DNA of 64,000 nt from Spirochaetes bacterium GWB1_60_80. Lineage in GTDB: Bacteria; Spirochaetota; Spirochaetia; Treponematales; UBA12059. Positions within the stretch are counted from its first letter, which is position 1, and every line of letters begins with the position of its first letter. The position numbers were made by a program, and so were the translations under genes. Location of the stretch: positions 1-64,000 of the forward strand of contig MIAR01000053.1 in the NCBI GenBank assembly GCA_001829185.1, written 5' to 3'. Positions 1-64,000 of this stretch are shown here, in pieces. A model generated the notes under the pieces. It saw nothing but the letters and a program-made list of their open reading frames with translations, was not told the DNA's origin and did not search any database.

Positions 1-82
1 AAATGCATCAACCTGCTTCTCCTCGAATCCACGCATACTGCCCCTCCGCAAACAGTATACCATAGGAATACAAATTTGAGAA

Positions 83-99
83 TTTCAACAGCCTGTTAA
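83..99 (+). mobile_element. Solo end of the 129-bp MITE-like element
   Basis: Thirteen bases at 83-95 match the right terminal repeat of the complete copies at 14254-14382 and 53511-53639 with one mismatch. They are followed by TTAA at 96-99, the same 4-bp flank as the copy near 14.3 kb. The stop codon of the chemoreceptor gene (minus strand TAA, 96-98) lies inside this TTAA. A short TTGAGAA stretch just upstream also resembles the element interior, so this may be an internally deleted remnant. It is short enough that chance similarity cannot be excluded. Confidence 0.4.
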
Positions 100-2225
100 G
101 TACGAAACTGGTCGGTTTCCTCGGCCAGATGTTTGACGTTGCGGGCGGCACCGATGCCCAGGTCATTACTATCGTTGGCGGCGCGCCGGATCTCATCGGT
201 ACCGGCGGCCATTTCATTCATGCCGTTCTCAAGTTCGGTGGCCAGCTGCAACAGGCGATGCATCTCCGTCAGCACGGTAATCGAGCCGTCCTTCATTTCC
301 TGGGCGGCGGTGCGGACGTCGAAGGTGATGTCGTTGATGCTGGCGAGGGAATCGAGGATCTGCGAACTGCCGGAACTCTGCTCCAGCATGGCGTACTTGA
401 TCTCCTCCTCCAGGCGGCTGAGGATGCGGATCTGCTCAACGATCTCCTCGAAGGTACGTTCAGCCGCGCCGGAACTGGTTACCACTGCCGCTACGACGGT
501 CTTGGTGGCCCGGATATTCTGGGTAATGGTCTTGGACTGCAAGGCGGCGTTTTCGGCCAGCTTACGAATTTCGTCAGCCACCACCGCAAAACCACTGCCG
601 GCCTCCCCGGCATGAGCGGCCTCGATGGCGGCGTTCATAGCCAACAAATTGGTCTGGGCAGCAATGCCGGCGATAAGGCTGTTGGCTTCCTGGAGGCTCT
701 CCGACTGCTGGTCGATTTCCCTGACCTGGCGCACCACGGTAGCGATGGCCTCGCGGCCGGTGGTGGACTTGCCCAGCAGGGCCTCGTAGTAAGTGCCCAT
801 GCGCTCGATATTGGCGGTAACCGACTGGATATTGGCGACCATTTCCTCAATTGAACTGGACGAGGTGGCCACGCCCTCGGACTGTTTTTCGATTAACTGG
901 TAGAGCCGCTCGATGTTCTTGGCGATCTGCTCCACGGTAGCGCTCGACTCGGTGACGCTGCTACTCTGATTGATAGTCTGCAATTTAAGCGACTCGATAT
1001 TGGCGGTAATCTGCCGGACAGCCGAGGCCGTTTCATCGGTATTGGCCGACAAGTCGATGATGCCTTTTTCCAGGGCATGAACCTCGCCTTTGATATTGTT
1101 GATCAGGCCGCGCAGACGCGCCGTGAAGGAATTGAAATCAGCGCCTAGCTGGCCGATTTCGTCGCGGCCTTTTACGTCCAAGCTGCGCGTCAGGTCGGCA
1201 TCGGCACCGGAAATCTCTTTCATGCCGCGGCTGAGCTTGGAAATGTTGAGCGAGATGTTAGTCATGAGCAGCAAGGCCATGGTGCCCAGGATCAGCACTG
1301 CGCCGCCGACAAGGATGCCGGTTATCAGGATCAGGTTAAAGTACTCGCGGGTATACAAGTCGCTGAGGGCGACGGCCTGTAACCTGGCCACTTCAATAAC
1401 GGCTCGGATTTCGTCAACCAAGCCAGTGGCCGTGGAAAAAAAGGCGGCACCGTTCCAGCCAAAACCGCCTTCATCCGATTTGGCCAGTACCTGCAACAGG
1501 GCCTCGTTGAGCAAGCGCCAGGAATCGCTAGCCTGGACGGTCCGCACCGCCGCCGCCAAGTCCGGATTCATGGCCAGCCCCTTGCTCTCCAGGTTAAGGC
1601 CGATAGACACGCTGGCGTCGATCAGATCCAGCACTTCGCTCTCCTGCAAGGGCTGGTCCAGGGCAAAAAGCGAGCTAAGCAGGCCGCGGGTCCGCCCGGC
1701 GGCTTCCTTGGCCTCTTCGAAAAGCACAAAATTGAACAGACTGTTGTGCATTTCCGGCGAGGCGGAATCCGAAGTCCGGTAGAGACTGTCCAGGGCAGAT
1801 CGTACCAATTGGTTATATTCGTTAAAAGCCGTGGAGGCCAGGATTTCGCGCCCATCAATACGCAAGCGAAGCTGGCCAAGCAAGTCCAGCACGCTGGCCA
1901 GGGCTGCCCGGTCGGTCTCGCTGAGGGCAACGGATGTCAGGAAAGCCTCATTAAGGGCGTATACCTCGTCGAAACGGGTACGCTGGGCCTGCAACAGGAC
2001 CGGTAAAGCACCGCCGCTCAAATACAGCGAACTAATGCCGCGTTCGGCTTGCAATTCATTGAGCACCGCACTCAACGCCGACATGGCTGCCAAACGCGTC
2101 TCGGCATCGCGGATTCCGGACAGGCTACTGTAAGAACGGAACACAAACATCGCGCCTAGCGCCGCCGACAACAACAGCGGCAGGACTGTCAGGATCAGCA
2201 ATTTTCGGCGAATCGTTAAAAACAT
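96..2225 (-). CDS. Methyl-accepting chemotaxis protein with probable NIT sensor domain
   Basis: A 709-residue transmembrane chemoreceptor that should pass ligand signals to CheA/CheW. Residues 8-30 form a first membrane segment. The periplasmic part opens with a motif ([14 protein letters not shown]) typical of the nitrate- and nitrite-sensing NIT domain. A second membrane segment lies near 298-325, followed by HAMP to about 380. The cytoplasmic signalling hairpin is recognisable by [14 protein letters not shown] near residue 545. The start has a good GGAGG-type ribosome-binding site and lies back-to-back with the phosphatase gene at 2308. A TATAAT-like box (2242-2247, minus strand) could be its -10. 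The stop codon falls in a MITE end fragment. The receptor call is secure; the ligand is inferred from the NIT match only. Confidence 0.9.
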
Positions 2226-2262
2226 GATCCCTCCACCACCTATTATATACTTAATCGGCAGC

Positions 2263-2292
2263 TTGTCATTCCAATCAGAGGCAATTTATAGT
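2263..2292 (+). promoter_or_regulatory. Predicted promoter of the PP2C phosphatase gene
   Basis: TTGTCA (2263-2268) and TATAGT (2287-2292) are spaced 18 bp. Transcription would begin only about 8-10 bases before the ATG at 2308, and no Shine-Dalgarno sequence is visible there, so the message may be nearly leaderless. Confidence 0.45.
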
Positions 2293-2307
2293 AGAATAAT
2301 CAACACC

Positions 2308-3543
2308 ATGGATCAAGCTTGCAATGACTTCGTGCAGCATAGCCTACTCAGCATCCTCGAAACCACCAAGGCAGTGTTACTGGCCTTCGACGCCACTGAT
2401 AGTCTGGTCGGCCTTTTGCCGGAAGGTGCTTCACTCGGCGAGGGACTAATCCCCTGCCCTAAAGCCAACCTGGCCGCCAGCATCCAGGCCAACTTCGTGA
2501 AGGTCTATACCAGCGAACAGGCCTGGGACGAATTAGCCTACTTCTCGACCCCGGGCAAGGCCGAAACCAAAGGCAGCCCTTGGCAGATCCACCGCTACGC
2601 CAGCGCGGACACTCCCTTCGCCGCCTTGTTCCCGAAGGCCACCCACTTTATTTTGGCTACGCCCCTGCCGGCCTACGCCTCGCTGGAAAGTCTGCACGAA
2701 AAGAGCATGGCCGACCACAACCGGCAGCTGCAGGCTATGAACCTCAAGCTGCGGCGGCGTTCGCACAAGCTTAAGCAGGCCATGCACATCCTTGAGCAGC
2801 GCAACCGCCAGATCATCAACGAGATGAATCTGGCCGTGGAATTGCAGAAAAGCCTGCTGCCCAAGAGTTACCCGGCCGGCGACCTGATTAGCTTCACGCA
2901 CCGCTATATCCCGATGGCCATGGTCGGCGGGGATTTTTTCGACATTAAGCAGCTGGACGAAAACCTGGTGGCCATCATCATCAGCGACGTTTCCGGCCAC
3001 GGCGTGGCGCCGGCCTTCATCACCGCCATGATCCGCAGCTCCTTCGACTACCTGTCGTCCAAGGAACGGTCGCCGGCCGCGGTCATCGGCCTGCTCAACG
3101 CCGAGTTCGCGAAAATCATCGAGACCGACCACTACGTGACGGCCTTCTACGCCATCTTCGATTTTAACACCATGACCTGCCGCTACTGCAACGCCGGGCA
3201 CCCGCACCAGCTGATTATCCACGCCGATGGCAGCCATTCGGAAATGGCCGCCAACAATCCCATCATCGGCATGCTCGACCAGTTCGACTACCAGGATAGC
3301 GAGCTGCCCTTCAGCCAGGGTGACTTGCTGTGCTTCTTCACCGACGGCATCATCGAGTCGCGCAACGTCGAGGACCGCATGTTCGGCACCGAAGGCATTG
3401 TGGAAGCGCTCCGCCAGGCCAGCAACGGCAGCCTTGAGGACAGCGCTGACCATGTCCTGACCGAGCTGATCCAGTTCATGAAGGACCCCTATTTCGAGGA
3501 CGACATCACCATCCTGCTCGGCCAGATCCTCGAAACTATCTGA
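2308..3543 (+). CDS. SpoIIE/RsbU-type PP2C serine phosphatase
   Basis: A 411-residue cytoplasmic protein phosphatase of the SpoIIE/RsbU class, which usually dephosphorylates anti-anti-sigma (STAS) proteins. The N-terminal 130 residues match no domain I recognise. A charged helical, coiled-coil-like linker follows at about 130-175, then the catalytic domain. Metal-binding motifs visible are GGDFFD near residue 207, DVSGHG near 230, NAGHP near 295 and FFTDGIIES near 345. The longer reading frame starts at 2224, but its first 28 residues look non-coding and would overlap the divergent receptor start, so ATG 2308 is preferred. No STAS or anti-sigma gene is adjacent, so its target is unknown. Confidence 0.88.
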   Translation: MDQACNDFVQHSLLSILETTKAVLLAFDATDSLVGLLPEGASLGEGLIPCPKANLAASIQANFVKVYTSEQAWDELAYFSTPGKAETKGSPWQIHRYASADTPFAALFPKATHFILATPLPAYASLESLHEKSMADHNRQLQAMNLKLRRRSHKLKQAMHILEQRNRQIINEMNLAVELQKSLLPKSYPAGDLISFTHRYIPMAMVGGDFFDIKQLDENLVAIIISDVSGHGVAPAFITAMIRSSFDYLSSKERSPAAVIGLLNAEFAKIIETDHYVTAFYAIFDFNTMTCRYCNAGHPHQLIIHADGSHSEMAANNPIIGMLDQFDYQDSELPFSQGDLLCFFTDGIIESRNVEDRMFGTEGIVEALRQASNGSLEDSADHVLTELIQFMKDPYFEDDITILLGQILETI

Positions 3544-3586
3544 CAGCTGCCTGCCCAGCCCGGCCAGCCGGATTTTAAGTCAGCCT

Positions 3587-3608
3587 GGCCGCCGCCGAAC
3601 CGGCGGCC
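3587..3608 (+). terminator. GC-rich hairpin between convergent genes, possible terminator
   Basis: A perfect 7-bp inverted repeat (GGCCGCC and GGCGGCC around an 8-base loop) lies between the convergent phosphatase and dnaJ genes. There is no T-tract, so intrinsic termination is uncertain. It abuts the truncated MITE copy. Confidence 0.35.
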
Positions 3609-3609
3609 T

Positions 3610-3697
3610 AAAGCCGGTACAATTACGCAGCATAGCGCAAGCTATGCGAGGAATTGTTAAGGTTGTTGAGAAAGCAACCGGCTTTTTCAACAACCTG
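3610..3697 (+). mobile_element. MITE-like element, left-truncated copy 1
   Basis: These 88 bases are identical by eye to the right-hand two thirds of the full elements at 14254-14382 and 53511-53639. They contain the GCATAGC-GCAA-GCTATGC hairpin and the right terminal repeat ending CAACAACCTG. The right flank TTAG (3698-3701) fits the YTAR target pattern. The left 41 bases are missing and are replaced by the GC-rich hairpin at 3587-3608. It lies downstream of both convergent genes, where insertion would be harmless. Confidence 0.85.
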
Positions 3698-3717
3698 TTA
3701 GGGTTATCTGCTAACGG

Positions 3718-4842
3718 CTACTTTATTTCCGACAGCCGGATCGGCCGCGGCGCCATATCGTCGCCCTCGGCTTTCTGCAGCTCCTCCAGCAATTCCTTGC
3801 CGCGCTTGGTCAGCTTTTGCGGCACCTGGACCATCAGCTTGATGTACATGTCGCCGCGCCGCGAGCTGCCGTTAACGCCGGGGACGCCTTCTTCGCGTAA
3901 GCGCAGCATCTTGCCATACTGGGTACCGGCCGGCACGCCGACCTTGACTTTTTTGCCGTCGATGGTCGGCACGGTGATTTCGCCGCCCAGGGAGGCGCGC
4001 GCAATGGAAACCGGAATGGCACAGTACAGGTCGTGTCCGTCGCGCTCGAAAAACTCGTGCGGGTGGACGTGGATGAAGACATACAGATCGCCGGGTCGGC
4101 CACCGTTGACGCCGGCATCCCCCTGCCCGGCCACCGACAGCCGTTTGCCGTCGTCGATGCCGGGCGGCACGGTTAGCTTGAGCTTCTGCTTCTTCTTCCC
4201 GAGGCCCGAACCGCCACAGGCGCGGCATGGCTTGTCGATCATATAGCCTTCGCCGGAACAGGACGGGCAAGGGCTGGCGATAGAAAAGAAGCCCGAGCTG
4301 CGCCGTACCTGGCCGGATCCCTGGCAGGTGGCACAGACCTTGCGCCCCCCCCCGGCCTCGGAACCGGAACCATGGCAGACCGTACAGCCCTCGGAGTGGG
4401 TATAGCTAATTTCGACGCTGGTGCCGAAAACGGCGTCCTCGAAGGATAATTCCAGGTCGTAACGCAAATTAGCGCCGCGCGGCGTCTCGCCACGGCGACG
4501 CTGTCCGCCGCCGCCGCCAAACAGATTTTCAAAGATACTGCCAAAACCACCCAAGCCGCCGAAGATGTCTTCAAAGTCATGGAAGGCGTGCGAATAATTC
4601 TGGGCGCCGCCCATACCATCGACGCCGGCAAAGCCGAACTGGTCGTAGGCGGCCCGTTTCTGGTCATCGGCCAGAATCTCGTAAGCCTCGGTGGCTTCCT
4701 TGAAACGTTCCTCGGCGGCATGGTCGCCAGGATTCTTGTCGGGATGGTTCAGGACCGCCAGCTTGCGATATGCCTTCTTGATATCGTCCTTGCTGGCGGC
4801 TTTCGGAACCCCCATCACTTCATAGTAGTCACGCTTGGCCAC
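3718..4842 (-). CDS. dnaJ: Chaperone DnaJ (Hsp40)
   Basis: A 374-residue full-length type I DnaJ, co-chaperone that stimulates DnaK ATP hydrolysis and presents unfolded substrates. The J domain (residues 1-70) carries the HPD motif. A Gly/Phe-rich linker follows to about 130. Four CxxCxGxG-type zinc repeats span roughly 150-215, then the C-terminal substrate-binding domains. It begins 16 bp after the dnaK stop, so the two are co-transcribed. The gene is followed by the truncated MITE copy at 3610-3697. Confidence 0.97.
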   Translation of the reverse strand: MAKRDYYEVMGVPKAASKDDIKKAYRKLAVLNHPDKNPGDHAAEERFKEATEAYEILADDQKRAAYDQFGFAGVDGMGGAQNYSHAFHDFEDIFGGLGGFGSIFENLFGGGGGQRRRGETPRGANLRYDLELSFEDAVFGTSVEISYTHSEGCTVCHGSGSEAGGGRKVCATCQGSGQVRRSSGFFSIASPCPSCSGEGYMIDKPCRACGGSGLGKKKQKLKLTVPPGIDDGKRLSVAGQGDAGVNGGRPGDLYVFIHVHPHEFFERDGHDLYCAIPVSIARASLGGEITVPTIDGKKVKVGVPAGTQYGKMLRLREEGVPGVNGSSRRGDMYIKLMVQVPQKLTKRGKELLEELQKAEGDDMAPRPIRLSEIK

Positions 4843-4858
4843 GATTATTCCTTACAGC

Positions 4859-6808
4859 CTATTTTTTGTCATCATCGTCGACAACCCGGTAATCGGCATC
4901 TTCGGTGTCGCTACCGCCACCAGTTTTGCTGCCCTCGCTCGCGCCGCCCGTACCGCCGTTGAAGGTGGAACCATCGCCGCCCGCCTGGTCGCCACCGGCT
5001 TGGGCGCCGGCGTTTTTGTACAGTTCTTCGGTGGCCTTGTAGGCGACCTGCTTGGCTTCCTCGAGTTTGGCCTTGATCTGCTCCAGGTCATTACTCTGGA
5101 TGGCGGTCTTCAGCTCGCCCAGCGCTTTCTCGACGTCGGCCTTGGCTTCCGGCTTGACCTTGTCGCCAAAGTCCTTGAGCGACTTTTCGGTGGTATACAA
5201 AAAGGTATCGGCCTCGTTGCGTACCTCGGCCCGCTCGCGTTCTTTCTTGTCTTCTTCGGCGTGGGCTTCGGCTTCCTTGACCATGCGGTCGATGTCGGAG
5301 TCGTTCAGGCCGCCGGATGCCTCGATGCGGATCTTCTGTTCCTTGCCGGTACCCAGGTCCTTAGCCGAAACGTGCACGATGCCGTTGGCGTCGATATCGA
5401 AGGTCACCTCGATCTGCGGTACGCCGCGCGGGGCCGGCGGGATGCCTTCCAGGTCGAAACGGCCCAGCGTCCGGTTCTGGGTGGCCATTTCGCGCTCGCC
5501 CTGCAGGACGTGGATGGAAACGGTATTCTGGCTGTCGCCGGCGGTGGAGAATATCTGGCTCTTGCGGCAGGGGATGGTGGTGTTGCGGGTGATGAGGCGG
5601 GTAAAGACGCCACCCAGGGTTTCGATGCCCAGCGACAGCGGCGTCACGTCCAGCAGCAGCACGTCCTTGACGTCGCCGCCCAGGATGCCGCCCTGGATGG
5701 CGGCGCCGACGGCCACGGCCTCGTCGGGGTTGACACCCTTGGACGGTTCCTTGCCGAACAGGTCGCGCACGATCTGCTGCACCTTGGGGATGCGGGTGGA
5801 GCCGCCCACCAGGATGACTTCGTCGATCTGGTCGGCGGTGACGCCGGCGTCGGTCATGGCCTTGCGGCAGGGATCCTTGGATTTTTCCAGGTAATCTTCG
5901 ATCAGGCGCTCGAAGGCCGACCGGGTGAGGGTCTTCTGTAGGTGTTTGGGACCGGAGGCGTCGGCGGTGATGAAGGGCAGGTTGATGTCGGCCTGCTGGA
6001 CGTTGGACAGCTCGATCTTGGCCTTCTCGGAGGCCTCTTTCAAGCGCTGCAGGGCCATATTGTCCTTGGACAGGTCGATGCCGGTGTCCTTTTTGAACTC
6101 GGACACCAACCACTCCATGACGCGGCGGTCAAAGTCGTCACCACCGAGATGGGTGTCGCCATTAGTGGACTTGACCTCGAAGACGCCCTCGCCAAGCTCC
6201 AAGATGGAAATATCGAAGGTGCCGCCGCCAAGATCGTACACGGCGATGGTCTTTTCCTTTTTCTGGTCCTTGTTGAAGCCGTAGGCCAGCGCGGCCGCGG
6301 TCGGCTCGTTGATGATGCGCTTGACTTCCAGGCCGGCGATCTTGCCGGCGTCTTTGGTGGCCTGACGCTGGGCGTCGTTGAAGTAGGCCGGCACAGTAAT
6401 GACGGCCTCGGTAACGGTCTCTCCGAGGTAGTCCTCGGCGGTCTTCTTCATTTTCTGGAGGACGAAGGCGCTGATCTCCTGGGGGCTGTACTGCTTGCCC
6501 GCCGCGTCGACCCGGACATCGCTCTGGTGATCGACTACCTTGTAGGGTACCAGCGTGGTCTCGGCCTTGACTTCGCCGTAGCGCCGGCCCATGAAGCGCT
6601 TGATCGAATAAACCGTGTTGCCCGGATTGGTGATCATCTGGTTCTTGGCCGGCTGGCCGACGACGCGTTCACCCTTGCCGGTGAAGCCGACGATGGACGG
6701 GGTGGTGCGCTGCCCCTCCGAATTGGCGATGACCATCGGCTCGCCGCCTTCCATCACCGCCACGCAACTATTGGTTGTTCCTAGGTCGATACCGATTATT
6801 CTGCCCAT
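4859..6808 (-). CDS. dnaK: Chaperone DnaK (Hsp70)
   Basis: A 649-residue Hsp70 of normal length that folds and protects proteins in an ATP-driven cycle with DnaJ and GrpE. The N-terminus [21 protein letters not shown] holds the first phosphate-binding loop. The second ATPase signature ([15 protein letters not shown]) lies near residue 190 and the third ([13 protein letters not shown]) near 335. The C-terminal lid ends in a Gly/Asp-rich tail closing with DDDDKK. It lies between grpE and dnaJ, with a 113-bp gap after grpE in which I see no gene. An AGGAG-like site precedes the ATG. Confidence 0.98.
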
Positions 6809-6921
6809 TTCAATCTCCTTCTATCTGCTTGACTGCGGCCGCGGCCGCTTATGTACCCATGCAGGCTGGCCCGCTTGGACTGATTGATCGATCCCTAGGC
6901 GGCCAGCGCTCTGTCTTGTCT

Positions 6922-7647
6922 TTATACCTCGGCGGCCTCTTCAGCCAACCCTGGCTGGTCGCCGCCTCCGGCCGCCGCCTCGGGCGCCGGCATGCGCACC
7001 TTAACTTTAGCCCCGCGCAGAACCCGTTCCTTGAGCTTGTAACCCTTGCAATATTCCTCGACGACCAGCGGTTCGGCGCAATCGCCCGGCTCGCTGAGCA
7101 TAGCTTCATGCAGGTTCGGGTCAAAGGGCGTATTCAGCGAGTCAAAGCGCTGTAGGCCGTAACGGCTTTGCAGCATACCCAAAAGGCCTTTACGGATCAT
7201 GTCGACGCCGTCGTGCAGCGACTGGAAGTCGCGCGAGGTCTCGGAGCTCAGCACGGCCCGGTCGAAATCATCCATTACAACCACCAGATCGATCAACAAC
7301 TGGGCATTGGCGAACTGGACGGCATCATCCTTCTCGCGGAATATCCGCTTGCGAAAGTTCTCGTAATCGGCCAGTTTACGCAGATACTGGTCTTTGAGGG
7401 AGGAAACTTCCTCCTCGAGCACCTTAATTCTGGCATCCTTCACCGCCAGCTCGGCGACGGCCGATGGGCTGACTTCGGTAGCGGGCGTCTTGGCCTCCGC
7501 CGATCGGAATATTTCCGCAGCGGCTCCAGCCGCCGCGGTGCTCTCTGGCGCCGCAAGCGGCGCTGGATCGCTCGCGTTCACGGGGAGAACTTGGTCAGCC
7601 TGGTCATTTTTATGATTTTTTCCGGTACTATGTTCGTGTTTTACCAT
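6922..7647 (-). CDS. grpE: Nucleotide exchange factor GrpE
   Basis: A 241-residue GrpE, which releases ADP from DnaK. The first 80 residues are Ala/Pro-rich and poorly conserved. A long dimerising helix follows (KVLEEEVSSLKDQYLRKLADYENFRKR), then the beta domain ending near VKVRMP. An upstream TTG at 7659 would add four residues, but a GTGAGG ribosome-binding site is placed for the ATG at 7647, which is chosen here. It is first in grpE-dnaK-dnaJ and divergent from rpoN. No hrcA repressor gene lies upstream, although many bacteria place it there. Confidence 0.95.
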   Translation of the reverse strand: MVKHEHSTGKNHKNDQADQVLPVNASDPAPLAAPESTAAAGAAAEIFRSAEAKTPATEVSPSAVAELAVKDARIKVLEEEVSSLKDQYLRKLADYENFRKRIFREKDDAVQFANAQLLIDLVVVMDDFDRAVLSSETSRDFQSLHDGVDMIRKGLLGMLQSRYGLQRFDSLNTPFDPNLHEAMLSEPGDCAEPLVVEEYCKGYKLKERVLRGAKVKVRMPAPEAAAGGGDQPGLAEEAAEV

Positions 7648-7711
7648 AACCTCACTCAATCCTGTTTGTTTGTAGTTAAAGGCAGACTACGCCCTCGCTG
7701 TATCAATCCAT

Positions 7712-7741
7712 AAAATAACAAGATGGCTTTTGAAACGTCAA
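7712..7741 (-). promoter_or_regulatory. Predicted promoter of grpE-dnaK-dnaJ
   Basis: On the minus strand, TTGACG (7736-7741) and TATTTT (7712-7717) are spaced 18 bp, about 65 bp before the grpE ATG. No CIRCE inverted repeat (TTAGCACTC-N9-GAGTGCTAA) is visible in 7648-8022, so HrcA control is not supported here. Apart from the two divergent promoter zones I see nothing in this interval. Confidence 0.45.
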
Positions 7742-8022
7742 GGCAATTCCGCCAGATTACCCAATATGCACCCACCGGGCGGTTCAAGCTACCGCCGACA
7801 AAATCACCGGGTCAGCCTTGACAAGCGCCCGATTTGACTTAGGATTAAGGTATTGCTAGTTTATGGATAGGCCGCGCCAGCAGTGCCAGCCCGTCTTCCG
7901 TGGTAGGGTCACAGGGCTCTGGTCGCTTGTCTGGACGCAGTTTAAAAACCAGAATCTATCAATCCGCCCGTCGGTAAATACGGAACCGGGCAAAATCTGG
8001 CAAGGAAGATGGGAGAATGTTG

Positions 8023-9405
8023 ATGCAGTCGCAGCGTACATCATTGATACAGACTCAGCAGCAGAAACTGAGTCCACAAATGATTCAATCCATACGACTG
8101 ATGGCCTTGCCAATTCAGGAACTGAAAGAAGAAATCCAACTAGCCATAGAAAAAAACCCGGCACTGGAATTGGTGGAGGACCGGTCCATCGTCTCCCTAG
8201 ACAGCCTGAGCGATGACCGCCACGCCGAAGGCTTCGGCGGTAGTTATGGCAGCAGCTTCGACGACCCGCCCGACTCAGGCTACAACCATGCGGCCGGAAA
8301 TGGCGAGGACAGCAAGCGCCTCTTCCTGGAAGGCGCCATCAGCACGCCGGAAACCCTCCAGGACCATCTTCTTTGGCAGTTGCGCTTGCAGCCCTTGAGC
8401 GACGACCTGCGCGCGATTGGCGAACTGCTCATCCAGAACCTGGACGAAAGCGGCTTCCACAAAGAAGACCCACCGGCTGTCTGTCACCGCTACCCGACCG
8501 GTTTGGTCGCCGAAGCCACGTCCATCATCCAGCGCTTCGATCCGGCTGGCTGCTGCACTGCCAACTACAAGGAAGCCTTGTTGGTCCAGATCGAAGCCCG
8601 CGAAGACAGCCCGCGTCTGGCCCGCGAGATTGTCATCCACCACCTTGAACTCCTGGAACAGGGCCGGACGGCCGAGCTGCTCAAGAAAGGCCGGATGGCC
8701 AAACCGGAGCTCGAGGCGGCCATCGCCTTTATTAAGCGGCTCAACCCCTTCCCGGGACGGGAATACGCGGCCGACGACACCCGGTACGTCACGCCCGACG
8801 TCCATGTTCACCTCAAGGACGATGAGTTCGTCATCACCCTCAATGAGGAACAGATCCCAGTACTCGGCATCAACCGCTTTTTCGGCCACCTGGCCGAGGA
8901 AAAGCACGACCGGGCAACCGACAGCTTCGTCCGCGACAATATCCGGGAAGCCAAATGGTTTATCCAGAGCATCCACCAGCGTAACCGCACCCTGCTCAAG
9001 ATGGTTCAGGCCCTGGTTGAGTTCCAGCGCTCCTTCTTCCTGCGTGGGCCTAAGTACCTGGCGCCGCTGACCCTTAAGGACATCGCCCGTGAGGTCGGCG
9101 TGCACGAAACCACGATTTCGCGCATTGCCGGCAAAAAATACATCCAAACCGATTTTGGACTGTTTGAACTGCGCTACTTTTTCACAAACAGCATTTCTGG
9201 CTCCGGTAGCTCCGGCTCGCGCTATTCCAAGGAAGGCGTCAAGCAGATCATCAAGGAAATCATCGTCGCCGAGACTGATTCCCTGTCCGACCAGGACATC
9301 ACCAACCAGTTGGCGCAAAAAGGCATCAAGCTGGCGCGGCGCACCGTGGCCAAGTACCGGGGCGAACTGCGCGTCGACTCGTCGTTCAGCCGGAAGCATC
9401 CCTGA
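8023..9405 (+). CDS. rpoN: RNA polymerase sigma-54 factor RpoN
   Basis: A 460-residue sigma-54 that directs polymerase to -24/-12 promoters and needs an AAA+ activator. Region I is Gln/Leu-rich (QTQQQKLSPQMIQSIRLM). An acidic region II and the core-binding region follow. The HTH lies near residue 355 (GVHETTISRI) and the diagnostic RpoN box ARRTVAKYR near 440. ATG 8023 is preferred over ATG 8017 because GGGAG at 8011-8015 sits 7 bases before it. The hpf gene follows, a common rpoN partnership. No enhancer-binding activator is in the window. Confidence 0.96.
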   Translation: MQSQRTSLIQTQQQKLSPQMIQSIRLMALPIQELKEEIQLAIEKNPALELVEDRSIVSLDSLSDDRHAEGFGGSYGSSFDDPPDSGYNHAAGNGEDSKRLFLEGAISTPETLQDHLLWQLRLQPLSDDLRAIGELLIQNLDESGFHKEDPPAVCHRYPTGLVAEATSIIQRFDPAGCCTANYKEALLVQIEAREDSPRLAREIVIHHLELLEQGRTAELLKKGRMAKPELEAAIAFIKRLNPFPGREYAADDTRYVTPDVHVHLKDDEFVITLNEEQIPVLGINRFFGHLAEEKHDRATDSFVRDNIREAKWFIQSIHQRNRTLLKMVQALVEFQRSFFLRGPKYLAPLTLKDIAREVGVHETTISRIAGKKYIQTDFGLFELRYFFTNSISGSGSSGSRYSKEGVKQIIKEIIVAETDSLSDQDITNQLAQKGIKLARRTVAKYRGELRVDSSFSRKHP

Positions 9406-9621
9406 CAACCGGCAGGTGATGCACTGACCAGGCAACCGGCAGCGCTGCCACCGGGCTTTACCGAGGCTCTGGGGTCTTTGTACCGCAAACAGCGGCTTGG
9501 AGACCTTGAGTATACATCCCGACCGCGAGGGTCCGGCCGCAGCTGCGCCGGCGCGGTATCAATGGCTTGGGGTCCGGCCGGGCAGGTTTGCCCAGGACGG
9601 TCCGCGAGCAAGGAGGCTTTC

Positions 9622-9912
9622 ATGACTGTAGACATCCGGGCTGTTCACTTCGATCTGGGCGATCCATCCAGGGACTATCTCAATAAAAAGCTGGAACGAC
9701 TGGACTATGCCAAGGATCTGATAACCGACCTGCTTTTCGCCTTCACCAAGGAGAAGCAGTTTCATTGCGAATGCACCGTCAATTTCCGCTGGGGCAACAA
9801 CGCCCACGTCCAGGAAAACGACTTCGACCTGGCGGCCGGCATCGATAAACTGATGGATAGACTCGAGCAGAAAATCACCAAGGAAAAAAACAAACAACAA
9901 GAAAAGAAGTGA
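9622..9912 (+). CDS. hpf: Short ribosome hibernation promoting factor (HPF/RaiA)
   Basis: A 96-residue protein of the sigma-54 modulation / S30EA family that binds the 30S subunit and promotes inactive ribosome dimers or blocks translation in stationary phase. It has the short-HPF length, with a beta-alpha-beta-beta-beta-alpha pattern and a basic tail (KKNKQQEKK-like). An AGGAGG site at 9611-9616 fixes the ATG at 9622, although an open frame continues upstream. It follows rpoN by about 216 bp, an interval in which I see no gene. A weak inverted repeat without T-run lies downstream. Confidence 0.9.
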   Translation: MTVDIRAVHFDLGDPSRDYLNKKLERLDYAKDLITDLLFAFTKEKQFHCECTVNFRWGNNAHVQENDFDLAAGIDKLMDRLEQKITKEKNKQQEKK

Positions 9913-10026
9913 CCCCAGCCGCGCACCGGACTGGTCTGCCTGGCGCGCGGCCTAGACGGCGTAACTCGACCGCTTGACTGAAATCCCCCGATATGCAATG
10001 TTCGCCCCCAGGAGAACCAATCCCCC

Positions 10027-11616
10027 GTGTATGTAAACGCTCAAGTCAGCGCCGCGCCCTGCTGGCCGCCGCTGACTGCTCTGCCCCTACTGGCCCTGGT
10101 GCTAGCGCTGGTCTTTCTGGCTAACGCCTGCAGCGCGCCGCCGCCCGCCACCATCACCCTTTACAACGGACCCCAGCCGGAACATTTCGATGTACTCTAT
10201 GGCAACAGCCCCCAGGAATTGGCCGTCAGCGGCGCCTTGTTCGACAGCCTGGTGGTCTATGACCAAGCCGGGCTCGCCCTCCAGCCTGGCCTGGCTGGCA
10301 GCTGGGAACTGGCAGCCGACGGACGAACGGCCAGCTTCCAGCTGCGCCGCAGCGCCTGGTCGGACGGGCAGCCACTCGATGCCGCCAGCATCATCGCCGG
10401 CTGGCTGGCCGTCCTCGAATACAGCGGCCAGACCGCCTGGCAGGCCGAGTTCGCCGCGCTGGTGGACGGCGTCTCCGCCTGGCAGGCCGGCCGACAGCCG
10501 CTGAAAGCCATCGGCCTGGCGGCGCCGGAGCGCCGTCGGCTGACTATCCGCCTGGCCGACGGCGCCGACTCCTGCCGCCTGCTCGACGCCCTGGCTGGCC
10601 AGGCCTTCCGCCTGCGGCCGGCCAACTTGCCCTACGCCGATCAGCCGGCCAGCCTGCTATCTAGCGGCCCGTACCGCTGGTCCCCGGACGTTCCCGCGCC
10701 GGATCCTGCGGCCATCGACCTGCTGCCCAATCCGCATCATCCGGCCTACCGGGAGCTACGCCGACTGCGGCTACGTTTTCGCTTCGGACCGCTACAGCCA
10801 AGCCTGCTGGACGACCTGGTCAACGGCCAGGTGACCGCCCTGCTGGGTGTGCCGTCGGATTTCGGCCAACGCTTAAGTGCCGCTGCCGACGGCTGGCTGG
10901 TACCGGTCGGTCAACAATTTATCTGGCTGCAGTACAATCTGCGCCAGCCGCAGCTAGCCGACCGGGCCGTCCGCCAACGCCTCAACCAAGCCATCGCCGG
11001 CTGGCAGCTGCCCAGCCCGTTGCCCGAGGCCGGCGCCTACCGGCCCATGGTCCAGGCCAGCCTGACCCTTCCCGCTGGGCAGCCCGAGCCGCCCGCTTCG
11101 GCCAATCCGACCAACCCCGCGCCGGCCGGGCCAATCGGTCTACGGCTACTCTACCAGTCTAGCCCGGCCCTGGAACGGATCGCCCTTGAACTGCAGCGAC
11201 GTTGGCAGGACCAGCTTGGCGTCAGCATCGAGCTGCGGCCGGAAGGCGAAAACGTCCTCAAGGCCATCGCCGACGTGGCCCGCGACTTTGACATCCTCTT
11301 GAGCGAGGAGAACCAGGCCGCCTTCGGCAGCAGCGGCTTCCTGAGCCGCTTCACCAGCGCAGCCTGGGCCAACCGTGGCCATTATCAAGCCCCGGACTTT
11401 GACTGCCTGCTGCGCCAGGCGCAGTGGGGCAAAAGCCCGGCCGAGCGCGAAGCCAACCTGGCTAGCGCCATCAGCCTATTACTGGAAGTTGATAGCGCCA
11501 TAGCGCCGCTCTACCAGCAGCCGCGCCTGATGCTGGCCGATACCACGCGCTGGCAAGGCTGGCGCGGTAACCCGGATGGCACCATCCAGTACCAGTTTCT
11601 GCGCCGCCGGCCCTGA
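10027..11616 (+). CDS. Peptide/oligopeptide ABC transporter substrate-binding lipoprotein
   Basis: A 529-residue SBP_bac_5 (OppA/DppA type) protein that would capture peptides or similar ligands outside the membrane. The signal peptide is hydrophobic and ends LVFLANACSAPP, with Cys as the likely lipidated residue, a relaxed spirochaete-type lipobox. Family features include the early segment that places the ligand (EHFDVLYGNSPQELAVSGALFDSLVVYD) and a WSDGQPLDA motif. The start is GTG with GGAG 12 bases upstream. No permease or ATPase genes are next to it, so it is an orphan binding protein or has a non-transport role. It ends at a bidirectional terminator shared with the DUF1015 gene. Confidence 0.82.
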   Translation: MYVNAQVSAAPCWPPLTALPLLALVLALVFLANACSAPPPATITLYNGPQPEHFDVLYGNSPQELAVSGALFDSLVVYDQAGLALQPGLAGSWELAADGRTASFQLRRSAWSDGQPLDAASIIAGWLAVLEYSGQTAWQAEFAALVDGVSAWQAGRQPLKAIGLAAPERRRLTIRLADGADSCRLLDALAGQAFRLRPANLPYADQPASLLSSGPYRWSPDVPAPDPAAIDLLPNPHHPAYRELRRLRLRFRFGPLQPSLLDDLVNGQVTALLGVPSDFGQRLSAAADGWLVPVGQQFIWLQYNLRQPQLADRAVRQRLNQAIAGWQLPSPLPEAGAYRPMVQASLTLPAGQPEPPASANPTNPAPAGPIGLRLLYQSSPALERIALELQRRWQDQLGVSIELRPEGENVLKAIADVARDFDILLSEENQAAFGSSGFLSRFTSAAWANRGHYQAPDFDCLLRQAQWGKSPAEREANLASAISLLLEVDSAIAPLYQQPRLMLADTTRWQGWRGNPDGTIQYQFLRRRP

Positions 11617-11635
11617 GCAGCCTCACGCCAACCAG

Positions 11636-11675
11636 AAAAAAGGACGACCGGCAGCCAAGCCAGTCGTCCTTTTTT
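11636..11675. terminator. Bidirectional intrinsic terminator
   Basis: Stem GGACGAC/GTCGTCC (11642-11648 and 11663-11669) is flanked by six A on one side and six T on the other. It therefore works on both strands for the convergent genes ending at 11616 and 11696. Confidence 0.9.
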
Positions 11676-11695
11676 GCCGGGCCGGCCGTTTCGGA

Positions 11696-13036
11696 TTAGC
11701 GCGTGATGCGACGCGCTTCTATATAGAAGCGCTTTTCCGGCGCTTCGCCCATGCTGAAGGTTTTGCGCGGCATGACGCCATCCTTGATGACGGTGGCAAA
11801 GAAGCTGCCCTTGTCAATCGGCGGCAGGTAGAGGCCAAAGTTGCCCGACTTTTTAGCCAGAGTCTCCAGGCTATCGGTGCCGTGGATGTAGTCGATAACC
11901 GTGCCGGCATGGCGCTTGAGGTGGGCGTCCAGAATCTCCTGGATGGTACCGGCCGCCAGCTTGGCCTTGGGGGCGGTGAAACGGATCAGGCCGGCTTCCT
12001 TGTCGGAGACGTAGGCGAAGCGATGCTCACCAGGGGCGGTCTGATCGGTCTTGGCCACGGCCGCGGCGAAGCTCATCGGCTCGAAGACGCAGTTGCCGGC
12101 CGCCTTAAGGTCGGCCATCACAGCCTGGGTATCGGCCTTGAAGAGTACGCGGTGGATGGGATGGAAGGGCAGGCCGTCGTCATAGATATTGACCAACTCG
12201 ACCAGGGCGTAACGGGCGGGGTGCTGCATGATATCGGCCTGGGCTTTGCCGGCCAGCTTGATCTCCTCCCAGGTGGCCTTGGCGGTGGCCAACGAGTGGT
12301 TGCCGTCGCCGACCGCAAACAGCAGCACGTCGGGCGAGCCGTACTTGGCCTGGTAAGCCGTCTGGTCGGCTAGTTTCTCAAGGGCGGCGGCCACGCCTTC
12401 CAGGGCAGCCTGGTCGGCGATGTGGGCGCCCCGGACATGGCCGGCACCCTTCATGAGCTCAAAATCATACAGCTGGGGGAAACTCGCCAGTTTGGCATAC
12501 AGCGGCTCGATGACGCTGCGCGCCGGGTCATCGATCAACAGCATGATGTGCGGCAATTCCAACGGGGCGCCACGGCGAATTTCCATGCGCGGCGGCAAGC
12601 GCTCGACGATGGTGCCTTCGGTAGGGCGAATCCGGGAGGTGACACCCTTGCCGTACTGGTAGGCTTCCAGGTCGACCGCCATGATGAGGCCCTTGCGTGG
12701 ATGCTTCTCGAAGGGCGTGGTACGTTCCAGGAGCACGAAGCCGGGTTTCTGTTGCGCGATCAGCTTGTCGGCCAGGTAACGTTGCATGGCCGCCTGGATC
12801 CTCTTGACGCGCTCCGCCTTGTCGTCATCCTCCAGATAACATTCCGGGAAGATCATGTTCAGGGTACTGGGCGCGTCACCAACCTCGCCGGCCACATCTT
12901 CCCAATACTGATGCTCGCTGGAATATTGATCACAAGCCACCACGGCCCATTTCCGGTAATCGGCACCTGATGCTGGCAGGCAGACTTCAGGCACAGCGAC
13001 GCCTAAACCCGCCAAGCGCTCTTGTATGGTACTCAT
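11696..13036 (-). CDS. DUF1015 family protein
   Basis: A 446-residue soluble protein of the DUF1015 (HTH-containing, SpoOJ-like named) family. The characteristic opening PASGADYRKWAVVACDQYSSEHQYW, a central FAVGDGNHSLATAK segment and the late DYIHGTD motif are all present. Its biochemical role is not established; in many genomes it sits near serine biosynthesis or 2-hydroxyacid dehydrogenase genes, but not here. The ATG is preceded by an AAGGAGGAAT ribosome-binding site. It is transcribed away from the gene at 13273 and ends at the shared terminator. Confidence 0.85.
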   Translation of the reverse strand: MSTIQERLAGLGVAVPEVCLPASGADYRKWAVVACDQYSSEHQYWEDVAGEVGDAPSTLNMIFPECYLEDDDKAERVKRIQAAMQRYLADKLIAQQKPGFVLLERTTPFEKHPRKGLIMAVDLEAYQYGKGVTSRIRPTEGTIVERLPPRMEIRRGAPLELPHIMLLIDDPARSVIEPLYAKLASFPQLYDFELMKGAGHVRGAHIADQAALEGVAAALEKLADQTAYQAKYGSPDVLLFAVGDGNHSLATAKATWEEIKLAGKAQADIMQHPARYALVELVNIYDDGLPFHPIHRVLFKADTQAVMADLKAAGNCVFEPMSFAAAVAKTDQTAPGEHRFAYVSDKEAGLIRFTAPKAKLAAGTIQEILDAHLKRHAGTVIDYIHGTDSLETLAKKSGNFGLYLPPIDKGSFFATVIKDGVMPRKTFSMGEAPEKRFYIEARRITR

Positions 13037-13165
13037 CGATTCCTCCTTGTATTTTCAACCAGGCGCCATTATGCCGGCTTTAGGGAAAATGGTCAAACCG
13101 TGAAGTGTTTCAATAGGTGAACAAACCGGCCAGATTGTCCTTTTGGGGGATCGGGTGGATTGACC

Positions 13166-13195
13166 TTGCCGTTGACTCGGGCGGCCTGTTATATT
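13166..13195 (+). promoter_or_regulatory. Predicted promoter of the gene at 13273
   Basis: TTGCCG (13166-13171) and TATATT (13190-13195) have an 18-bp spacer, about 78 bp before the ATG. The rest of the 236-bp divergent interval 13037-13272 shows no gene. Confidence 0.35.
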
Positions 13196-13272
13196 CGATC
13201 CTGAACGGGGCGAATTGCCAGCAGCGCGACGCCCGATCCGCTCGCCCGCCAGTGGGACACCGAGGAGCCTTT

Positions 13273-14238
13273 ATGAACAGGATCCAGAAAATGGCCTTGG
13301 CTAAAATCGCCAGCTTGGCCAGCGCCATCGCCCTGACCATCATCATCATCCACCAATCGTCGATCTACACCCACAGCCGTTTCGTGGTCAAGGAAACGGA
13401 CGCGTCGCTGATTTTCTTCGACAAATATATCGACCGGGGCCTACGCAACACCATCCTGCGCGACCACCAGGCGGCCACGGCCGGTTTCATGACCGAGGCC
13501 GGATTTCTGCCCACCGGCGCCGCCAGCGAGCCGGTCGCCTATTTTATGGCCGACCAGACCTATGGCGTGCTCAGGGTCGACGACCGCCTGGTCCGGCGTC
13601 GCCTGACGGATGCCATCGGCCCGGATTTCTTGCTGCTCGGCCTGGTCGGGGCCAGCGCCTTTCCCAACGAGCTGGTAGTTAACTCGCTGGCCAGCAAAGA
13701 TGGGCGCTACGTCTTCCTGCTGCCTGGCGACAATTGGCAGGAATCGCTGCTCCATGCCTGGGTGCATGCCATGGCCGCCCGCAACCTGCCGCGGGCCGTG
13801 GCCAGCAAATTGAACCCGGACTCCCATTGGGACTACCGAACCGTGCAGGCCTGGCGCTTCGCGGATGAAAGCCTGACCCTGTTTGTCAGCGACCTCTACG
13901 CCACGGCCGAGGCCACCGGCTCGCTTGAGACGGCCTGGCGGGAGATTGCCGCCTTTACCCTGCCCGACTACGCCGATCCGGCGACCGATCTGCGCAGCCG
14001 CGAGAAAATCAAGATGCTGCTGACCCGCGACTACCCGGAACGCTCGGCCGCCCATTACCAGGCCGCGCATGGCTTTGCCATGCACCTGCTGGAGCGCTGG
14101 GGCCGGGAAACCATGACCACCCTGGTGGGCCGCTTCCTGGACGGACGTTATGCTGACCTCGATGAGCTGTTTGATTTCGCCGGTGGCCTGGATGCTGCCA
14201 TGATAGCCTGGCAGGACAGTAGCGACATGCCGGACTAG
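13273..14238 (+). CDS. Membrane-anchored protein, degenerate peptidase MA-like
   Basis: A 321-residue protein with one N-terminal membrane segment or uncleaved signal (residues 8-28, ending HQSS). The rest should be extracytoplasmic. Near residue 160 it has HAWVHAMAARN, and about 45 residues later AWRFADESLTLFVSD, followed by FAMHLLERWGRETM. This layout mimics gluzincins of the peptidase MA group (HExxH, then a WxxEG-like glutamate helix). However, the catalytic Glu of HExxH is Ala, so it is probably inactive; this assignment is my inference. GAGGAG at 13263-13267 sets the ATG, though the frame is open upstream to 13117. Its TAG stop lies within a CTAG that is joined to a MITE end fragment. 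Confidence 0.6.
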   Translation: MNRIQKMALAKIASLASAIALTIIIIHQSSIYTHSRFVVKETDASLIFFDKYIDRGLRNTILRDHQAATAGFMTEAGFLPTGAASEPVAYFMADQTYGVLRVDDRLVRRRLTDAIGPDFLLLGLVGASAFPNELVVNSLASKDGRYVFLLPGDNWQESLLHAWVHAMAARNLPRAVASKLNPDSHWDYRTVQAWRFADESLTLFVSDLYATAEATGSLETAWREIAAFTLPDYADPATDLRSREKIKMLLTRDYPERSAAHYQAAHGFAMHLLERWGRETMTTLVGRFLDGRYADLDELFDFAGGLDAAMIAWQDSSDMPD

Positions 14239-14248
14239 CAGGTTGTTG
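14235..14248 (-). mobile_element. MITE end fragment overlapping a stop codon
   Basis: CTAG plus ten bases identical to the end of the copy at 53507-53520 lie one base before the TTAA that flanks the complete copy at 14254. The TAG stop codon of the preceding gene (14236-14238) is part of the CTAG. It looks like a second element of opposite orientation that was largely lost when, or before, copy 2 arrived. Confidence 0.5.
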
Positions 14249-14253
14249 CTTAA

Positions 14254-14382
14254 CAGGGTGTTGAAAAACGCGGATGCGGCTTTTCAACACTTCAAAAGCC
14301 GGTACAATTACGCAGCATAGCGCAAGCTATGCGAGGAATTGTTAAGGTTGTTGAGAAAGCAACCGGCTTTTTCAACAACCTG
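14254..14382 (+). mobile_element. MITE-like element, complete copy 2
   Basis: A 129-bp non-coding element with terminal inverted repeats CAGGGTGTTGAAAAA and (reverse complement of the right end) CAGGTTGTTGAAAAA. It is flanked by TTAA on both sides (14250-14253 and 14383-14386), a 4-bp target duplication. Inside are a 10-bp perfect hairpin (GTGTTGAAAA/TTTTCAACAC), a hairpin GCATAGC-GCAA-GCTATGC, and a third formed by the right end (GGTTGTTGA/TCAACAACC). An outer AAAGCCGGT/ACCGGCTTT pair encloses the last two. It is identical by eye, base for base, to the copy at 53511-53639. It codes for nothing and would need a transposase in trans. Confidence 0.92.
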
Positions 14383-14427
14383 TTAAGGCCGCTTTACCTG
14401 CGGGCCTGTGCCGGGGTAGGATGCGGC

Positions 14428-15336
14428 ATGAATATCAGCAAGCGCCTGGCCGTTATCCTGGCCGTGACCACCGCCTTCATCTGGGGCCTGTCCTTCCTCA
14501 GCATCAAGACCGCCGTGGCGGTAATACCGCCCATGAGCCTAGGCCTGGTCCGCTTCATCATCGCCAGTCTGGTGCTTTTTCTGCTGCTGGCAGCCCGGCG
14601 CAAGCTGCCCAGGCTAGCCCGGCGCGACCTGCCACTGATGGTCCTGTCCGGCTTCATCGGCGTGACGCTGTACTTCATGGGCGAAAACAATGGCGTGGCC
14701 ATCCTGACCGCTTCCGAATCGTCCATCATCATCGGCACCATTCCGGTATTAACCGTGCTGGCCGACCGGATATTCATGGGCACCAGGCTGGGCCGAACCC
14801 AGTACTTAGGCGCTTTATTGTCGGCCGTCGGAGTCAGCGTCATCGTCGTCGAGTCGTTGAAGCTGAGTTCCCGGCCGGAAGGCTACCTGTTCATGGCGCT
14901 GGCCGCCGTTTCCTGGGTGCTGTACGCCTTCTTGACGCGCGCGCTAGCCGGTCGTTACGGCAACCTGGAGCTGACCTTCTGGCACAGCCTGTTTGGCGCC
15001 ATCGGCTTTGTCCCCTTCGCCTTCTTTGAAAAAACCGACTGGAGCCTGGTAGGCGGCAACGTGATACTGCAAGTGCTCTACCTGGGCATTTTTTGCTCGG
15101 CACTGGGCTACTTCTTCTACATAACCTGCTTGTCGGCGCTCGGCGCCAGCGTGGCCAGCGTCTTTATCAACCTGATACCGGTGGTCTCGGTGGCGGCTAG
15201 CTTCGTGGTGCTCAAGGAACGCCTCAGCCTGCTGCAACTGGCCGGCGGCCTGGTGGCCGTGGCCGGCGTCTACATCGCCAACCGCGTCATACCGGCCAAG
15301 GCGGCCGTTACCGGGTCGCCGCCGGCCGTTCAATAG
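14428..15336 (+). CDS. EamA/DMT-family transporter
   Basis: A 302-residue inner-membrane protein with ten predicted membrane segments in two EamA repeats, of the drug/metabolite transporter superfamily (RhaT/YdcZ-like exporters of metabolites). The first repeat begins AVTTAFIWGLSFLSIKTAV and the second near residue 155 (ALAAVSWVLYAFLTR); the conserved end GGLVAVAGVYIANR is present. The chosen ATG (14428) has GGGGTAGG upstream. The open frame continues back through the MITE, which is not coding. The substrate cannot be read from sequence. The stop overlaps the convergent gene by 7 bp. Confidence 0.85.
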   Translation: MNISKRLAVILAVTTAFIWGLSFLSIKTAVAVIPPMSLGLVRFIIASLVLFLLLAARRKLPRLARRDLPLMVLSGFIGVTLYFMGENNGVAILTASESSIIIGTIPVLTVLADRIFMGTRLGRTQYLGALLSAVGVSVIVVESLKLSSRPEGYLFMALAAVSWVLYAFLTRALAGRYGNLELTFWHSLFGAIGFVPFAFFEKTDWSLVGGNVILQVLYLGIFCSALGYFFYITCLSALGASVASVFINLIPVVSVAASFVVLKERLSLLQLAGGLVAVAGVYIANRVIPAKAAVTGSPPAVQ

Positions 15337-17009
15337 CCATCGGACAGCGTCTTGTTGACGTCGCGCTGGTACAGCTCCTGATAGGCGAAGCTGCGGTCGC
15401 GCAACTTTTCTTTAACATCCTGACGGAAGGGCATCAGACGCCAGAAGATGGCCCGGATTTCCTTGTCCAGCTTCTGGATGCCTTCGCTCTCCTTGGTTAC
15501 CCAGGTGATATAATCTTCAATAAAGTAGCTCTTGACGTCGCCCTTGAGCTTTTGCCCGAGGAACCACTGGTAATACTGGCCGGTTAGGCCTTCCTGCATC
15601 CAGTAATGCGAGGCCTTTTCCTTAGCGGCCTGCCAGCGCATGTCGGCCGCCGCCATGGTGAAGGCGATGCGCAGTTTGCGCGGGTACATCGGCACGGCCA
15701 GGCGCGAGCGGCTAGTATGGCGATTGAAGCGGTCAAAAGGCTCCCAGCAGATGCCCATGTCGCCGTAGCAGGGCAACAGCACCACGTAGGGTTCGATGCG
15801 GTTTAGCATGTTCTTGTGCGGCCGGCAATAGACCTGCTCGTCGACGCTCTCCAGCCAGGCCAGCTCCTCGATGATATTCTCGCGGGTGGCCACCTCGCGC
15901 AGGTTGAGGTGAAAGTACTCCTTGGTAAGCAGCGGGAAGTGGTTACCCTGGCGGCCGATGCACATCTTGGTCATCTGGCGGATGGTATCGAGCTCCTGGG
16001 CCAAGGTCTGGAGGTTGGCGGCGGCGGCTTCTTCGCCCATGGCCCCCATTTTATCCTTGACGGACTCGACCTCCCTGGCCGCCAACTCAAAGCCCTCGGC
16101 CGAGCCGATCAGTTCCTTGTCCAGCCCGACCAGTTTGCGGAAAATCTCGCTCATCTCGGTCATGGTCTTTTTCTGGGCATCGGTGTAGGGCGCCGGAACG
16201 TGCAGAAAGCCAGGCATGCTGGTATGCTGACAGAGCAACTCCAGGCGGTCACGCAGCGACTGCTCGTAAGTACGCCGTTCATCGGCCTTGGCCTTGAGTA
16301 CCGCCTCCGCTGTATCGCGCTTACCCATGGCTTTCTGCAAGAGGCCGTTCAGGCGGCTGCGCTCGTCGTTCTTGCCGTCGCGTACCTCGTCGGTGCTGCT
16401 GGGCGTCATCCGGCCCATGGCGATGTTGCGCAGCCACTCATCGATGTAATATACCGGATCCTCGCGCGTCTTTTGGTAAACGATGCGGCTGATAATCTCG
16501 CGCTTGTCGTCCGGCAGCATGGTAGGCAGGGCCAGCCCAAAACGGACCATCAGCTGCTTGGGCAAGAGCGGCTTGGCGGAAATGGCCTTGGGCATCAAGC
16601 GGGGCAACAGGTTCCAGTAGGCGACGATCACCTGCTGGCGGTACAGGCCGCGGTCTTTCGGGTCGGTGGCGTGCAGGAATTTCTTGAGCGTCTCATGAAA
16701 ACGGCTGGCTTCGTCGCCTTCGGCCGACAGAGCCTTCTGGTAGTATTGGGGATCTTCGTAAAACTTGTTGGGCGGGTCCTGCTCAAAGGCATTGACCCGT
16801 TCAAACTTGGTTTTGGTAAGGTCGATTTCGAACTCACCGCGGTTTTTGACCTCGCCGTCAACGCTCATGCCACCAAACAACGACTCAAAACTCGGTTCGC
16901 CGGCCTTCTTCCCGCCCGAGGCTGCGGCCCCAGGCCGTGTCGGCTTGGGGGAATACTCCTGGACATCGCCGAGCAATGCCGCTATCTCAGGATCGATTTC
17001 ATCAGCCAT
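15330..17009 (-). CDS. Conserved hypothetical protein, 559 residues
   Basis: I do not recognise this protein. It is soluble, with no signal peptide or membrane segment. The N-terminal 60 residues are low-complexity (Pro/Gly/Ala/Lys). A largely helical, charged region follows, with a coiled-coil-like stretch around 225-345 (KRDTAEAVLKAKADERRTYEQ, then AREVESVKDKMGAMGEE). The C-terminal 180 residues are rich in aromatic residues (CYGDMGICWEPFDRFNRHTS, then EGLTGQYYQWFLGQKLKG) and look like a conserved fold. A good ribosome-binding site precedes the ATG. It stands alone, overlapping the convergent transporter by 7 bp. Confidence 0.85.
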   Translation of the reverse strand: MADEIDPEIAALLGDVQEYSPKPTRPGAAASGGKKAGEPSFESLFGGMSVDGEVKNRGEFEIDLTKTKFERVNAFEQDPPNKFYEDPQYYQKALSAEGDEASRFHETLKKFLHATDPKDRGLYRQQVIVAYWNLLPRLMPKAISAKPLLPKQLMVRFGLALPTMLPDDKREIISRIVYQKTREDPVYYIDEWLRNIAMGRMTPSSTDEVRDGKNDERSRLNGLLQKAMGKRDTAEAVLKAKADERRTYEQSLRDRLELLCQHTSMPGFLHVPAPYTDAQKKTMTEMSEIFRKLVGLDKELIGSAEGFELAAREVESVKDKMGAMGEEAAAANLQTLAQELDTIRQMTKMCIGRQGNHFPLLTKEYFHLNLREVATRENIIEELAWLESVDEQVYCRPHKNMLNRIEPYVVLLPCYGDMGICWEPFDRFNRHTSRSRLAVPMYPRKLRIAFTMAAADMRWQAAKEKASHYWMQEGLTGQYYQWFLGQKLKGDVKSYFIEDYITWVTKESEGIQKLDKEIRAIFWRLMPFRQDVKEKLRDRSFAYQELYQRDVNKTLSDGY

Positions 17010-17191
17010 GGGTCTTCTCCCTCCCGATGCCGGAGGGCACCGAGCCTGGTGGATCCGTCAAAAGGGGCGACGGGACAAATTCAAGCTTTACCAGCTAGAT
17101 TCTAGCCTAAGTAGCGGCCCTTTGCAATCTTTTAAGACCCTGGAAGGGTTATGAACTGGCCAGTCAAGGCTTTTTTCAGAAATCAATTCGC

Positions 17192-17220
17192 TTGACATTT
17201 AATAAGTTCAGACTGAAAAT
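17192..17220 (+). promoter_or_regulatory. Predicted promoter of the purine permease
   Basis: A consensus TTGACA at 17192-17197 and GAAAAT at 17215-17220 are spaced 17 bp. This gives a transcript leader of about 145 bases before the GTG start at 17375. The upstream part of the gap (17010-17191) shows nothing else I can name. Confidence 0.5.
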
Positions 17221-17374
17221 AATCAGCCGGCGTTGCCGGTTTCCAGGACCTAGGCCCTACTCCCACCGCGGGTAGCAAGCCGAGGACGCTGGACTCTCCC
17301 TTTCAGCCGGCCAGCGCTTGGATGGCTATGGGCGACAGGCCGGTCTGGCAGGAATAACATCAGGAGGCCTGAAG
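17221..17374 (+). promoter_or_regulatory. Long GC-rich leader with two possible hairpins
   Basis: The leader can form a stem of TACtCCC with GGGTA (17258-17275) and a 6-bp stem CGCTGG/CCAGCG (17287-17316). It ends in AGGAGG (17362-17367). I cannot match it to the purine riboswitch core or to a guanidine or PRPP riboswitch by eye, so the regulatory role is only a possibility. Confidence 0.3.
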
Positions 17375-18661
17375 GTGGAAAAATTCTTCCAGCTTAAAGC
17401 GCACAACACAAACGTCAAAACGGAAATCATGGCAGGCATCACGACCTTCATGACCATGGCGTACATTCTGGCAGTCAACCCGGGGATACTGTCCGCGGCC
17501 GGCATGCCTGCGGGCGGCGTATTCACCGCCACCGCCTTGTCAGCCCTCATCGCCACCCTCGTCATGGGCTTGCTCGCCAATCTGCCGATCGCCCTGGCGC
17601 CTGGCATGGGCTTGAATGCCTTCTTCGCCTTTACCGTCGTGCTCGGCATGGGCTATTCCTGGCAGCTGGCGCTGACCGCCGTCTTCCTGGAAGGTGTCGT
17701 CTTCATCCTTATGTCGCTCTTCAACATCCGTGAAGCCATCGTCAGGGCCATACCGTCGAATATCAAAAAGGCCACCTCGGTGGGTATCGGCCTGTTCATC
17801 GCCTTCATCGGCTTGCAGAACGCCGGTATCGTGGTAAACAACGACGCCACCCTGGTCGGCCTGGGCACCATCACCTCCGGTCCCGCTTTGGTAGCCATCA
17901 TCGGCATCGTCCTGACCGGCGTACTGCTAGCCTTCAAGGTCAAGGGCGCCCTGCTCATCGGCATAATCGGCACCACCATAATCGGCATCCCGTTTGGCGT
18001 CACCGCCATCCCGGAGGGATGGATGCCCTTCAAGCTGCCCGACGCGCCGCTGCTCTTCCAATTCCAGTTCGACAAAATCTTCACGCTTGACTTCTTCGTC
18101 GTCTTCTTCACCTTCCTATTCGTCGACATCTTCGACACCATCGGCACCCTAGTTGGCGTGACCACTCAAGCCGGCCTGATCAAGCCGAACGGCGACATTC
18201 CCAAGGTCAAGCAAGCCTTACTGGCCGACGCCATCGGCACCGTGGCCGGCGCCGCCCTCGGCACCTCCACCGTCACGTCCTATGTGGAAAGCGCCTCCGG
18301 CGTGGCCGAAGGCGGCCGCACCGGCCTGACCGCCGTTTCCACCTCGGTTTTCTTCGGTCTGGCCTTGTTCCTGTCGCCGGTATTCCTGTTGGTACCCGGC
18401 GCCGCCACTGCCCCGGCCCTCATCCTAGTCGGCCTCTTCATGCTCAGCCCGGTCAAGGAACTGGACCTGACGGACTTCACCGAAGCCATCCCGGCCTTCA
18501 TCACCATGATCTTCATGCCGCTGACCTACAGCATCGCCGAAGGCTTGGTCTTCGGCATCCTGTCTTACATCTTCCTGAAGGCCATCACCGGCAAATTCAA
18601 GGATATCTCGATCGTCACCTGGATAGTCGGCGCCTTCTTTATTCTCAAGCATCTGCTCTGA
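17375..18661 (+). CDS. NCS2-type (AzgA-like) purine permease
   Basis: A 428-residue inner-membrane proton-coupled uptake protein for adenine, guanine or hypoxanthine, in the AzgA/PbuG/PbuO branch of NCS2. Diagnostic segments are EIMAGITTFMTMAYILAVNP at residues 15-35, ANLPIALAPGMGLNAFFAF near 75, and FLFVDIFDTIGTLVGVTTQAG near 250. GTSTVTSYVESASGVAEGGRTGL follows near 295. About 12-14 membrane segments are expected. The start is a GTG 7 bases after AGGAGG; upstream frame extension to 17318 is ignored. It is followed by a strong terminator, so it is monocistronic. Confidence 0.93.
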   Translation: MEKFFQLKAHNTNVKTEIMAGITTFMTMAYILAVNPGILSAAGMPAGGVFTATALSALIATLVMGLLANLPIALAPGMGLNAFFAFTVVLGMGYSWQLALTAVFLEGVVFILMSLFNIREAIVRAIPSNIKKATSVGIGLFIAFIGLQNAGIVVNNDATLVGLGTITSGPALVAIIGIVLTGVLLAFKVKGALLIGIIGTTIIGIPFGVTAIPEGWMPFKLPDAPLLFQFQFDKIFTLDFFVVFFTFLFVDIFDTIGTLVGVTTQAGLIKPNGDIPKVKQALLADAIGTVAGAALGTSTVTSYVESASGVAEGGRTGLTAVSTSVFFGLALFLSPVFLLVPGAATAPALILVGLFMLSPVKELDLTDFTEAIPAFITMIFMPLTYSIAEGLVFGILSYIFLKAITGKFKDISIVTWIVGAFFILKHLL

Positions 18662-18699
18662 CCAGGCTACTGCGACAGTTTCTACTTCGATGATCGACC

Positions 18700-18734
18700 A
18701 GGCGCGGCGCCAGCAGGCTGCCGCGCCTTTTTTT
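18700..18734 (+). terminator. Intrinsic terminator of the purine permease gene
   Basis: A perfect 8-bp stem GGCGCGGC/GCCGCGCC (with a further A-T pair at its base) is followed by seven T residues. Confidence 0.92.
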
Positions 18735-18823
18735 AAACTGACCATCACAACGAGGCGGCCAACCTGGCCGTCGGCGCAAATGCTAATCTGGCCAAAGCGG
18801 CCGATCCGTGCTATGCTGATGGC

Positions 18824-20092
18824 ATGCCCAGCGTCATGGACGAAATCAAGCGGAAATGGGCGATTCTCCTGGCTAAGTACCAGCAAGCCCTCTACCGGCT
18901 GAAGAAGAACCGCCTCAAGTTCATCCACCTGCTGCGCAACTACACCAAGCTCAAATTTCTCTACATCAATACCCGTAAAACGGCCAGTAAACAACGCGCT
19001 CAACAGCTCGAACAAAACATTACCGAAAAATACCAGTTAGTACTGGACCATAGCCACCGGCTGCGCCATATCGACGAGGACCTGCTCAAGGCCGCCGAAA
19101 TGACGCGCCAGGATTTCGAGTCATCCTTCTATGTGGACCTCTTGTTCCGGAATTACCTGCCCGACGACTTTACCAACACCGCCGAATATGCCGTGCCGAC
19201 CTTTCACTTCCCGATCATGGTGGAACACGACGCCCAGCCGGGTGAACCCGATGTGCATCCCTTCATCCACCTGGAAATCGGCGGCAAGCGCGTCTACGAC
19301 CGCAAGAACCGGCTGTTCATTTACTACCTGGAGGTGAAGGACATCAGCCCTGAGACCGAGCTTGAGTATTTCCACAAGACCGACAAGCTGGTAAAGACGC
19401 TGTCCATCGCCAACAACCGCCTCCAGTCCGCCAAAAAGACCATCGAGATGCATAAGGTGATGCTGATTTCCCTGGTCTGCTCACTGATAGAGGAGCACAA
19501 CAAGGAAACCTCGGAACACCTCCAGAAAATTCGCCTGCTGACTGAGCACCTGACCGGCGAGTGCAAGCGCCTCAAGCTGGTAGCCCCCGACAGCTACTCG
19601 CTGGACGACTACATCCAGGACATCAGCTACACTTCGGTGCTACACGATATCGGCAAGGCGGCCATCCCGCGCGAATTGATCCAGAAGCAAGGCAAGCTGG
19701 CCCCCGAGGAATTCAGCGTCATCAAGCAGCATCCGGTGCATGGCGCCAAGTACATCCGCAAGATCATCGATATGTTTCGGGTCGACCCGGCCTTCGCCGG
19801 TTATACCGGATTCCTGAACATCCCCTACCAGATCTGCCTCTACCACCACGAGCGCTGGGACGGGCGCGGCTATCCGCGCGGCCTGGCCGGCCAGGCCATC
19901 CCCTTCCCCGCCCGGGTAATCAGCGTGGTGGACGCCTACGATGCCATGCGCGCCAAGCGTTCCTACAACGTCACTAAGAGCCACGCCGAATGCCTGGAAG
20001 TGCTGCGCGACGAGAGCGGCCGGCAGTTTGACCCGGCCCTGGTGCAAGCCTTCCTGAACATCGAGAAGAAGATCGAGGTTCTCGGCTACTGA
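18824..20092 (+). CDS. HD-GYP domain phosphodiesterase (probable c-di-GMP hydrolase)
   Basis: A 422-residue cytoplasmic protein. The first 100 residues are basic, charged helix (probable coiled coil), followed by a region of about 120 residues without a known domain. The HD domain then carries LHDIGKAAIP near residue 273 and the diagnostic HHERWDGRGYP near 341, plus the later VVDAYDAMRAKRSY. HD-GYP proteins split c-di-GMP. An alternative ATG 12 bases in is equally plausible because no clear ribosome-binding site decides. It is convergent with the giant phosphatase gene at 20111, with an 18-bp gap. Confidence 0.9.
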   Translation: MPSVMDEIKRKWAILLAKYQQALYRLKKNRLKFIHLLRNYTKLKFLYINTRKTASKQRAQQLEQNITEKYQLVLDHSHRLRHIDEDLLKAAEMTRQDFESSFYVDLLFRNYLPDDFTNTAEYAVPTFHFPIMVEHDAQPGEPDVHPFIHLEIGGKRVYDRKNRLFIYYLEVKDISPETELEYFHKTDKLVKTLSIANNRLQSAKKTIEMHKVMLISLVCSLIEEHNKETSEHLQKIRLLTEHLTGECKRLKLVAPDSYSLDDYIQDISYTSVLHDIGKAAIPRELIQKQGKLAPEEFSVIKQHPVHGAKYIRKIIDMFRVDPAFAGYTGFLNIPYQICLYHHERWDGRGYPRGLAGQAIPFPARVISVVDAYDAMRAKRSYNVTKSHAECLEVLRDESGRQFDPALVQAFLNIEKKIEVLGY

Positions 20093-20110
20093 CCAGGTGG
20101 ATCCAATGGC

Positions 20111-23100
20111 TCACTGCTTGCGCTGGATAATCATCATGGTCAGGTCGTCGTACTGGGCATCCTCGCGCATATTAGTGTAATATAAATATTCGGTGTGCCG
20201 CGGGTCGGCGAACGGCTTCTGGCTGGAGCAATAAGTGCTGTATTCCAGGAAATACCTCTTGAGCATCTGGTCGATCTTGGCGTCAACCAGGATGGCTTCA
20301 TCCTTGCCGGCGGCCGGGTCGGGCACCATGCGAAAAAGTTTCTCCACCGCGGCGATACCCATGACCACCTCCTCGGTGCTGCCGGCGCAGGCGCTGAAGT
20401 CGAAGTGGTAGGCGGTATCAAGCCCCAGGGGGTCGTCCAGCTTGCGCAGCTCGAAGCGGCCGCGTTGCAGGATGGCCAGGGCGACGGCCTGGATACGTTC
20501 TTCGCCCAGCTGCTCGACGCGAGGCTCCATGTGGACGACCTCCTTGCCTTCTTTGTCCTTCTCCACCACCTTGTCGAACAGTTGCTGGAAATTGGCGTCG
20601 CGCCGCACCCGGGTGGACTCCTCGAAGCCGTCCGTATACAGCAGCAGCATGTCGCCGATTGATAATTTCTTAATCACCTGCTGGAATGGGGCCTTCATCT
20701 CGACCAGCTCGTTATCGAAGGTGCCGGCCGTCGGCGAGCTGACCAGGGTGTGCTGGACTATCTTGGACTCGGCCGCCACGTACTGGCGCAGCAGGTTGTC
20801 GCCGGCGTGGCAGAGATAAGCCGCGCCGGTCTTGCTGTCGTAGACGCCCATCAGGAAGGCGGCGAAGCGGCCGGCGAAGCCACGCTGGTAGATGAAGTCG
20901 TTGATCTTGTAGACGATGCGGTCCAGCTTGATGCCGTTGGCGTCGAACGACCAATCCTGGAACTCGGACGCAAAGATGGTGGCCACGCCGACCATGATGA
21001 GGGCGGCCGGAATACCCTTGCCGGCCACGTCGCACTTGATGAAGGCCCAGTAACGGTCGTCCAGCTTGCGGTAGTCGAAATAGTCGCCGGATACGCCTTT
21101 GGCGCCTTCGTAGTAGCCGAAGAAGGCATGGGTCGGCCGGTCGTCCGCGCCGGTGGTCAACTTGTCGCCAAAGCTGTTCTTGATCAACGGGATGAACATC
21201 TTCTGGGTTTCCTTGCCAACCGTCAGAAGCTCGGACTCCTGGGCGGCGTGCACCAGGCTGGCCGTCATTTCGTTGATGGTGCGGGCCAGCTCGAACAGCT
21301 CGTCGCGCGTCTTAATGACGATATTGAATTCGGCCAGCTTCTTCTTATCCTCAGTGTCGCGGATGTAGGCGACGCCTTTGACGATCTTGTTGATGGGGTT
21401 AATGGTGATAGCCGTTAGGATGATGGCGCTGAGAATGCCGAAGGCCAGGGCCATGGCGGCCGCGATGGCCACGTTGCGGAGCAGGCCTTCGCGCGCCTGG
21501 CGAACCTCGTCGACGATCAGGGCGGTGGAAACGGACATGCGCACCATGCCGCGGTAATATACCTGGTCGCGGCCCTGGGCGTAGAGCACCGGCTTATAGA
21601 ACAGGAAGGTCTCCGGGATGCGGCCCAGCTTAGTCGAGTCGAAGTGCGGCAAGGAAGAGACGGCGCCGTCGGCGATGGCGGCCAGGCGCTGCGACAGGGT
21701 GGTTTCCAGGTCGCGCAGGGTCTTGGAGACCTGGTTGAGTCGGTCCTGACTGACCAGGTCGTCCGGCGCCGCGTTGGTCAGCACGCTGCCTTCCTCGCGC
21801 AGCGCCTGCAAGGTGGACAAGAGTTCGGCTACTTCCAGGGTGGCCCGCTGGTTAATGCCGTCGATGATGCCGGGCAGTTCCGGCGTCAGCGCGTCCTCCA
21901 GTACTAGGTTACCGGGCTCCAAACCTTGAGCGGCCGCCAGCTCGGCTACCGCCGGGTCGTTGGTGGCCCAGACCGCGTCCGGAGTGGCTGAGCCGTCGGC
22001 GGCGTAGCCAGTCAGGCTGACGGACCGAACCTCGGCCATAGCTGCGGCTTGCTTAGGTAAGTCGCCCAATTGCAGCAGATTCCTGGCCGGCAGGAAGGAT
22101 CGGGCGCCTTGGTTGATGCTCTCCAGCAGCACGGCCACGCGCTGTTCGAGACTGCGCGCCAGGGCGGCGCTCTGGGCATCGAGCATTTGGATGCCGATGG
22201 GAATGGAAACCATGGCCACGACCGAGATAACCACGAAGGCGATGGTAAAGGTGAACTTGACGGCCAGGCCGCCGCGTCGACGGGTCTGTTTAAGGAGGCG
22301 GTCTTTTTCCAGCTTAGGCATGGGCTTTCCTTCCAATATGGCACGAGCCTCGTCCCGGACGAGCATGGTTTCATTGAGTACGCCGATCAACTGGCGAAGC
22401 GACAGCAGCAGCGACAAGCCGGCGAAGGCCATGGCCGCGAACAAGAACAGGCGGTCGACCGACAGCCGGCGCGGGCCAGGTTCGGCGAAGCGCCAGGCCG
22501 GTTGCCACGGCTCGAGGCGCGGGCCAAACTTGACCGTCCCCGAAACATCGATATCCAGCAGTGGCGCGGTGAACAGCCAGCCGCGCTCCGGATGGAAGAC
22601 GCCGACGCGGTAGCGACCGGCCGGCAGGTCGGCGGCGCTCAAGCCCTCGATGACCCGGTCGCTGAGGATAGTATAACCTCGGTCAGCCAGGGTAAAGTCG
22701 CGATCGTAGGGTTCCTGTCCGTCGGCGTCGATTACCACCCAAGTGACAGCGCCGTCCTCGGCGAAGCCGCGCCCCAGCAGGCGCAGGCTGACGGTGCCGA
22801 AGTCGTCGCGGCTGATGGCGGCGTCGGCCACCTGGGTGAAGGGCCGGAACTTGTCGGCGCGCAAAAGGTAGCGCACCGGCAAGCCGACATTGCCGACGCT
22901 GTCGATGGCCATGACCGTGAAGGCATAATAACCGTCCTCGATATTGGAGAAGGCGGCGGACGGGTTGGCGCCGCGGCTGACCGGCGCCGGCAAGGGCCAG
23001 ATCCGGGCCGTCCAGAGCCGTTCTTCGTAGGCCGTGGCTGGCAGCCAGGCATAGAGTGGCGGCTGGCCGGCGGCGTTGGCGGCGGCGTTGGCGGCGGCGT

Positions 23101-24952
23101 CAGTGGCTGTGTCAGCGGCCAGGTCCGTGCCGGGGGCTGGCGCTGCCGCCGTCAGCAGGACCGTTGGCAGGCTGCCCGGCAAGGCCGGCGGCAGGTAACC
23201 GGCCGGCTGGCGGCGCAGGGGCAAGCGGTCCAGCCGGCCGAGGTAATCGAGGCGCCAGGTGTAGCCGGCCACGTCGTCATCCAGCGGCGGCTGCCAGCGC
23301 AGCGTAAAACTGTTGGCCAAAAGGAAGCCATCGCCGCCGGCAGCCGGGTTGACGGGCAAGGCTTGCCCTGGCGGGGTGGTATCGCGGATAAAACTCAAGC
23401 GGCTGGTACTAGACCAATTGCCGGCATAGTCCTGGGCGCGCAGGCTGAAGTACCAGGCACCGTCCTCGGCCGCCGTTTGCGAGAGGCTGGTGACGTTTTC
23501 CAGCAGCATGACGTTCTGTGGCGGCTCGGCCGCCGCGTCGCGCGACCACAGCCAGGCAAAGCCGAGAATGCCGGAGGAATCGTCTGGAACCGTCCAACGC
23601 AGGCTGACTCGGTCGCGCCGGGCGCGGGCGCCGTCCTGGAATTCGACGCCGCTCAGCCGCGGCCGCGGCACCGTGGTGTCGGGCAGGAGCGCCAGGATGC
23701 CGGACTGGACGTTCTGGCCGGTCTGCCAGAAGGAATAGAGGCCGCCGTCTAAATAGATGACGCGGCCAAATCTGGCGTCGGCCCGGGTGCGGCCGGACAG
23801 GTCGGTTTCGCGCCACAACCCGCCATCACGAGAGGCCATGTAGACCCGGTTGTTGCCCTGGCGGTCGTCGAACCAGCTGACAGCCGGCTGTCCATCCAGG
23901 CTGAACAGCCGCGGCTCGGCGCAGCTGCCCCGGCCAAGGCTAACCCGCTCCACGCTACCGGGCACGGTGGCACCAACCGCGTCCAGGCGCGCCACGTAGA
24001 CCTGGGGCGTTCCCTCCAGCAGCGGCCGCCGCTCCCAGGCGTACCACAGCTCGTCGCCCAGACGCAGCAAGTGCGGCCGCTGGTTGTCGTGCTGGTCAGC
24101 CGACGGCTGGTCGCGCAGCACCGGCTCGGCAAAATCGGTGACGCGCCGGGTCTCCGACCAGGTAAGGCCGCCGTCCTCGGTATAGCGCGAGAACAGCTGG
24201 AAGGTCGGGCGCTCGCCGCCGGCCAGCGACTGGAATATCACCAAGTCCTTGCCGCCCGACGAGGCGGCGACGGGCAGGAAGTCCAGGCTCAGGCCCTCGC
24301 GGCGCGGCAGGAAATCCTCCACCGGCCGCCAAGCGCCGCCGTCGGCCGACCAGGTATAGGCGATGGTGAGGATGGACGTGACGCCGCCGGCGTCGCCCTC
24401 GATCTTTATTTCCTTAGTTACAAAGACATACCAGCCGCCGGCCGCGCGCGCGAAGACGCGGGGGCTAACTACGGCCTCCGGCAAGCTAATGAGACGCGGT
24501 TCATGCAGGGTGAGCCCGCCGTCGGCCGACAGCCAGAACTGCATGCTATCGGGCGTGCCGGCCACCGCGATGGCCAAAGCGCCGGCGTCGTCCACCGCCG
24601 CCGAGAACAGCACCGGTGGATCGCCCGAGAAGCGGTAGGGCCCGGCGAAGCGGCTGCGAGTCACCTGGCCGCCATCGCCCCAGGAGGCCAGCGACAGCCA
24701 AAGCTGGCTGGAACCGGCCCGGACCTCGAATTCCTGCCAGATGGCCACCACCCGGCGGGCGCCGTTCGGGCCGGCCAATACGGCCTGCGGGAAGGCGCCG
24801 GCGGCGCGGGATAGGCGCACCGCCTCCTCCCAGTAGAAATCCTGGGCTGTGAGCGGCCAAGCGGCGACCGCCAACAGCAAGCCGAGGGCCAAAGCGCGCG
24901 TCAGGCTGCACAGTCGCGGCCGGAAGCGGCGGGCTGGATTTTGGTATCCCAT
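20111..24952 (-). CDS. Giant membrane SpoIIE-type phosphatase with beta-propeller-like sensor
   Basis: A 1613-residue transmembrane regulator. A signal peptide (to about residue 36, ending PLTAQ) leads into a large extracytoplasmic part. Its first 430 residues carry repeated sialidase/BNR-like strands (WSADGGAW, TEDGGLTWSETR, ASRDGGLW). Fibronectin/immunoglobulin-like segments follow at about 430-820. Membrane segments lie near 837-858 and 900-920. A second outside segment, a further membrane helix near 1165-1185, HAMP (1185-1240) and a C-terminal SpoIIE PP2C domain (1260-1610) come next. The catalytic part shows GVSGDYFDY, CDVAGKG and LLYTDGFEES. It starts 4 bp after the gene at 24957 ends, so the two form an operon. 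It probably senses an envelope ligand and controls a partner-switch. Spirochaetes such as Treponema pallidum have similar proteins near UPF0164 genes (from memory). Confidence 0.88.
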   Translation of the reverse strand: MGYQNPARRFRPRLCSLTRALALGLLLAVAAWPLTAQDFYWEEAVRLSRAAGAFPQAVLAGPNGARRVVAIWQEFEVRAGSSQLWLSLASWGDGGQVTRSRFAGPYRFSGDPPVLFSAAVDDAGALAIAVAGTPDSMQFWLSADGGLTLHEPRLISLPEAVVSPRVFARAAGGWYVFVTKEIKIEGDAGGVTSILTIAYTWSADGGAWRPVEDFLPRREGLSLDFLPVAASSGGKDLVIFQSLAGGERPTFQLFSRYTEDGGLTWSETRRVTDFAEPVLRDQPSADQHDNQRPHLLRLGDELWYAWERRPLLEGTPQVYVARLDAVGATVPGSVERVSLGRGSCAEPRLFSLDGQPAVSWFDDRQGNNRVYMASRDGGLWRETDLSGRTRADARFGRVIYLDGGLYSFWQTGQNVQSGILALLPDTTVPRPRLSGVEFQDGARARRDRVSLRWTVPDDSSGILGFAWLWSRDAAAEPPQNVMLLENVTSLSQTAAEDGAWYFSLRAQDYAGNWSSTSRLSFIRDTTPPGQALPVNPAAGGDGFLLANSFTLRWQPPLDDDVAGYTWRLDYLGRLDRLPLRRQPAGYLPPALPGSLPTVLLTAAAPAPGTDLAADTATDAAANAAANAAGQPPLYAWLPATAYEERLWTARIWPLPAPVSRGANPSAAFSNIEDGYYAFTVMAIDSVGNVGLPVRYLLRADKFRPFTQVADAAISRDDFGTVSLRLLGRGFAEDGAVTWVVIDADGQEPYDRDFTLADRGYTILSDRVIEGLSAADLPAGRYRVGVFHPERGWLFTAPLLDIDVSGTVKFGPRLEPWQPAWRFAEPGPRRLSVDRLFLFAAMAFAGLSLLLSLRQLIGVLNETMLVRDEARAILEGKPMPKLEKDRLLKQTRRRGGLAVKFTFTIAFVVISVVAMVSIPIGIQMLDAQSAALARSLEQRVAVLLESINQGARSFLPARNLLQLGDLPKQAAAMAEVRSVSLTGYAADGSATPDAVWATNDPAVAELAAAQGLEPGNLVLEDALTPELPGIIDGINQRATLEVAELLSTLQALREEGSVLTNAAPDDLVSQDRLNQVSKTLRDLETTLSQRLAAIADGAVSSLPHFDSTKLGRIPETFLFYKPVLYAQGRDQVYYRGMVRMSVSTALIVDEVRQAREGLLRNVAIAAAMALAFGILSAIILTAITINPINKIVKGVAYIRDTEDKKKLAEFNIVIKTRDELFELARTINEMTASLVHAAQESELLTVGKETQKMFIPLIKNSFGDKLTTGADDRPTHAFFGYYEGAKGVSGDYFDYRKLDDRYWAFIKCDVAGKGIPAALIMVGVATIFASEFQDWSFDANGIKLDRIVYKINDFIYQRGFAGRFAAFLMGVYDSKTGAAYLCHAGDNLLRQYVAAESKIVQHTLVSSPTAGTFDNELVEMKAPFQQVIKKLSIGDMLLLYTDGFEESTRVRRDANFQQLFDKVVEKDKEGKEVVHMEPRVEQLGEERIQAVALAILQRGRFELRKLDDPLGLDTAYHFDFSACAGSTEEVVMGIAAVEKLFRMVPDPAAGKDEAILVDAKIDQMLKRYFLEYSTYCSSQKPFADPRHTEYLYYTNMREDAQYDDLTMMIIQRKQ
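23068..23103 (-). repeat. 12-bp tandem repeat inside the phosphatase gene
   Basis: About three copies of a 12-bp GC-rich unit encode an Ala/Asn/Asp-rich linker (DAAANAAANAAG) in the extracytoplasmic part. Repeat number may vary between strains. Confidence 0.6.
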
Positions 24953-24956
24953 TACG

Positions 24957-27900
24957 TCAGTATCCCAAGGCCGTCAGCCGGGTGTCCAGGTCGATGACCT
25001 TCTGGACCTGCCGAGCCGAGGCGAAGATGGTATAGATGCGGTTGAGGCGCCCGCGCGCCGCCAAGTATTCGCCGCCGGTGAACAGCCGTACCGCGTCGGC
25101 GTACAGCGATTCGGCCTCGGCCGACAGCACTAGCAACATCTGGCCGCCGATGACGTAGTTGATGCTGTCCTTCAGCTGTTTAGCCTCGGCGAACCCGGGA
25201 TTCAGGGTTAAGGCCTGGTCCAGCCAGACGATGGCCACCGCAAATTGGGTAGCGTTGCGGGCGTTCCAGACACGCAGGGCCGCCTGATACCGTTCGCGCG
25301 CCAGGGCCAGGGCCGCCGGATCCGGCGGCCGGTCGCGCAAGCCCAGCGCTATCTCCACCTCGACGATAAGCGATTGCAGGCCCGGGAAATTGGGTTCCAC
25401 GGCCTCGATGTTCTTGAGGCGGTTGCGGATCTCGCGCAGATCAACCCCGGCCCGGATGTTGGTCCTGGCCTCGGTCAACATGGCGGCTACCTGGCGGCTG
25501 AAGACTGTCGGGTCGGCCAGGCGCTGGATGTGCAACAGCAGGGTGCCGGCATCCTCGTTAAGCGGGAAGATCAACTGGACGCGGGCGATATAATCCTTGG
25601 CCCGGACAAAGGCCCGGTTGGCCGCCACCGTGTCGCGGGCCGCCATCAAGCGCGAGCCTTCTTCATATAATTGCCGGGCATTTGATAAAAGCTGGCTCAT
25701 CTCCGGATAGAGCGGCGCGGTCTGCGGGATGTCGCGGCCCGACTCGACGGCTAGGGCATTCTGCACCAGGGCCAGCCAGTATTCCACCTCGCCGTTCGGC
25801 TCGATGTTGGTGATGGCGTAACGGGCCTTGGCCTGAAGCAGGCTGCGTTCGGCTTGGACGAATTCACCCTGGCGGTAGAGCGCGCTGCCGGCATCGAGCA
25901 AGCGACGGGTCTCGGCCACTACCACCCGGTTCTCGGCGTCGCGGATGGTCGCCTGCAGCTCCTGCAAGAGCCGGGCGCTAGTCTCGCGCAAGGCGGCATC
26001 CTGCTCGTGGCTCAAGGAAACCGTATAGCGCTCGCTGGAGCGCTCCAGGCGCTCGCGGGCCAACTCGAAATTGCCGGCCCGCAGGGCAGTGCGGCTTTCC
26101 TGCAGACGCCGCTCGGCTTCCAGCTTAGCCGATTCGGCCAGCCGGCGCTGTTCGCGGGCCAAGCCGGCCAACCGGGCGCCTTCAGCTAAGGCCGTCGTGG
26201 CCTGGGCCGACAATTCAGAGCCGCGCCCCAGCCAGATGGACAAGGCGGGGGCCGTGGCGATGAAATCCGCGTCGGCCCGGTAGCGGGCAATAAAGGCAAC
26301 GATTTCGGCATTCAGCTGCCTAAGCAACGAGTCAGCTTGCCCCACGCCTTCCAGGGTCAGGGCCGGATAGCGATAGATAACGGTCGACGAGGCATCTTCG
26401 CTGGCCGGCAGGCCCGCCAAGTTGGTTTCTGCCAGAGCCAGCTGCCCCTGGATGGCCAGGAAACGCTCATTGTAACGCTGCCAGGTTTTTTCCGCCTCCG
26501 CCGCGGCGATCCGGACCATGGCCGACTCGGCCAAGCCGATGGCGCTGGCCAATTGGCCGTCGTAGCGGCCCTGGCGTTGGGTGGAGAGCTCCTCGCCGTA
26601 ACCGGCTGTGACCACGCCGGCCAGCCACTCGGCCCGGGCGGCCGAAACGGCGCGCAGCTCGAGAATGGCTTGGCGCACCTCGCTTATCTGGCCGCGGTAG
26701 GATACATAATCCGCCAGGCGCTGCTCCAGGCTCAGGTCGTCTATAGCGGCGGCTTGCTGGAAAGCCAGGTCTACGGCCGCCTGACTCTGGACCAGGCGCG
26801 CCAGGTCGGCCCAGGCCACGGCCAGGCCGACCAAATGGGCCAGGTTGGCGTAATCGCGACCCTTGCTTTCCAGAATGACCCGGCCCCAGTCGGTGGTACG
26901 GGCCACCAGTTCGTTCGGCAGCAGCAGCGACCAGAGCGACACCAAATCCAGGCCGCTGGCCGCCAAAGTAGCGGCGGCTACCATACTGTCCGCTACCGTC
27001 GCCCACTGGGCTTGCCCATAGGCGCCCAGGCCGGCCTCGAACAAGGTGGCCAGACGCTCATCCAAGGCCGCCTTGGTAGCCCCCAGGATGGCGGCCCAGT
27101 GGGCATCCATAGCCCCAACCACGCCCTGCAGCTGGCCGGCCGCCGGCTCGCCTAGTGTCAAACGGAAGGCAAAGGCCTGAAAAAAATCGTCGTTCTCGGT
27201 TTGATAAGTAGTCCGGAACCAGCGGTACTGTTCCGCAAACAGCCAACCATAGTCGGAAACCCGACCGCGCAGCGCGGCATATTCCCTGGCCATAGCCTGG
27301 GCCGTGGCCAGATCCGGTGCAGGCTGACCGCTGCCGTAGTCCTGGTAGGCGCTAGTAACCGCCGCGAAAGCGCTGGCCATGGCCTCCGCCCTGGGCCCGA
27401 AGCCGGTCACGGCCGCCCGGACGCCGCTGACGCTGTCGCGGGCGGCCGCCACCAGACCGGGGTCATAGTCGCCCCGCTCCAGCTCTTCCCAGTACAGATC
27501 GTAGCCGGTAGCGTACAACGCGGCCGCCTCGGCGTAGCGCAGCTCGTCGATCAGGCGCTGCCCGTTTTGCATGATGGCGCTGAATTCGGCGTTATTGTAG
27601 GTAAAAACGGCCTTGTAGCGCGTCTCGTTGATGAAGGCCAACAGAGCCGGATTGTCGGGATTGCGCTCAAAACTCTCCAGTTGGCGGATCAGGGCAATAT
27701 GCAATTCCTGATCGGTAGCGTTGTTGTCGATGGCGTCCAAGAGGGCGGCCGCCTGGACGTTGAAGGCCATGCGGCGCTGGATGATGTCCTGCAGCAAGCG
27801 CTGGGCGTCGCCGAAGCGCTCCGGGTAGTCCTTGATGAACTGGGTGAGCAATAAGATGGCGTCGTCGTATTGTTGGGCCTCGATCAGATCCTCGGCTTGG

Positions 27901-28007
27901 GTGAGAGCGGCGTCGCTGCTACGAACCCGCTCGCTCATACCCCACACTGGCAGTACCATGAGGAAAATAGCCATGAGGAGCGCCAGTCGGCGGGCTGTTT
28001 TATGCAT
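24957..28007 (-). CDS. Large exported TPR/coiled-coil-like protein
   Basis: A 1016-residue protein with a signal peptide (MHKTARRLALLMAIFLMV, ending near VWG). The N-terminus holds a TPR-like pair (ALTQAEDLIEAQQYDDAILLL). A long Ala/Leu/Glu-rich helical region fills most of the protein. Near residue 670 there is a charged segment (LAREQRRLAESAKLEAERRL), then further TPR-like helices (GSALYRQGEFVQAERSLLQAK, then AIVWLDQALTLNPGFAEAKQL). ATG 28007 is preferred over the open frame from 28046 because a GAAGGGA site and a typical signal peptide follow. It is first in a two-gene operon with the giant phosphatase and divergent from the UPF0164 gene. I infer a periplasmic scaffold; no enzyme motif is visible. 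Confidence 0.82.
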   Translation of the reverse strand: MHKTARRLALLMAIFLMVLPVWGMSERVRSSDAALTQAEDLIEAQQYDDAILLLTQFIKDYPERFGDAQRLLQDIIQRRMAFNVQAAALLDAIDNNATDQELHIALIRQLESFERNPDNPALLAFINETRYKAVFTYNNAEFSAIMQNGQRLIDELRYAEAAALYATGYDLYWEELERGDYDPGLVAAARDSVSGVRAAVTGFGPRAEAMASAFAAVTSAYQDYGSGQPAPDLATAQAMAREYAALRGRVSDYGWLFAEQYRWFRTTYQTENDDFFQAFAFRLTLGEPAAGQLQGVVGAMDAHWAAILGATKAALDERLATLFEAGLGAYGQAQWATVADSMVAAATLAASGLDLVSLWSLLLPNELVARTTDWGRVILESKGRDYANLAHLVGLAVAWADLARLVQSQAAVDLAFQQAAAIDDLSLEQRLADYVSYRGQISEVRQAILELRAVSAARAEWLAGVVTAGYGEELSTQRQGRYDGQLASAIGLAESAMVRIAAAEAEKTWQRYNERFLAIQGQLALAETNLAGLPASEDASSTVIYRYPALTLEGVGQADSLLRQLNAEIVAFIARYRADADFIATAPALSIWLGRGSELSAQATTALAEGARLAGLAREQRRLAESAKLEAERRLQESRTALRAGNFELARERLERSSERYTVSLSHEQDAALRETSARLLQELQATIRDAENRVVVAETRRLLDAGSALYRQGEFVQAERSLLQAKARYAITNIEPNGEVEYWLALVQNALAVESGRDIPQTAPLYPEMSQLLSNARQLYEEGSRLMAARDTVAANRAFVRAKDYIARVQLIFPLNEDAGTLLLHIQRLADPTVFSRQVAAMLTEARTNIRAGVDLREIRNRLKNIEAVEPNFPGLQSLIVEVEIALGLRDRPPDPAALALARERYQAALRVWNARNATQFAVAIVWLDQALTLNPGFAEAKQLKDSINYVIGGQMLLVLSAEAESLYADAVRLFTGGEYLAARGRLNRIYTIFASARQVQKVIDLDTRLTALGY

Positions 28008-28089
28008 GCATCCCTTCCCGATTATTGTCGGCCAAGTGGCGCACAAAGCTGAATTCGCACTTTCCGATTCACGGGCCCTCTGTTTTCAG

Positions 28090-28131
28090 CAACTATATAA
28101 TAGAAAATATCTCTTTTATACTGTATATTCC
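28090..28131. promoter_or_regulatory. AT-rich divergent promoter island
   Basis: In otherwise GC-rich DNA this stretch holds TATAAT (28096-28101) and TATACT (28117-28122) on the plus strand and TATATA on the minus strand. It is placed to serve the UPF0164 gene to the right and the TPR/phosphatase operon to the left. No clear -35 boxes stand out. Confidence 0.45.
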
Positions 28132-28139
28132 AGAGTAGC

Positions 28140-29405
28140 ATGCGCAACCGTTTCATGGTAATCCTGCTACTGGCCTTCTTGGCCCTAGGCAGGGCAACCG
28201 GGCAGCAGTTTCAAATCTCATCGGTCTACGAAACCATCGTCAATCTGTTCCTGTTCGACCCCGACCCCAACAAGGGCTTATCCGTCTTCCTGTCCAGCCG
28301 CATCCCGATGGGCGGCATCGCCGAAAGCATGGGCACGGCCTACACGGCGGTCTGCCTGGACGCCTCCTTCCTGGAAAGCAACCCCGCCGGCAGCGCGGTG
28401 CTACCCAATACCGAGTTGGCCCTCTACCACAACAACTGGATAGCCGACACGCGCATCGAAGGCATCGTCTACACCAGCCGCTTCGGCAGCCTGGGCCTGG
28501 GCATCGGGGGCAAGTGGCTCTACCTGCCCTTTACCGAATACGACCACATGGGCCTGCGCGTTACCACCGGCTACTATTCGGAGATGCTGGCCATCGCCAA
28601 TGCCTCCTGGCACCTGATCCCCGGCTACTATTTTTACGGTATCGTGATAGGCGCCAACGTCAAGCTGGCCTACCGCTCGGTGCCCGACTACGGCGACGAG
28701 AACGGCGTCCTCATCGAAGGCTCCGGCGCCGACCAGTCGGCTCTGGCCGTCATGCTGGACGCCGGCTTTCTGACCCGCTTCGACCTCTTTAAATTTTACT
28801 CGTCGCGCGAGCAGAACTTCTCGGTCGGCTTGAGCCTGTCCAACCTGGGCTTGCCCAGCCTGGGCGAGCCGATGCCCAGCGAGATTACCATGGGTCTGGC
28901 CTGGTCGCCCTTGCGTCCGCTGCTTTTTTCGTTTGATATCACCCAGCCCTTTAACCTAGTTGACCTGACCCAGAGCGAAGATCTCTATTTCGGCTTTGGC
29001 TACAGCATGCAGCTGACCGATTTCTGGGACCTGCAGGCCGGCCTGCTTTTCAAGGGCGGGCCGCGCTTCACCCTCGGCTCCAGCATCGCCGTCAACCCGC
29101 TGGTGTTGGTCGTCAACTATACCCTAGACCTGACCACCCTACCGGCGCCGCTTAACCGCCTGAGCCTGGAACTGCGTTTCGACATGGGCGACTCCGGCCG
29201 ACGAGACATCATGCAACAGGTGGACAATCTGTACATCCTCGGCTTGGAGGCTTACGCCAGCGGCGACATTGAGCAAGCCATTGCCTTTTGGCAGGAAGCG
29301 CTGGACTTGAATCCCTACTTTGACCCGGCGCGCGAGGGCATCGACATGGCCAACGCCACTCTTGACCTGCAACGCCGCGTGCAGGATCGTAATCTGGATA
29401 ATTGA
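28140..29405 (+). CDS. UPF0164 (FadL-like) outer-membrane protein with C-terminal TPR
   Basis: A 421-residue protein with a signal peptide (to about ATGQ) and many alternating amphipathic strands, as in outer-membrane beta-barrels. The conserved UPF0164 opening is clear (GLSVFLSSRIPMGGIAESMG, then LESNPAGSAVLPNTELALYH). In Treponema pallidum this family (TP0548, TP0856, TP0858 and others) is regarded as FadL-like, with a suggested role in uptake of long-chain fatty acids. The last 60 residues form a TPR-like helix pair (ALGLEAYASGDIEQAIAFWQ type), unusual for FadL. It starts a plus-strand run that includes an acyl-CoA ligase two genes on, which fits fatty acid uptake and activation. Confidence 0.88.
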   Translation: MRNRFMVILLLAFLALGRATGQQFQISSVYETIVNLFLFDPDPNKGLSVFLSSRIPMGGIAESMGTAYTAVCLDASFLESNPAGSAVLPNTELALYHNNWIADTRIEGIVYTSRFGSLGLGIGGKWLYLPFTEYDHMGLRVTTGYYSEMLAIANASWHLIPGYYFYGIVIGANVKLAYRSVPDYGDENGVLIEGSGADQSALAVMLDAGFLTRFDLFKFYSSREQNFSVGLSLSNLGLPSLGEPMPSEITMGLAWSPLRPLLFSFDITQPFNLVDLTQSEDLYFGFGYSMQLTDFWDLQAGLLFKGGPRFTLGSSIAVNPLVLVVNYTLDLTTLPAPLNRLSLELRFDMGDSGRRDIMQQVDNLYILGLEAYASGDIEQAIAFWQEALDLNPYFDPAREGIDMANATLDLQRRVQDRNLDN

Positions 29406-29416
29406 GGTAATCGAGC

Positions 29417-30010
29417 ATGCCGACACTGTACTACATCCTGTCCTTCCTCTCGTTCGCGGTCAACGCTTACCTTATCCTGTGCGTGGTGCGCATCTTTCTG
29501 ACCTGGGTGCCGGGCCTGACGCCCAACCCGGCCACCGCCTTCATCATCGCCCTGACCGACCCCTTCCTGAACCTGTTCCGCGGCATCAAGTTCCTGCGCT
29601 CCGGCAACATGGACTTCTCGTCCCTGGCTGCCTTCGCCGTCCTGGCCGCCCTGAGCCGCGGCTTGATTATGGCTGGCTCCGGCCAGCTGACCTTGGGCAG
29701 CAGCCTGCTGATAATCCTGGAAATGATTATCAGCCCGATCAGCTTCCTGCTCAGTTTCTTCGCGCTGCTCTTCCTAGCCCGCCTGTTAGCCTACCTGTTT
29801 AAATGGAACAGCCTGCATCCGGTTTGGCTGGCTATCGACGCCCTCATCAACCCGCTCTTGTTCCGCCTGAAGCGCTTCTTCTTTCGCAACCGCATCGTTC
29901 ACTACCAGTTTGGGCTGATTGTCGGGCTGCTTGTACTCGGCGGCCTGCGCGTGGTATTAAGTGTCTTGTTGCTGCTGCTGAACAGCGCCATCCGCGGCCT
30001 GCTGGGCTGA
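29417..30010 (+). CDS. YggT family membrane protein
   Basis: A 197-residue inner-membrane protein with two YggT modules in tandem. The first carries LCVVRIFLTWVPGLTPNP then TDPFLNLFRGI. The second carries LAYLFKWNSLHPVWLAIDALINPLLF. Family members are linked to cell division and osmotic or heat-shock tolerance, but the mechanism is unknown. Four or more membrane segments are expected. It lies 11 bp after the UPF0164 stop and is probably co-transcribed with it. Confidence 0.88.
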   Translation: MPTLYYILSFLSFAVNAYLILCVVRIFLTWVPGLTPNPATAFIIALTDPFLNLFRGIKFLRSGNMDFSSLAAFAVLAALSRGLIMAGSGQLTLGSSLLIILEMIISPISFLLSFFALLFLARLLAYLFKWNSLHPVWLAIDALINPLLFRLKRFFFRNRIVHYQFGLIVGLLVLGGLRVVLSVLLLLLNSAIRGLLG

Positions 30011-30109
30011 AGCCGCCAACCGGCACGGACGGTTTGAACGCCACCCGGCCAAACGCTCAGGCGCGCAGCCTGGCGCGCTTGAAAACGTGCATAATGACTA
30101 CGCATACCG

Positions 30110-30115
30110 TATAAT
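30110..30115 (+). promoter_or_regulatory. Possible -10 box upstream of the YhbY gene
   Basis: A perfect TATAAT lies 20 bases before the YhbY start, without a good -35. A GC-rich inverted repeat (AGCGCGC-type, around 30059-30080) precedes it and might end the yggT message. The 124-bp gap 30011-30134 holds no gene. Confidence 0.35.
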
Positions 30116-30134
30116 GGGACAAGGAGTAGGCTAC

Positions 30135-30428
30135 ATGCTGACATCTAAACAACGGGCCGAGCTGGCCGCATTGGCGTCCACCCTCAAGCCGATCGTCTTT
30201 CTCGGCAAGGCCGGCGCCGACGAGGGCGTGGCCGCCGCGCTCGACAAGGCCTTAGCCGACCACGAACTGGTCAAGCTGCGCTTCATCGGCTTCAAGGACG
30301 AGCGGCGCGAACTGGCCGCCAAGCTCGGCGAGTCCAGCCGGTCCGAACTGGTGCGCCTGATCGGCAACGTCGCCATCTATTTCCGCCGCCATCCCGACCC
30401 GGCCAAGCAGTCAATCAAGCTGACCTGA
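30135..30428 (+). CDS. YhbY/CRM-domain RNA-binding protein
   Basis: A 97-residue protein that is essentially a single CRM domain, binding pre-50S ribosomal subunits in the bacteria studied. Family features are the start LTSKQRAELAALASTLKPIVFLGKAG, the helix with ALDKALADHELVKLRF and the late LVRLIGNVAIYFRRHPD. AAGGAG at 30121-30126 sets the ATG at 30135. It sits alone between a membrane protein and an acyl-CoA ligase. Confidence 0.93.
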   Translation: MLTSKQRAELAALASTLKPIVFLGKAGADEGVAAALDKALADHELVKLRFIGFKDERRELAAKLGESSRSELVRLIGNVAIYFRRHPDPAKQSIKLT

Positions 30429-30487
30429 ATCGAGTTTGAAGGCTAGCTAGCGCCGCAGAGCGTCAGACCGCTGATAAGGAGTGAACA

Positions 30488-32191
30488 ATGAGCAAACAGC
30501 CCTGGAGTTTCCTCGATGATTATCGTGGCAGTGCCTTTGAAGGTGAATGGCCCACCCTGGTCGAAATGTTCCGTATCACCGCCAGCCGCTTTCCGGACAG
30601 CCCCTGTTTCACCATCTACGCGCCGGATCGCGTCAGCCTGAGCTTCAGCCAGGCGCTGGCGGCCATCGACCAAGTGGCGGCCTTCATGGCCGCCAACGGC
30701 ATCGCCCACGGCGACCGGGTAGCGGTCAGCGGCAAGAACTCGTCAGAGTGGGCCATCGCCTACCTGGCGGTGCTCTTCTCAGGCGGCATCGTCGTGCCGA
30801 TCGACTACCAGCTTAAAAACGACGAAATAGCCAACATCCTGCGGGCCGCCGAGGCCAAGGCTCTGTTCATCGACGAGGAAAAATACGACGCCTTCCAGCC
30901 AGACGGACACAAGCTGCTGGCCCGCTGGTCGCTCTCCAACAAAAAGGACGGCTACCTCTACGGCCTCAAGGCCACCGGTACGCCGGCCATCAAGCCGCCG
31001 CGCGAAGACGAGACGGCCGCCATCCTGTTCACCTCCGGCACCACCGGAACTCCCAAGGGCGTCATGCTGACCCATGCCAACTTCCTGGCCGACTGCTTCC
31101 TGGCCCAGGCCAACCTGAGCATCTACCACGAGGATACCTTCTACGCCCTCCTACCCCTGCACCATTCCTACTGCATGCTGGCGGTCTTCATCGAGGCCTT
31201 GTCGGTCGGCGCCGAGGTGGTTTTCGGCCAGAAACTGGTTACCTCGGCCATCCTGCACGACCTCAAGGCGGCCAAAGTGACGATGTTCCTCGGCGTACCC
31301 TTGCTGTTCAACAAGGTGCTGACCGGCATCATGCGCGGCGTCCGCGCCAAGGGTCCTTTTGTCTACGGCCTGATCCGATCCCTGATGGCCGTCTCGGGCT
31401 TCATCAAAAAAGTCTTCAAGGCCAATCCCGGCAAGAAGCTGTTCGGCTCGGTGCTGGACAAGGCCAGCCTGCGCTCCATCCGCATCTGCATCTCCGGCGG
31501 CGGACCGCTGGCGCCCAGCGTCTTTAAGCAGTACAACCAGCTGGGCATCGACTTCGTGCAGGGCTATGGCCTGACCGAAACCAGCCCCATCCTGGCCCTC
31601 AACCCGACCCATGCCTACAAGGAAACCAGCGTCGGCAAGATGCTGCCGCATGTCGAGACGCGCATCGACGAACCGGATGGCGAGGGCCGTGGCGAGATCG
31701 TGGTGCGCGGACCGATGGTCATGCAAGGCTATTACCAGAATCCAGAAGCCACCGCCGAGGTCCTAGACAAGGACGGCTGGCTGCACACCGGCGACGTCGG
31801 CTACCTGGACCAAGACAACTACCTCTACCTGACCGGACGGGCCAAGAATCTGATCGTCACCGCCGGCGGCAAGAACGTCTACCCGGAAGAGATCGAGAAC
31901 GCCTTCCAACTGCGCGGCGAGGTTGACCAGATCATGGTGCGTGGCTACCGCGCCGCCAAGGACAGCCAGGCCGAAGACATCGAGGCCCTGATCTTCCCGA
32001 GCGCCGATTTCTTCGCCACCCAGACCAATGGCCAACCGGCCGACAAGATTGAGGTCGAGCGCCAGGTTCGCGCCGCGGTCGACGCCGTTAACGCCGAGCT
32101 GCTGCCCTACCAGCGCATCCTCAAGCTAACGGTCCTGGACGAGCCACTGGAAATGACCACGACCAAGAAAATCAAGCGCCATGTTTTGTAA
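30488..32191 (+). CDS. Long-chain acyl-CoA synthetase (AMP-forming)
   Basis: A 567-residue adenylating enzyme that should convert a fatty acid, ATP and CoA to acyl-CoA, AMP and pyrophosphate. The AMP-binding P-loop LFTSGTTGTPKG is near residue 178 and GYGLTETSP near 358. The hinge region around GWLHTGDVGYLDQD lies near 435 and the catalytic Lys segment TTTKKIKRHVL is at the C-terminus. A GGAG-type site precedes the ATG. It lies 6 bp before the ygiQ-like gene and two genes after the FadL-like porin. The exact chain length preference cannot be read. Confidence 0.9.
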   Translation: MSKQPWSFLDDYRGSAFEGEWPTLVEMFRITASRFPDSPCFTIYAPDRVSLSFSQALAAIDQVAAFMAANGIAHGDRVAVSGKNSSEWAIAYLAVLFSGGIVVPIDYQLKNDEIANILRAAEAKALFIDEEKYDAFQPDGHKLLARWSLSNKKDGYLYGLKATGTPAIKPPREDETAAILFTSGTTGTPKGVMLTHANFLADCFLAQANLSIYHEDTFYALLPLHHSYCMLAVFIEALSVGAEVVFGQKLVTSAILHDLKAAKVTMFLGVPLLFNKVLTGIMRGVRAKGPFVYGLIRSLMAVSGFIKKVFKANPGKKLFGSVLDKASLRSIRICISGGGPLAPSVFKQYNQLGIDFVQGYGLTETSPILALNPTHAYKETSVGKMLPHVETRIDEPDGEGRGEIVVRGPMVMQGYYQNPEATAEVLDKDGWLHTGDVGYLDQDNYLYLTGRAKNLIVTAGGKNVYPEEIENAFQLRGEVDQIMVRGYRAAKDSQAEDIEALIFPSADFFATQTNGQPADKIEVERQVRAAVDAVNAELLPYQRILKLTVLDEPLEMTTTKKIKRHVL

Positions 32192-32197
32192 CGCCTG

Positions 32198-34084
32198 ATG
32201 GCTTTCCTGCCCACCACGGCCGCCGAGCTCCGCTCCATCAAGGCTGACGGCCTGGACTTTGTGCTGATCAGCGGTGACGCCTATGTCGACCACCCATCGT
32301 TCGGCGCCGCCCTGGTTGGCCGCTGGCTACAGAGCCTTAGCTACACGGTCGGCATCATCGCCCGGCCCGACCCGGATGATGTGGCTGCCTTCCGGGCCTT
32401 GGGCCGGCCGCGCCTGGCCTGGCTGGTCAGCGGCGGCAACCTCGACTCGATGGTCTGCAAGTACACCGCCAACCACAAGCTGCGCTCCGACGACGGCTAC
32501 GCGCCAGGCGGCGACCCGCGCCTCTGCCGGGCGGCCGACGGCAGCCTGCACCAGTACCTACTCAATGGCCAGGGTACATCAGCCCGGCCCGACCGGGCGG
32601 TCATCGCTTACAGCGCCAAGTGCCGCGAAGCCTTCAAGGGCGTGCCAGTGATCATCGGCGGGCTGGAAGCTTCGCTGCGCCGCCTGTCGCATTACGATTA
32701 CCTGTCCGATACCGTGCGCAAGCCCATTCTGCTGGACGCCAAGGCCGACCTGCTGGTCTACGGCATGGCCGAGCGGCCGCTGGCCGAAATCGCCCGCCGC
32801 CTGCGCGCGGCCGTCGCGGCCAGCGGCGCTGGCAGTAGCCCGAAACCGCCGGCCGAACTGGTGGCCGGCCTGCGCGGCATCCCGGGCACGGTCTGGCGCT
32901 GCAGCCGGCGCGAAGACCTGCCGGCCGACGCGCTCGAGCTGCCCGACCACAGCGCGGCCGCGGCCGACCGCCTGGTCTTCGCCGCCAGCTTCGCCACCCA
33001 ATACCGCAACGCCGACCCGGGCACGGCTAAGGTTCTGGTCGAAGCCGCCGCCGGCCAGTTCGCGGTTCAGGAAATCCCGGCTTCTCCGCTCAGCCAAGCC
33101 GAGCTGGACGCCGTCTACGCCTTGCCTTTTGAACGCAAGGCCCACCCGGCCTATAAGCTACATGGCGGCGTACCCGCGCTTGAAGAAATCCTGTTCTCCA
33201 TCACCATCAATCGCGGCTGCTATGGCGCTTGCGCCTTCTGCGCCCTGGCCTTTCACCAGGGCCGCATCGTCTCCAGCCGCTCCAAGGCCTCCATCGTCGG
33301 CGAGGCCGCCGCCTTGAGCCGCTTGCCCGCCTTCAAGGGCTACATCCACGACATCGGCGGCCCGACCGCCAATTTCCGCGGCCCGGCCTGCGACCGCCAG
33401 GAAGCCGGCTCGGCCTGCACCGATCGGCGCTGCCTGACGCCGGAAGCCTGCCCGCGGCTGCGCGTCGACCACCGTCCCTATCTGGATATCCTGCGCGCCG
33501 TGCGCAAGCTACCCGGCATCAAAAAGGTGTTTATCCGCTCCGGCATCCGCTTCGATTATCTGCTGCTGGACAAGGACGGCCAGTTCCTGCGTGAGCTGGC
33601 CGAGCACCACACCTCGGGCCAGCTCAAGGTAGCACCCGAGCACGTCTCCGATAAAGTCCTGAAGCTGATGGGAAAGCCGCCGCACCGGGTGTACGAAGAA
33701 TTCGCCAGGCGCTGGTCGGCCGTCAACCGCGAGCTGGAACTGAAGCAGTACGCGCTGCCCTACTTCATCGCCAGCCACCCCGGCAGCGGCCTGGCCGAGG
33801 CCATCGAGCTGGCCGAGTACCTGCGCGACGCCGGCTTCACGCCCGACCAGGTCCAGGATTTCTACCCGACGCCCGGCACGCTGGCCAGCGCCATGTACCA
33901 CGCCGGCATCGATCCGCTGACCACAGAGCCCGTCTACGTGGCCAAAGGCGCCCGCGAGCGCGCCATGCAGCGGGCCCTGCTCCAGTACGACCGGCCGGAC
34001 AACCGCCAACTGGTACGCGAAGCCTTGATCTTGGCCGGACGCGCCGACCTGATCGGCAATGGGCCGAAGTGCTTAGTGCGCTGA
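32198..34084 (+). CDS. YgiQ family radical SAM protein
   Basis: A 628-residue iron-sulfur protein of the YgiQ (UPF0313) family. The cluster motif CYGACAFC begins near residue 341, preceded by ITINRG. The conserved N-terminal part (SGDAYVDHPSFGAAL, SGGNLDSMVCKYTANH) and the late PGTLASAMYHAG motif are all present. The reaction is not known, though radical SAM chemistry on S-adenosylmethionine is expected. The length is normal for the family. It follows the acyl-CoA ligase by 6 bp and is translationally close to it. Confidence 0.93.
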   Translation: MAFLPTTAAELRSIKADGLDFVLISGDAYVDHPSFGAALVGRWLQSLSYTVGIIARPDPDDVAAFRALGRPRLAWLVSGGNLDSMVCKYTANHKLRSDDGYAPGGDPRLCRAADGSLHQYLLNGQGTSARPDRAVIAYSAKCREAFKGVPVIIGGLEASLRRLSHYDYLSDTVRKPILLDAKADLLVYGMAERPLAEIARRLRAAVAASGAGSSPKPPAELVAGLRGIPGTVWRCSRREDLPADALELPDHSAAAADRLVFAASFATQYRNADPGTAKVLVEAAAGQFAVQEIPASPLSQAELDAVYALPFERKAHPAYKLHGGVPALEEILFSITINRGCYGACAFCALAFHQGRIVSSRSKASIVGEAAALSRLPAFKGYIHDIGGPTANFRGPACDRQEAGSACTDRRCLTPEACPRLRVDHRPYLDILRAVRKLPGIKKVFIRSGIRFDYLLLDKDGQFLRELAEHHTSGQLKVAPEHVSDKVLKLMGKPPHRVYEEFARRWSAVNRELELKQYALPYFIASHPGSGLAEAIELAEYLRDAGFTPDQVQDFYPTPGTLASAMYHAGIDPLTTEPVYVAKGARERAMQRALLQYDRPDNRQLVREALILAGRADLIGNGPKCLVR

Positions 34085-34155
34085 AGTGTGCGATCCGGTC
34101 AACGGCTTGCCTGAAGTCGGTCACGCGCCGTATGCTGAGCCGGACGGAGGCCATC

Positions 34156-35370
34156 ATGGAGCGTCGACTCGCCGAATTCCTGGAACTCGAAGCCCTGGCC
34201 GCGCGGCAGGGAACCATCCCGCCCGGCCGCCTGCAGTTTACCTTCGAGGCCTTCCTGGATGGCTACTGGGCCGACCGCTCCAATCCGGACCTGGTTGACG
34301 CCGACCTAGCCGGCTTGTCCGCCCTGCACCACTACCTGATCGGGCAGGTGGCGATGCGACTGGCAGCCGAGGAGTCGGCCGAAGCGGCGGCGGCTTTCCA
34401 GACCGGCCGCGCGGTTCCCAGCCTGTTGGCCGATCTACCGCACGGCGCCGGCGCCCTGGGCATGCGCTGCCTCAAGTCGACCCGCTACTTCATCGTCGGC
34501 GATCTCCATGCCGACGACGACGCCCTGCAACTGGTACTGCAGGTGAGTGATTTCTGGGAGCGGCAAGCCAAGAGCGAAGACTTCGTCATCGTCTGCCTGG
34601 GCGACTACGTGGACTGCGGCCATCAACACCTCAAAACGCTGGAGCGGCTGCTGGCTCTCAAGACGCTGTTTCCGACCCGTTTCTGCCTGCTGCGCGGCAA
34701 CCACGACGGCGGCCGCATCCTGGCCGACGGCAGCGTCCAGCCACCTTACCGCATCCCGGCCACCGACGATCCGCTGGATTACTTTCCGCCGTATATGCAA
34801 GCCCTGGCCGCCGGAAACCCAAGCCTCGACCCGGGCTTATTAGCCGCCTGGCTGAATCTCTTCGACTGCCTGCCCTACATCGCCTGGTTGGAGGCCGGCG
34901 GCCAGGCCTGGCAATGCGTCCACGGCGGTCTGCCCCGCCCCGGACGCGGTCAATCATTGGCTGATGGCGGCCAACTGAAAACACACTGGGACCATCTGGA
35001 CAGCCTGGCCGACATCACCATGCATGGCCAGCCGGACAATGCCGGCGCCAGCATCCGCGAAAACCTGATCTGGAGCGACCCCTGCCGGGATGACGATGAC
35101 CTGCGCCTCCAATCGCGCCGCTTCGGCTTTTCCGCCGCCCACTTTGACAGCTGGTGCGCCGCCTTCGGCCTGGCCGGCATCTTCCGGGGCCATGAGGTGG
35201 CCGAAAACGGCGTCGAGGAACACTTTGGCGGCCGCCTGCTGACCGTTTTCTCGTCTGGCTCCACCGCCGACAGCCACTATAGCTGGGTAAAACCGGCCAT
35301 CGTCGAGCTAAGCGGCGACGGTCAGCGGCGCATCCTGCCCTTGCGTCCCGAAGCGGCGAAAGTCCTGTAA
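34156..35370 (+). CDS. PPP-like calcineurin-fold Ser/Thr phosphatase
   Basis: A 404-residue metallophosphoesterase with all main PPP signatures. They are GDLHAD (about residue 115), GDYVDCG (148), LRGNHDGG (180), VHGGLP (255) and FRGHE (344). These residues bind two metal ions. The GDYVDCG has Cys where PP1/PP2A have Arg, so phosphoprotein activity may differ. The first 110 residues are helical and unassigned. GGAGG at 34146-34150 sets the ATG although the frame is open from 34069. It follows ygiQ by 71 bp. Substrate unknown. Confidence 0.85.
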   Translation: MERRLAEFLELEALAARQGTIPPGRLQFTFEAFLDGYWADRSNPDLVDADLAGLSALHHYLIGQVAMRLAAEESAEAAAAFQTGRAVPSLLADLPHGAGALGMRCLKSTRYFIVGDLHADDDALQLVLQVSDFWERQAKSEDFVIVCLGDYVDCGHQHLKTLERLLALKTLFPTRFCLLRGNHDGGRILADGSVQPPYRIPATDDPLDYFPPYMQALAAGNPSLDPGLLAAWLNLFDCLPYIAWLEAGGQAWQCVHGGLPRPGRGQSLADGGQLKTHWDHLDSLADITMHGQPDNAGASIRENLIWSDPCRDDDDLRLQSRRFGFSAAHFDSWCAAFGLAGIFRGHEVAENGVEEHFGGRLLTVFSSGSTADSHYSWVKPAIVELSGDGQRRILPLRPEAAKVL

Positions 35371-35395
35371 AGCCGTCTGCCCCCACCTCCACGCT

Positions 35396-35412
35396 ATACC
35401 CCCTCCGGGTAC
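35396..35412. promoter_or_regulatory. CsoR operator, distal imperfect site
   Basis: ATACCCCC followed by three bases and GGGTAC resembles the ATACCCCC-N-GGGGGTAT palindrome bound by CsoR copper repressors. It sits just upstream of the -35 box of the copper operon. Confidence 0.7.
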
Positions 35413-35440
35413 TTGACGTCAGCCTGTCGGTTTCTATATT
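35413..35440 (+). promoter_or_regulatory. Promoter of the copper operon
   Basis: TTGACG (35413-35418) and TATATT (35435-35440) have a 16-bp spacer. CsoR-like palindromes abut it on both sides, so binding of apo-CsoR should block polymerase. Confidence 0.7.
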
Positions 35441-35457
35441 ATACCCCCAGGGGGTAT
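35441..35457. promoter_or_regulatory. CsoR operator, perfect palindrome
   Basis: ATACCCCC-A-GGGGGTAT is a perfect 17-bp CsoR-type palindrome immediately after the -10 box and ending 5 bases before the first ATG of the operon. Its G-run (35449-35454) is the only Shine-Dalgarno-like sequence for that gene, so one half-site seems to serve as both operator and ribosome-binding site. Confidence 0.85.
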
Positions 35458-35462
35458 TTAGA

Positions 35463-37034
35463 ATGCCAAAACGCTTTCATATCAGCGGCCTGAGCTGCGC
35501 CCATTGTGAGGGCCGGGTCGAGAACATAGCCAAGACCTTTAGCGGTATCAGCGGCGCCCGCGCCAACCACCGTCAAGGCAGCCTCGAACTGGACTCCCGG
35601 ATGCCGGAATCTGACTTCGGTGCTTTTCTTCCTAAGCTAGCCACCGCCTTGCATAAGGCCAATTATACGCTGGGAAAAGAAATACTGGTTAAAAACAGCC
35701 TCACCCGCCCTAGCCTGCTCACGGTGGCCATCGGTTTGGCGCTAGTGCTGCTGATGCTCGGCCTGGACTGGCTGGGTCTTTTCTCGCTGGCGCCGGCCAT
35801 CGACGCCAGCCTGAGCCTGGGTGCCTTGCTCCTGGCTGGCATCCTGACCTCTTTCCACTGTGTTGCCATGTGCGGCGGCATCGCCCTGTCTCAGGGCATG
35901 CCGCGTGCTTCTGGATCGGCCACCGGCCTGAGTGTTGACGTTACCGCCAACCTTGCCGCCGCCGACAGTGCGACAGATGCGGGCAGCCCGACCAGCCCCA
36001 GCGCCCCGGGTAGCCGCGACCGCTTCGTGGCCGCCCTCCACCCCAGCCTGGCCTATAATGCCGGCCGGGTGTTGGCTTACACCATTATTGGCGGACTGGT
36101 CGGTGCTTTGGGCGCGGCCATCGGCTTCACGCCGGCCACCCGGGCCGTGCTCATGGCCATCGCCGGCCTGTTCATGTTGCTGATGGCCTTGTCGCTATTG
36201 GGTCTGATTCGGCTGCCGCGCTTCCTGCCGGGCCTAGCCGCCAAGCTGGGCGCCAAGACGGCCCGCCTCGGCCCCTTCGTAGTCGGGCTGGCCAATGGCT
36301 TGATGCCCTGCGGCCCGCTCCAGGCCATGCAACTGTACGCCCTGGGTACCGGCTCGGCCCTGGGCGGCGCCCTGGCCATGTTTATGTTCTCGCTGGGCAC
36401 GGTGCCCCTGCTCGGCCTGTTCGGCGCTGGCGGCGCCCTGATACCGGCCAAATTCCGCCTGGTCGCCATCCGGGCCGGCGCCATCCTGGTAGCTTTCCTG
36501 GGCATGAGCACCCTGGCCCGCGCCTGGTCGTCGGCCGGCATGCCCGGTCCTCAGGCCCCGATCGCCGTCAGCGCCTGGTCGCCCCAGGTGGCCGGCGGTG
36601 CAACCGAGCCGTCAGACGCCCCCCTGGTCCTGTCGGCCGCCCAGCTGACCACCAGTAGCACGACCAGCCGCACCACCAGTAGCACGACGGCCCCAACCCG
36701 CACCGCGCCGGCCATTCGCGGCACAGCCGCCGTCATCGCCGACGGCATACAGACCGTGGCCATCGACCTTAGCCCGCGCCGTTTCGGCGAGATTACGGTT
36801 CAGGCCGGCCTGCCCGTCCGCTTCAACATCCGGGCTACGGCCCGCGCCATCAACGGCTGCAACAACGCCGTCATCATCCCGGCTTTCGGCATCCAGCAAG
36901 AGCTTGTGCCGGGCGACAACATCATCGAGTTCACGCCGACCGCCCCCGGGCTGATCCCCTATTCCTGCTGGATGGGCATGATCAATTCGCGCATCTTGGT
37001 GGTCGAGCGCTTGCCGCAAGGAGTCACGCCATGA
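35463..37034 (+). CDS. HMA / SafE-like membrane / cupredoxin fusion protein for copper
   Basis: A 523-residue inner-membrane protein. Residues 1-70 are a heavy-metal-associated domain with SCAHC. From about 85 to 360 lies a six- to seven-helix domain of the TauE/SafE-DsbD_2 type, with the signature [16 protein letters not shown] near 135 and [17 protein letters not shown] near 280. A Ser/Thr-rich spacer (about 395-415) leads to a cupredoxin-like C-terminal domain ending with [13 protein letters not shown], which holds a Cys and nearby Met residues. Copper handling or delivery to outside cuproproteins is inferred from the domains and operon. It overlaps copA by 4 bp (ATGA). Confidence 0.87.
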
Positions 37035-39286
37035 ATATCCAGACCCAAACCATACCCATCAAGGGCATGAGCTGCACGGCCTGCGCCGCCGCCGTGGAGC
37101 GGGCCACCGCCAAGCTGCCGGGCGTCGCCTCGGCCAGCGTCAACTTCGCGGCCGAAAAACTGCTGATCAGCTGGGACGCCGACACCACCCGCGTTTCGCA
37201 GATCAAGCGCGCCGTGGTCGACGCCGGCTACGAACCGTTGGCCGTGGTGACCAGCCGCGCCCAGGTCGACGAGCACGCCCGCGACAAGGAACGCTTCATC
37301 CGCCGCCTGGGACTAGACTTTATCGTGGCCGTGGCGGCGGCCATACCGCTATTGTACATCGCCATGGGGCACATGGCCGGCCTTTGGCTGCCGCCCATCC
37401 TGCACCCCATGGACTACCCGCTGAACTTCGCCCTGGCCCAGCTGATCCTGGTCTTGCCCGCCCTGTGGGCCGGCCGCCGCTTCTACCTGGTCGGGTTCCG
37501 CCTGCTGTTGAAACGCGCGCCCAACATGGACAGCCTGATCGCCATCGGCACTAGCTCGGCCCTCATCTATAGCATCTGGTCCACCTGGCGCATCGCCGGC
37601 GGCGACCTGATGGCCTACAAACACCTCTACTTCGAGACGGCCGGCGTCATCATCGCCCTGATACTCTTGGGCAAGCTGCTCGAGGCTCGGTCCAAAGGCA
37701 AGGCCTCGGCGGCCATCAAGAAGCTGATGGGCATGGCGCCATCCACCGCCCTGGTGGTTCAGGCCGACGGCGACCTCGAATTGCCGGTCGAGGAAGTGGC
37801 CGTCGGCGACGTGCTGCGCGTCAAGCCCGGCGAACGGGTGCCGGTAGACGGCGTCCTGGTAGACGGCAACACGGCCGTCGACGAGTCGATGCTGACCGGC
37901 GAAAGCCTGCCAGTGGCCAAGCAGGCCGGCGACAAGCTGTCCGGCGCCACCGTCAACGGCGGCGGCATGTTTACCATGCGGGCCACGGCCGTCGGAGAGA
38001 ACACCGCGCTGGCCCGCATCATCAAGCTAGTGGAGGAAGCCCAGGGCTCCAAGGCGCCCATCGCCGCCCTGGCCGACAAGGTGTCCGGTATCTTCGTCCC
38101 GGTGGTCACGCTCATCGCCCTAGCCGCGGCGCTGGCCTGGTACTTCCTGGGCGGGCAGAGCTTCGAGTTTGCCTTGCAGGTCTTCGTGGCCGTCATGACC
38201 ATCGCCTGCCCCTGCGCCCTGGGCCTGGCCACGCCGGTGGCCATCATGGTTGGCACCGGCAAAGGCGCCGAGCTCGGCATCCTGATCAAGAGCGGCCAGG
38301 CGCTGGAGACCGCCCACCTGGTCGGTGCCGTCATCTTCGACAAGACCGGCACCATCACCGTCGGCCAGCCCTCGGTAACCGCCGTATTACCAGCCAACGG
38401 CGGCAATGCCGACCAAACAAACCGCTTGCTGCAACTGGCAGCCGGCGCCGAGTCCGGCTCCGAGCACCCGCTGGCCGGCGCCATCATCGCCGAGGCCAAG
38501 CGCCGCAACCTGCCCATCGTGGCGCCGACCGAGCTGACCGCCCTGTCCGGGCGCGGCATCGTCGCCGCCGTAACTGGCCAGACCGTCCTGGTCGGCAACG
38601 CCCGGCTGCTCGAGGAACGCGGCCTGGATGCGTCTAGCGCCCGCGTCTTAGCTATCGACTTGGAGCAAGCCGGCCAGAGCTGCCTCTATGTAGCGGCCGA
38701 TGACGTCGTGCTCGGCATCATTGCGGTGGCCGACACCGTCAAGCCAACCAGCCACGCCGCCGTCGCCGGCCTCCAGGCGCTGGGCATCCGCACCGCCATG
38801 ATTACCGGCGACGCCCGAGCCGTAGCCGAGGCCATCGCCAAGCAAGCCGGCATCGACCGCGTCCTGTCTGAGGTGCTGCCAGCCGACAAGTCGGCCGAGG
38901 TGGCCAAGCTACAGGCCGAGGGTCTGGTGGTGGCCATGGTCGGCGACGGCATCAACGACGCCCCGGCCCTGGCCAAGGCCGACGTCGGCATCGCCATCGG
39001 CTCCGGCACCGACGTGGCCGCCGAATCGGCCAGCATCGTCCTGGCCCGCAGCGACCCGATGGACGTCCTGCGCGCCCTGGCCCTGTCGCGGGCCACGATG
39101 CGCACCATCCGCCAGAACCTGTTCTGGGCCTTCGCCTACAACGTGCTGGGCATCCCGATCGCCGCCGGCGTGCTGCACCTCTTCGGCGGCCCGCTCCTGA
39201 ACCCGATCTTCGCGGCGGCGGCCATGTCGCTGTCGAGCGTATCGGTCGTTACCAACGCCCTGCGTCTACGGAGGTTCAAGGCATGA
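37031..39286 (+). CDS. copA: Copper-exporting P1B-type ATPase CopA
   Basis: A 751-residue ATP-driven Cu(I) exporter. One HMA domain with [12 protein letters not shown] lies at residues 12-25. The metal-transporting CPC motif ([12 protein letters not shown]) is near 393, DKTGTIT near 436 and [20 protein letters not shown] near 637. Eight membrane segments are expected. The start codon overlaps the upstream fusion gene and its stop overlaps csoR, so the three are translationally coupled. The Cys-rich CPC class fixes Cu+ or Ag+ as substrate. Confidence 0.96.
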
Positions 39287-39684
39287 ACGATTCGATAAAT
39301 AACGGCGACAATGCGGCCAGCTGCCATGCGGCTTCCGTCAGCGATGGCACAGCCGAGGCCAGTTCCGCCGGTACTCTTGACGCCACCAAAAGCGGCTGCG
39401 GCTGCGGCTGCAAGACTACCCACCGCGACCCGGACCTGAAAAAATCACTCGACGCCCGCCTGGCCCGCATCGAGGGCCAGGTGCGCGGGCTGCGGCGGAT
39501 GATTGGCGAGGACGCTTACTGCGACGACGTGCTCGGCCAGGTTTCGGCCGCCCAGGCGGCGCTGGGCAAATCCGCCCTGGTCATCCTCGAACACCACATG
39601 AAGCATTGCCTAATCGACCGGGTGCGCGCCGGCGAGACCGATATCGTCGACGAATTGGTCGATACACTGGGGCGGATGCTCTAG
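39283..39684 (+). CDS. csoR: CsoR-family copper-sensing repressor with Cys-rich N-terminal tail
   Basis: A 133-residue DUF156/CsoR repressor. The four-helix core starts near residue 55 ([21 protein letters not shown]). It keeps the Cu(I) ligand set Cys (about 79), His (about 105) and Cys (about 109). The first 45 residues are an extension ending in GCGCGCK, a CxCxC cluster not needed in standard CsoR. Copper binding should release it from the palindromes at 35396 and 35441, making the operon autoregulated. It overlaps copA by 4 bp. Confidence 0.93.
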
Positions 39685-39722
39685 CAAACTATTAAGATTA
39701 CTTTAGTATCACAGGAGTTACC

Positions 39723-40403
39723 ATGAACAAACGACCGAACACCAGGCTAACCAGCTTCCCGCTACTAGTCGCCTTTTCCATGATCGCCGTGGCCGTGGCC
39801 GCCGCCGGCTGCTCGGCCACCGATGTGGTGGCCACCAGGGCGGCGCGCAGCTTCGGCGCCATCAGCCAGGCCTTGCCGGCCGTACCAACCGCCGCCGGCC
39901 TCAGCCTGGTGGCTCCGTCTGGCGACGCCATCCGCCTGGCGCCAGATCTATCCGGCCCGGTCGACGCCATCGCCGAGCTGGACGCCCGGCCCTTTTTGCT
40001 GGCGGGGCTTGACCCAGCTAGGCTGCCGGCCGCCTGGAGCCTGGTCGGCGACCGCCTGACCGCTAATCTGAATCTCGGCGACGGCCCGGCCAACCCAGCC
40101 ACTGAACCGGCCGGCTTCGTCACCGCCATCGCCCGGTTGGCCAGGCAGCGTCTAGGTTACCACCAGGCGCTTGACCACTTCGGCGTCATGCTCGACGATA
40201 ACCTGATGCTGGAATGGGCGGCCGACGCCAGCACCAACGACAAGGACTGGGTATTGGTGCTGTCGCCCGATTTCGTGCGCGCCGCCGGCGGCGACCCGGC
40301 CCTGGTTGCCGGCTGGACCTTAGCCATGGTGCCGGTCAAGGCCGATGACGGCAGCATGGTAGACCGCGAGAAACTGTTACGCTTTTTTAACCTGGTCGAC
40401 TAA
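39723..40403 (+). CDS. Putative lipoprotein of unknown function
   Basis: A 226-residue exported protein with signal peptide ending VAVAAAGCSATD, a clear lipobox with Cys 30. The mature part has no Met/His/Cys-rich metal site and no domain I recognise. It shows short beta-rich stretches (GLSLVAPSGDAIRLAPDL, then DNLMLEWAADAS). It lies 39 bp after csoR with its own CAGGAG site and may be the last gene of the copper operon. A role in copper tolerance is only positional inference. Confidence 0.75.
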   Translation: MNKRPNTRLTSFPLLVAFSMIAVAVAAAGCSATDVVATRAARSFGAISQALPAVPTAAGLSLVAPSGDAIRLAPDLSGPVDAIAELDARPFLLAGLDPARLPAAWSLVGDRLTANLNLGDGPANPATEPAGFVTAIARLARQRLGYHQALDHFGVMLDDNLMLEWAADASTNDKDWVLVLSPDFVRAAGGDPALVAGWTLAMVPVKADDGSMVDREKLLRFFNLVD

Positions 40404-40430
40404 CAGCTTGGTAGAACCCGCCGAGGTACT

Positions 40431-41867
40431 TCAGCGCCCCGGCGGCGGCGTGGCTAGCAGCACCAGGGCGTACCAAGTGGCGGACGGATCATCGTAGAAG
40501 CAGGCGTAGCCGGCGGCCCGGTAGCGGGCATCGACGGTGCGCGGCGCGATCAGGACCGCCGCCGCCCGGTACGGCGTCAGTTCCTGCGACGTAAAATGAT
40601 AGTAGTACCAGCCGTACCAGTTCGGCGCGTAGCCGCGGGCGCGTAGGGAGTCCAGCATGGCGTACTCCGCCCCGGCCGCCACCGCCTGGACCGCCGCCAA
40701 AGCCGCCTCGTCGAGCAGGCTGGAACTTTCCAGGCTGGCCTGGCCGGCAGCGGCCCGGGCCGCAGTCGAGGCGGCCGCCAGCACCGCCCGCCCGGCGGCC
40801 AAGGCCGCCGGATTGTTGAAAACGGCGGCCCGTTCGGCCACGGCCAACCGGGTCAGGGTCAGGGTCTTGCCCAGAGAAAACTCACCACGCGGCGCGCCGC
40901 CTTCGTAGCGGTACCAGTAGCCGACAGTCTGCAGCACCGGCAGCTCATGGCCGAAGGGATTCTGGAAGCTGTCACCGCGATTGAAGTACAGATGGGTGGC
41001 CGGCTCAAAGCCGATGCAGGGATTGTCCGCTCCGTTGAACATCGACGGGTCGGCCGGGATCCAGCCGTAGCCTTCCAGCAGAAACTCGGTCCACATGTGG
41101 TTGGCGAAGCCGCCGTCGGCCTCCACCATGCCGCCGACCTTGAAGCGCGCCGGTATGCCGGCCGCCCGCAACAGCGACAGGTAGACCGAACTCAGGCAAC
41201 CGCAGTCGCCGTAGCCGCGCGCTAGGATGCCGTCGATGCCGTCGATGCCGCCACCCTGCACGTCGCGCCACTCCAAATTGGCCTGCAGCCAGGCGTAAGC
41301 CCGGCGGGCATAGTCGAGGGCATCGGCGGCCTGGGCGCGCAAGCTGCCGGAAATCTGGCGGATGCGGGCGTTATCCGGCTCGATCCAGCCGGCCAGGGCG
41401 CCAGTATAGCGGCGGTAATCAACACTGGTCCGGTCGTAGGGCCGGATGGTGGTCACTAGCGACCAATCGACCACCGTCTCGCTGGTCTGGATCTCGAACT
41501 CCAGGCTGAAGGGGCCGATTGGCCGGCTACTCTCCAGGTACAAGACACGCTGCCCATCGAGGCTGCCGACCTGCAGCTGGCCGGCCGAATGCGTCACCGG
41601 GCCAACCGTCTGGCGCTCGTCGCTGACCGGGACGGGTATGAGCACCTGTTGGCGGTAAGAACTGGTGGCCGACAGGTCGAGAGTATTGCGGGCTGGCGCC
41701 ACCGCGATGCTGACCCGGTAGCGGGCCGGGAAGCGGTGCACCAGCCAAGCGGCCGGAGCCGCGACCGACGAGCTGCCCGCCGCCGGTACCTGAGCGGCCA
41801 GCGCCAGACCGACCAACCAGAAAACCGCTACCATCGTCGCCCGGCAGCGCCGGATCGAGTTTGCCAT
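40431..41867 (-). CDS. Exported transglutaminase-like protein
   Basis: A 478-residue secreted protein. The signal peptide spans about residues 1-35 (ending VPAAG). A beta-rich N-terminal domain is followed by a transglutaminase core with the triad Cys in GYGDCGCLSSV (near 226), His in ANHMWTEF (near 268) and Asp in PADPSMF (near 283). Such papain-fold proteins may be proteases or cross-linking or amidating enzymes. The C-terminal 160 residues are Ala-rich and unassigned. ATG 41867 follows a GGGGG site and is preferred over a TTG at 41885. It is divergent from the dus gene. Confidence 0.85.
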   Translation of the reverse strand: MANSIRRCRATMVAVFWLVGLALAAQVPAAGSSSVAAPAAWLVHRFPARYRVSIAVAPARNTLDLSATSSYRQQVLIPVPVSDERQTVGPVTHSAGQLQVGSLDGQRVLYLESSRPIGPFSLEFEIQTSETVVDWSLVTTIRPYDRTSVDYRRYTGALAGWIEPDNARIRQISGSLRAQAADALDYARRAYAWLQANLEWRDVQGGGIDGIDGILARGYGDCGCLSSVYLSLLRAAGIPARFKVGGMVEADGGFANHMWTEFLLEGYGWIPADPSMFNGADNPCIGFEPATHLYFNRGDSFQNPFGHELPVLQTVGYWYRYEGGAPRGEFSLGKTLTLTRLAVAERAAVFNNPAALAAGRAVLAAASTAARAAAGQASLESSSLLDEAALAAVQAVAAGAEYAMLDSLRARGYAPNWYGWYYYHFTSQELTPYRAAAVLIAPRTVDARYRAAGYACFYDDPSATWYALVLLATPPPGR

Positions 41868-41969
41868 AGTGCCCCCTGCCTTCAAGTCTAGGTCAGGCCG
41901 GGAGGCAAAGCAACTGGCTGGTCGCCGCGCCCTTCACAGGCCAGTACTTCCTTGTGTATAGTGGCGACC

Positions 41970-43031
41970 ATGTCCGACCCCTATCCGTCCGCGCCGCCAC
42001 CGGCGCCAGTCAGCCAAACCGCCGCCGCCACTCGCCGTGGCGCCCTGCCACCCGGCGCCCTGCTGTTGGCGCCGATGGTCGAACTGAGCCACCGGCCGTT
42101 GCGCTGCCTGATCGAGCGCTGGGGCGGCTGTGACCTGTATACCACCGAAATGGCCAGCGCCGGCGCCTGGCTGGCCAACGCCGCCTACGAAAAATGGTTC
42201 CTGGACACCCTGCCGGCCCCGGACCGGACGGTGATCCAGTTTTACGCCACCAACACCCAGGATATCGCCAGCGCCGCCGCCCGCCTGCGCGACGAGCTGG
42301 CCGGGCAAGACCTGCCGCTGGCCGGCGTCGACATCAACTTCGGCTGCTCGGCGCCGCATATCGAGAAATCCGGCGGCGGCGTAGCCTGGATGAGGCAGAC
42401 CGAGGCCGCCGGCCGCCTGGTCGCCATTACCCGCGCCGCCCTACCGGCTACGCCCCTGTCCGCCAAGCTGCGCATCGGCTACGAGGAAGACTACGGCAAG
42501 TTGTTGGATTACTGCCGCGTCCTGGTCGACGCCGGCCTCGACCGCCTCACCCTGCATCCCCGGCTCAAGAGCGAAAAATTCCGGCGCAAAAGCCGCTGGC
42601 AGCACGTCGCCGGCCTGACGCGCGACCTGTCCATCCCGGTAGTCGGCAACGGCGACATCCACAGCCCGAAGGACTACCGCAAAGCCATGGATAGCTGCCA
42701 GCCGGCCGGCATCATGCTGGGACGCGAGGCCATCCGCCGACCCTGGGTGTTCGCCCTAATCCGCGGCCAGGCGCTGGACCCGGCCTTTAGCCTGCGCGTC
42801 AACCTGGAGGAAACCGCCCTGGCCATGCTTGACCTCCTGCGTCAGTGGCTGCCGCCGGTCTTCCACGTCAGCCGGGCCCGCCGCTTCTTCCAGTACTTTA
42901 GCGAGAATTTGGCCTTCGGCCACCACCTGCGCTTCCGCATCCAGAACGCCGATAGCCTGGATACCATGGCCCAGCTGGTCAAAACCTACTTTACCGAAGT
43001 GCCGCAGGAACGCATCCGCCTCGAATTTTGA
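41970..43031 (+). CDS. tRNA-dihydrouridine synthase (Dus family)
   Basis: A 353-residue FMN enzyme reducing uridines in tRNA D-loops. The TIM barrel shows LLAPMVELSHRPLRCL near residue 30, the catalytic Cys in NFGCSAPHI near 124, LTLHPRLKSEKF near 195 and LGREAIRRPWVF near 250. The Cys context (SAP rather than PxxK) is divergent, so the DusA/B/C class is not assigned. TTG and GTG starts exist upstream, but ATG 41970 is preferred. The stop codon lies within a 20-bp tandem repeat. Confidence 0.88.
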   Translation: MSDPYPSAPPPAPVSQTAAATRRGALPPGALLLAPMVELSHRPLRCLIERWGGCDLYTTEMASAGAWLANAAYEKWFLDTLPAPDRTVIQFYATNTQDIASAAARLRDELAGQDLPLAGVDINFGCSAPHIEKSGGGVAWMRQTEAAGRLVAITRAALPATPLSAKLRIGYEEDYGKLLDYCRVLVDAGLDRLTLHPRLKSEKFRRKSRWQHVAGLTRDLSIPVVGNGDIHSPKDYRKAMDSCQPAGIMLGREAIRRPWVFALIRGQALDPAFSLRVNLEETALAMLDLLRQWLPPVFHVSRARRFFQYFSENLAFGHHLRFRIQNADSLDTMAQLVKTYFTEVPQERIRLEF

Positions 43032-43065
43032 GGCGCGGCCTCGAATTTTGAGGCGCGGCCTCGAA
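43021..43065 (+). repeat. 20-bp tandem repeat across the dus stop codon
   Basis: Two perfect 20-bp units (43021-43040 and 43041-43060) and five bases of a third. The first unit contains the last codons and TGA of dus (Leu-Glu-Phe-stop), so the duplication left the protein unchanged. Confidence 0.9.
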
Positions 43066-43127
43066 CCTTAAGCCGCCTTCGTCCAGCCCCTTTCCCAAAG
43101 GCCGGCCATCTGGTATCTTGCAAGTAC

Positions 43128-44975
43128 ATGGCCATACATAATCAGAGACTGATGTTCATCCAGTTGCCGGAACAGGATCCGACCAATCTCGCCCCCGCCG
43201 CCAACACGCCGCTATTCGCCGGCAGCCTGGTCGCCCAGGCCATCGCCGCCGGCGCTTTGACCGCGGCCGAATGCCTCTGGCTGGAGGCCGATACCGTCGA
43301 CTACGGCGGCGACGCGGCCATCGGCGAGACTCTGTCGCGGGCCGAGGCCAGCGCCATCGTCTTCAGCCTGTACGATTACAACTACACGCGCAGCCTGCAC
43401 ATCGCCCGCAAGCTGCGCGCCCGGCTGCCGGCCACCAGCATGGTCGCCCTTGGCCCGGAAGTGCTGCCGGGCAGTAGCGCCAGCCGCAGCCGCGTCTTCG
43501 ACAGCCTGGTGGAAATGCCGGCCGACATCAACTGGCCGGACTGGGCCTACCCGCCGGCCGACGGCTTCCTCCAGCTACTGGCCGACCTGCGCCGGCGCAG
43601 CCTGCAACCCCGCTATGCCACCCGGGCAGACAGCCCCGCCAACTCTTTTGCCGCCGCCGCCAAGGACCCCTACCTGGCCGGCATCATACCCGTCCGGCCC
43701 GACAAGCCAGTCTTCGTCGGCCTCTTGCCTTGGGACATCATGCCGCCAGCCGGTACGAGCGCCGACTTACTGGTTACCGCCCCGCTACTAATCCAGAAGG
43801 CCTGCCAGGAACGCGGCCGCGAACTGGTTCTGGCCGACCCCGGCGTGGCCGGCGGCGACCAGGCGGCCGGCTTTGCCAAGTCGCTGGCCGCCGCCAATTT
43901 CGACGGCCTGCCGCTACACCTGCACTGGCGGGCTGACCGCCTGCCGGAGGACATTTCCCGCCTGCTGATCGACGCCAGCCTGCTCACCGTGCGCAGCCCG
44001 CTCTTGTCAATCAACCAAGAATGCCAGGCCGCCCTCGGCCTGAACATCGACAAGGCGGCCATCGAGGCCAACGCCCAGTTCATCTGGGCGCAATCGGCGG
44101 CGCTCAAGCTGGACATCCGGCTGGGGCTACCCCACGACGGCTACGATGATGTTATAGAATGTTTTGATTATCTAGGCATGACAGGCCTGGGCCAGGAGGC
44201 CGAGCTACAGCCGCTCTACCTCAAGCCGGGGACGCTGTGCGGGCGGGAGGCCGGCCGCCTCGGCGTCGTCGACAGCCTGGCCGAACCGCCCTATACGGTG
44301 CTGGAGACCGAGGACATGCAGGAGGATGATTTCCTCGACGCCTTGGGCGATTTCGAGGAAAGCTTCGATGTAGCCGTGAACCCGCCGGTGCGCCCCTGCT
44401 TCGAATCGCACAAGCGCGGCTTCGTCAGCTGCGTCGACACCCGCCGGCCCGGCGCCCTGGATCAGCTGCTGCTGGCGCCGCAGCTGGTGGCCAACGCCGT
44501 CACCCTGCTGATCGACGCCGACAACCCGGCCACCGTCAACCGGCTGGCGGCCATCGCCAAGGACGTCCGTCGCGAGAACCCTTACAGCCTGTGGCAGCTG
44601 GTGCTCTATTCCGACGCCGCCATCCCCTCCGACGGCCTCCAAACCCGGCTGCTGGAAGCGTGGACGATGCCCGAGCATTTCTTCGAGCTGCAGCACCTCT
44701 ATTCGCTCGACCCGCAAAGTAGCTGGCAGACGCGGCTGTTCTTCGCCACCAACTCGGAGTCCCTGGCCCTGCGCGCCTTGCATGAGGTACGCGAATTGGA
44801 AACGGTCTTCGTGATGGGTGCCAGGCTGCCAGGCGCCAAGCTGCTAGAAGCCACCCCCTTCCTGGCCTTCGACAAGGCCGCCCTAGGCTTCGAGCTGCTC
44901 TACGACCTGATGAACGCCTACCGCAACTTCCCCGACCTGTTGCTGGAAACCCCATCCGGCCTGTTCCGGGCTTAA
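43128..44975 (+). CDS. B12-binding/radical-SAM-like protein lacking the FeS cysteines
   Basis: A 615-residue protein that follows the plan of cobalamin-binding radical SAM enzymes. An N-terminal Rossmann-like part (SAIVFSLYDYNYTRSLHIARKL, with VALGPEVLPG near 110) is followed by PDKPVFVGLL near 190, where the CxxxCxxC motif normally stands. Here it reads LLPWDIMPPAGTSADLL with no Cys. The barrel-like remainder is still recognisable (LADPGVAGG, HWRADRLPEDISRLLIDASL, DIRLGLPHDGYDDVIECFD, LYLKPGT). A C-terminal extension of 200 residues has no known domain. The frame is intact and codon use normal, so it is a functional pseudoenzyme candidate rather than a pseudogene. Neighbours: dus and a convergent dehydrogenase. 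Confidence 0.65.
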   Translation: MAIHNQRLMFIQLPEQDPTNLAPAANTPLFAGSLVAQAIAAGALTAAECLWLEADTVDYGGDAAIGETLSRAEASAIVFSLYDYNYTRSLHIARKLRARLPATSMVALGPEVLPGSSASRSRVFDSLVEMPADINWPDWAYPPADGFLQLLADLRRRSLQPRYATRADSPANSFAAAAKDPYLAGIIPVRPDKPVFVGLLPWDIMPPAGTSADLLVTAPLLIQKACQERGRELVLADPGVAGGDQAAGFAKSLAAANFDGLPLHLHWRADRLPEDISRLLIDASLLTVRSPLLSINQECQAALGLNIDKAAIEANAQFIWAQSAALKLDIRLGLPHDGYDDVIECFDYLGMTGLGQEAELQPLYLKPGTLCGREAGRLGVVDSLAEPPYTVLETEDMQEDDFLDALGDFEESFDVAVNPPVRPCFESHKRGFVSCVDTRRPGALDQLLLAPQLVANAVTLLIDADNPATVNRLAAIAKDVRRENPYSLWQLVLYSDAAIPSDGLQTRLLEAWTMPEHFFELQHLYSLDPQSSWQTRLFFATNSESLALRALHEVRELETVFVMGARLPGAKLLEATPFLAFDKAALGFELLYDLMNAYRNFPDLLLETPSGLFRA

Positions 44976-44994
44976 GCGGCCGGGAACATGAGCA

Positions 44995-45987
44995 TCAGTA
45001 ACCGGCCTCCAGGTCGACGCGGTTGACGACAGCCTCGCCACGCAGCCAGGCCCGCAGGTTTTGCGCCGTCTGGCGGATGTTGCCGGCCGCCGCCTCGGCC
45101 GAATGGCCACCGACATGGGGCGACAGCACCACGTTGGGCAAGGCGTCGATCGGCAGGCGGGCCGGGCGGGCCATGGTGCTGCCGGCCGGCGGATAGACGT
45201 ACCAGACATCCAAAGCGGCACCTAGCAGGCTGCCATCGCACAATGACTCGTACAGGGCCGTCTCGTCGACCACGTCGCCGCGGCCGACGTTCACTAGGCA
45301 GGCTCCGGGCGCCAGCGCCAGCTCACGCCGGCCGAGCAGGCCTCGAGTAGCCGGCGTCAGCGGCAAGGTGATAAAAATCAGCTTGGCGTCAACCAAAATA
45401 TCGTCCAGCCGGTCGCTGATCAGATCGAAGCCGGCCGGTGGCGGGGCGTTGGCCTGCCGCCGGAAGCCGGCCACCGGGCAGCCGAAGGCCTTGAGCAAGC
45501 CGGCCAGCGCCTGGCCGACGGCGCCGCAGCCGAGCACGGCGCAGCGCTTGCCCTGCAGCGACTGCCAGTAATCCCGGCGGCCGTGCCCGGCGGCAAAACC
45601 ATGCCATTGCCCGTTACGCAGGTCGTTGTGGTACTCGACAATCCGACCCAGACTAGCCAGGGCCAGCGCCAAAGCCCGTTCGGCCACCGGGAAGGCGTTA
45701 CCGTGGCAGTTGTAGACCTGCACCTGCCGCGAGCGCAGCGCCGCGACCGGCAAATGGTCGACCCCGACGAAGGGCACGAACAGCGCTTGCAGCTTGATGG
45801 CGCGCTCCAGGTCAGCGCTGTCCAACAAGCCGTCCACCAATACGTCAATCCGCCCGATGGCGGCCAGACAGGCGTCCTTACCGACCAGAACCTGGCAGCT
45901 ACCAGGCACGGAGCCGCGCAGGCCGTCGATGGCCTCGGCCCACAAACCGCCGACCGGAACGCTAAAGCCCAGGATTTTCGCCGCCAT
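44995..45987 (-). CDS. D-isomer-specific 2-hydroxyacid dehydrogenase family protein
   Basis: A 330-residue NAD(P)-dependent oxidoreductase. The Rossmann motif VLGCGAVGQALAGLL is near residue 150, the substrate-binding Arg in VNVGRGDVVDE near 230, and the His in SPHVGGHS near 293. The usual acid-rich LDVFExEP segment is LDVWYVYPP here, so the catalytic Glu appears replaced. This may mark a subgroup with different chemistry or an inactive form. The long open frame to 46485 is not coding; a GGGGAGG site sets the ATG at 45987. Substrate unknown. Confidence 0.82.
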   Translation of the reverse strand: MAAKILGFSVPVGGLWAEAIDGLRGSVPGSCQVLVGKDACLAAIGRIDVLVDGLLDSADLERAIKLQALFVPFVGVDHLPVAALRSRQVQVYNCHGNAFPVAERALALALASLGRIVEYHNDLRNGQWHGFAAGHGRRDYWQSLQGKRCAVLGCGAVGQALAGLLKAFGCPVAGFRRQANAPPPAGFDLISDRLDDILVDAKLIFITLPLTPATRGLLGRRELALAPGACLVNVGRGDVVDETALYESLCDGSLLGAALDVWYVYPPAGSTMARPARLPIDALPNVVLSPHVGGHSAEAAAGNIRQTAQNLRAWLRGEAVVNRVDLEAGY

Positions 45988-46067
45988 TACCGCCTCCCCT
46001 GCCAGCATCTTGCAAAAGCGGCCCCTGCGCAAGCCCCGGCTGGCCGGAAATATCGTCAACCCGGCTT

Positions 46068-46112
46068 TTTCTGGCAAGCAATAAGCCAGAAATTCCGATA
46101 TACTAGAGAGTA
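46068..46112 (+). promoter_or_regulatory. Promoter region of the ankyrin gene with two inverted repeats
   Basis: An 8-bp perfect inverted repeat TTTCTGGC-N9-GCCAGAAA (46068-46092) lies just before a TATACT box (46099-46104). A second palindrome ATACT-AGAG-AGTAT (46100-46113) overlaps that box. Together they look like operator sites for an unknown regulator; the 5' leader is about 100 bases. Nothing else is seen in the 220-bp gap 45988-46207. Confidence 0.45.
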
Positions 46113-46207
46113 TAGTGCTAGGCAACGCGGTAACTGGATGGATGGTCGACCCGCATTCTGTCACCGAAGGCCAGAGCGCACCTTTATGGTAGTACGAGGA
46201 AGGCATC

Positions 46208-49078
46208 ATGAAACAGACGGCAACCCAACCTACATTCACCACCCTGAAACGGACTTGGTTAACCCTGGCGCTCAGTCTGTTGGCGGCGACCCTAACGGCC
46301 TGCATCACCCCGCCCACGCCCGACCCGCTACCACCGGATACCACAACGCCGGAAAACAGTAGCGGCAACCAGACAGGCAGCGCTGAACCGGACATCAACG
46401 ACCTTATCCGGCGCAATGACACTGCCGGCTTACAAGCCTTATTCCGGGGTCGCGACCTAGTGAACACCGCCGGCGTGGACGGCAATTATCCGCTGCACAG
46501 CGCGGTCTTGCAAGGCTCAGCCCAGACGGTGGAATTATTGCTGGTGATGGGCGCCCAACCCGACCCGCTGGACGCCGTCGGCCGGACGCCGCTGCGCCTG
46601 GCCCTCGACAAATCCGATGTCGCCATCAGCAGCCTGCTAGCCAGGCGTCAGGTTAGCCTATTCGTCCCGGATTCCAGCGGCGTTACTCCCCTGGATATCG
46701 CCATCGCCCGCAACCTGTCAGCCAATATCCTGCTAGCACAGAACATCAACACTGTCAACGCCGCCGGCCAGAGCGTGCTCCACGTCGCCGTCGAGCGCAT
46801 GTCGCTGTCCACCGTCCGCGTCGTTCTCGGCCTGCAACCCAGCCTGAACGCCCTGGACGCCGAAGGCAAGACCGCCCTCGACACGGCCTTCCTGTACCCC
46901 AACAACCCGGCCAGCGCGGCCATCGCCGAACAGCTGGTGCTCCAGAACGCCAGTTCAAGCTTCGATGATTTCACCTATTTCATCCGGGCAGTGCGCGATA
47001 CCAACCACGCCCGCGTTCGCTTCACCGACGGCGCCAGCGTGCTGCACGAGGCCGTTCGCTTTGACCACCGCGGCTATCTGCAGTTCTTCCTGGACCGGGC
47101 CGTGCCGGTCGACACGCGCGATGCCGGCGGCGGCACCGCCTTGCACACCGCCATGCGCCTCGGCCAGCTCGAGGCCGCCGCCATCCTGGTAGCCGCCCAC
47201 GCCGACGCCAACGCCCTGGACTCCAACGGCAACGCGCCGCTGCACCTGGCTCTAGCCTCCCCAGCGGCCGAACAGGCCGCCCGACTGCTCATCGCCGCCG
47301 GCGCCGATCCGTCCATCAAAGACCGTGGCGGCAATACCGCTCCGCACCTGGCCGTCCAACGCGGCTACGCGCCGGAACTACTTCAGCTTTTCCTGGACCA
47401 CGCCGTGCCGGTGGACAGCACCAACGCCGAGGGCGATAGCGCCTTGCTGCTGGCGGTTCGCAATAACCGCGCCAACCTGGTGGAACCGCTCATTCGGGCC
47501 GGGGCCAGCGTCTTCCTCAAAAACAGCCGCGGCCAGAGCGCGCTCGGACTGGCCTTTACCGCCGGCGCCGACAACCTGCGAATTCTAATGACTCACGCCA
47601 ACCGGGAAGCCCGCGACGAGCGTGGCGACACGCCGTACCACTTTGCCATGAACATCGAAGCCCGACCGGAAAGCATCCTGCTGCTGGCCGAATTGGGCTT
47701 TAACCCGTCCATCCGCAACAACGACGGCGACACGGCCCTCCACCTGGCCACCCGCTACAACCAGCGCGCTCAGGGCGAAGCCTTGCTTCAGGTCCACGCC
47801 GACCCCTTCGTGCTCAACACGGCCAGCGCCTCGCCCCTGGCCCTGGCCCTCAACCGGACGCCGCCGCTGGCTTGGTTCTTCACCCCCACCATCATGACGC
47901 TGGCTGACAGCGCCGGCAACGGCCCACTGCACTACGCCGCACTGGCCGGCCTGCCGGACGGCATCGGCTTTCTGGTGGGCATGGGCGCGGTGGTCGACGC
48001 CAAGAACAACGATGGCCGCACGCCGCTGATGACCGCCCTACGCAACGACTCGGTCGCCGCCGTTCGGGCCTTGATGGCGCTGGGCGCTAGCGTTACCAGC
48101 CGCGACGCCTCCGGCTCCACGCCACTGCACTTGGCGGTCCACTGGGCGGCCATGCAGAGCCTGCGCACCCTGTTGGAGATATCCGGCACCGCCAATCCAC
48201 GCGACTTCACCGGCAAGACGCCGTTGCGCGACGCCATCGACCGCTCCGACCTGGCTATGGTTACCGTGCTCTTGGACAATCAGGCTGACATTTTTGCCCG
48301 CGACGTCAACGGGGAAACCGCCCTGCATGCCGCCGCCCGCAATGCCGATGCCCGCCTGCTAGCCAAGCTACTGGAAACGGTGGAATTACCCGACGTCCGT
48401 GATGACGCCGGCGTGACGCCGCTCTTGCGCGCCGCCTACAGCGAGAATAGCCGGGCCGCCGCCTTGCTAGTCGCCAAAGGCGGCTCCATCCACGCCCGCG
48501 ACGCCGCCGGGGAAAGCCCGCTCAGCTTTGCCATCAAACGCAGCGATACCCTACTGCAGGCCTTACTGACACCCCACAGCATTGCCCGTGCCGACAGCAG
48601 CGGCCATTCCGTACTGCGCGTCGCCATCGACCTGCGGGCCGGCCTGGGTATTATCGAGCTGCTGCTGGCCAAAGGCGCGCCACTCGACGACCGCGATGCC
48701 CAGGGCATCTCGCCGCTACACGTCGCCGTCATCACCGCCAACTGGCCGCTGGTCAGCCTGCTGGCAGCCGCCGGCGCCGACCCCTTCATGCGCGACGTCC
48801 AGGGCCGCAGCCCGGCCAGCATCGCCCTGACCGGCGGCGCCAACGCCATCACTAACCTGTTCGGCAAGACCCCGGACATCCACGATCCGCAGGGCGACAC
48901 CGCCCTGCACTACGCCGCCGCCACCGGCCTGGACCGGGCCGCCGCCACGCTGCTGGAACTGGGCGCCAACCCCTTACTGGTCAACGTGGCCGGCGAAACC
49001 GCCTACGCCGTGGCCCGCCGCCGTGGTCACCAAACCCTGGTCGACCTGCTGGCGCCGTTTAACCCGCCAAGCGAGTAA
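46208..49078 (+). CDS. Very long ankyrin-repeat lipoprotein
   Basis: A 956-residue lipoprotein. The signal peptide ends LLAATLTACITPP with the lipidated Cys about residue 36. A Pro/Thr-rich linker of 35 residues follows. The rest, from about 75 to the end, is ankyrin repeats of about 33 residues (roughly two dozen), many with the standard G-x-TPLHxA pattern (GGTALHTAMRLGQLEAAAILVAAHA, GRTPLMTALRNDSVAAV). Some early repeats are degenerate. Ankyrins bind proteins, so a large outer-leaflet or periplasmic interaction surface is likely. AGGAAGG gives the start. It ends at a strong bidirectional terminator shared with secF. Confidence 0.9.
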   Translation: MKQTATQPTFTTLKRTWLTLALSLLAATLTACITPPTPDPLPPDTTTPENSSGNQTGSAEPDINDLIRRNDTAGLQALFRGRDLVNTAGVDGNYPLHSAVLQGSAQTVELLLVMGAQPDPLDAVGRTPLRLALDKSDVAISSLLARRQVSLFVPDSSGVTPLDIAIARNLSANILLAQNINTVNAAGQSVLHVAVERMSLSTVRVVLGLQPSLNALDAEGKTALDTAFLYPNNPASAAIAEQLVLQNASSSFDDFTYFIRAVRDTNHARVRFTDGASVLHEAVRFDHRGYLQFFLDRAVPVDTRDAGGGTALHTAMRLGQLEAAAILVAAHADANALDSNGNAPLHLALASPAAEQAARLLIAAGADPSIKDRGGNTAPHLAVQRGYAPELLQLFLDHAVPVDSTNAEGDSALLLAVRNNRANLVEPLIRAGASVFLKNSRGQSALGLAFTAGADNLRILMTHANREARDERGDTPYHFAMNIEARPESILLLAELGFNPSIRNNDGDTALHLATRYNQRAQGEALLQVHADPFVLNTASASPLALALNRTPPLAWFFTPTIMTLADSAGNGPLHYAALAGLPDGIGFLVGMGAVVDAKNNDGRTPLMTALRNDSVAAVRALMALGASVTSRDASGSTPLHLAVHWAAMQSLRTLLEISGTANPRDFTGKTPLRDAIDRSDLAMVTVLLDNQADIFARDVNGETALHAAARNADARLLAKLLETVELPDVRDDAGVTPLLRAAYSENSRAAALLVAKGGSIHARDAAGESPLSFAIKRSDTLLQALLTPHSIARADSSGHSVLRVAIDLRAGLGIIELLLAKGAPLDDRDAQGISPLHVAVITANWPLVSLLAAAGADPFMRDVQGRSPASIALTGGANAITNLFGKTPDIHDPQGDTALHYAAATGLDRAAATLLELGANPLLVNVAGETAYAVARRRGHQTLVDLLAPFNPPSE

Positions 49079-49103
49079 GCCCCCCCACTCGGCCGCTGCC
49101 CCC

Positions 49104-49142
49104 AAAAAAGCCCCGCTCACCGATTGGTGGCGGGGCTTTTTT
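49104..49142. terminator. Bidirectional intrinsic terminator
   Basis: Stem GCCCCGC/GCGGGGC with six A before and six T after lies between the convergent ankyrin and secF genes. Confidence 0.92.
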
Positions 49143-49191
49143 GGCCGAACGAACCCTTGTCGGTTGTCGGACAGGGCTATCGGCTACCTGC

Positions 49192-50439
49192 TCAGTTGGT
49201 CGCCTTGACGATCTGACCCGGCTTGCCCGCGGCTTCGAGCCTAGCAATCCGCTTGCCCTTGACATGGTCCCAGAAGCGCACGAAGGCGGAAGCGATGAAA
49301 ACCGAGGAGTAGGTACCGGCGACGATACCGACGATCAGGGCCAGCGCGAAGTCCTTGACACTGCCTTTGGTGAAGAAGAACAGGGCGAACACCGCCAACA
49401 AGGTGGTGCCCGAGGTGATAAAAGTACGCCCCAGGGTCTCGTTGACCGAGCGGTCGAGGATGGTGGGCGTGCTGTCAGTCGGAGCCAGCTTCTTGTCCTC
49501 GCGGACGCGGTCAAAAATGATGATGGTATCGTTGATCGAGTAACCGAGGATGGTCAGAATGGCGGCGATGGAAATGGTGTTGAACTCCATGCCGCTCCAG
49601 ATCATGAAGCCCATCATGATGAAGGCGTCGTGCACCAGGGCCAGGACCGCGCCAAGGGCAAACTTCAGCTTGAAGCGGAAGGTGGCGTAGAGCAGGATCA
49701 GGCCCAGGGTCCCGATGACCAGTTTCCAGGAATTGGACATCAGGCTCTGGGAGAAGCTGGCGCCGACATAGTCGGTCTGCATCATCACGAAGTGACCAGC
49801 GCCGAATTCAACCGCCAAAAGCTCGCCGATGGTAGCGTGGACGGTCTCGGCAAAATCGGGATTGCTGCCGTCGTCGCTGATACGGATGACGTACTGCATG
49901 GCATTGGCGTCGCCGAATTCCTTGACGGTCATCTGCGTCAGGCTGGCTAAAGCCTGGCGCACCTTTTCAAGATCGCCGAAGCCTTCATTGATGTCGCGCG
50001 CCGAGCGATGCAGACGACGGGCGGTCTCGCTCAGTACAAACTCACCGGCGTAGGTCGGCACCAGTAACAGGGCTGGCAATTCGGCGGCGCCCGACTCGAT
50101 GGTCAGGCTAATGCCGTCGGCCTCAAGCAGGCTGGCCAGCTGACGCAGGCTGCCCGCCGTGGCCAAGTTATGGCTGACGGTACGGTTTTCCACCTCGGCG
50201 CCAGAGAAAACCACCTGCAGACGGCCATCGCCGATAGTCAGCACCGGCTGCCCGGGGCCGTCGTAGGTGATGCCGGCGGCCGGGAAGGCCAACTGGACAT
50301 ACTGGTTAACGCCGGCCTTGAAGTCGACGCCCATGTTGAAGCCGCGGGTCAGCAAGCCAAGCACCGAAAAGGCGATGAGCACCAGCGAGACGATGGTGGC
50401 TGGCAGGAAAGCTTTATGGAATTTGATATAATGCTTCAT
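49192..50439 (-). CDS. secF: Protein translocase subunit SecF
   Basis: A 415-residue inner-membrane subunit that works with SecD and YajC to drive proton-powered late protein export. It has an N-terminal helix, the conserved MGVDFKAGVNQ motif near residue 36 and a periplasmic domain. A six-helix C-terminal part contains ALVHDAFIMMGF and ILGYSINDTIIIFDRVRE. It is longer than the roughly 300 residues of many SecF proteins because the periplasmic domain (about 60-220) is enlarged. It overlaps secD by 4 bp and ends near the shared terminator. Confidence 0.96.
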   Translation of the reverse strand: MKHYIKFHKAFLPATIVSLVLIAFSVLGLLTRGFNMGVDFKAGVNQYVQLAFPAAGITYDGPGQPVLTIGDGRLQVVFSGAEVENRTVSHNLATAGSLRQLASLLEADGISLTIESGAAELPALLLVPTYAGEFVLSETARRLHRSARDINEGFGDLEKVRQALASLTQMTVKEFGDANAMQYVIRISDDGSNPDFAETVHATIGELLAVEFGAGHFVMMQTDYVGASFSQSLMSNSWKLVIGTLGLILLYATFRFKLKFALGAVLALVHDAFIMMGFMIWSGMEFNTISIAAILTILGYSINDTIIIFDRVREDKKLAPTDSTPTILDRSVNETLGRTFITSGTTLLAVFALFFFTKGSVKDFALALIVGIVAGTYSSVFIASAFVRFWDHVKGKRIARLEAAGKPGQIVKATN

Positions 50440-52163
50440 TTGACCCTCCAGCTGATGGACATGGTCGTGCGCTTGAACACGTCGGTATTGAAATCGAACA
50501 TCAGGCGGGAGACGAACAGGGCGGTGAAGAGCGACGACACGTTACCGATCAGCAAGCTGATGGCGAAACCGCGAATCGGTCCGGTTCCCAGCTGCGACAG
50601 GAAGGCGGCCGCGATGATGGTGGTAATGTTGCCGTCAAAAACCGCCCAGAAGGCCTTGTTGAAGCCGGCTTGAATGGCGGCGCGACGCCCCTTGCCCTGG
50701 CGGAGTTCTTCCTTAATACGCTCGAAGATAATAACGTTGGCGTCCACGGCCATGCCGACCGTCAACACGAAACCGGCGATGGCCGGCAGGGTGAGGGTCA
50801 GGTTGAAGGCCGACAGAATGGACAGCATGAAGAACAGGTTGAGCACCTGGGCCATGGTGGCATTAATGCCGGCACCCTTATAGAACAGCAGCAGGAAGGC
50901 GAAGACCGCCAGCAGGCCGGCCAATACGGCGTTCGTGCCCTGCATGATGGCGTCGCTACCCAATGAGGCGCCGATGGCCTGCTGGCTCTCGACCACCAGC
51001 TCGACCGGCAGGGCGCCGGCGCGCAGCACCAGCGCCAGGTTGGCGGCTTCATCGGCGTCAAAGCCGCTGATTTGCCCGCTCTCGCGGATGGCGCTCTGGA
51101 TGGTGGCGATGGAGCGGATGCGGTCGTCAAGCAGCACGGCCATGGGTTTGTTGAGGTTGGCTGAGGTCAGCTGGTAGAACAACTCGGCGCCCTCGGCATT
51201 GAGGCTGAAGACTACGACCGGCTTACCGTTGAGCGGGTCGGAACTGACCGACGCGGTCTCGATGTAGTTGCCGTCGAGGCCGGGCGCTGCGGTGACCACG
51301 GCGTAACGGCCGGTCCACTCGTCCAGGCCGTAGGTATCCTTGCGGTAGACCTTGCGGGCAACGAAGCCGTCCGGGAGGATGCCAGCCTGGGTGACGGTAT
51401 TGTCGGTGGCGATGCCGTCCGGATTGGTCTGGAGGAACTGCTCCAGGGCGGCGGTGGCTTCCGAGTTCTCGATATGGAAGGCCAGCTTACCCCGCCCCAT
51501 GATGATGGCGTTGATGCGTTCGGGGTCGGCCGCGCCGGGGATCTCGACGTAGATATGCTCAGTCCCTTGGCGGCGGATGACTGGTTCGGTCAGGCCAAAC
51601 TGGTCAATGCGGTTATTCAGCACCTCAAGGGCGCGCACGACGGCGTCGTCGCGTTCTTCGGCGGACAAATCGCGCCCTTGCACCTCGGCCAGGCTGGCCA
51701 GATCAGCGCGGATGACCACCGACATACCGCCGGACAGGTCAAGACCGAGCTGCACGGCATTGGTATGCAGGCTCTTGATGTCCAAGATTTTGCTGCGGTA
51801 ATAGTCCTCAAGTTCGAGGATCAAGTCCGCCCGCGTCCGGTAGATGCGGCGAATAGCCTGGATGTTCCAGGTCTCCGGCCGGTCGAGTTTCGTCTGCCGG
51901 TAGACTGTGGCGGCGCGATCGACCAGATAGTCGAACTGCGCCGGCAGCTCCTCGGTATTCTCGGACAGGGCCAGTTGCTCCAGCACCGCGAAATCGCTGC
52001 GGGCCATGCGCCAGGCGTAGTCACGAATCTGCTCGCGTGAACCGAGCGCCAGGGCCTTGTCTTCCGCCGCGGTCAAGTAGTACCAGCGGATAGAAGGAGA
52101 CAAGAAAGCCACGGCGACGGCGATCACGGCCAGCACAATCAGAAACCTTTTGGTTTTACTCAT
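50436..52163 (-). CDS. secD: Protein translocase subunit SecD
   Basis: A 575-residue partner of SecF. The N-terminal membrane helix is followed by the P1 region with LGLDLSGGMSVVIRADLASL near residue 125 and a periplasmic body carrying GADPER-like EIPGAADPERINAII near 205. The C-terminal six-helix part has GMAVDANVIIFERIKEELRQGK. ATG 52163 is preferred over an open start at 52217. It lies 185 bp after yajC, with a terminator-like hairpin between, and overlaps secF by 4 bp. Confidence 0.95.
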   Translation of the reverse strand: MSKTKRFLIVLAVIAVAVAFLSPSIRWYYLTAAEDKALALGSREQIRDYAWRMARSDFAVLEQLALSENTEELPAQFDYLVDRAATVYRQTKLDRPETWNIQAIRRIYRTRADLILELEDYYRSKILDIKSLHTNAVQLGLDLSGGMSVVIRADLASLAEVQGRDLSAEERDDAVVRALEVLNNRIDQFGLTEPVIRRQGTEHIYVEIPGAADPERINAIIMGRGKLAFHIENSEATAALEQFLQTNPDGIATDNTVTQAGILPDGFVARKVYRKDTYGLDEWTGRYAVVTAAPGLDGNYIETASVSSDPLNGKPVVVFSLNAEGAELFYQLTSANLNKPMAVLLDDRIRSIATIQSAIRESGQISGFDADEAANLALVLRAGALPVELVVESQQAIGASLGSDAIMQGTNAVLAGLLAVFAFLLLFYKGAGINATMAQVLNLFFMLSILSAFNLTLTLPAIAGFVLTVGMAVDANVIIFERIKEELRQGKGRRAAIQAGFNKAFWAVFDGNITTIIAAAFLSQLGTGPIRGFAISLLIGNVSSLFTALFVSRLMFDFNTDVFKRTTMSISWRVK

Positions 52164-52235
52164 GCTTCGACTCCGTATTTTCAGGAGCGGGACCCGAACC
52201 GCCAGCGGTCCGTCCAACCCCTGTTAAAGTGTATG

Positions 52236-52272
52236 AAAAACCACGCGGCCGGGGACAAAGTCCGCCGGCCGC
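52236..52272 (-). terminator. Terminator-like hairpin between yajC and secD
   Basis: On the minus strand a near-perfect stem (CCGGCCGC-type arms at 52245-52252 and 52265-52272, extended by GGAC/GTCC) is followed after four bases by five T (52236-52240). It may lower secDF expression relative to yajC or act as an attenuator. The rest of the 185-bp gap holds no gene. Confidence 0.5.
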
Positions 52273-52348
52273 TTGGCAGAAAAGCGCCGCCGGCACAACA
52301 AGAACCGTTTCCGGCCCTGCCCTGCGGCGGCTACCCTGCCGGCGGTAT

Positions 52349-52708
52349 TTACTTGGTTTCTTCGGTGACGGCGACCGGAGCTTCAGTCGCTTCGCTCTTG
52401 TCCAGAACGGTGGCAATAGCCGACTTGGAGAACTCGAGGCGGGCGGCATCATCGACCTTCAACACCACGCTGCGCTCCTTAACGGCATGGACCATGCCGT
52501 AGATACCGCCGATGGTGATGACGCGATCACCCTTCTTGATCTCGGCGAGCATTTTCTGCAGAGCTTTCTGCTTCTTGTTCTGCGGCCGGATGATCATGAA
52601 GTAGAAAATGGCGAACACGGCGGCGAACATGCCGATGGTCATGAACATGTTGCCCTGCGGGGCAGCGGCGTCCTGGAATAATGCCAAGCCATTCAAGAAA
52701 CTATCCAT
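52349..52708 (-). CDS. yajC: Preprotein translocase subunit YajC
   Basis: A 119-residue single-pass membrane protein that associates with SecDF. The membrane helix FMTIGMFAAVFAIFYFMIIRPQNKKQKALQKM near residues 20-50 carries the family signature, then a KKGDRVITIGGIYGMV SH3-like core. The C-terminus is acidic and Thr/Ala-rich. An AAGGAT site sets the ATG at 52708. The frame is open upstream, but there it is not conserved. In the 270-bp region 52709-52978 a stem with one bulge (around 52772-52797) is seen, otherwise nothing. Confidence 0.93.
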   Translation of the reverse strand: MDSFLNGLALFQDAAAPQGNMFMTIGMFAAVFAIFYFMIIRPQNKKQKALQKMLAEIKKGDRVITIGGIYGMVHAVKERSVVLKVDDAARLEFSKSAIATVLDKSEATEAPVAVTEETK

Positions 52709-52978
52709 TGCGGTTATCCTTGCGAGATGAGATGAGGGTGCGTCCAAAAACGGCGTGTTTTGAGCCGGCACCTGTGCATGTTTGCCCGGCAAACTGCACG
52801 TGGCTTAAGACAAGACCTTGCATAAGGCGGAAACTTGTCGTGCGCATCAAGGTAACACAGAAGCGGCGAACCGTCAAGTTTCCAGCGCATGGTCGCAGGA
52901 TATGGCCCAGCTGGCCCTTATTCGGCTTGCGCATTTCTTTCTTTCAGATAATAATGACCAACAATACCATTATTTAGC

Positions 52979-54246
52979 CGGCAGCCGGTCGGTCTGGCCG
53001 ACGGCCAACTCGGCCTCTTCCTGGGCCGCAGCGCCATGGCCGACCGCACTTGGTTAAACGGCCAGCTGGTTAGTAGCGACGGCAGCTTCCCGCCCCGCTT
53101 GTGGAGCGCCTGGAACGTCTACCGCAATTACGCACTACCCTACAGCCTGTACTTGGTCATCATTTCCCTAGCCATGTAGCGACGCGACGCGCCAGCCTTG
53201 CTGGTCGGCGTGTCGCCGATCTTCCTGACCGCCCTCCTGGACGTCGACCTCCACAATATCCTGCAACTCCATGAGCTGCCCTATTTTACCGGCTACGGCT
53301 TCCCGTTGATGATCCTGGGCCTGCCGTTCGCCCTGGCCACCCGTTTCGCCGCCGCCCGCACCCAGGCGGAGGACCTCAACCCAATCTGGCAGGCCTGGTT
53401 GGGGCACGCACTAGCGAATTATCCGCCGCCAATAGCACCTGCGCACTACCCTGCACCAACTGGAAAAAACCACCACGGTAGCCGAGATCGACATGAAGAT
53501 GGCCGTCTAGCAGGTTGTTGAAAAAGCCGGTTGCTTTCTCAACAACCTTAACAATTCCTCGCATAGCTTGCGCTATGCTGCGTAATTGTACCGGCTTTTG
53601 AAGTGTTGAAAAGCCGCATCCGCGTTTTTCAACACCCTGCTAGGTGCAACACCGTTTCTATCCCAAGCAAGCCCCTAAAACCGCCGCCTGGGAAAGCGCC
53701 TTCCGCTTTGAGCCACTGACTGGCGTTTCCGGCAACGCCTTTGGCGAAGGCAGCGGGCAGAGCCTCAAGGTTATAATGGAAGAAATAAATCGTCGCCTGA
53801 CCGCCAAAAAGGGAGCGGCTGAAAATTACGCCACCGGCCTGGTGTTGCGCCTATCGGACAACGTGGTCAAATATGTCAACGCTGGCCACGCCGACCTGCT
53901 TTTCCGCAGCGCCGAGAACGGCCAGGTACACGTCGTCAACCTGCCGGATGGCCGCGATTTCAAGGGCCGCTTCCTGGGTTTGGCCGAATGGCCCAGCGAC
54001 TATGCGACCCTCAAATTCCGGGTCCGACCGGGCGACATGATCTTGGCCTACACCGACTGCCGGGTGGAGAGCCGCAATCCAGCCGGCGAGGAATTCGGCC
54101 TGGATCGCCTGACCGACGCCTTCGCCCGCTGCCGCGACCAGAACTGCGACGCCGTCCTAGCCTGGGTGCTAGACAAACTAGACGATTTCTGCGCCGGCAC
54201 GCCGCGCCAGGACGACCTGACGGCCATCGTTCTCCCGCGGCGCTGA
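52979..54246 (+). pseudogene. Decayed SpoIIE-type phosphatase, interrupted by a MITE
   Basis: Remnant of a membrane phosphatase. From 52979 one frame reads GQLGLFLGRSAMADRTWLNG then SDGSFPPRLWSAWNVYRNY, the end of a jelly-roll sensor domain. After an in-frame TAG (53177-53179) it continues as membrane helices (ELPYFTGYGFPLMILGLPFALATRF). A frameshift near 53430 leads to HQLEKTTTVAEIDMKMAV. The MITE (53511-53639) follows, and the frame resumes as QHRFYPKQAPKTAAWESAF. The first half of the PP2C domain is deleted after LTGVSGNAF; the rest is kept (YVNAGHADLLF, AYTDCRVESRN) to the stop at 54246. The N-terminus is missing. Several independent lesions make it a dead gene. Confidence 0.88.
53511..53639 (-). 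mobile_element. MITE-like element, complete copy 3
   Basis: The 129 bases are the exact reverse complement of copy 2 at 14254-14382. CTAG flanks both sides (53507-53510 and 53640-53643), a 4-bp target duplication. Removing the element and one CTAG rejoins MKMAV-(TAG)-VQHRF in one frame, matching the AVxVQ pattern of related phosphatases. This shows the true insertion site and that the target codon was already a TAG. Confidence 0.95.
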
Positions 54247-54266
54247 GGTCCAGCGGCGCGGGGCAG

Positions 54267-55256
54267 CTACATGGTACCGTTGAGCCTGACGATGTCTTCT
54301 TTTTTACCCAGCACCACCAGGGTATCGCCGGTTGTCAGGCGTTCAACCGGCTGAGGGTTGAATACCATCTCGCCGTTGTGATGGCGGATAGCCACGATGA
54401 TGATGCCGTAGTCGCGCCGTAAGCCGCTCTCCACTAGGTTCTTTCCGGACAGCGGCGAATTTTCATGAATCCGGGCTTCCTCCATCATGAGGCCGAGCTT
54501 GTTGTCCATCATGGCAATGTCCATGAAGTCGACGACAGCCGGGCGGATCAGCACTTCGGCCATGCGTTTACCGCCGATCTGGTACGGCATGAGCACGCGG
54601 CTGGCCCCGGCCGTCAGCAGTTTTTTCTCCGATTTCTCGTCGGCCGCCCGGCTGAGAATGAAAAGATCCGGCCGGATATCCTTGGCCGCCAGTACGATAT
54701 AGACATTGTCGGCGTCGGATTGGACGGTGGTTACCACCCCTCGCGCCCGCATAATGCCAGCCTCGTGCAGGCTTTCGTCGACCGTTGCATCCATCGATAA
54801 AAAAAGATAACCGGCGCTTACAAGCTCCGGCACCAGGGACTGATCGTTGTCAAGCACCACGAATTTCACCCCGTTAGCCTGCAGTTCACGGCAGATCAGG
54901 CGGCCAATGCGGCCGTAGCCGCAGATAATATAGTGGTCCTTGAGGTGGGCTATGGTATGCTGCATTCGTTGCCTCCCGAAGCGGCGGGACAGCTCGCCTT
55001 CGACGAACATGGAAATGACGTTGCCGAGGGTATACGCCATGGTGGCGGTACCCGTGCAGATGGTAATGATGGTGACGACGCGGCCGGCCGAGCTAAAGGG
55101 CCGCAATTCCGAAAAGCCGACGGTGCTGATGGTGATGACCGTCATGTAGAATGACTCGAACAGCGACAACTTCTCGACCAGGAACAAGCCAATGGTCCCA
55201 AAGAGCAGGGTAAAGAGCAGCAAGCCTAAGGAAACCCGAATTTTGCGGTTGTCCAC
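54267..55256 (-). CDS. Two-helix K+ channel with TrkA-type RCK domains
   Basis: A 329-residue inner-membrane ion channel subunit. Two membrane helices flank a pore loop with filter ITISTVGFSE near residue 45. From about 107 a TrkA_N domain begins (HYIICGYGRIGRLICREL), binding NAD(H) or ATP. A TrkA_C domain fills the last 75 residues (GDTLVVLGKKEDI). Filter TVGF instead of TVGY still occurs in K+ channels. It starts 6 bp after the small DUF493 gene ends and is likely co-transcribed. Confidence 0.92.
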   Translation of the reverse strand: MDNRKIRVSLGLLLFTLLFGTIGLFLVEKLSLFESFYMTVITISTVGFSELRPFSSAGRVVTIITICTGTATMAYTLGNVISMFVEGELSRRFGRQRMQHTIAHLKDHYIICGYGRIGRLICRELQANGVKFVVLDNDQSLVPELVSAGYLFLSMDATVDESLHEAGIMRARGVVTTVQSDADNVYIVLAAKDIRPDLFILSRAADEKSEKKLLTAGASRVLMPYQIGGKRMAEVLIRPAVVDFMDIAMMDNKLGLMMEEARIHENSPLSGKNLVESGLRRDYGIIIVAIRHHNGEMVFNPQPVERLTTGDTLVVLGKKEDIVRLNGTM

Positions 55257-55262
55257 GTTTGG

Positions 55263-55562
55263 CTACAGCAAGGCCTTGACGCCCGGCAGGACGCCGATGG
55301 CGGCGTAAGCGGCGCGCATGCTGGCCTCGTCGGCGAAGCAGACCGGCACGGCCATCCGGCCGTAGGTACTACCGCTAGCCGGCAGGGTGCGCGGCAGTTG
55401 CGGCGCGGCGCGTTGCTTCTGGAGGATTTCCAGCACCTGCGGTTCAAGCAGGGCGCCCTGCGCCAGTACGTAGATGATGCGCAGTTCGAAGCTGACCGGG
55501 AATTGCAGGCGGGCGCCGCCGAAGGGGTCGTTGCCGCTGTCGTCGTCAATCATCTCGGGCAT
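55263..55562 (-). CDS. Small DUF493 (YbeD-like) family protein
   Basis: A 99-residue protein with ferredoxin-like strand-helix pattern. It has an opening LQFPVSFELRIIYVL, a middle YGRMAVPVCFADEASMRAAY and end LPGVKALL, all placed as in DUF493/YbeD. These small proteins are thought to act as regulators and the function is unknown. An AAGGGAG site precedes the ATG. Upstream a minus-strand TATAGT box near 55609 could be its -10. It is first of two genes with the K+ channel. Confidence 0.7.
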   Translation of the reverse strand: MPEMIDDDSGNDPFGGARLQFPVSFELRIIYVLAQGALLEPQVLEILQKQRAAPQLPRTLPASGSTYGRMAVPVCFADEASMRAAYAAIGVLPGVKALL

Positions 55563-55659
55563 GGCTGGTCGCTCCCTTGTTTGGAATTCGCTGTCTGGGC
55601 TTGACTATACAATAGCGAAAAGCGACTCGATACTCAAGCCGAAAAGCCCCCAGGGCCGC

Positions 55660-57330
55660 TTACGGCTGCGACTGGAAGTAGGCCTGGGCTCGTTCCACCA
55701 GGGCACAGTCCAGGCCGAGCATGGCGGCGATGGCCAGGGCATCGCTTGAATCCGACCGTTCTGGCTGGTCCGCCACCAATCGATAGCGCATGTGCCGGTT
55801 GATGCCGGCCAGGCGCTCTTCCAGGCGGCCACCATCGTCGGACAAGCAGGCAGCCTGATGGTCTAGCCCTTCCATGCGCAAGTAGAGGGCGGCCGGCAAG
55901 CGAGCGACGCCGCGGAAATGGGTGGTAAACAGGGCCAGAGTTCGGTCAGCCGGCAGCTTGGCGACCAAGTCCGTCGGCATCGCGGGTCGCGGGTTGGCGA
56001 GCCGAGGGCTGGCCGGCAGCGGCCGGGCGTAGGCCTCGACGATGGCCGACAACAAGGCTTCCGCCTCGTGCGACCCGGTGGTGCGCGCCAACTCGTCGAA
56101 GGCAATCAAGGCGTTGCGTAGCGGCCAGACGCGTTGGAAGCGCCATATCTCGAAGCCGAAGCCCGACAAGCCGGCCAGGCGCTCGCCGGCCAGCTCCCCG
56201 ACGTATTCGATGTGGTCAAAGACGCGGGTCTGGAAGGCAGCGGCCGGAACGTATAGGCCGGCTTGAGCTAGCAACTGGAAGAACAGCAGGCTCTTGAGCA
56301 CCACGGTCTTGCCACCCATGTTGGAGCCAAACAGCACCACCGCCGGCGCGCCGAATTCAGTCGACAGCGGCTGGTAGGCCAGGCCGAGGCGCTGGCACTC
56401 CAGCTGGCAGGGCAAGAAGCGCCCGTCGCGCACCCTCACGGCGGTCGCGGCGTCAAAGTCCGGGCGCACCAGAGCGAAGCGGCCAGCCAGCACAGCGCCG
56501 GCCCGGGCCAGATCAAAGCGGGTCACGGCCTGGACGGCCGAGCACAGGGCCGGCAAGGCGTCGACTACCAGGCCAGACAGCCGGCGCAGCACCTCGTTCT
56601 CGGTGGCCTGTTCCGCCGCCAGCAAACTTTCTCGGCGAGTGGCCAGGGCCAGACGCGCCGCGTTGGGCAGCAGCCGCACCAAGTAGGCAGCATCGTCGTA
56701 CGGCTCGACGCTACAGTGGGCGGCCAGGCTAAGCGGGTCCGGCAATAGCTGCCGGTCGGCAACCAAGAATTCGCGGCCGGCGAAGACCAAACCGAACTCC
56801 CGCTCTACCAAGCCAGTCTGGTGCTCCAGGCTGGCCAACAGCTCGTCGTCCAATCCGCGCAGGTCGGAACGCAGCGCAGCCAGGTCTGGGTGGTAGGCGT
56901 CGGCCAGGAAAAAAGTCTCGGCGTCGGAGCCGCCCATATCGAGGGCGGTGGCCAGCTCGCGGCCGGCCGGCACCAAACCAAAGCCGGCGGCCACTGCGGC
57001 CGGCAGGCGTTGCAGCAGCCCCCGGTAGTTGGCCAGGAACTTCTTGAACTGGAACAGCTCCAGCTGCTCATACTCGTCCTTGGGTACAAGCGGCAGGCGC
57101 GGCAGGCGCTTTAAGTGGTAGCTAACCCGGTCCAGGCCGACGACATCCTGGGCCGCCGCTTCCAGCCAGCCGATAGCGGCGGCGATGTCGTCATGCCGGT
57201 GGTTGATAGTTGCCGCGTCGTTGAATACCGCCCGTCGGCCCACCTCGTCGCGCCCCCAGGGCGTCAGTGGCTCGTAACAGCGCCAGAAATCCTCGAGCTG
57301 GGCGAAACTCCAGGCATCGTGTACGGTCAT
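55660..57330 (-). CDS. kamC: MutS-like ATPase, lysine 5,6-aminomutase reactivase KamC
   Basis: A 556-residue protein of the MutS fold. The C-terminal ATPase has a Walker A VVLFGSNMGGKTVVLKSL near residue 330 and a Walker B-like NALIAFDELARTTGSHEAEALL near 405. The mismatch-recognition N-domain of true MutS is absent. In lysine-fermenting bacteria this MutS-like protein (KamC) pairs with KamB to reactivate B12-dependent lysine 5,6-aminomutase; I base the name on that context. It starts 1 bp after the kamB stop. No kamD or kamE genes follow. Confidence 0.78.
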   Translation of the reverse strand: MTVHDAWSFAQLEDFWRCYEPLTPWGRDEVGRRAVFNDAATINHRHDDIAAAIGWLEAAAQDVVGLDRVSYHLKRLPRLPLVPKDEYEQLELFQFKKFLANYRGLLQRLPAAVAAGFGLVPAGRELATALDMGGSDAETFFLADAYHPDLAALRSDLRGLDDELLASLEHQTGLVEREFGLVFAGREFLVADRQLLPDPLSLAAHCSVEPYDDAAYLVRLLPNAARLALATRRESLLAAEQATENEVLRRLSGLVVDALPALCSAVQAVTRFDLARAGAVLAGRFALVRPDFDAATAVRVRDGRFLPCQLECQRLGLAYQPLSTEFGAPAVVLFGSNMGGKTVVLKSLLFFQLLAQAGLYVPAAAFQTRVFDHIEYVGELAGERLAGLSGFGFEIWRFQRVWPLRNALIAFDELARTTGSHEAEALLSAIVEAYARPLPASPRLANPRPAMPTDLVAKLPADRTLALFTTHFRGVARLPAALYLRMEGLDHQAACLSDDGGRLEERLAGINRHMRYRLVADQPERSDSSDALAIAAMLGLDCALVERAQAYFQSQP

Positions 57331-57331
57331 G

Positions 57332-58309
57332 TCAGCGGTCTCCTGTCAGAGGCTCGGCCAGCCGGTAAGGATTGAACAGCAAACGCTGCTGGATGAACGG
57401 ATCGGGCAAGCGCCGGGCTACTTCGTCGTCGTCGACGCCGCGCGTTACCGCCACCAGGGCGACGCACTCGATGGCCGCGCGCGAGTAGAGTTGCCGCCCA
57501 GCCAGGCCGGCGCGTAGTTCGGCGGCCGTCAGGAATATTTTGGTAAAGTCCTCGACCACCAAGCGGCGGCAGGCGGCAGGCAGTCGCTGTAGGCTTTCGC
57601 TTGTCAGGGCGTCGGCTAGGCTGTAGAGGGCCGGGTCGGCGCTGGCCTGATCGGCTATAGCGGCGCCGGCTTGGTCGGCCGCGGCCTCCAGCGCCAGGGC
57701 CGTTTCCCCAGCCGGCGCGGCCGGCAGTTGCAGGAGCAGCGCCAGGCGTTGCAGGCGCTCTACGGCCCGGTTCAGCCCGGCCCGGTCAAGCCGCAGGACG
57801 TAGGCCAGGCGGGCGTCGGGAACGGCCGCCAGCTGGGTGATACGGTTGATGGCGCCGTCCACCAGAATGGTGCAGCCGGCCAGCTCGGCGCGCAGCCAGG
57901 CGATAGCCGCGCCTAGGCCGGCGTTGCCCTCCGGCCCTACCAGGGCCGCCAGGCCGGGCCGCGTTGCCCGGGCAATGCAGCAGCGTCCCAAGGCGCCGCT
58001 GCCGGGCACCAGGGCGACGATTTCCGGGCAACAGCCACCGGCGCGCAGGAAACGCTCTACGGTTATATAATAATCGCCCACTTGCAGCGGGGCGCCGGGC
58101 TTGCGCTGGCCGGATAACCAGTCGCGCACCTCGCCGTCGTAGCCGACGGTCAGCAAGGCCAGCGGCCAGCTGCGCCCGGCTTCGGCGCGGGCCTGACGCC
58201 AGGCAGCCAGGGCGGCCAGGAGGAAGCTAGTCTTGCCGCAGTTCTTCTCCGGCCCGGTCACGAAGGTGACCTGTCCAGTCAGAGCGGCGGGATCGAAAGC
58301 GCGTTTCAT
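57332..58309 (-). CDS. kamB: P-loop protein KamB, lysine 5,6-aminomutase reactivase subunit
   Basis: A 325-residue protein with an N-terminal P-loop TGPEKNCGKTSFLLAALAAW (residues 19-38), as in small GTPase/ATPase-like activators. A central nucleotide-binding core follows (LVDGAINRITQLAAVPDARLAYVL near 150). The C-terminal part (LVVEDFTKIFLTAAELRAGL) is unassigned. It sits between kamA and kamC in the usual order and should help release damaged cobalamin from the aminomutase. The ATG has no strong ribosome-binding site and lies 60 bp after kamA. Confidence 0.75.
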   Translation of the reverse strand: MKRAFDPAALTGQVTFVTGPEKNCGKTSFLLAALAAWRQARAEAGRSWPLALLTVGYDGEVRDWLSGQRKPGAPLQVGDYYITVERFLRAGGCCPEIVALVPGSGALGRCCIARATRPGLAALVGPEGNAGLGAAIAWLRAELAGCTILVDGAINRITQLAAVPDARLAYVLRLDRAGLNRAVERLQRLALLLQLPAAPAGETALALEAAADQAGAAIADQASADPALYSLADALTSESLQRLPAACRRLVVEDFTKIFLTAAELRAGLAGRQLYSRAAIECVALVAVTRGVDDDEVARRLPDPFIQQRLLFNPYRLAEPLTGDR

Positions 58310-58369
58310 AGCGAGTGGAGCCAGGTCGGCCGCCGGATGTCGGGATCAGCCCGGCGGCTGGCCAGACTA

Positions 58370-59671
58370 CTACGGATTATGCGTGCCGCGCGGCGTCTGG
58401 CTGGACGAGTTGCGGGCGGCGCGTACCAGGTTCTTCGGTTCGAGGACTTTCTCGTCGCCAGACAGCAGCCGAGCTACGCCGCAGGTGGCATTGAGCTGCG
58501 CCTCATCGTAGCAGATCCGGCACATGCCGCAATTTTCGTGATAATCGGTCGGTTCGTCGTAGGTGGTGATGACGCCTTCGTAGTTGCGCAACACCACGCG
58601 CCGGTCGTTGCTAGTTATCAGATAATTCGGCATGACCGGCGTCTTGCCGCCACCGCCGGGCGCGTCGACGACAAAGGTGGGTACGGCCAGGCCGCTGGTA
58701 TGGCCGCGCAGGTTCTCGATAATCTCGATGCCCTTGCTGACCGGCGTGCGGAAATGGCTGATACCGCGCGACAGGTCGCATTGGTAGATATAGTACGGCC
58801 GGACGCGGATAGTCAGCAGTTTCTGCATCAGCTTCTTCATCACCACCGGGCAGTCGTTGACGTCCTTGAGAAGCACGCTCTGGTTACCGAGGGAGATGCC
58901 GGCGTCGGCCAGCTTGCGGCAGGCCTCCCTGGCCTCGGTCGTGATCTCGCGCGGCGTATTGAAGTGGGTATTGAGGTAGATCGGGTGATATTTTTTAAGC
59001 ATGTTCACCAGGCTGTCGGTGATGCGCTGCGGCATGACCACCGGGGTGCGGCTGCCGATGCGGATGATCTCGACGTGGGGGATGGCGCGGATCTTCTGGA
59101 TGATGCGCTCCAGCTTCTCGTCGGACAGCACCAGCGGGTCGCCGCCGGAGATAAGCACGTCGCGCACGATGGGGGTCTTGCGGATGTACTCGATGGCGGC
59201 GTCGACGTGGTCGTCGATCATATTCATGTCTTCCTCGCCGACGATGCGGCGGCGGGTGCAGTGGCGGCAATTCATGGAACAGATGTGCGTCACCAGCAAC
59301 AGGACGCGGTCCGGGTAACGGTGGGTCAGGCCGGGCACCGGGCTGTCGGCGTCCTCGTGCAGCGGATCATCCTGGTCGCTTTCGTCGAAATGGGTTTCGC
59401 TTAAGCGCGGTATGGCCTGAAGGCGCACCGGGCAAGTCGGATTCTTGCGGTCGATGATAGACGCGTAGTAGGGCGTGATGGCCATGCGGAAGACCTTGAG
59501 CACCTCGACGATGTCGGTCTTGTCCTTGTCGGTGAGGGGGATCACCTTGGCCAAGGTATCAACATCCTTGATGTTGTTTTTCATCTGCCAATGCCAATCG
59601 TTCCACTGCTCGGGCGCCACGTCCTTGTACAGCGGAATATCTTTATAATTATATGACGGATAATCGTGCAT
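58370..59671 (-). CDS. kamA: Lysine 2,3-aminomutase KamA
   Basis: A 433-residue radical SAM, PLP-dependent enzyme converting L-lysine to L-beta-lysine, the first step of lysine fermentation. The cluster motif CSMNCRHC begins near residue 134. The PLP-binding Lys is in the PGGGGKTP segment near 339. The N-terminal part (EQWNDWHWQMKNNIKDVDTL) is the classic family opening. An AGGAG site precedes the ATG. It follows kce by 64 bp and precedes kamB. Radical SAM aminomutases of similar length with a biosynthetic or EF-P role exist, but kce and kdd beside it argue for catabolism. Confidence 0.95.
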   Translation of the reverse strand: MHDYPSYNYKDIPLYKDVAPEQWNDWHWQMKNNIKDVDTLAKVIPLTDKDKTDIVEVLKVFRMAITPYYASIIDRKNPTCPVRLQAIPRLSETHFDESDQDDPLHEDADSPVPGLTHRYPDRVLLLVTHICSMNCRHCTRRRIVGEEDMNMIDDHVDAAIEYIRKTPIVRDVLISGGDPLVLSDEKLERIIQKIRAIPHVEIIRIGSRTPVVMPQRITDSLVNMLKKYHPIYLNTHFNTPREITTEAREACRKLADAGISLGNQSVLLKDVNDCPVVMKKLMQKLLTIRVRPYYIYQCDLSRGISHFRTPVSKGIEIIENLRGHTSGLAVPTFVVDAPGGGGKTPVMPNYLITSNDRRVVLRNYEGVITTYDEPTDYHENCGMCRICYDEAQLNATCGVARLLSGDEKVLEPKNLVRAARNSSSQTPRGTHNP

Positions 59672-59735
59672 GATCTTCTCTCCTTGCGGGGGCAGGCGAG
59701 GCGAAAAAGGCCGGCTGCCCTATACTAGGCCTGAC

Positions 59736-60563
59736 TCAGGCTTTCAATTTCAAGTAACTGCGCACTTCGTCCGGCGTGGCTGGCACCAGGCCGGCCTCAT
59801 GGCCAATGCGGGCGGCGCGCTCGACCAGCTGGGCGTTGCTGGTGGCCAGGACGCCCTTGCTGAAGAAAACATTATCCTCAAAGCCGACGCGGATCCAGCC
59901 GCCGTTGGCGATGGCGCCGTACTGGGCGGGCAGCGAGGAGCGGCCGATACCCATGACGGTGAAGTCGGCGCCGGCCGGCATAGCGCGCATGAAGGCCGAC
60001 AGATTCTCGACGGTGTAAGGCACGGCGCCAGGCACGTTGAGCACGAAGCCATAGTGATAGGGCTCGGCCAGCAAGCCTTCTTTGATAAGGTAGTGGCTGG
60101 CGTAAACGTGGCCAAGGTCGAAGCACTCCAGGGTGGCGCGCACTTTGTGCTTGCGGAAGGCGGCGGCGAAATCGCGCATCACCGGCAAGGTGTTGACGAT
60201 ATACTCGTCGCCGAAGTTGACGGTGCCGCAGTCCAGGGAAGCCATCTCCGGCTCCAGCTCCATGACTGGCTGCAGGCGCTCGGCGGCGGTATCGCCGACG
60301 GCGCCGCCGGTGGTGATCTCGATAATGATGTCCGTCTTGCGGCGGATCTGCTCGATGGCGTCGCGGAAACGGGCGACGTTCTGGGTGGGTTGCCCGCGGT
60401 CGTCGCGGACGTGCAGGTGCAGGATGGCGGCGCCGGCGACGCGGCACTCCTCGGCGGTGCGGGCGACCTCTTCCGGCGTAATCGGCAAAGCCGGGTTCTG
60501 CTGCTTGGTCGTCTCGGCGCCGGTACAGGCGCAGGTTATAACAAATTTGCCATTCATCGGCAT
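59736..60563 (-). CDS. kce: 3-keto-5-aminohexanoate cleavage enzyme Kce
   Basis: A 275-residue BKACE (DUF849) family enzyme. It condenses (5S)-5-amino-3-oxohexanoate with acetyl-CoA to give L-3-aminobutyryl-CoA and acetoacetate. The Zn-binding HLHVRD motif lies near residue 44, EITTGG near 78, LDCGTVNFG near 108 and GIGRSSLPAQY near 200. AGGAGG fixes the start at the ATG at 60563, although the frame opens at 60596. It is second in the lysine operon after kdd, with an unusually long 462-bp gap in front. Confidence 0.95.
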   Translation of the reverse strand: MPMNGKFVITCACTGAETTKQQNPALPITPEEVARTAEECRVAGAAILHLHVRDDRGQPTQNVARFRDAIEQIRRKTDIIIEITTGGAVGDTAAERLQPVMELEPEMASLDCGTVNFGDEYIVNTLPVMRDFAAAFRKHKVRATLECFDLGHVYASHYLIKEGLLAEPYHYGFVLNVPGAVPYTVENLSAFMRAMPAGADFTVMGIGRSSLPAQYGAIANGGWIRVGFEDNVFFSKGVLATSNAQLVERAARIGHEAGLVPATPDEVRSYLKLKA

Positions 60564-60742
60564 GGAAACCTCCTGGAATTCGACGGTAATCGACATCGAA
60601 GGACGCTAGCGGCGGGAAGTCCCGTCGGACGCGTCCTCAGGGTGGCTTGTAATGGTCTCGTCCATTAGCCGCACAGCGGCAACCACCGGAACCGGGAGCG
60701 GGATAGGCCGTCCGCCGCAAGGGCGCATCGCCGGAATCCTCG

Positions 60743-60778
60743 CTCGCCGCGCCAGGGACGGGGAGCCCCTGGGGCGAG
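60743..60778 (-). other. Strong hairpin in the kdd-kce gap
   Basis: The 462-bp interval 60564-61025 has no gene I can support; a short minus-strand frame (60606-60788) has no recognisable product. A hairpin of CTCGCC/GGCGAG outer and CCAGGG/CCCTGG inner arms lies in the middle (60743-60778), without a T-tract. It could be an RNA-processing or regulatory element within the operon transcript. Confidence 0.35.
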
Positions 60779-61025
60779 AGACAGCCATCAGCCTACCGGC
60801 CGCGTAACCGCCACCTCACTTTTACTTCGTCGCGCATCGATTCGGTGCCATCGACGGACAACCACACTGAACCGGGAGATGAACTGCCCCCGCCAATGCC
60901 ACCGTAACGGTGGATCGGCTCGTCATCCTCCCAACGCGCGCTCGTGCTCCAGCATGCCTTCTCCCGTCATGCCGAACCATTTTTACCTAGTGCCGCCAGC
61001 CGAAACCCAGCCGGGGCGAAGCCAA

Positions 61026-62066
61026 TCACTTGACGTACTGTTCCTCGAAATACTTCCGCAGCTGGGCGTTTTCGCGCAGTTCCCAGAGCGTGATCTCGGC
61101 GTGGTCCTTGGTGTAGCCGTTGCCGATAATCATGAGCACGTCCTTGCCAATACCTTCGGCGCCGAGGGCGGCGCGGGTGAAGCTGGTGGCCATGCTGAAG
61201 AAATAGACGATACCGTTGTCGCGCACCGGCAAGATGGAGGCCATCTCGCAGCCTTCCAGGTTGACGCAGTTGATGACGATGTCGACTTCCTTGCCGTTGT
61301 TAGCCTTGAGCACGGCTTCGAGAACCTCGACCGGCTTAGTGGAGTCAGCCATGGCGATCTCGTGGCAGAGCTTCATGTCGCGCAGCGGTTTGACGTACTT
61401 CTCGTTGCGGATATTGGCGATAACGCGACCGGTGGGTCCGACGCGCTTCATGGCTTCGTAGCAGCACATCAGGCCGGACTTGCCGCCGGCGCCGAGCACC
61501 AGGACGGAGTCGCCGGGTTTCACGAGCTTGGCGGTCTGGGCCGGAGCGCCCGCGATGTCGAGGGCGGCCAGAGCCAGACCTTCGTCCATGTCGGTGGGGA
61601 GCTTGGCGTAGATGCCGGACTCGAAGAGGATGGCCTGGCCGTCGATGAGCACGCGGTCGACGTCGGACATCACCTTGGTGATCTTGTTGATCTTGAGCGG
61701 GGTGAGCGAGAGTGAAACCAGGCTGGCGATCTTGTCGCCGACCTTCAGATCGCGGTCCTTCAGGGCGGAACCGATCTTAGCCACCTTGCCGATGAGCATG
61801 CCGCCGGAGCCGGTTACCGGATTCTGCTGCTTGCCGCGCTCGGCGACGATGGACATGATCTTGGCGGCGATCTTCTGCTCGTCATGGCCGGCCTCGGTCT
61901 CGATCTGCGTAAAGCTGGCCGAGTCGATGTTCAAGGCGATGACGTCGAGCAGTATCTCGTTGTCGTAGACCGTGCTCATGTCATTGTTGATCCGCTTGGC
62001 TGTCTGCGGCATGGCACCGACCGGCTCGATGACGCGGTGGGTACCGTACTTGCTTCCCATTGGCAT
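61026..62066 (-). CDS. kdd: L-erythro-3,5-diaminohexanoate dehydrogenase Kdd
   Basis: A 346-residue NAD-dependent enzyme that oxidatively deaminates L-erythro-3,5-diaminohexanoate to (5S)-5-amino-3-oxohexanoate, feeding Kce. It has a zinc-independent alcohol-dehydrogenase-like fold with the Rossmann motif VLVLGAGGKSGLM near residue 185. The family start MGSKYGTHRVIEP and GSGGMLIGKV near 85 are present. GAGGTTTT-type RBS (AGGAGG, 9 bases upstream) precedes the ATG. It is the first gene of the operon, with a good promoter at 62113. Confidence 0.95.
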   Translation of the reverse strand: MPMGSKYGTHRVIEPVGAMPQTAKRINNDMSTVYDNEILLDVIALNIDSASFTQIETEAGHDEQKIAAKIMSIVAERGKQQNPVTGSGGMLIGKVAKIGSALKDRDLKVGDKIASLVSLSLTPLKINKITKVMSDVDRVLIDGQAILFESGIYAKLPTDMDEGLALAALDIAGAPAQTAKLVKPGDSVLVLGAGGKSGLMCCYEAMKRVGPTGRVIANIRNEKYVKPLRDMKLCHEIAMADSTKPVEVLEAVLKANNGKEVDIVINCVNLEGCEMASILPVRDNGIVYFFSMATSFTRAALGAEGIGKDVLMIIGNGYTKDHAEITLWELRENAQLRKYFEEQYVK

Positions 62067-62112
62067 AAAACCTCCTAAAATGGCTGATTTGCCGCCGAAG
62101 GGCGGCCATAAC

Positions 62113-62141
62113 GTTATAAACCGCTACGTGGCGGACGTCAA
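62113..62141 (-). promoter_or_regulatory. Promoter of the lysine-fermentation operon
   Basis: On the minus strand, TTGACG (62136-62141) and TATAAC (62113-62118) have a 17-bp spacer, 47 bases before kdd. A 6-bp stem GCCGCC/GGCGGC with a CTTC loop (about 62092-62107) lies in the leader. No lysine riboswitch is recognisable. Confidence 0.65.
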
Positions 62142-62271
62142 GCAGCAACTTTCTCCCGGTAACGACCCGGCTGCGTCACGGCCGGCTTGCCTTTTCCGGC
62201 CATCGGCATTAAAACTGAACTAGAGGCGGCTTGCAGCGCAGACTGCCGCCACCGGCAAATTGGGAGGAATC

Positions 62272-63705
62272 ATGCGCCTAGGTAAAATTGACAGCCGGGT
62301 ATACAAGCTCTGCCTGGTCGGATTGGCCTGCCTGGCCGGCGGCTTGGGGGCCGTCAGCTGCCGGCCGCACCGGGTAATCAGAATCCGGGTGCCCGCCGCT
62401 GTCCTGAGCGCTATGGAGGCCAGCCAAGTCGACGCGGTCGACGCAGCCGGTAGCATTGCCACACCAGCCAGCGCCAATCCGACCGACGGCAACCGCTACG
62501 CCAACCTGCCAGCCTTTCAGCCGGGCGCCGTCATCGAGCTGCCGGCCGGCACTGTCCCCATTAACCGGCTCAGCGCCGTGGACAGCGCTTTCCGCCAACG
62601 CTACATCACTGGCAATCCGCTGATGCGGCCCGGCGAACCGGACAACCCGTCTTACTCGGCCCGCTATTTCTTTTGGGGCACCATCGCCGCGCCGGGCCTG
62701 CCGGAGCACGTCATCGTTTTGGAGCGGGCCGGCGCCGACCATCCAGCTTACCGGCTATACCTGCTTTGTTTTGACCAAGCCGGCCAGCTGCAAGGCACCC
62801 TCGAATTGGCTGAGAACAGCCAGTATCTGGATACGACCATCGTCAGCCGCAGCGTCTTTCAGGACGGTCTCTTGAAATACGCCAAACGCACCGAAGACCG
62901 CTCGCTCGACGACGGCCGGGGCATCGACCTGGCCGTCCGTCAGGACAAGACCTTCCTGATGGGCAGCGACGGCCGGCTCCAACCAGTGGCCACCGCGGCC
63001 TTCAACCCGCCGGACGGCCGTGGCCAAGATCTGTGGTACGACCTGCCCGAGGACTTCTTCAGCCGCTTCCGCATTCAAGACCGGCGGCCGCGTTTCTTCC
63101 TGCTCGGCTGGTCCAGCGACCACCGACTGGCTTACATCGTCGAGCAGTACGAACCGGAAAGCGCCAGCCTGGTCTACACCTGGACCATCCTCGATTTCGA
63201 GGCCAACCAAGTGGTCTGGACGACACGCGACACACCGACCGCCACCCCGGCAAGTCTGCCGCCGGTCGGCCAGGACGCCCGAAACGCCGCCGCCTTCCGC
63301 GGCTACTTCGCGCAAGCCATACCCAAGTACCGCGATCAATTGCTGAGCAACGGCATCATTTCCGATAACGAGAGCGCCATGGGCGATTTTCCGTGGTACG
63401 TCGGCGAATCCATCATCCGGGCAAGCGCCGACCGGACCATCGTGACCGACCCCGAACTGGGGGTCGACCTGGTGATGGCTTATGGCCTGTCCGTCGACCG
63501 CGACGGACAGCGTCAAACCGTCCACGCCCCGACCAGCCTGGCGGCCGCCTGCCTGGAAGTCCAGCCCTTCGGCCGCCTGCACTACCCCTATGACCACGAC
63601 TGGCTGGTCATCGTCAGCGCCTTGGTCATGGCCGGACCGGTCAATCAGCCCAATCGCCTGGAGCTGGCAGTAGCCGGCACCAAACTTGTGACCGGCTTCG
63701 AATGA
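62272..63705 (+). CDS. Putative lipoprotein of unknown function
   Basis: A 477-residue exported protein with signal peptide ending GGLGAVSCRPHR; Cys 31 is the likely lipid anchor. The mature part is beta-rich (ILDFEANQVVWTTRD, PRFFLLGWSSDHRLAYIVEQYEP) and has no domain I can name. A GGGAGG site at 62262 sets the ATG 62272 over a TTG at 62260. It is divergent from the kdd operon and ends 21 bp before the convergent histidine kinase. Function unknown. Confidence 0.75.
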   Translation: MRLGKIDSRVYKLCLVGLACLAGGLGAVSCRPHRVIRIRVPAAVLSAMEASQVDAVDAAGSIATPASANPTDGNRYANLPAFQPGAVIELPAGTVPINRLSAVDSAFRQRYITGNPLMRPGEPDNPSYSARYFFWGTIAAPGLPEHVIVLERAGADHPAYRLYLLCFDQAGQLQGTLELAENSQYLDTTIVSRSVFQDGLLKYAKRTEDRSLDDGRGIDLAVRQDKTFLMGSDGRLQPVATAAFNPPDGRGQDLWYDLPEDFFSRFRIQDRRPRFFLLGWSSDHRLAYIVEQYEPESASLVYTWTILDFEANQVVWTTRDTPTATPASLPPVGQDARNAAAFRGYFAQAIPKYRDQLLSNGIISDNESAMGDFPWYVGESIIRASADRTIVTDPELGVDLVMAYGLSVDRDGQRQTVHAPTSLAAACLEVQPFGRLHYPYDHDWLVIVSALVMAGPVNQPNRLELAVAGTKLVTGFE

Positions 63706-63726
63706 ACGGCGCCGCTGCCCAGCCGG

Positions 63727-63999
63727 CTAGACCGGATCGAGCGGCACGCGCAGCACGAACTCGCTGCCGCCGCCTACCCGCGGGCGCGCGTTGATATCGC
63801 CACCGTGTACGGCTGCGATATGCTTGACGATGGCCAAACCCAGGCCGGTGCCGCCCAACTGACGGCCACGCGCCTTGTCCACCCGGTAAAAACGCTCGAA
63901 GATGCGTGGCCGGTCCGCTTCCGGGATACCCGGGCCGCGATCCAGGACGCTGAAGGCCACGTAGCCGCCCCTGGTTTCCAGCTTGGCCGTCAGCTCCAC
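63727..63999 (-). CDS. Sensor histidine kinase, C-terminal part (continues beyond the window)
   Basis: The 90 residues visible are the C-terminal half of an HATPase_c domain. The G1 box DRGPGIPEADR, F box IFERFYRVDKARG and G2 box GGTGLGLAIVKHIAAVHGG are all present. The tail EFVLRVPLDPV is typical of PhoR/ResE-like kinases. The kinase proper, HisKA and sensor domain lie beyond base 64000, so the full length and partner regulator cannot be seen. Confidence 0.92.
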   Translation of the reverse strand: MELTAKLETRGGYVAFSVLDRGPGIPEADRPRIFERFYRVDKARGRQLGGTGLGLAIVKHIAAVHGGDINARPRVGGGSEFVLRVPLDPV

Positions 64000-64000
64000 C

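Follow-up and report, generated by a model that had tools for sequence, protein, structure and literature searches.

A 129-bp sequence occurs in two full copies in the 64,000-nucleotide stretch that begins contig C53 in the Spirochaetes bacterium GWB1_60_80 genome (G000; 3.6 Mb in 59 contigs, 96% complete), referred to here as the window. What kind of element is it, and which enzyme moves it? Every applicable test places it among the MITEs of IS5-family ISs, and we hold with high confidence that it is the non-autonomous MITE of an IS5-family IS of the same genome, moved by an NF033581-type transposase at YTAR targets. The features that support this reading are collected in Table 1. The IS end at the window start, the conservation of a three-hairpin architecture and the solo modules described below go beyond an earlier note on this DNA.

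Table 1. The MITE, its substructures and the partner IS end in the window
Feature	Position	Strand	Remarks
Left end of partner IS at contig end	1..95	-	TIR CAGGCTGTTGAAATTCTC; first codons MRGFEEKQVDAF at 36-1
TTAA target site of the IS copy at window start	96..99	-	
Truncated MITE copy without the left hairpin (positions 42-129 of the element)	3610..3697	+	
CTAG + CAGGTTGTTG, probable remnant of older element end, abuts copy 1	14235..14248	+	
TTAA target duplication, left of copy 1	14250..14253	+	Flank read
Full 129-bp MITE, copy 1	14254..14382	+	Ends CAGGGTGTTGAAAAA / CAGGTTGTTGAAAAA; same letters as at least 40 genomic copies
Left terminal hairpin, holds left TIR	14256..14292	+	Folding and covariation
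Central two-step hairpin, GCAA loop	14304..14342	+	Folding and covariation
Right terminal hairpin, holds right TIR	14345..14381	+	Folding and covariation
TTAA target duplication, right of copy 1	14383..14386	+	Flank read
CTAG target duplication, lower-coordinate side of copy 2	53507..53510	+	
Full 129-bp MITE, copy 2	53511..53639	-	Identical to copy 1
CTAG target duplication, higher-coordinate side of copy 2	53640..53643	+	

Copies of the element and their target duplications

The element is short and non-coding, and its ends match as inverted repeats at 14 of 15 positions. Copies 1 and 2 agree over all 129 bp, and the third copy, lying between a SpoIIE-phosphatase gene and dnaJ, whose 3′ ends face it, lacks the first 41 bases and is identical to the full copies over the remainder. 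These relationships, together with the TTAA and CTAG direct repeats around the full copies, had been noted by eye and were reproduced here. The CTAG-CAGGTTGTTG sequence next to copy 1 is probably the footprint of an older element; its CTAG also contains the stop codon of an ORF ending at 14238. No Rfam family was found in the window, and no plasmid match to the 129-bp MITE was found.

The MITE end pattern CAGGNTGTTGAAAAA, with at most one mismatch, was present 374 times in the 3.6-Mb genome, compared with a single occurrence of a reversed-pattern control. This corresponds to about 180 copies, a density near one in 20 kb. Each of the 40 full-length copies that were scored was 100% identical, and among 37 copies read with their flanks, 33 equaled the window copy letter for letter. 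An exact 4-bp duplication bordered 34 of the 37 (CTAG 15, CTAA 11, TTAG 4, TTAA 3 and CTAC 1, i.e., YTAR in 33), where a flank match is expected by chance at about 0.005 per site. The excess of ends over the control, the identity of the copies and the duplications thus argue that this is not a chance pattern, and they bear out the proposal of a mobile MITE with YTAR duplications on the scale of the genome.

Twenty-nine of the 37 copies were intergenic, as opposed to 25% of the YTAR sites of the window (binomial P ~1e-11, using a rough gene caller), which is the outcome expected from selection against gene disruption. A few copies (L009, L010, L033 and L049) lie within apparent long ORFs and may disrupt genes. 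At G000:C11:23555-24527 (L057 1556-2528), three MITE copies repeat every 422 bp in a tandem array whose units each include a gene start. The middle copy is one of the three in 37 that lack a matching duplication, as recombination between two copies would produce, and the duplications flanking the tandem fit such an event.

The resident IS and its homologs

The earlier note had proposed an IS5-family partner with the same ends. We sought it by reading all 118 contig ends of the host genome. Five of these (C6, C37, C51, C53, which is window 1-95 on the minus strand, and C55) carry YTAR followed by CAGGCTGTTGAAA and then ATG-MRGFEEKQVDAF. In full, these left ends read YTAR, CAGGCTGTTGAAATTCTC...GGAGGGGCAGT-ATG CGT GGA TTC GAG GAG AAG CAG GTT GAT GCA TTT (MRGFEEKQVDAF), with two of the five running out a few bases before the others. 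Right ends, reading YTAR followed by CAGG[T/C]TGTTGAAAATTACACACC, were found at C2, C7, C17, C33 and C40; C7 contributes its outer end, because another copy sits in a TTAA located 24 bp within the first. Read in the direction of the IS, the left ends show the duplications CTAA, CTAA, TTAG, TTAA and CTAG, and the right ends show the same five. The ten contig ends therefore look like at least five collapsed copies of one IS, whose left and right ends lie across assembly gaps and cannot be joined.

One right IS end, CAGGTTGTTGAAAA, equals the right end of the MITE at its first 14 bases (14 of 14). Sequence common to MITE and IS is limited to the ends, and the MITE is thus no simple deletion product of its partner. 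The readable part of the resident transposase comprises 12 residues, the IS body being absent from the assembly. PF01609 (DDE_Tnp_1), PF05598 (DUF772) and NF033581 (IS5_4) gave zero matches in the host genome because the IS copies are collapsed at contig ends and their body is unassembled. IS701 (DDE_5) also uses a YTAR target; it was rejected as partner, with PF13546 finding no match in the host genome. Two more high-copy repeat ends, GTTGACTCATAAGTAAAATCTAGCCC and GTTGCCTCATAAGTCAAATTCTAGTCC, each terminate some 15 to 20 contigs of this assembly (L115-L232; e.g., C3.start and C9.end); they have the appearance of a pair of termini from a further abundant IS.

The transposase body could be read in relatives. 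In a genome of the same order (G068), the left IS end, CTAA followed by CAGGCTGTTGAAATTCCC, runs into MRGNEEKQIDAFIYVSMEDRIPAKHPIRPFK... (with MRGNEEKQIDAFIYVSMEDRIPAKHPIR behind it), and CAGGCTGTTGAAA occurs twice as a right end following transposases that match NF033581 and PF05598/PF01609, with a score of 272.6 bits to the IS5-family model NF033581 (cut-off, 140). In G014, from the family of the host, TTAA followed by CAGGCTGTTGAAA leads to MRGMEEKQIDAFCYISMEDRI. A Thauera plasmid IS annotated as IS5 family is bounded by CTAG on both sides (CAGGTTGTTGA...TCAACACCCTG) and encodes a PF05598+PF01609 transposase scoring 230 bits to NF033581; its ends, CAGGTTGTTGA and CAGGGTGTTGA, display the same T/G difference as those of the MITE. 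PF05598 or NF033581 transposases of relatives other than G068 are without CAGG ends and belong to other ISs. IS5 is reported to duplicate YTAR (PMC10359306), in keeping with the agreement of the left and right sets of duplications in the host and with the flanking CTAG pair in L114.

The observations on which our reading rests are the copies, their identity, their duplications, the IS ends in the host and the homologous transposases behind such ends elsewhere; they support the IS5 partner proposed earlier. An IS5-family DDE transposase (NCBIfam NF033581) would bind the common ends CAGGNTGTTGAAA and pair them, excise or copy the MITE, and insert it at YTAR, duplicating the 4 bp. Judging from the ends, the duplications and the family, the MITE is most likely moved in trans by the transposase of the resident IS.

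Three hairpins conserved across an order

The 129-bp MITE is predicted to fold into three successive hairpins (-57 kcal/mol; z = -8), in which a two-step hairpin is enclosed by a pair of inverted palindromes. The GCATAGC-GCAA-GCTATGC hairpin reported in the earlier note is present, but the nesting described there is not: the hairpins stand in a row. Relatives in other genera carry elements of 128 to 131 bp that are 70 to 79% similar and have YTAR flanks. In an alignment of 28 elements, 95.9% of the cells of the consensus structure were paired, and double-sided changes, distributed over all three hairpins, were present in 25 of the 40 base pairs. None of 500 shuffles reached the observed pairing or double changes, and slid versions were 33 to 46% paired. 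A covariance model searched against 294 genomes of the order gave matches in 33, a count within which weak matches (E near 1e-4) are to be discounted. The matches include 13 of 23 genomes of the host's own family, its own genome among them, and several in other families with E below 1e-20.

Variants on this architecture were also observed. A 162-bp element of the host (L056 5348-5509) has a central stem that is longer on both sides, and G014 harbors a second three-hairpin subfamily (L068, L071, L073, L075 and L077) with ends CAGGCTGTTGACAAA / CAGGGTGCTGACAA and the same target. The CAGGNTGTTGAAA ends, mostly with YTAR flanks, recur in Burkholderiales and other Proteobacteria (L264, L266, L271, L274, L276, L278, L287, L290, L291 and L306), in Planctomycetota (L275, L293, L300 and L305) and in a Treponema MAG (L263, L272 and L281). 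The CAGGNTGTTGAAA-end MITEs of Burkholderiales, Planctomycetota, Gemmatimonadaceae and the Treponema MAG have unrelated interiors, so that they do not extend the three-hairpin family beyond the order. The lengths of the elements listed above cluster at 128 to 133 bp (107 to 137 allowed), hinting at a preferred length.

The compensatory changes might also stem from palindrome correction, i.e., template switching between hairpin arms, with the architecture passively kept. This is compatible with the MITE reading, and we consider it possible, if on the unlikely side. In one G014 copy (L070 2306-2436), the central internal loop has become a perfect palindrome, as template switching would yield, and palindrome correction thus probably happens. 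However, pure correction would remove the central internal loop, whereas nearly all remaining sequences of the alignment (A1), from different genera, retain an imperfect loop (GCAG-like versus CGAG-like) and a length close to 130 bp. The hairpins would be kept either through selection for the folded form or through palindrome correction, and the persistence of this loop argues for some selection.

Single hairpins also occur on their own. The host contains five 48-bp left-hairpin elements (L328, L329 and L331-L333) with exact duplications (CTAG, CTAG, CTAA, CTAG and CTAG, respectively). They could be transposed 48-mers or products of full copies that repeatedly suffered a deletion at the same point; we favor transposition because the inner breakpoint is common while the sites differ. 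In G014, right-hairpin palindromes of ~37 bp stand alone at about seven places, bounded by YTAR-like sites; CTAG-CAGG...CCTG-CTAG at L063 608-644 is the clearest case, and most of the others have unequal tetramers on their two sides. In the truncated right-hand pieces (window 3610, L052 and L056), the break lies close to one common boundary of the left hairpin. As modules also stand alone between YTAR sites, a single hairpin may be the smallest unit able to move. One could go further and regard single hairpins of 37 to 48 bp as complete units for an IS5-family DDE enzyme, the 129-bp element as a two-module composite, and folded DNA (cruciform or single strand) as the form under selection, a REPIN-like life run by a DDE enzyme. 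We put this forward as a speculation that is rather improbable.

Other readings and related elements

The MITE reading was also weighed against that of a fixed regulatory or structural repeat, such as a terminator, an mRNA stabilizer or a nucleoid site, that is no longer mobile. The intergenic bias, the stable hairpins and their covariation speak for such a repeat; the near-perfect identity of the copies and their intact duplications speak against it, as does their distribution. No copy of the family was found in G001, the sole same-genus genome searched. Near the dinG-like gene that has a MITE upstream in the host, the one site compared across relatives, no TIR-like sequence was found in eight of them; in G001 this gene has a different upstream neighbor, so that the comparison there gives absence of the element and not an empty-site alignment. 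That copies do not hold fixed positions, as the earlier note implied, agrees with these data, and a fixed repeat appears very improbable.

DDE transposases are expected to leave exact 4-bp duplications, which single-strand insertion by Y1 transposases is not. Another reading, in which a REP-associated tyrosine (Y1, HUH) transposase acts on the hairpins and the IS5 ends are coincidental, draws on the resemblance of the ~37-bp solo palindromes and the composite two-palindrome units to REPs and REPINs (PMC3116915), yet it is hardly credible in view of 4-bp duplications that match exactly on the two sides yet vary between copies, and of end sequences and a target that are those of an IS5-family IS in the host genome.

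The REPIN unit consists of two inverted palindromes, and single palindromes occur too (PMC3116915), as they do here. REPINs, which are REP doublets inserted by a Y1 transposase (RAYT) without target duplication, differ from the present MITE in its YTAR duplications, its DDE IS5-family partner and its third, central hairpin. By analogy of organization, the REPIN is the nearest parallel, using another kind of transposase. ERIC elements, ~127 bp long, are likewise intergenic and rich in hairpins, and different genera of a single order retain them; they resemble the MITE in length, structure and retention across genera, whereas the MITE described here comes with exact YTAR duplications and a partner IS in the same genome.

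With other IS5-family MITEs, the element has in common non-coding sequence, high identity, ends shared with a resident IS5-family IS and 4-bp YTAR duplications (PMC10359306). It differs from them in an interior that is a conserved three-hairpin composite and not IS sequence, in its ~180 copies and in its solo modules. The Chunjie MITE of Geobacter uraniireducens (178 to 235 bp, 38 copies; reviewed in PMC10969869) is likewise recently active and mostly intergenic, with conserved TIRs and duplications; the present element is shorter, at 129 bp, more numerous, and has an architecture traced across an order. In Coxiella burnetii, shortened copies of the MITE QMITE2 resemble REPs too (PMC10969869), but the duplications of QMITE2 are 7 to 9 bp and its full length is ~190 bp. 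As far as the literature searched goes, an order-wide conserved three-hairpin composite with very small solo modules is new.

MITEs are usually described one genome at a time, as dead-end deletion products. The occurrence of one architecture through a spirochaete order, with compensatory changes in all three hairpins and with 37- and 48-bp modules, makes a case for structure-dependent mobility that can be tested. The resident IS and some 180 marked sites should be useful to follow genome change in uncultured spirochaetes.
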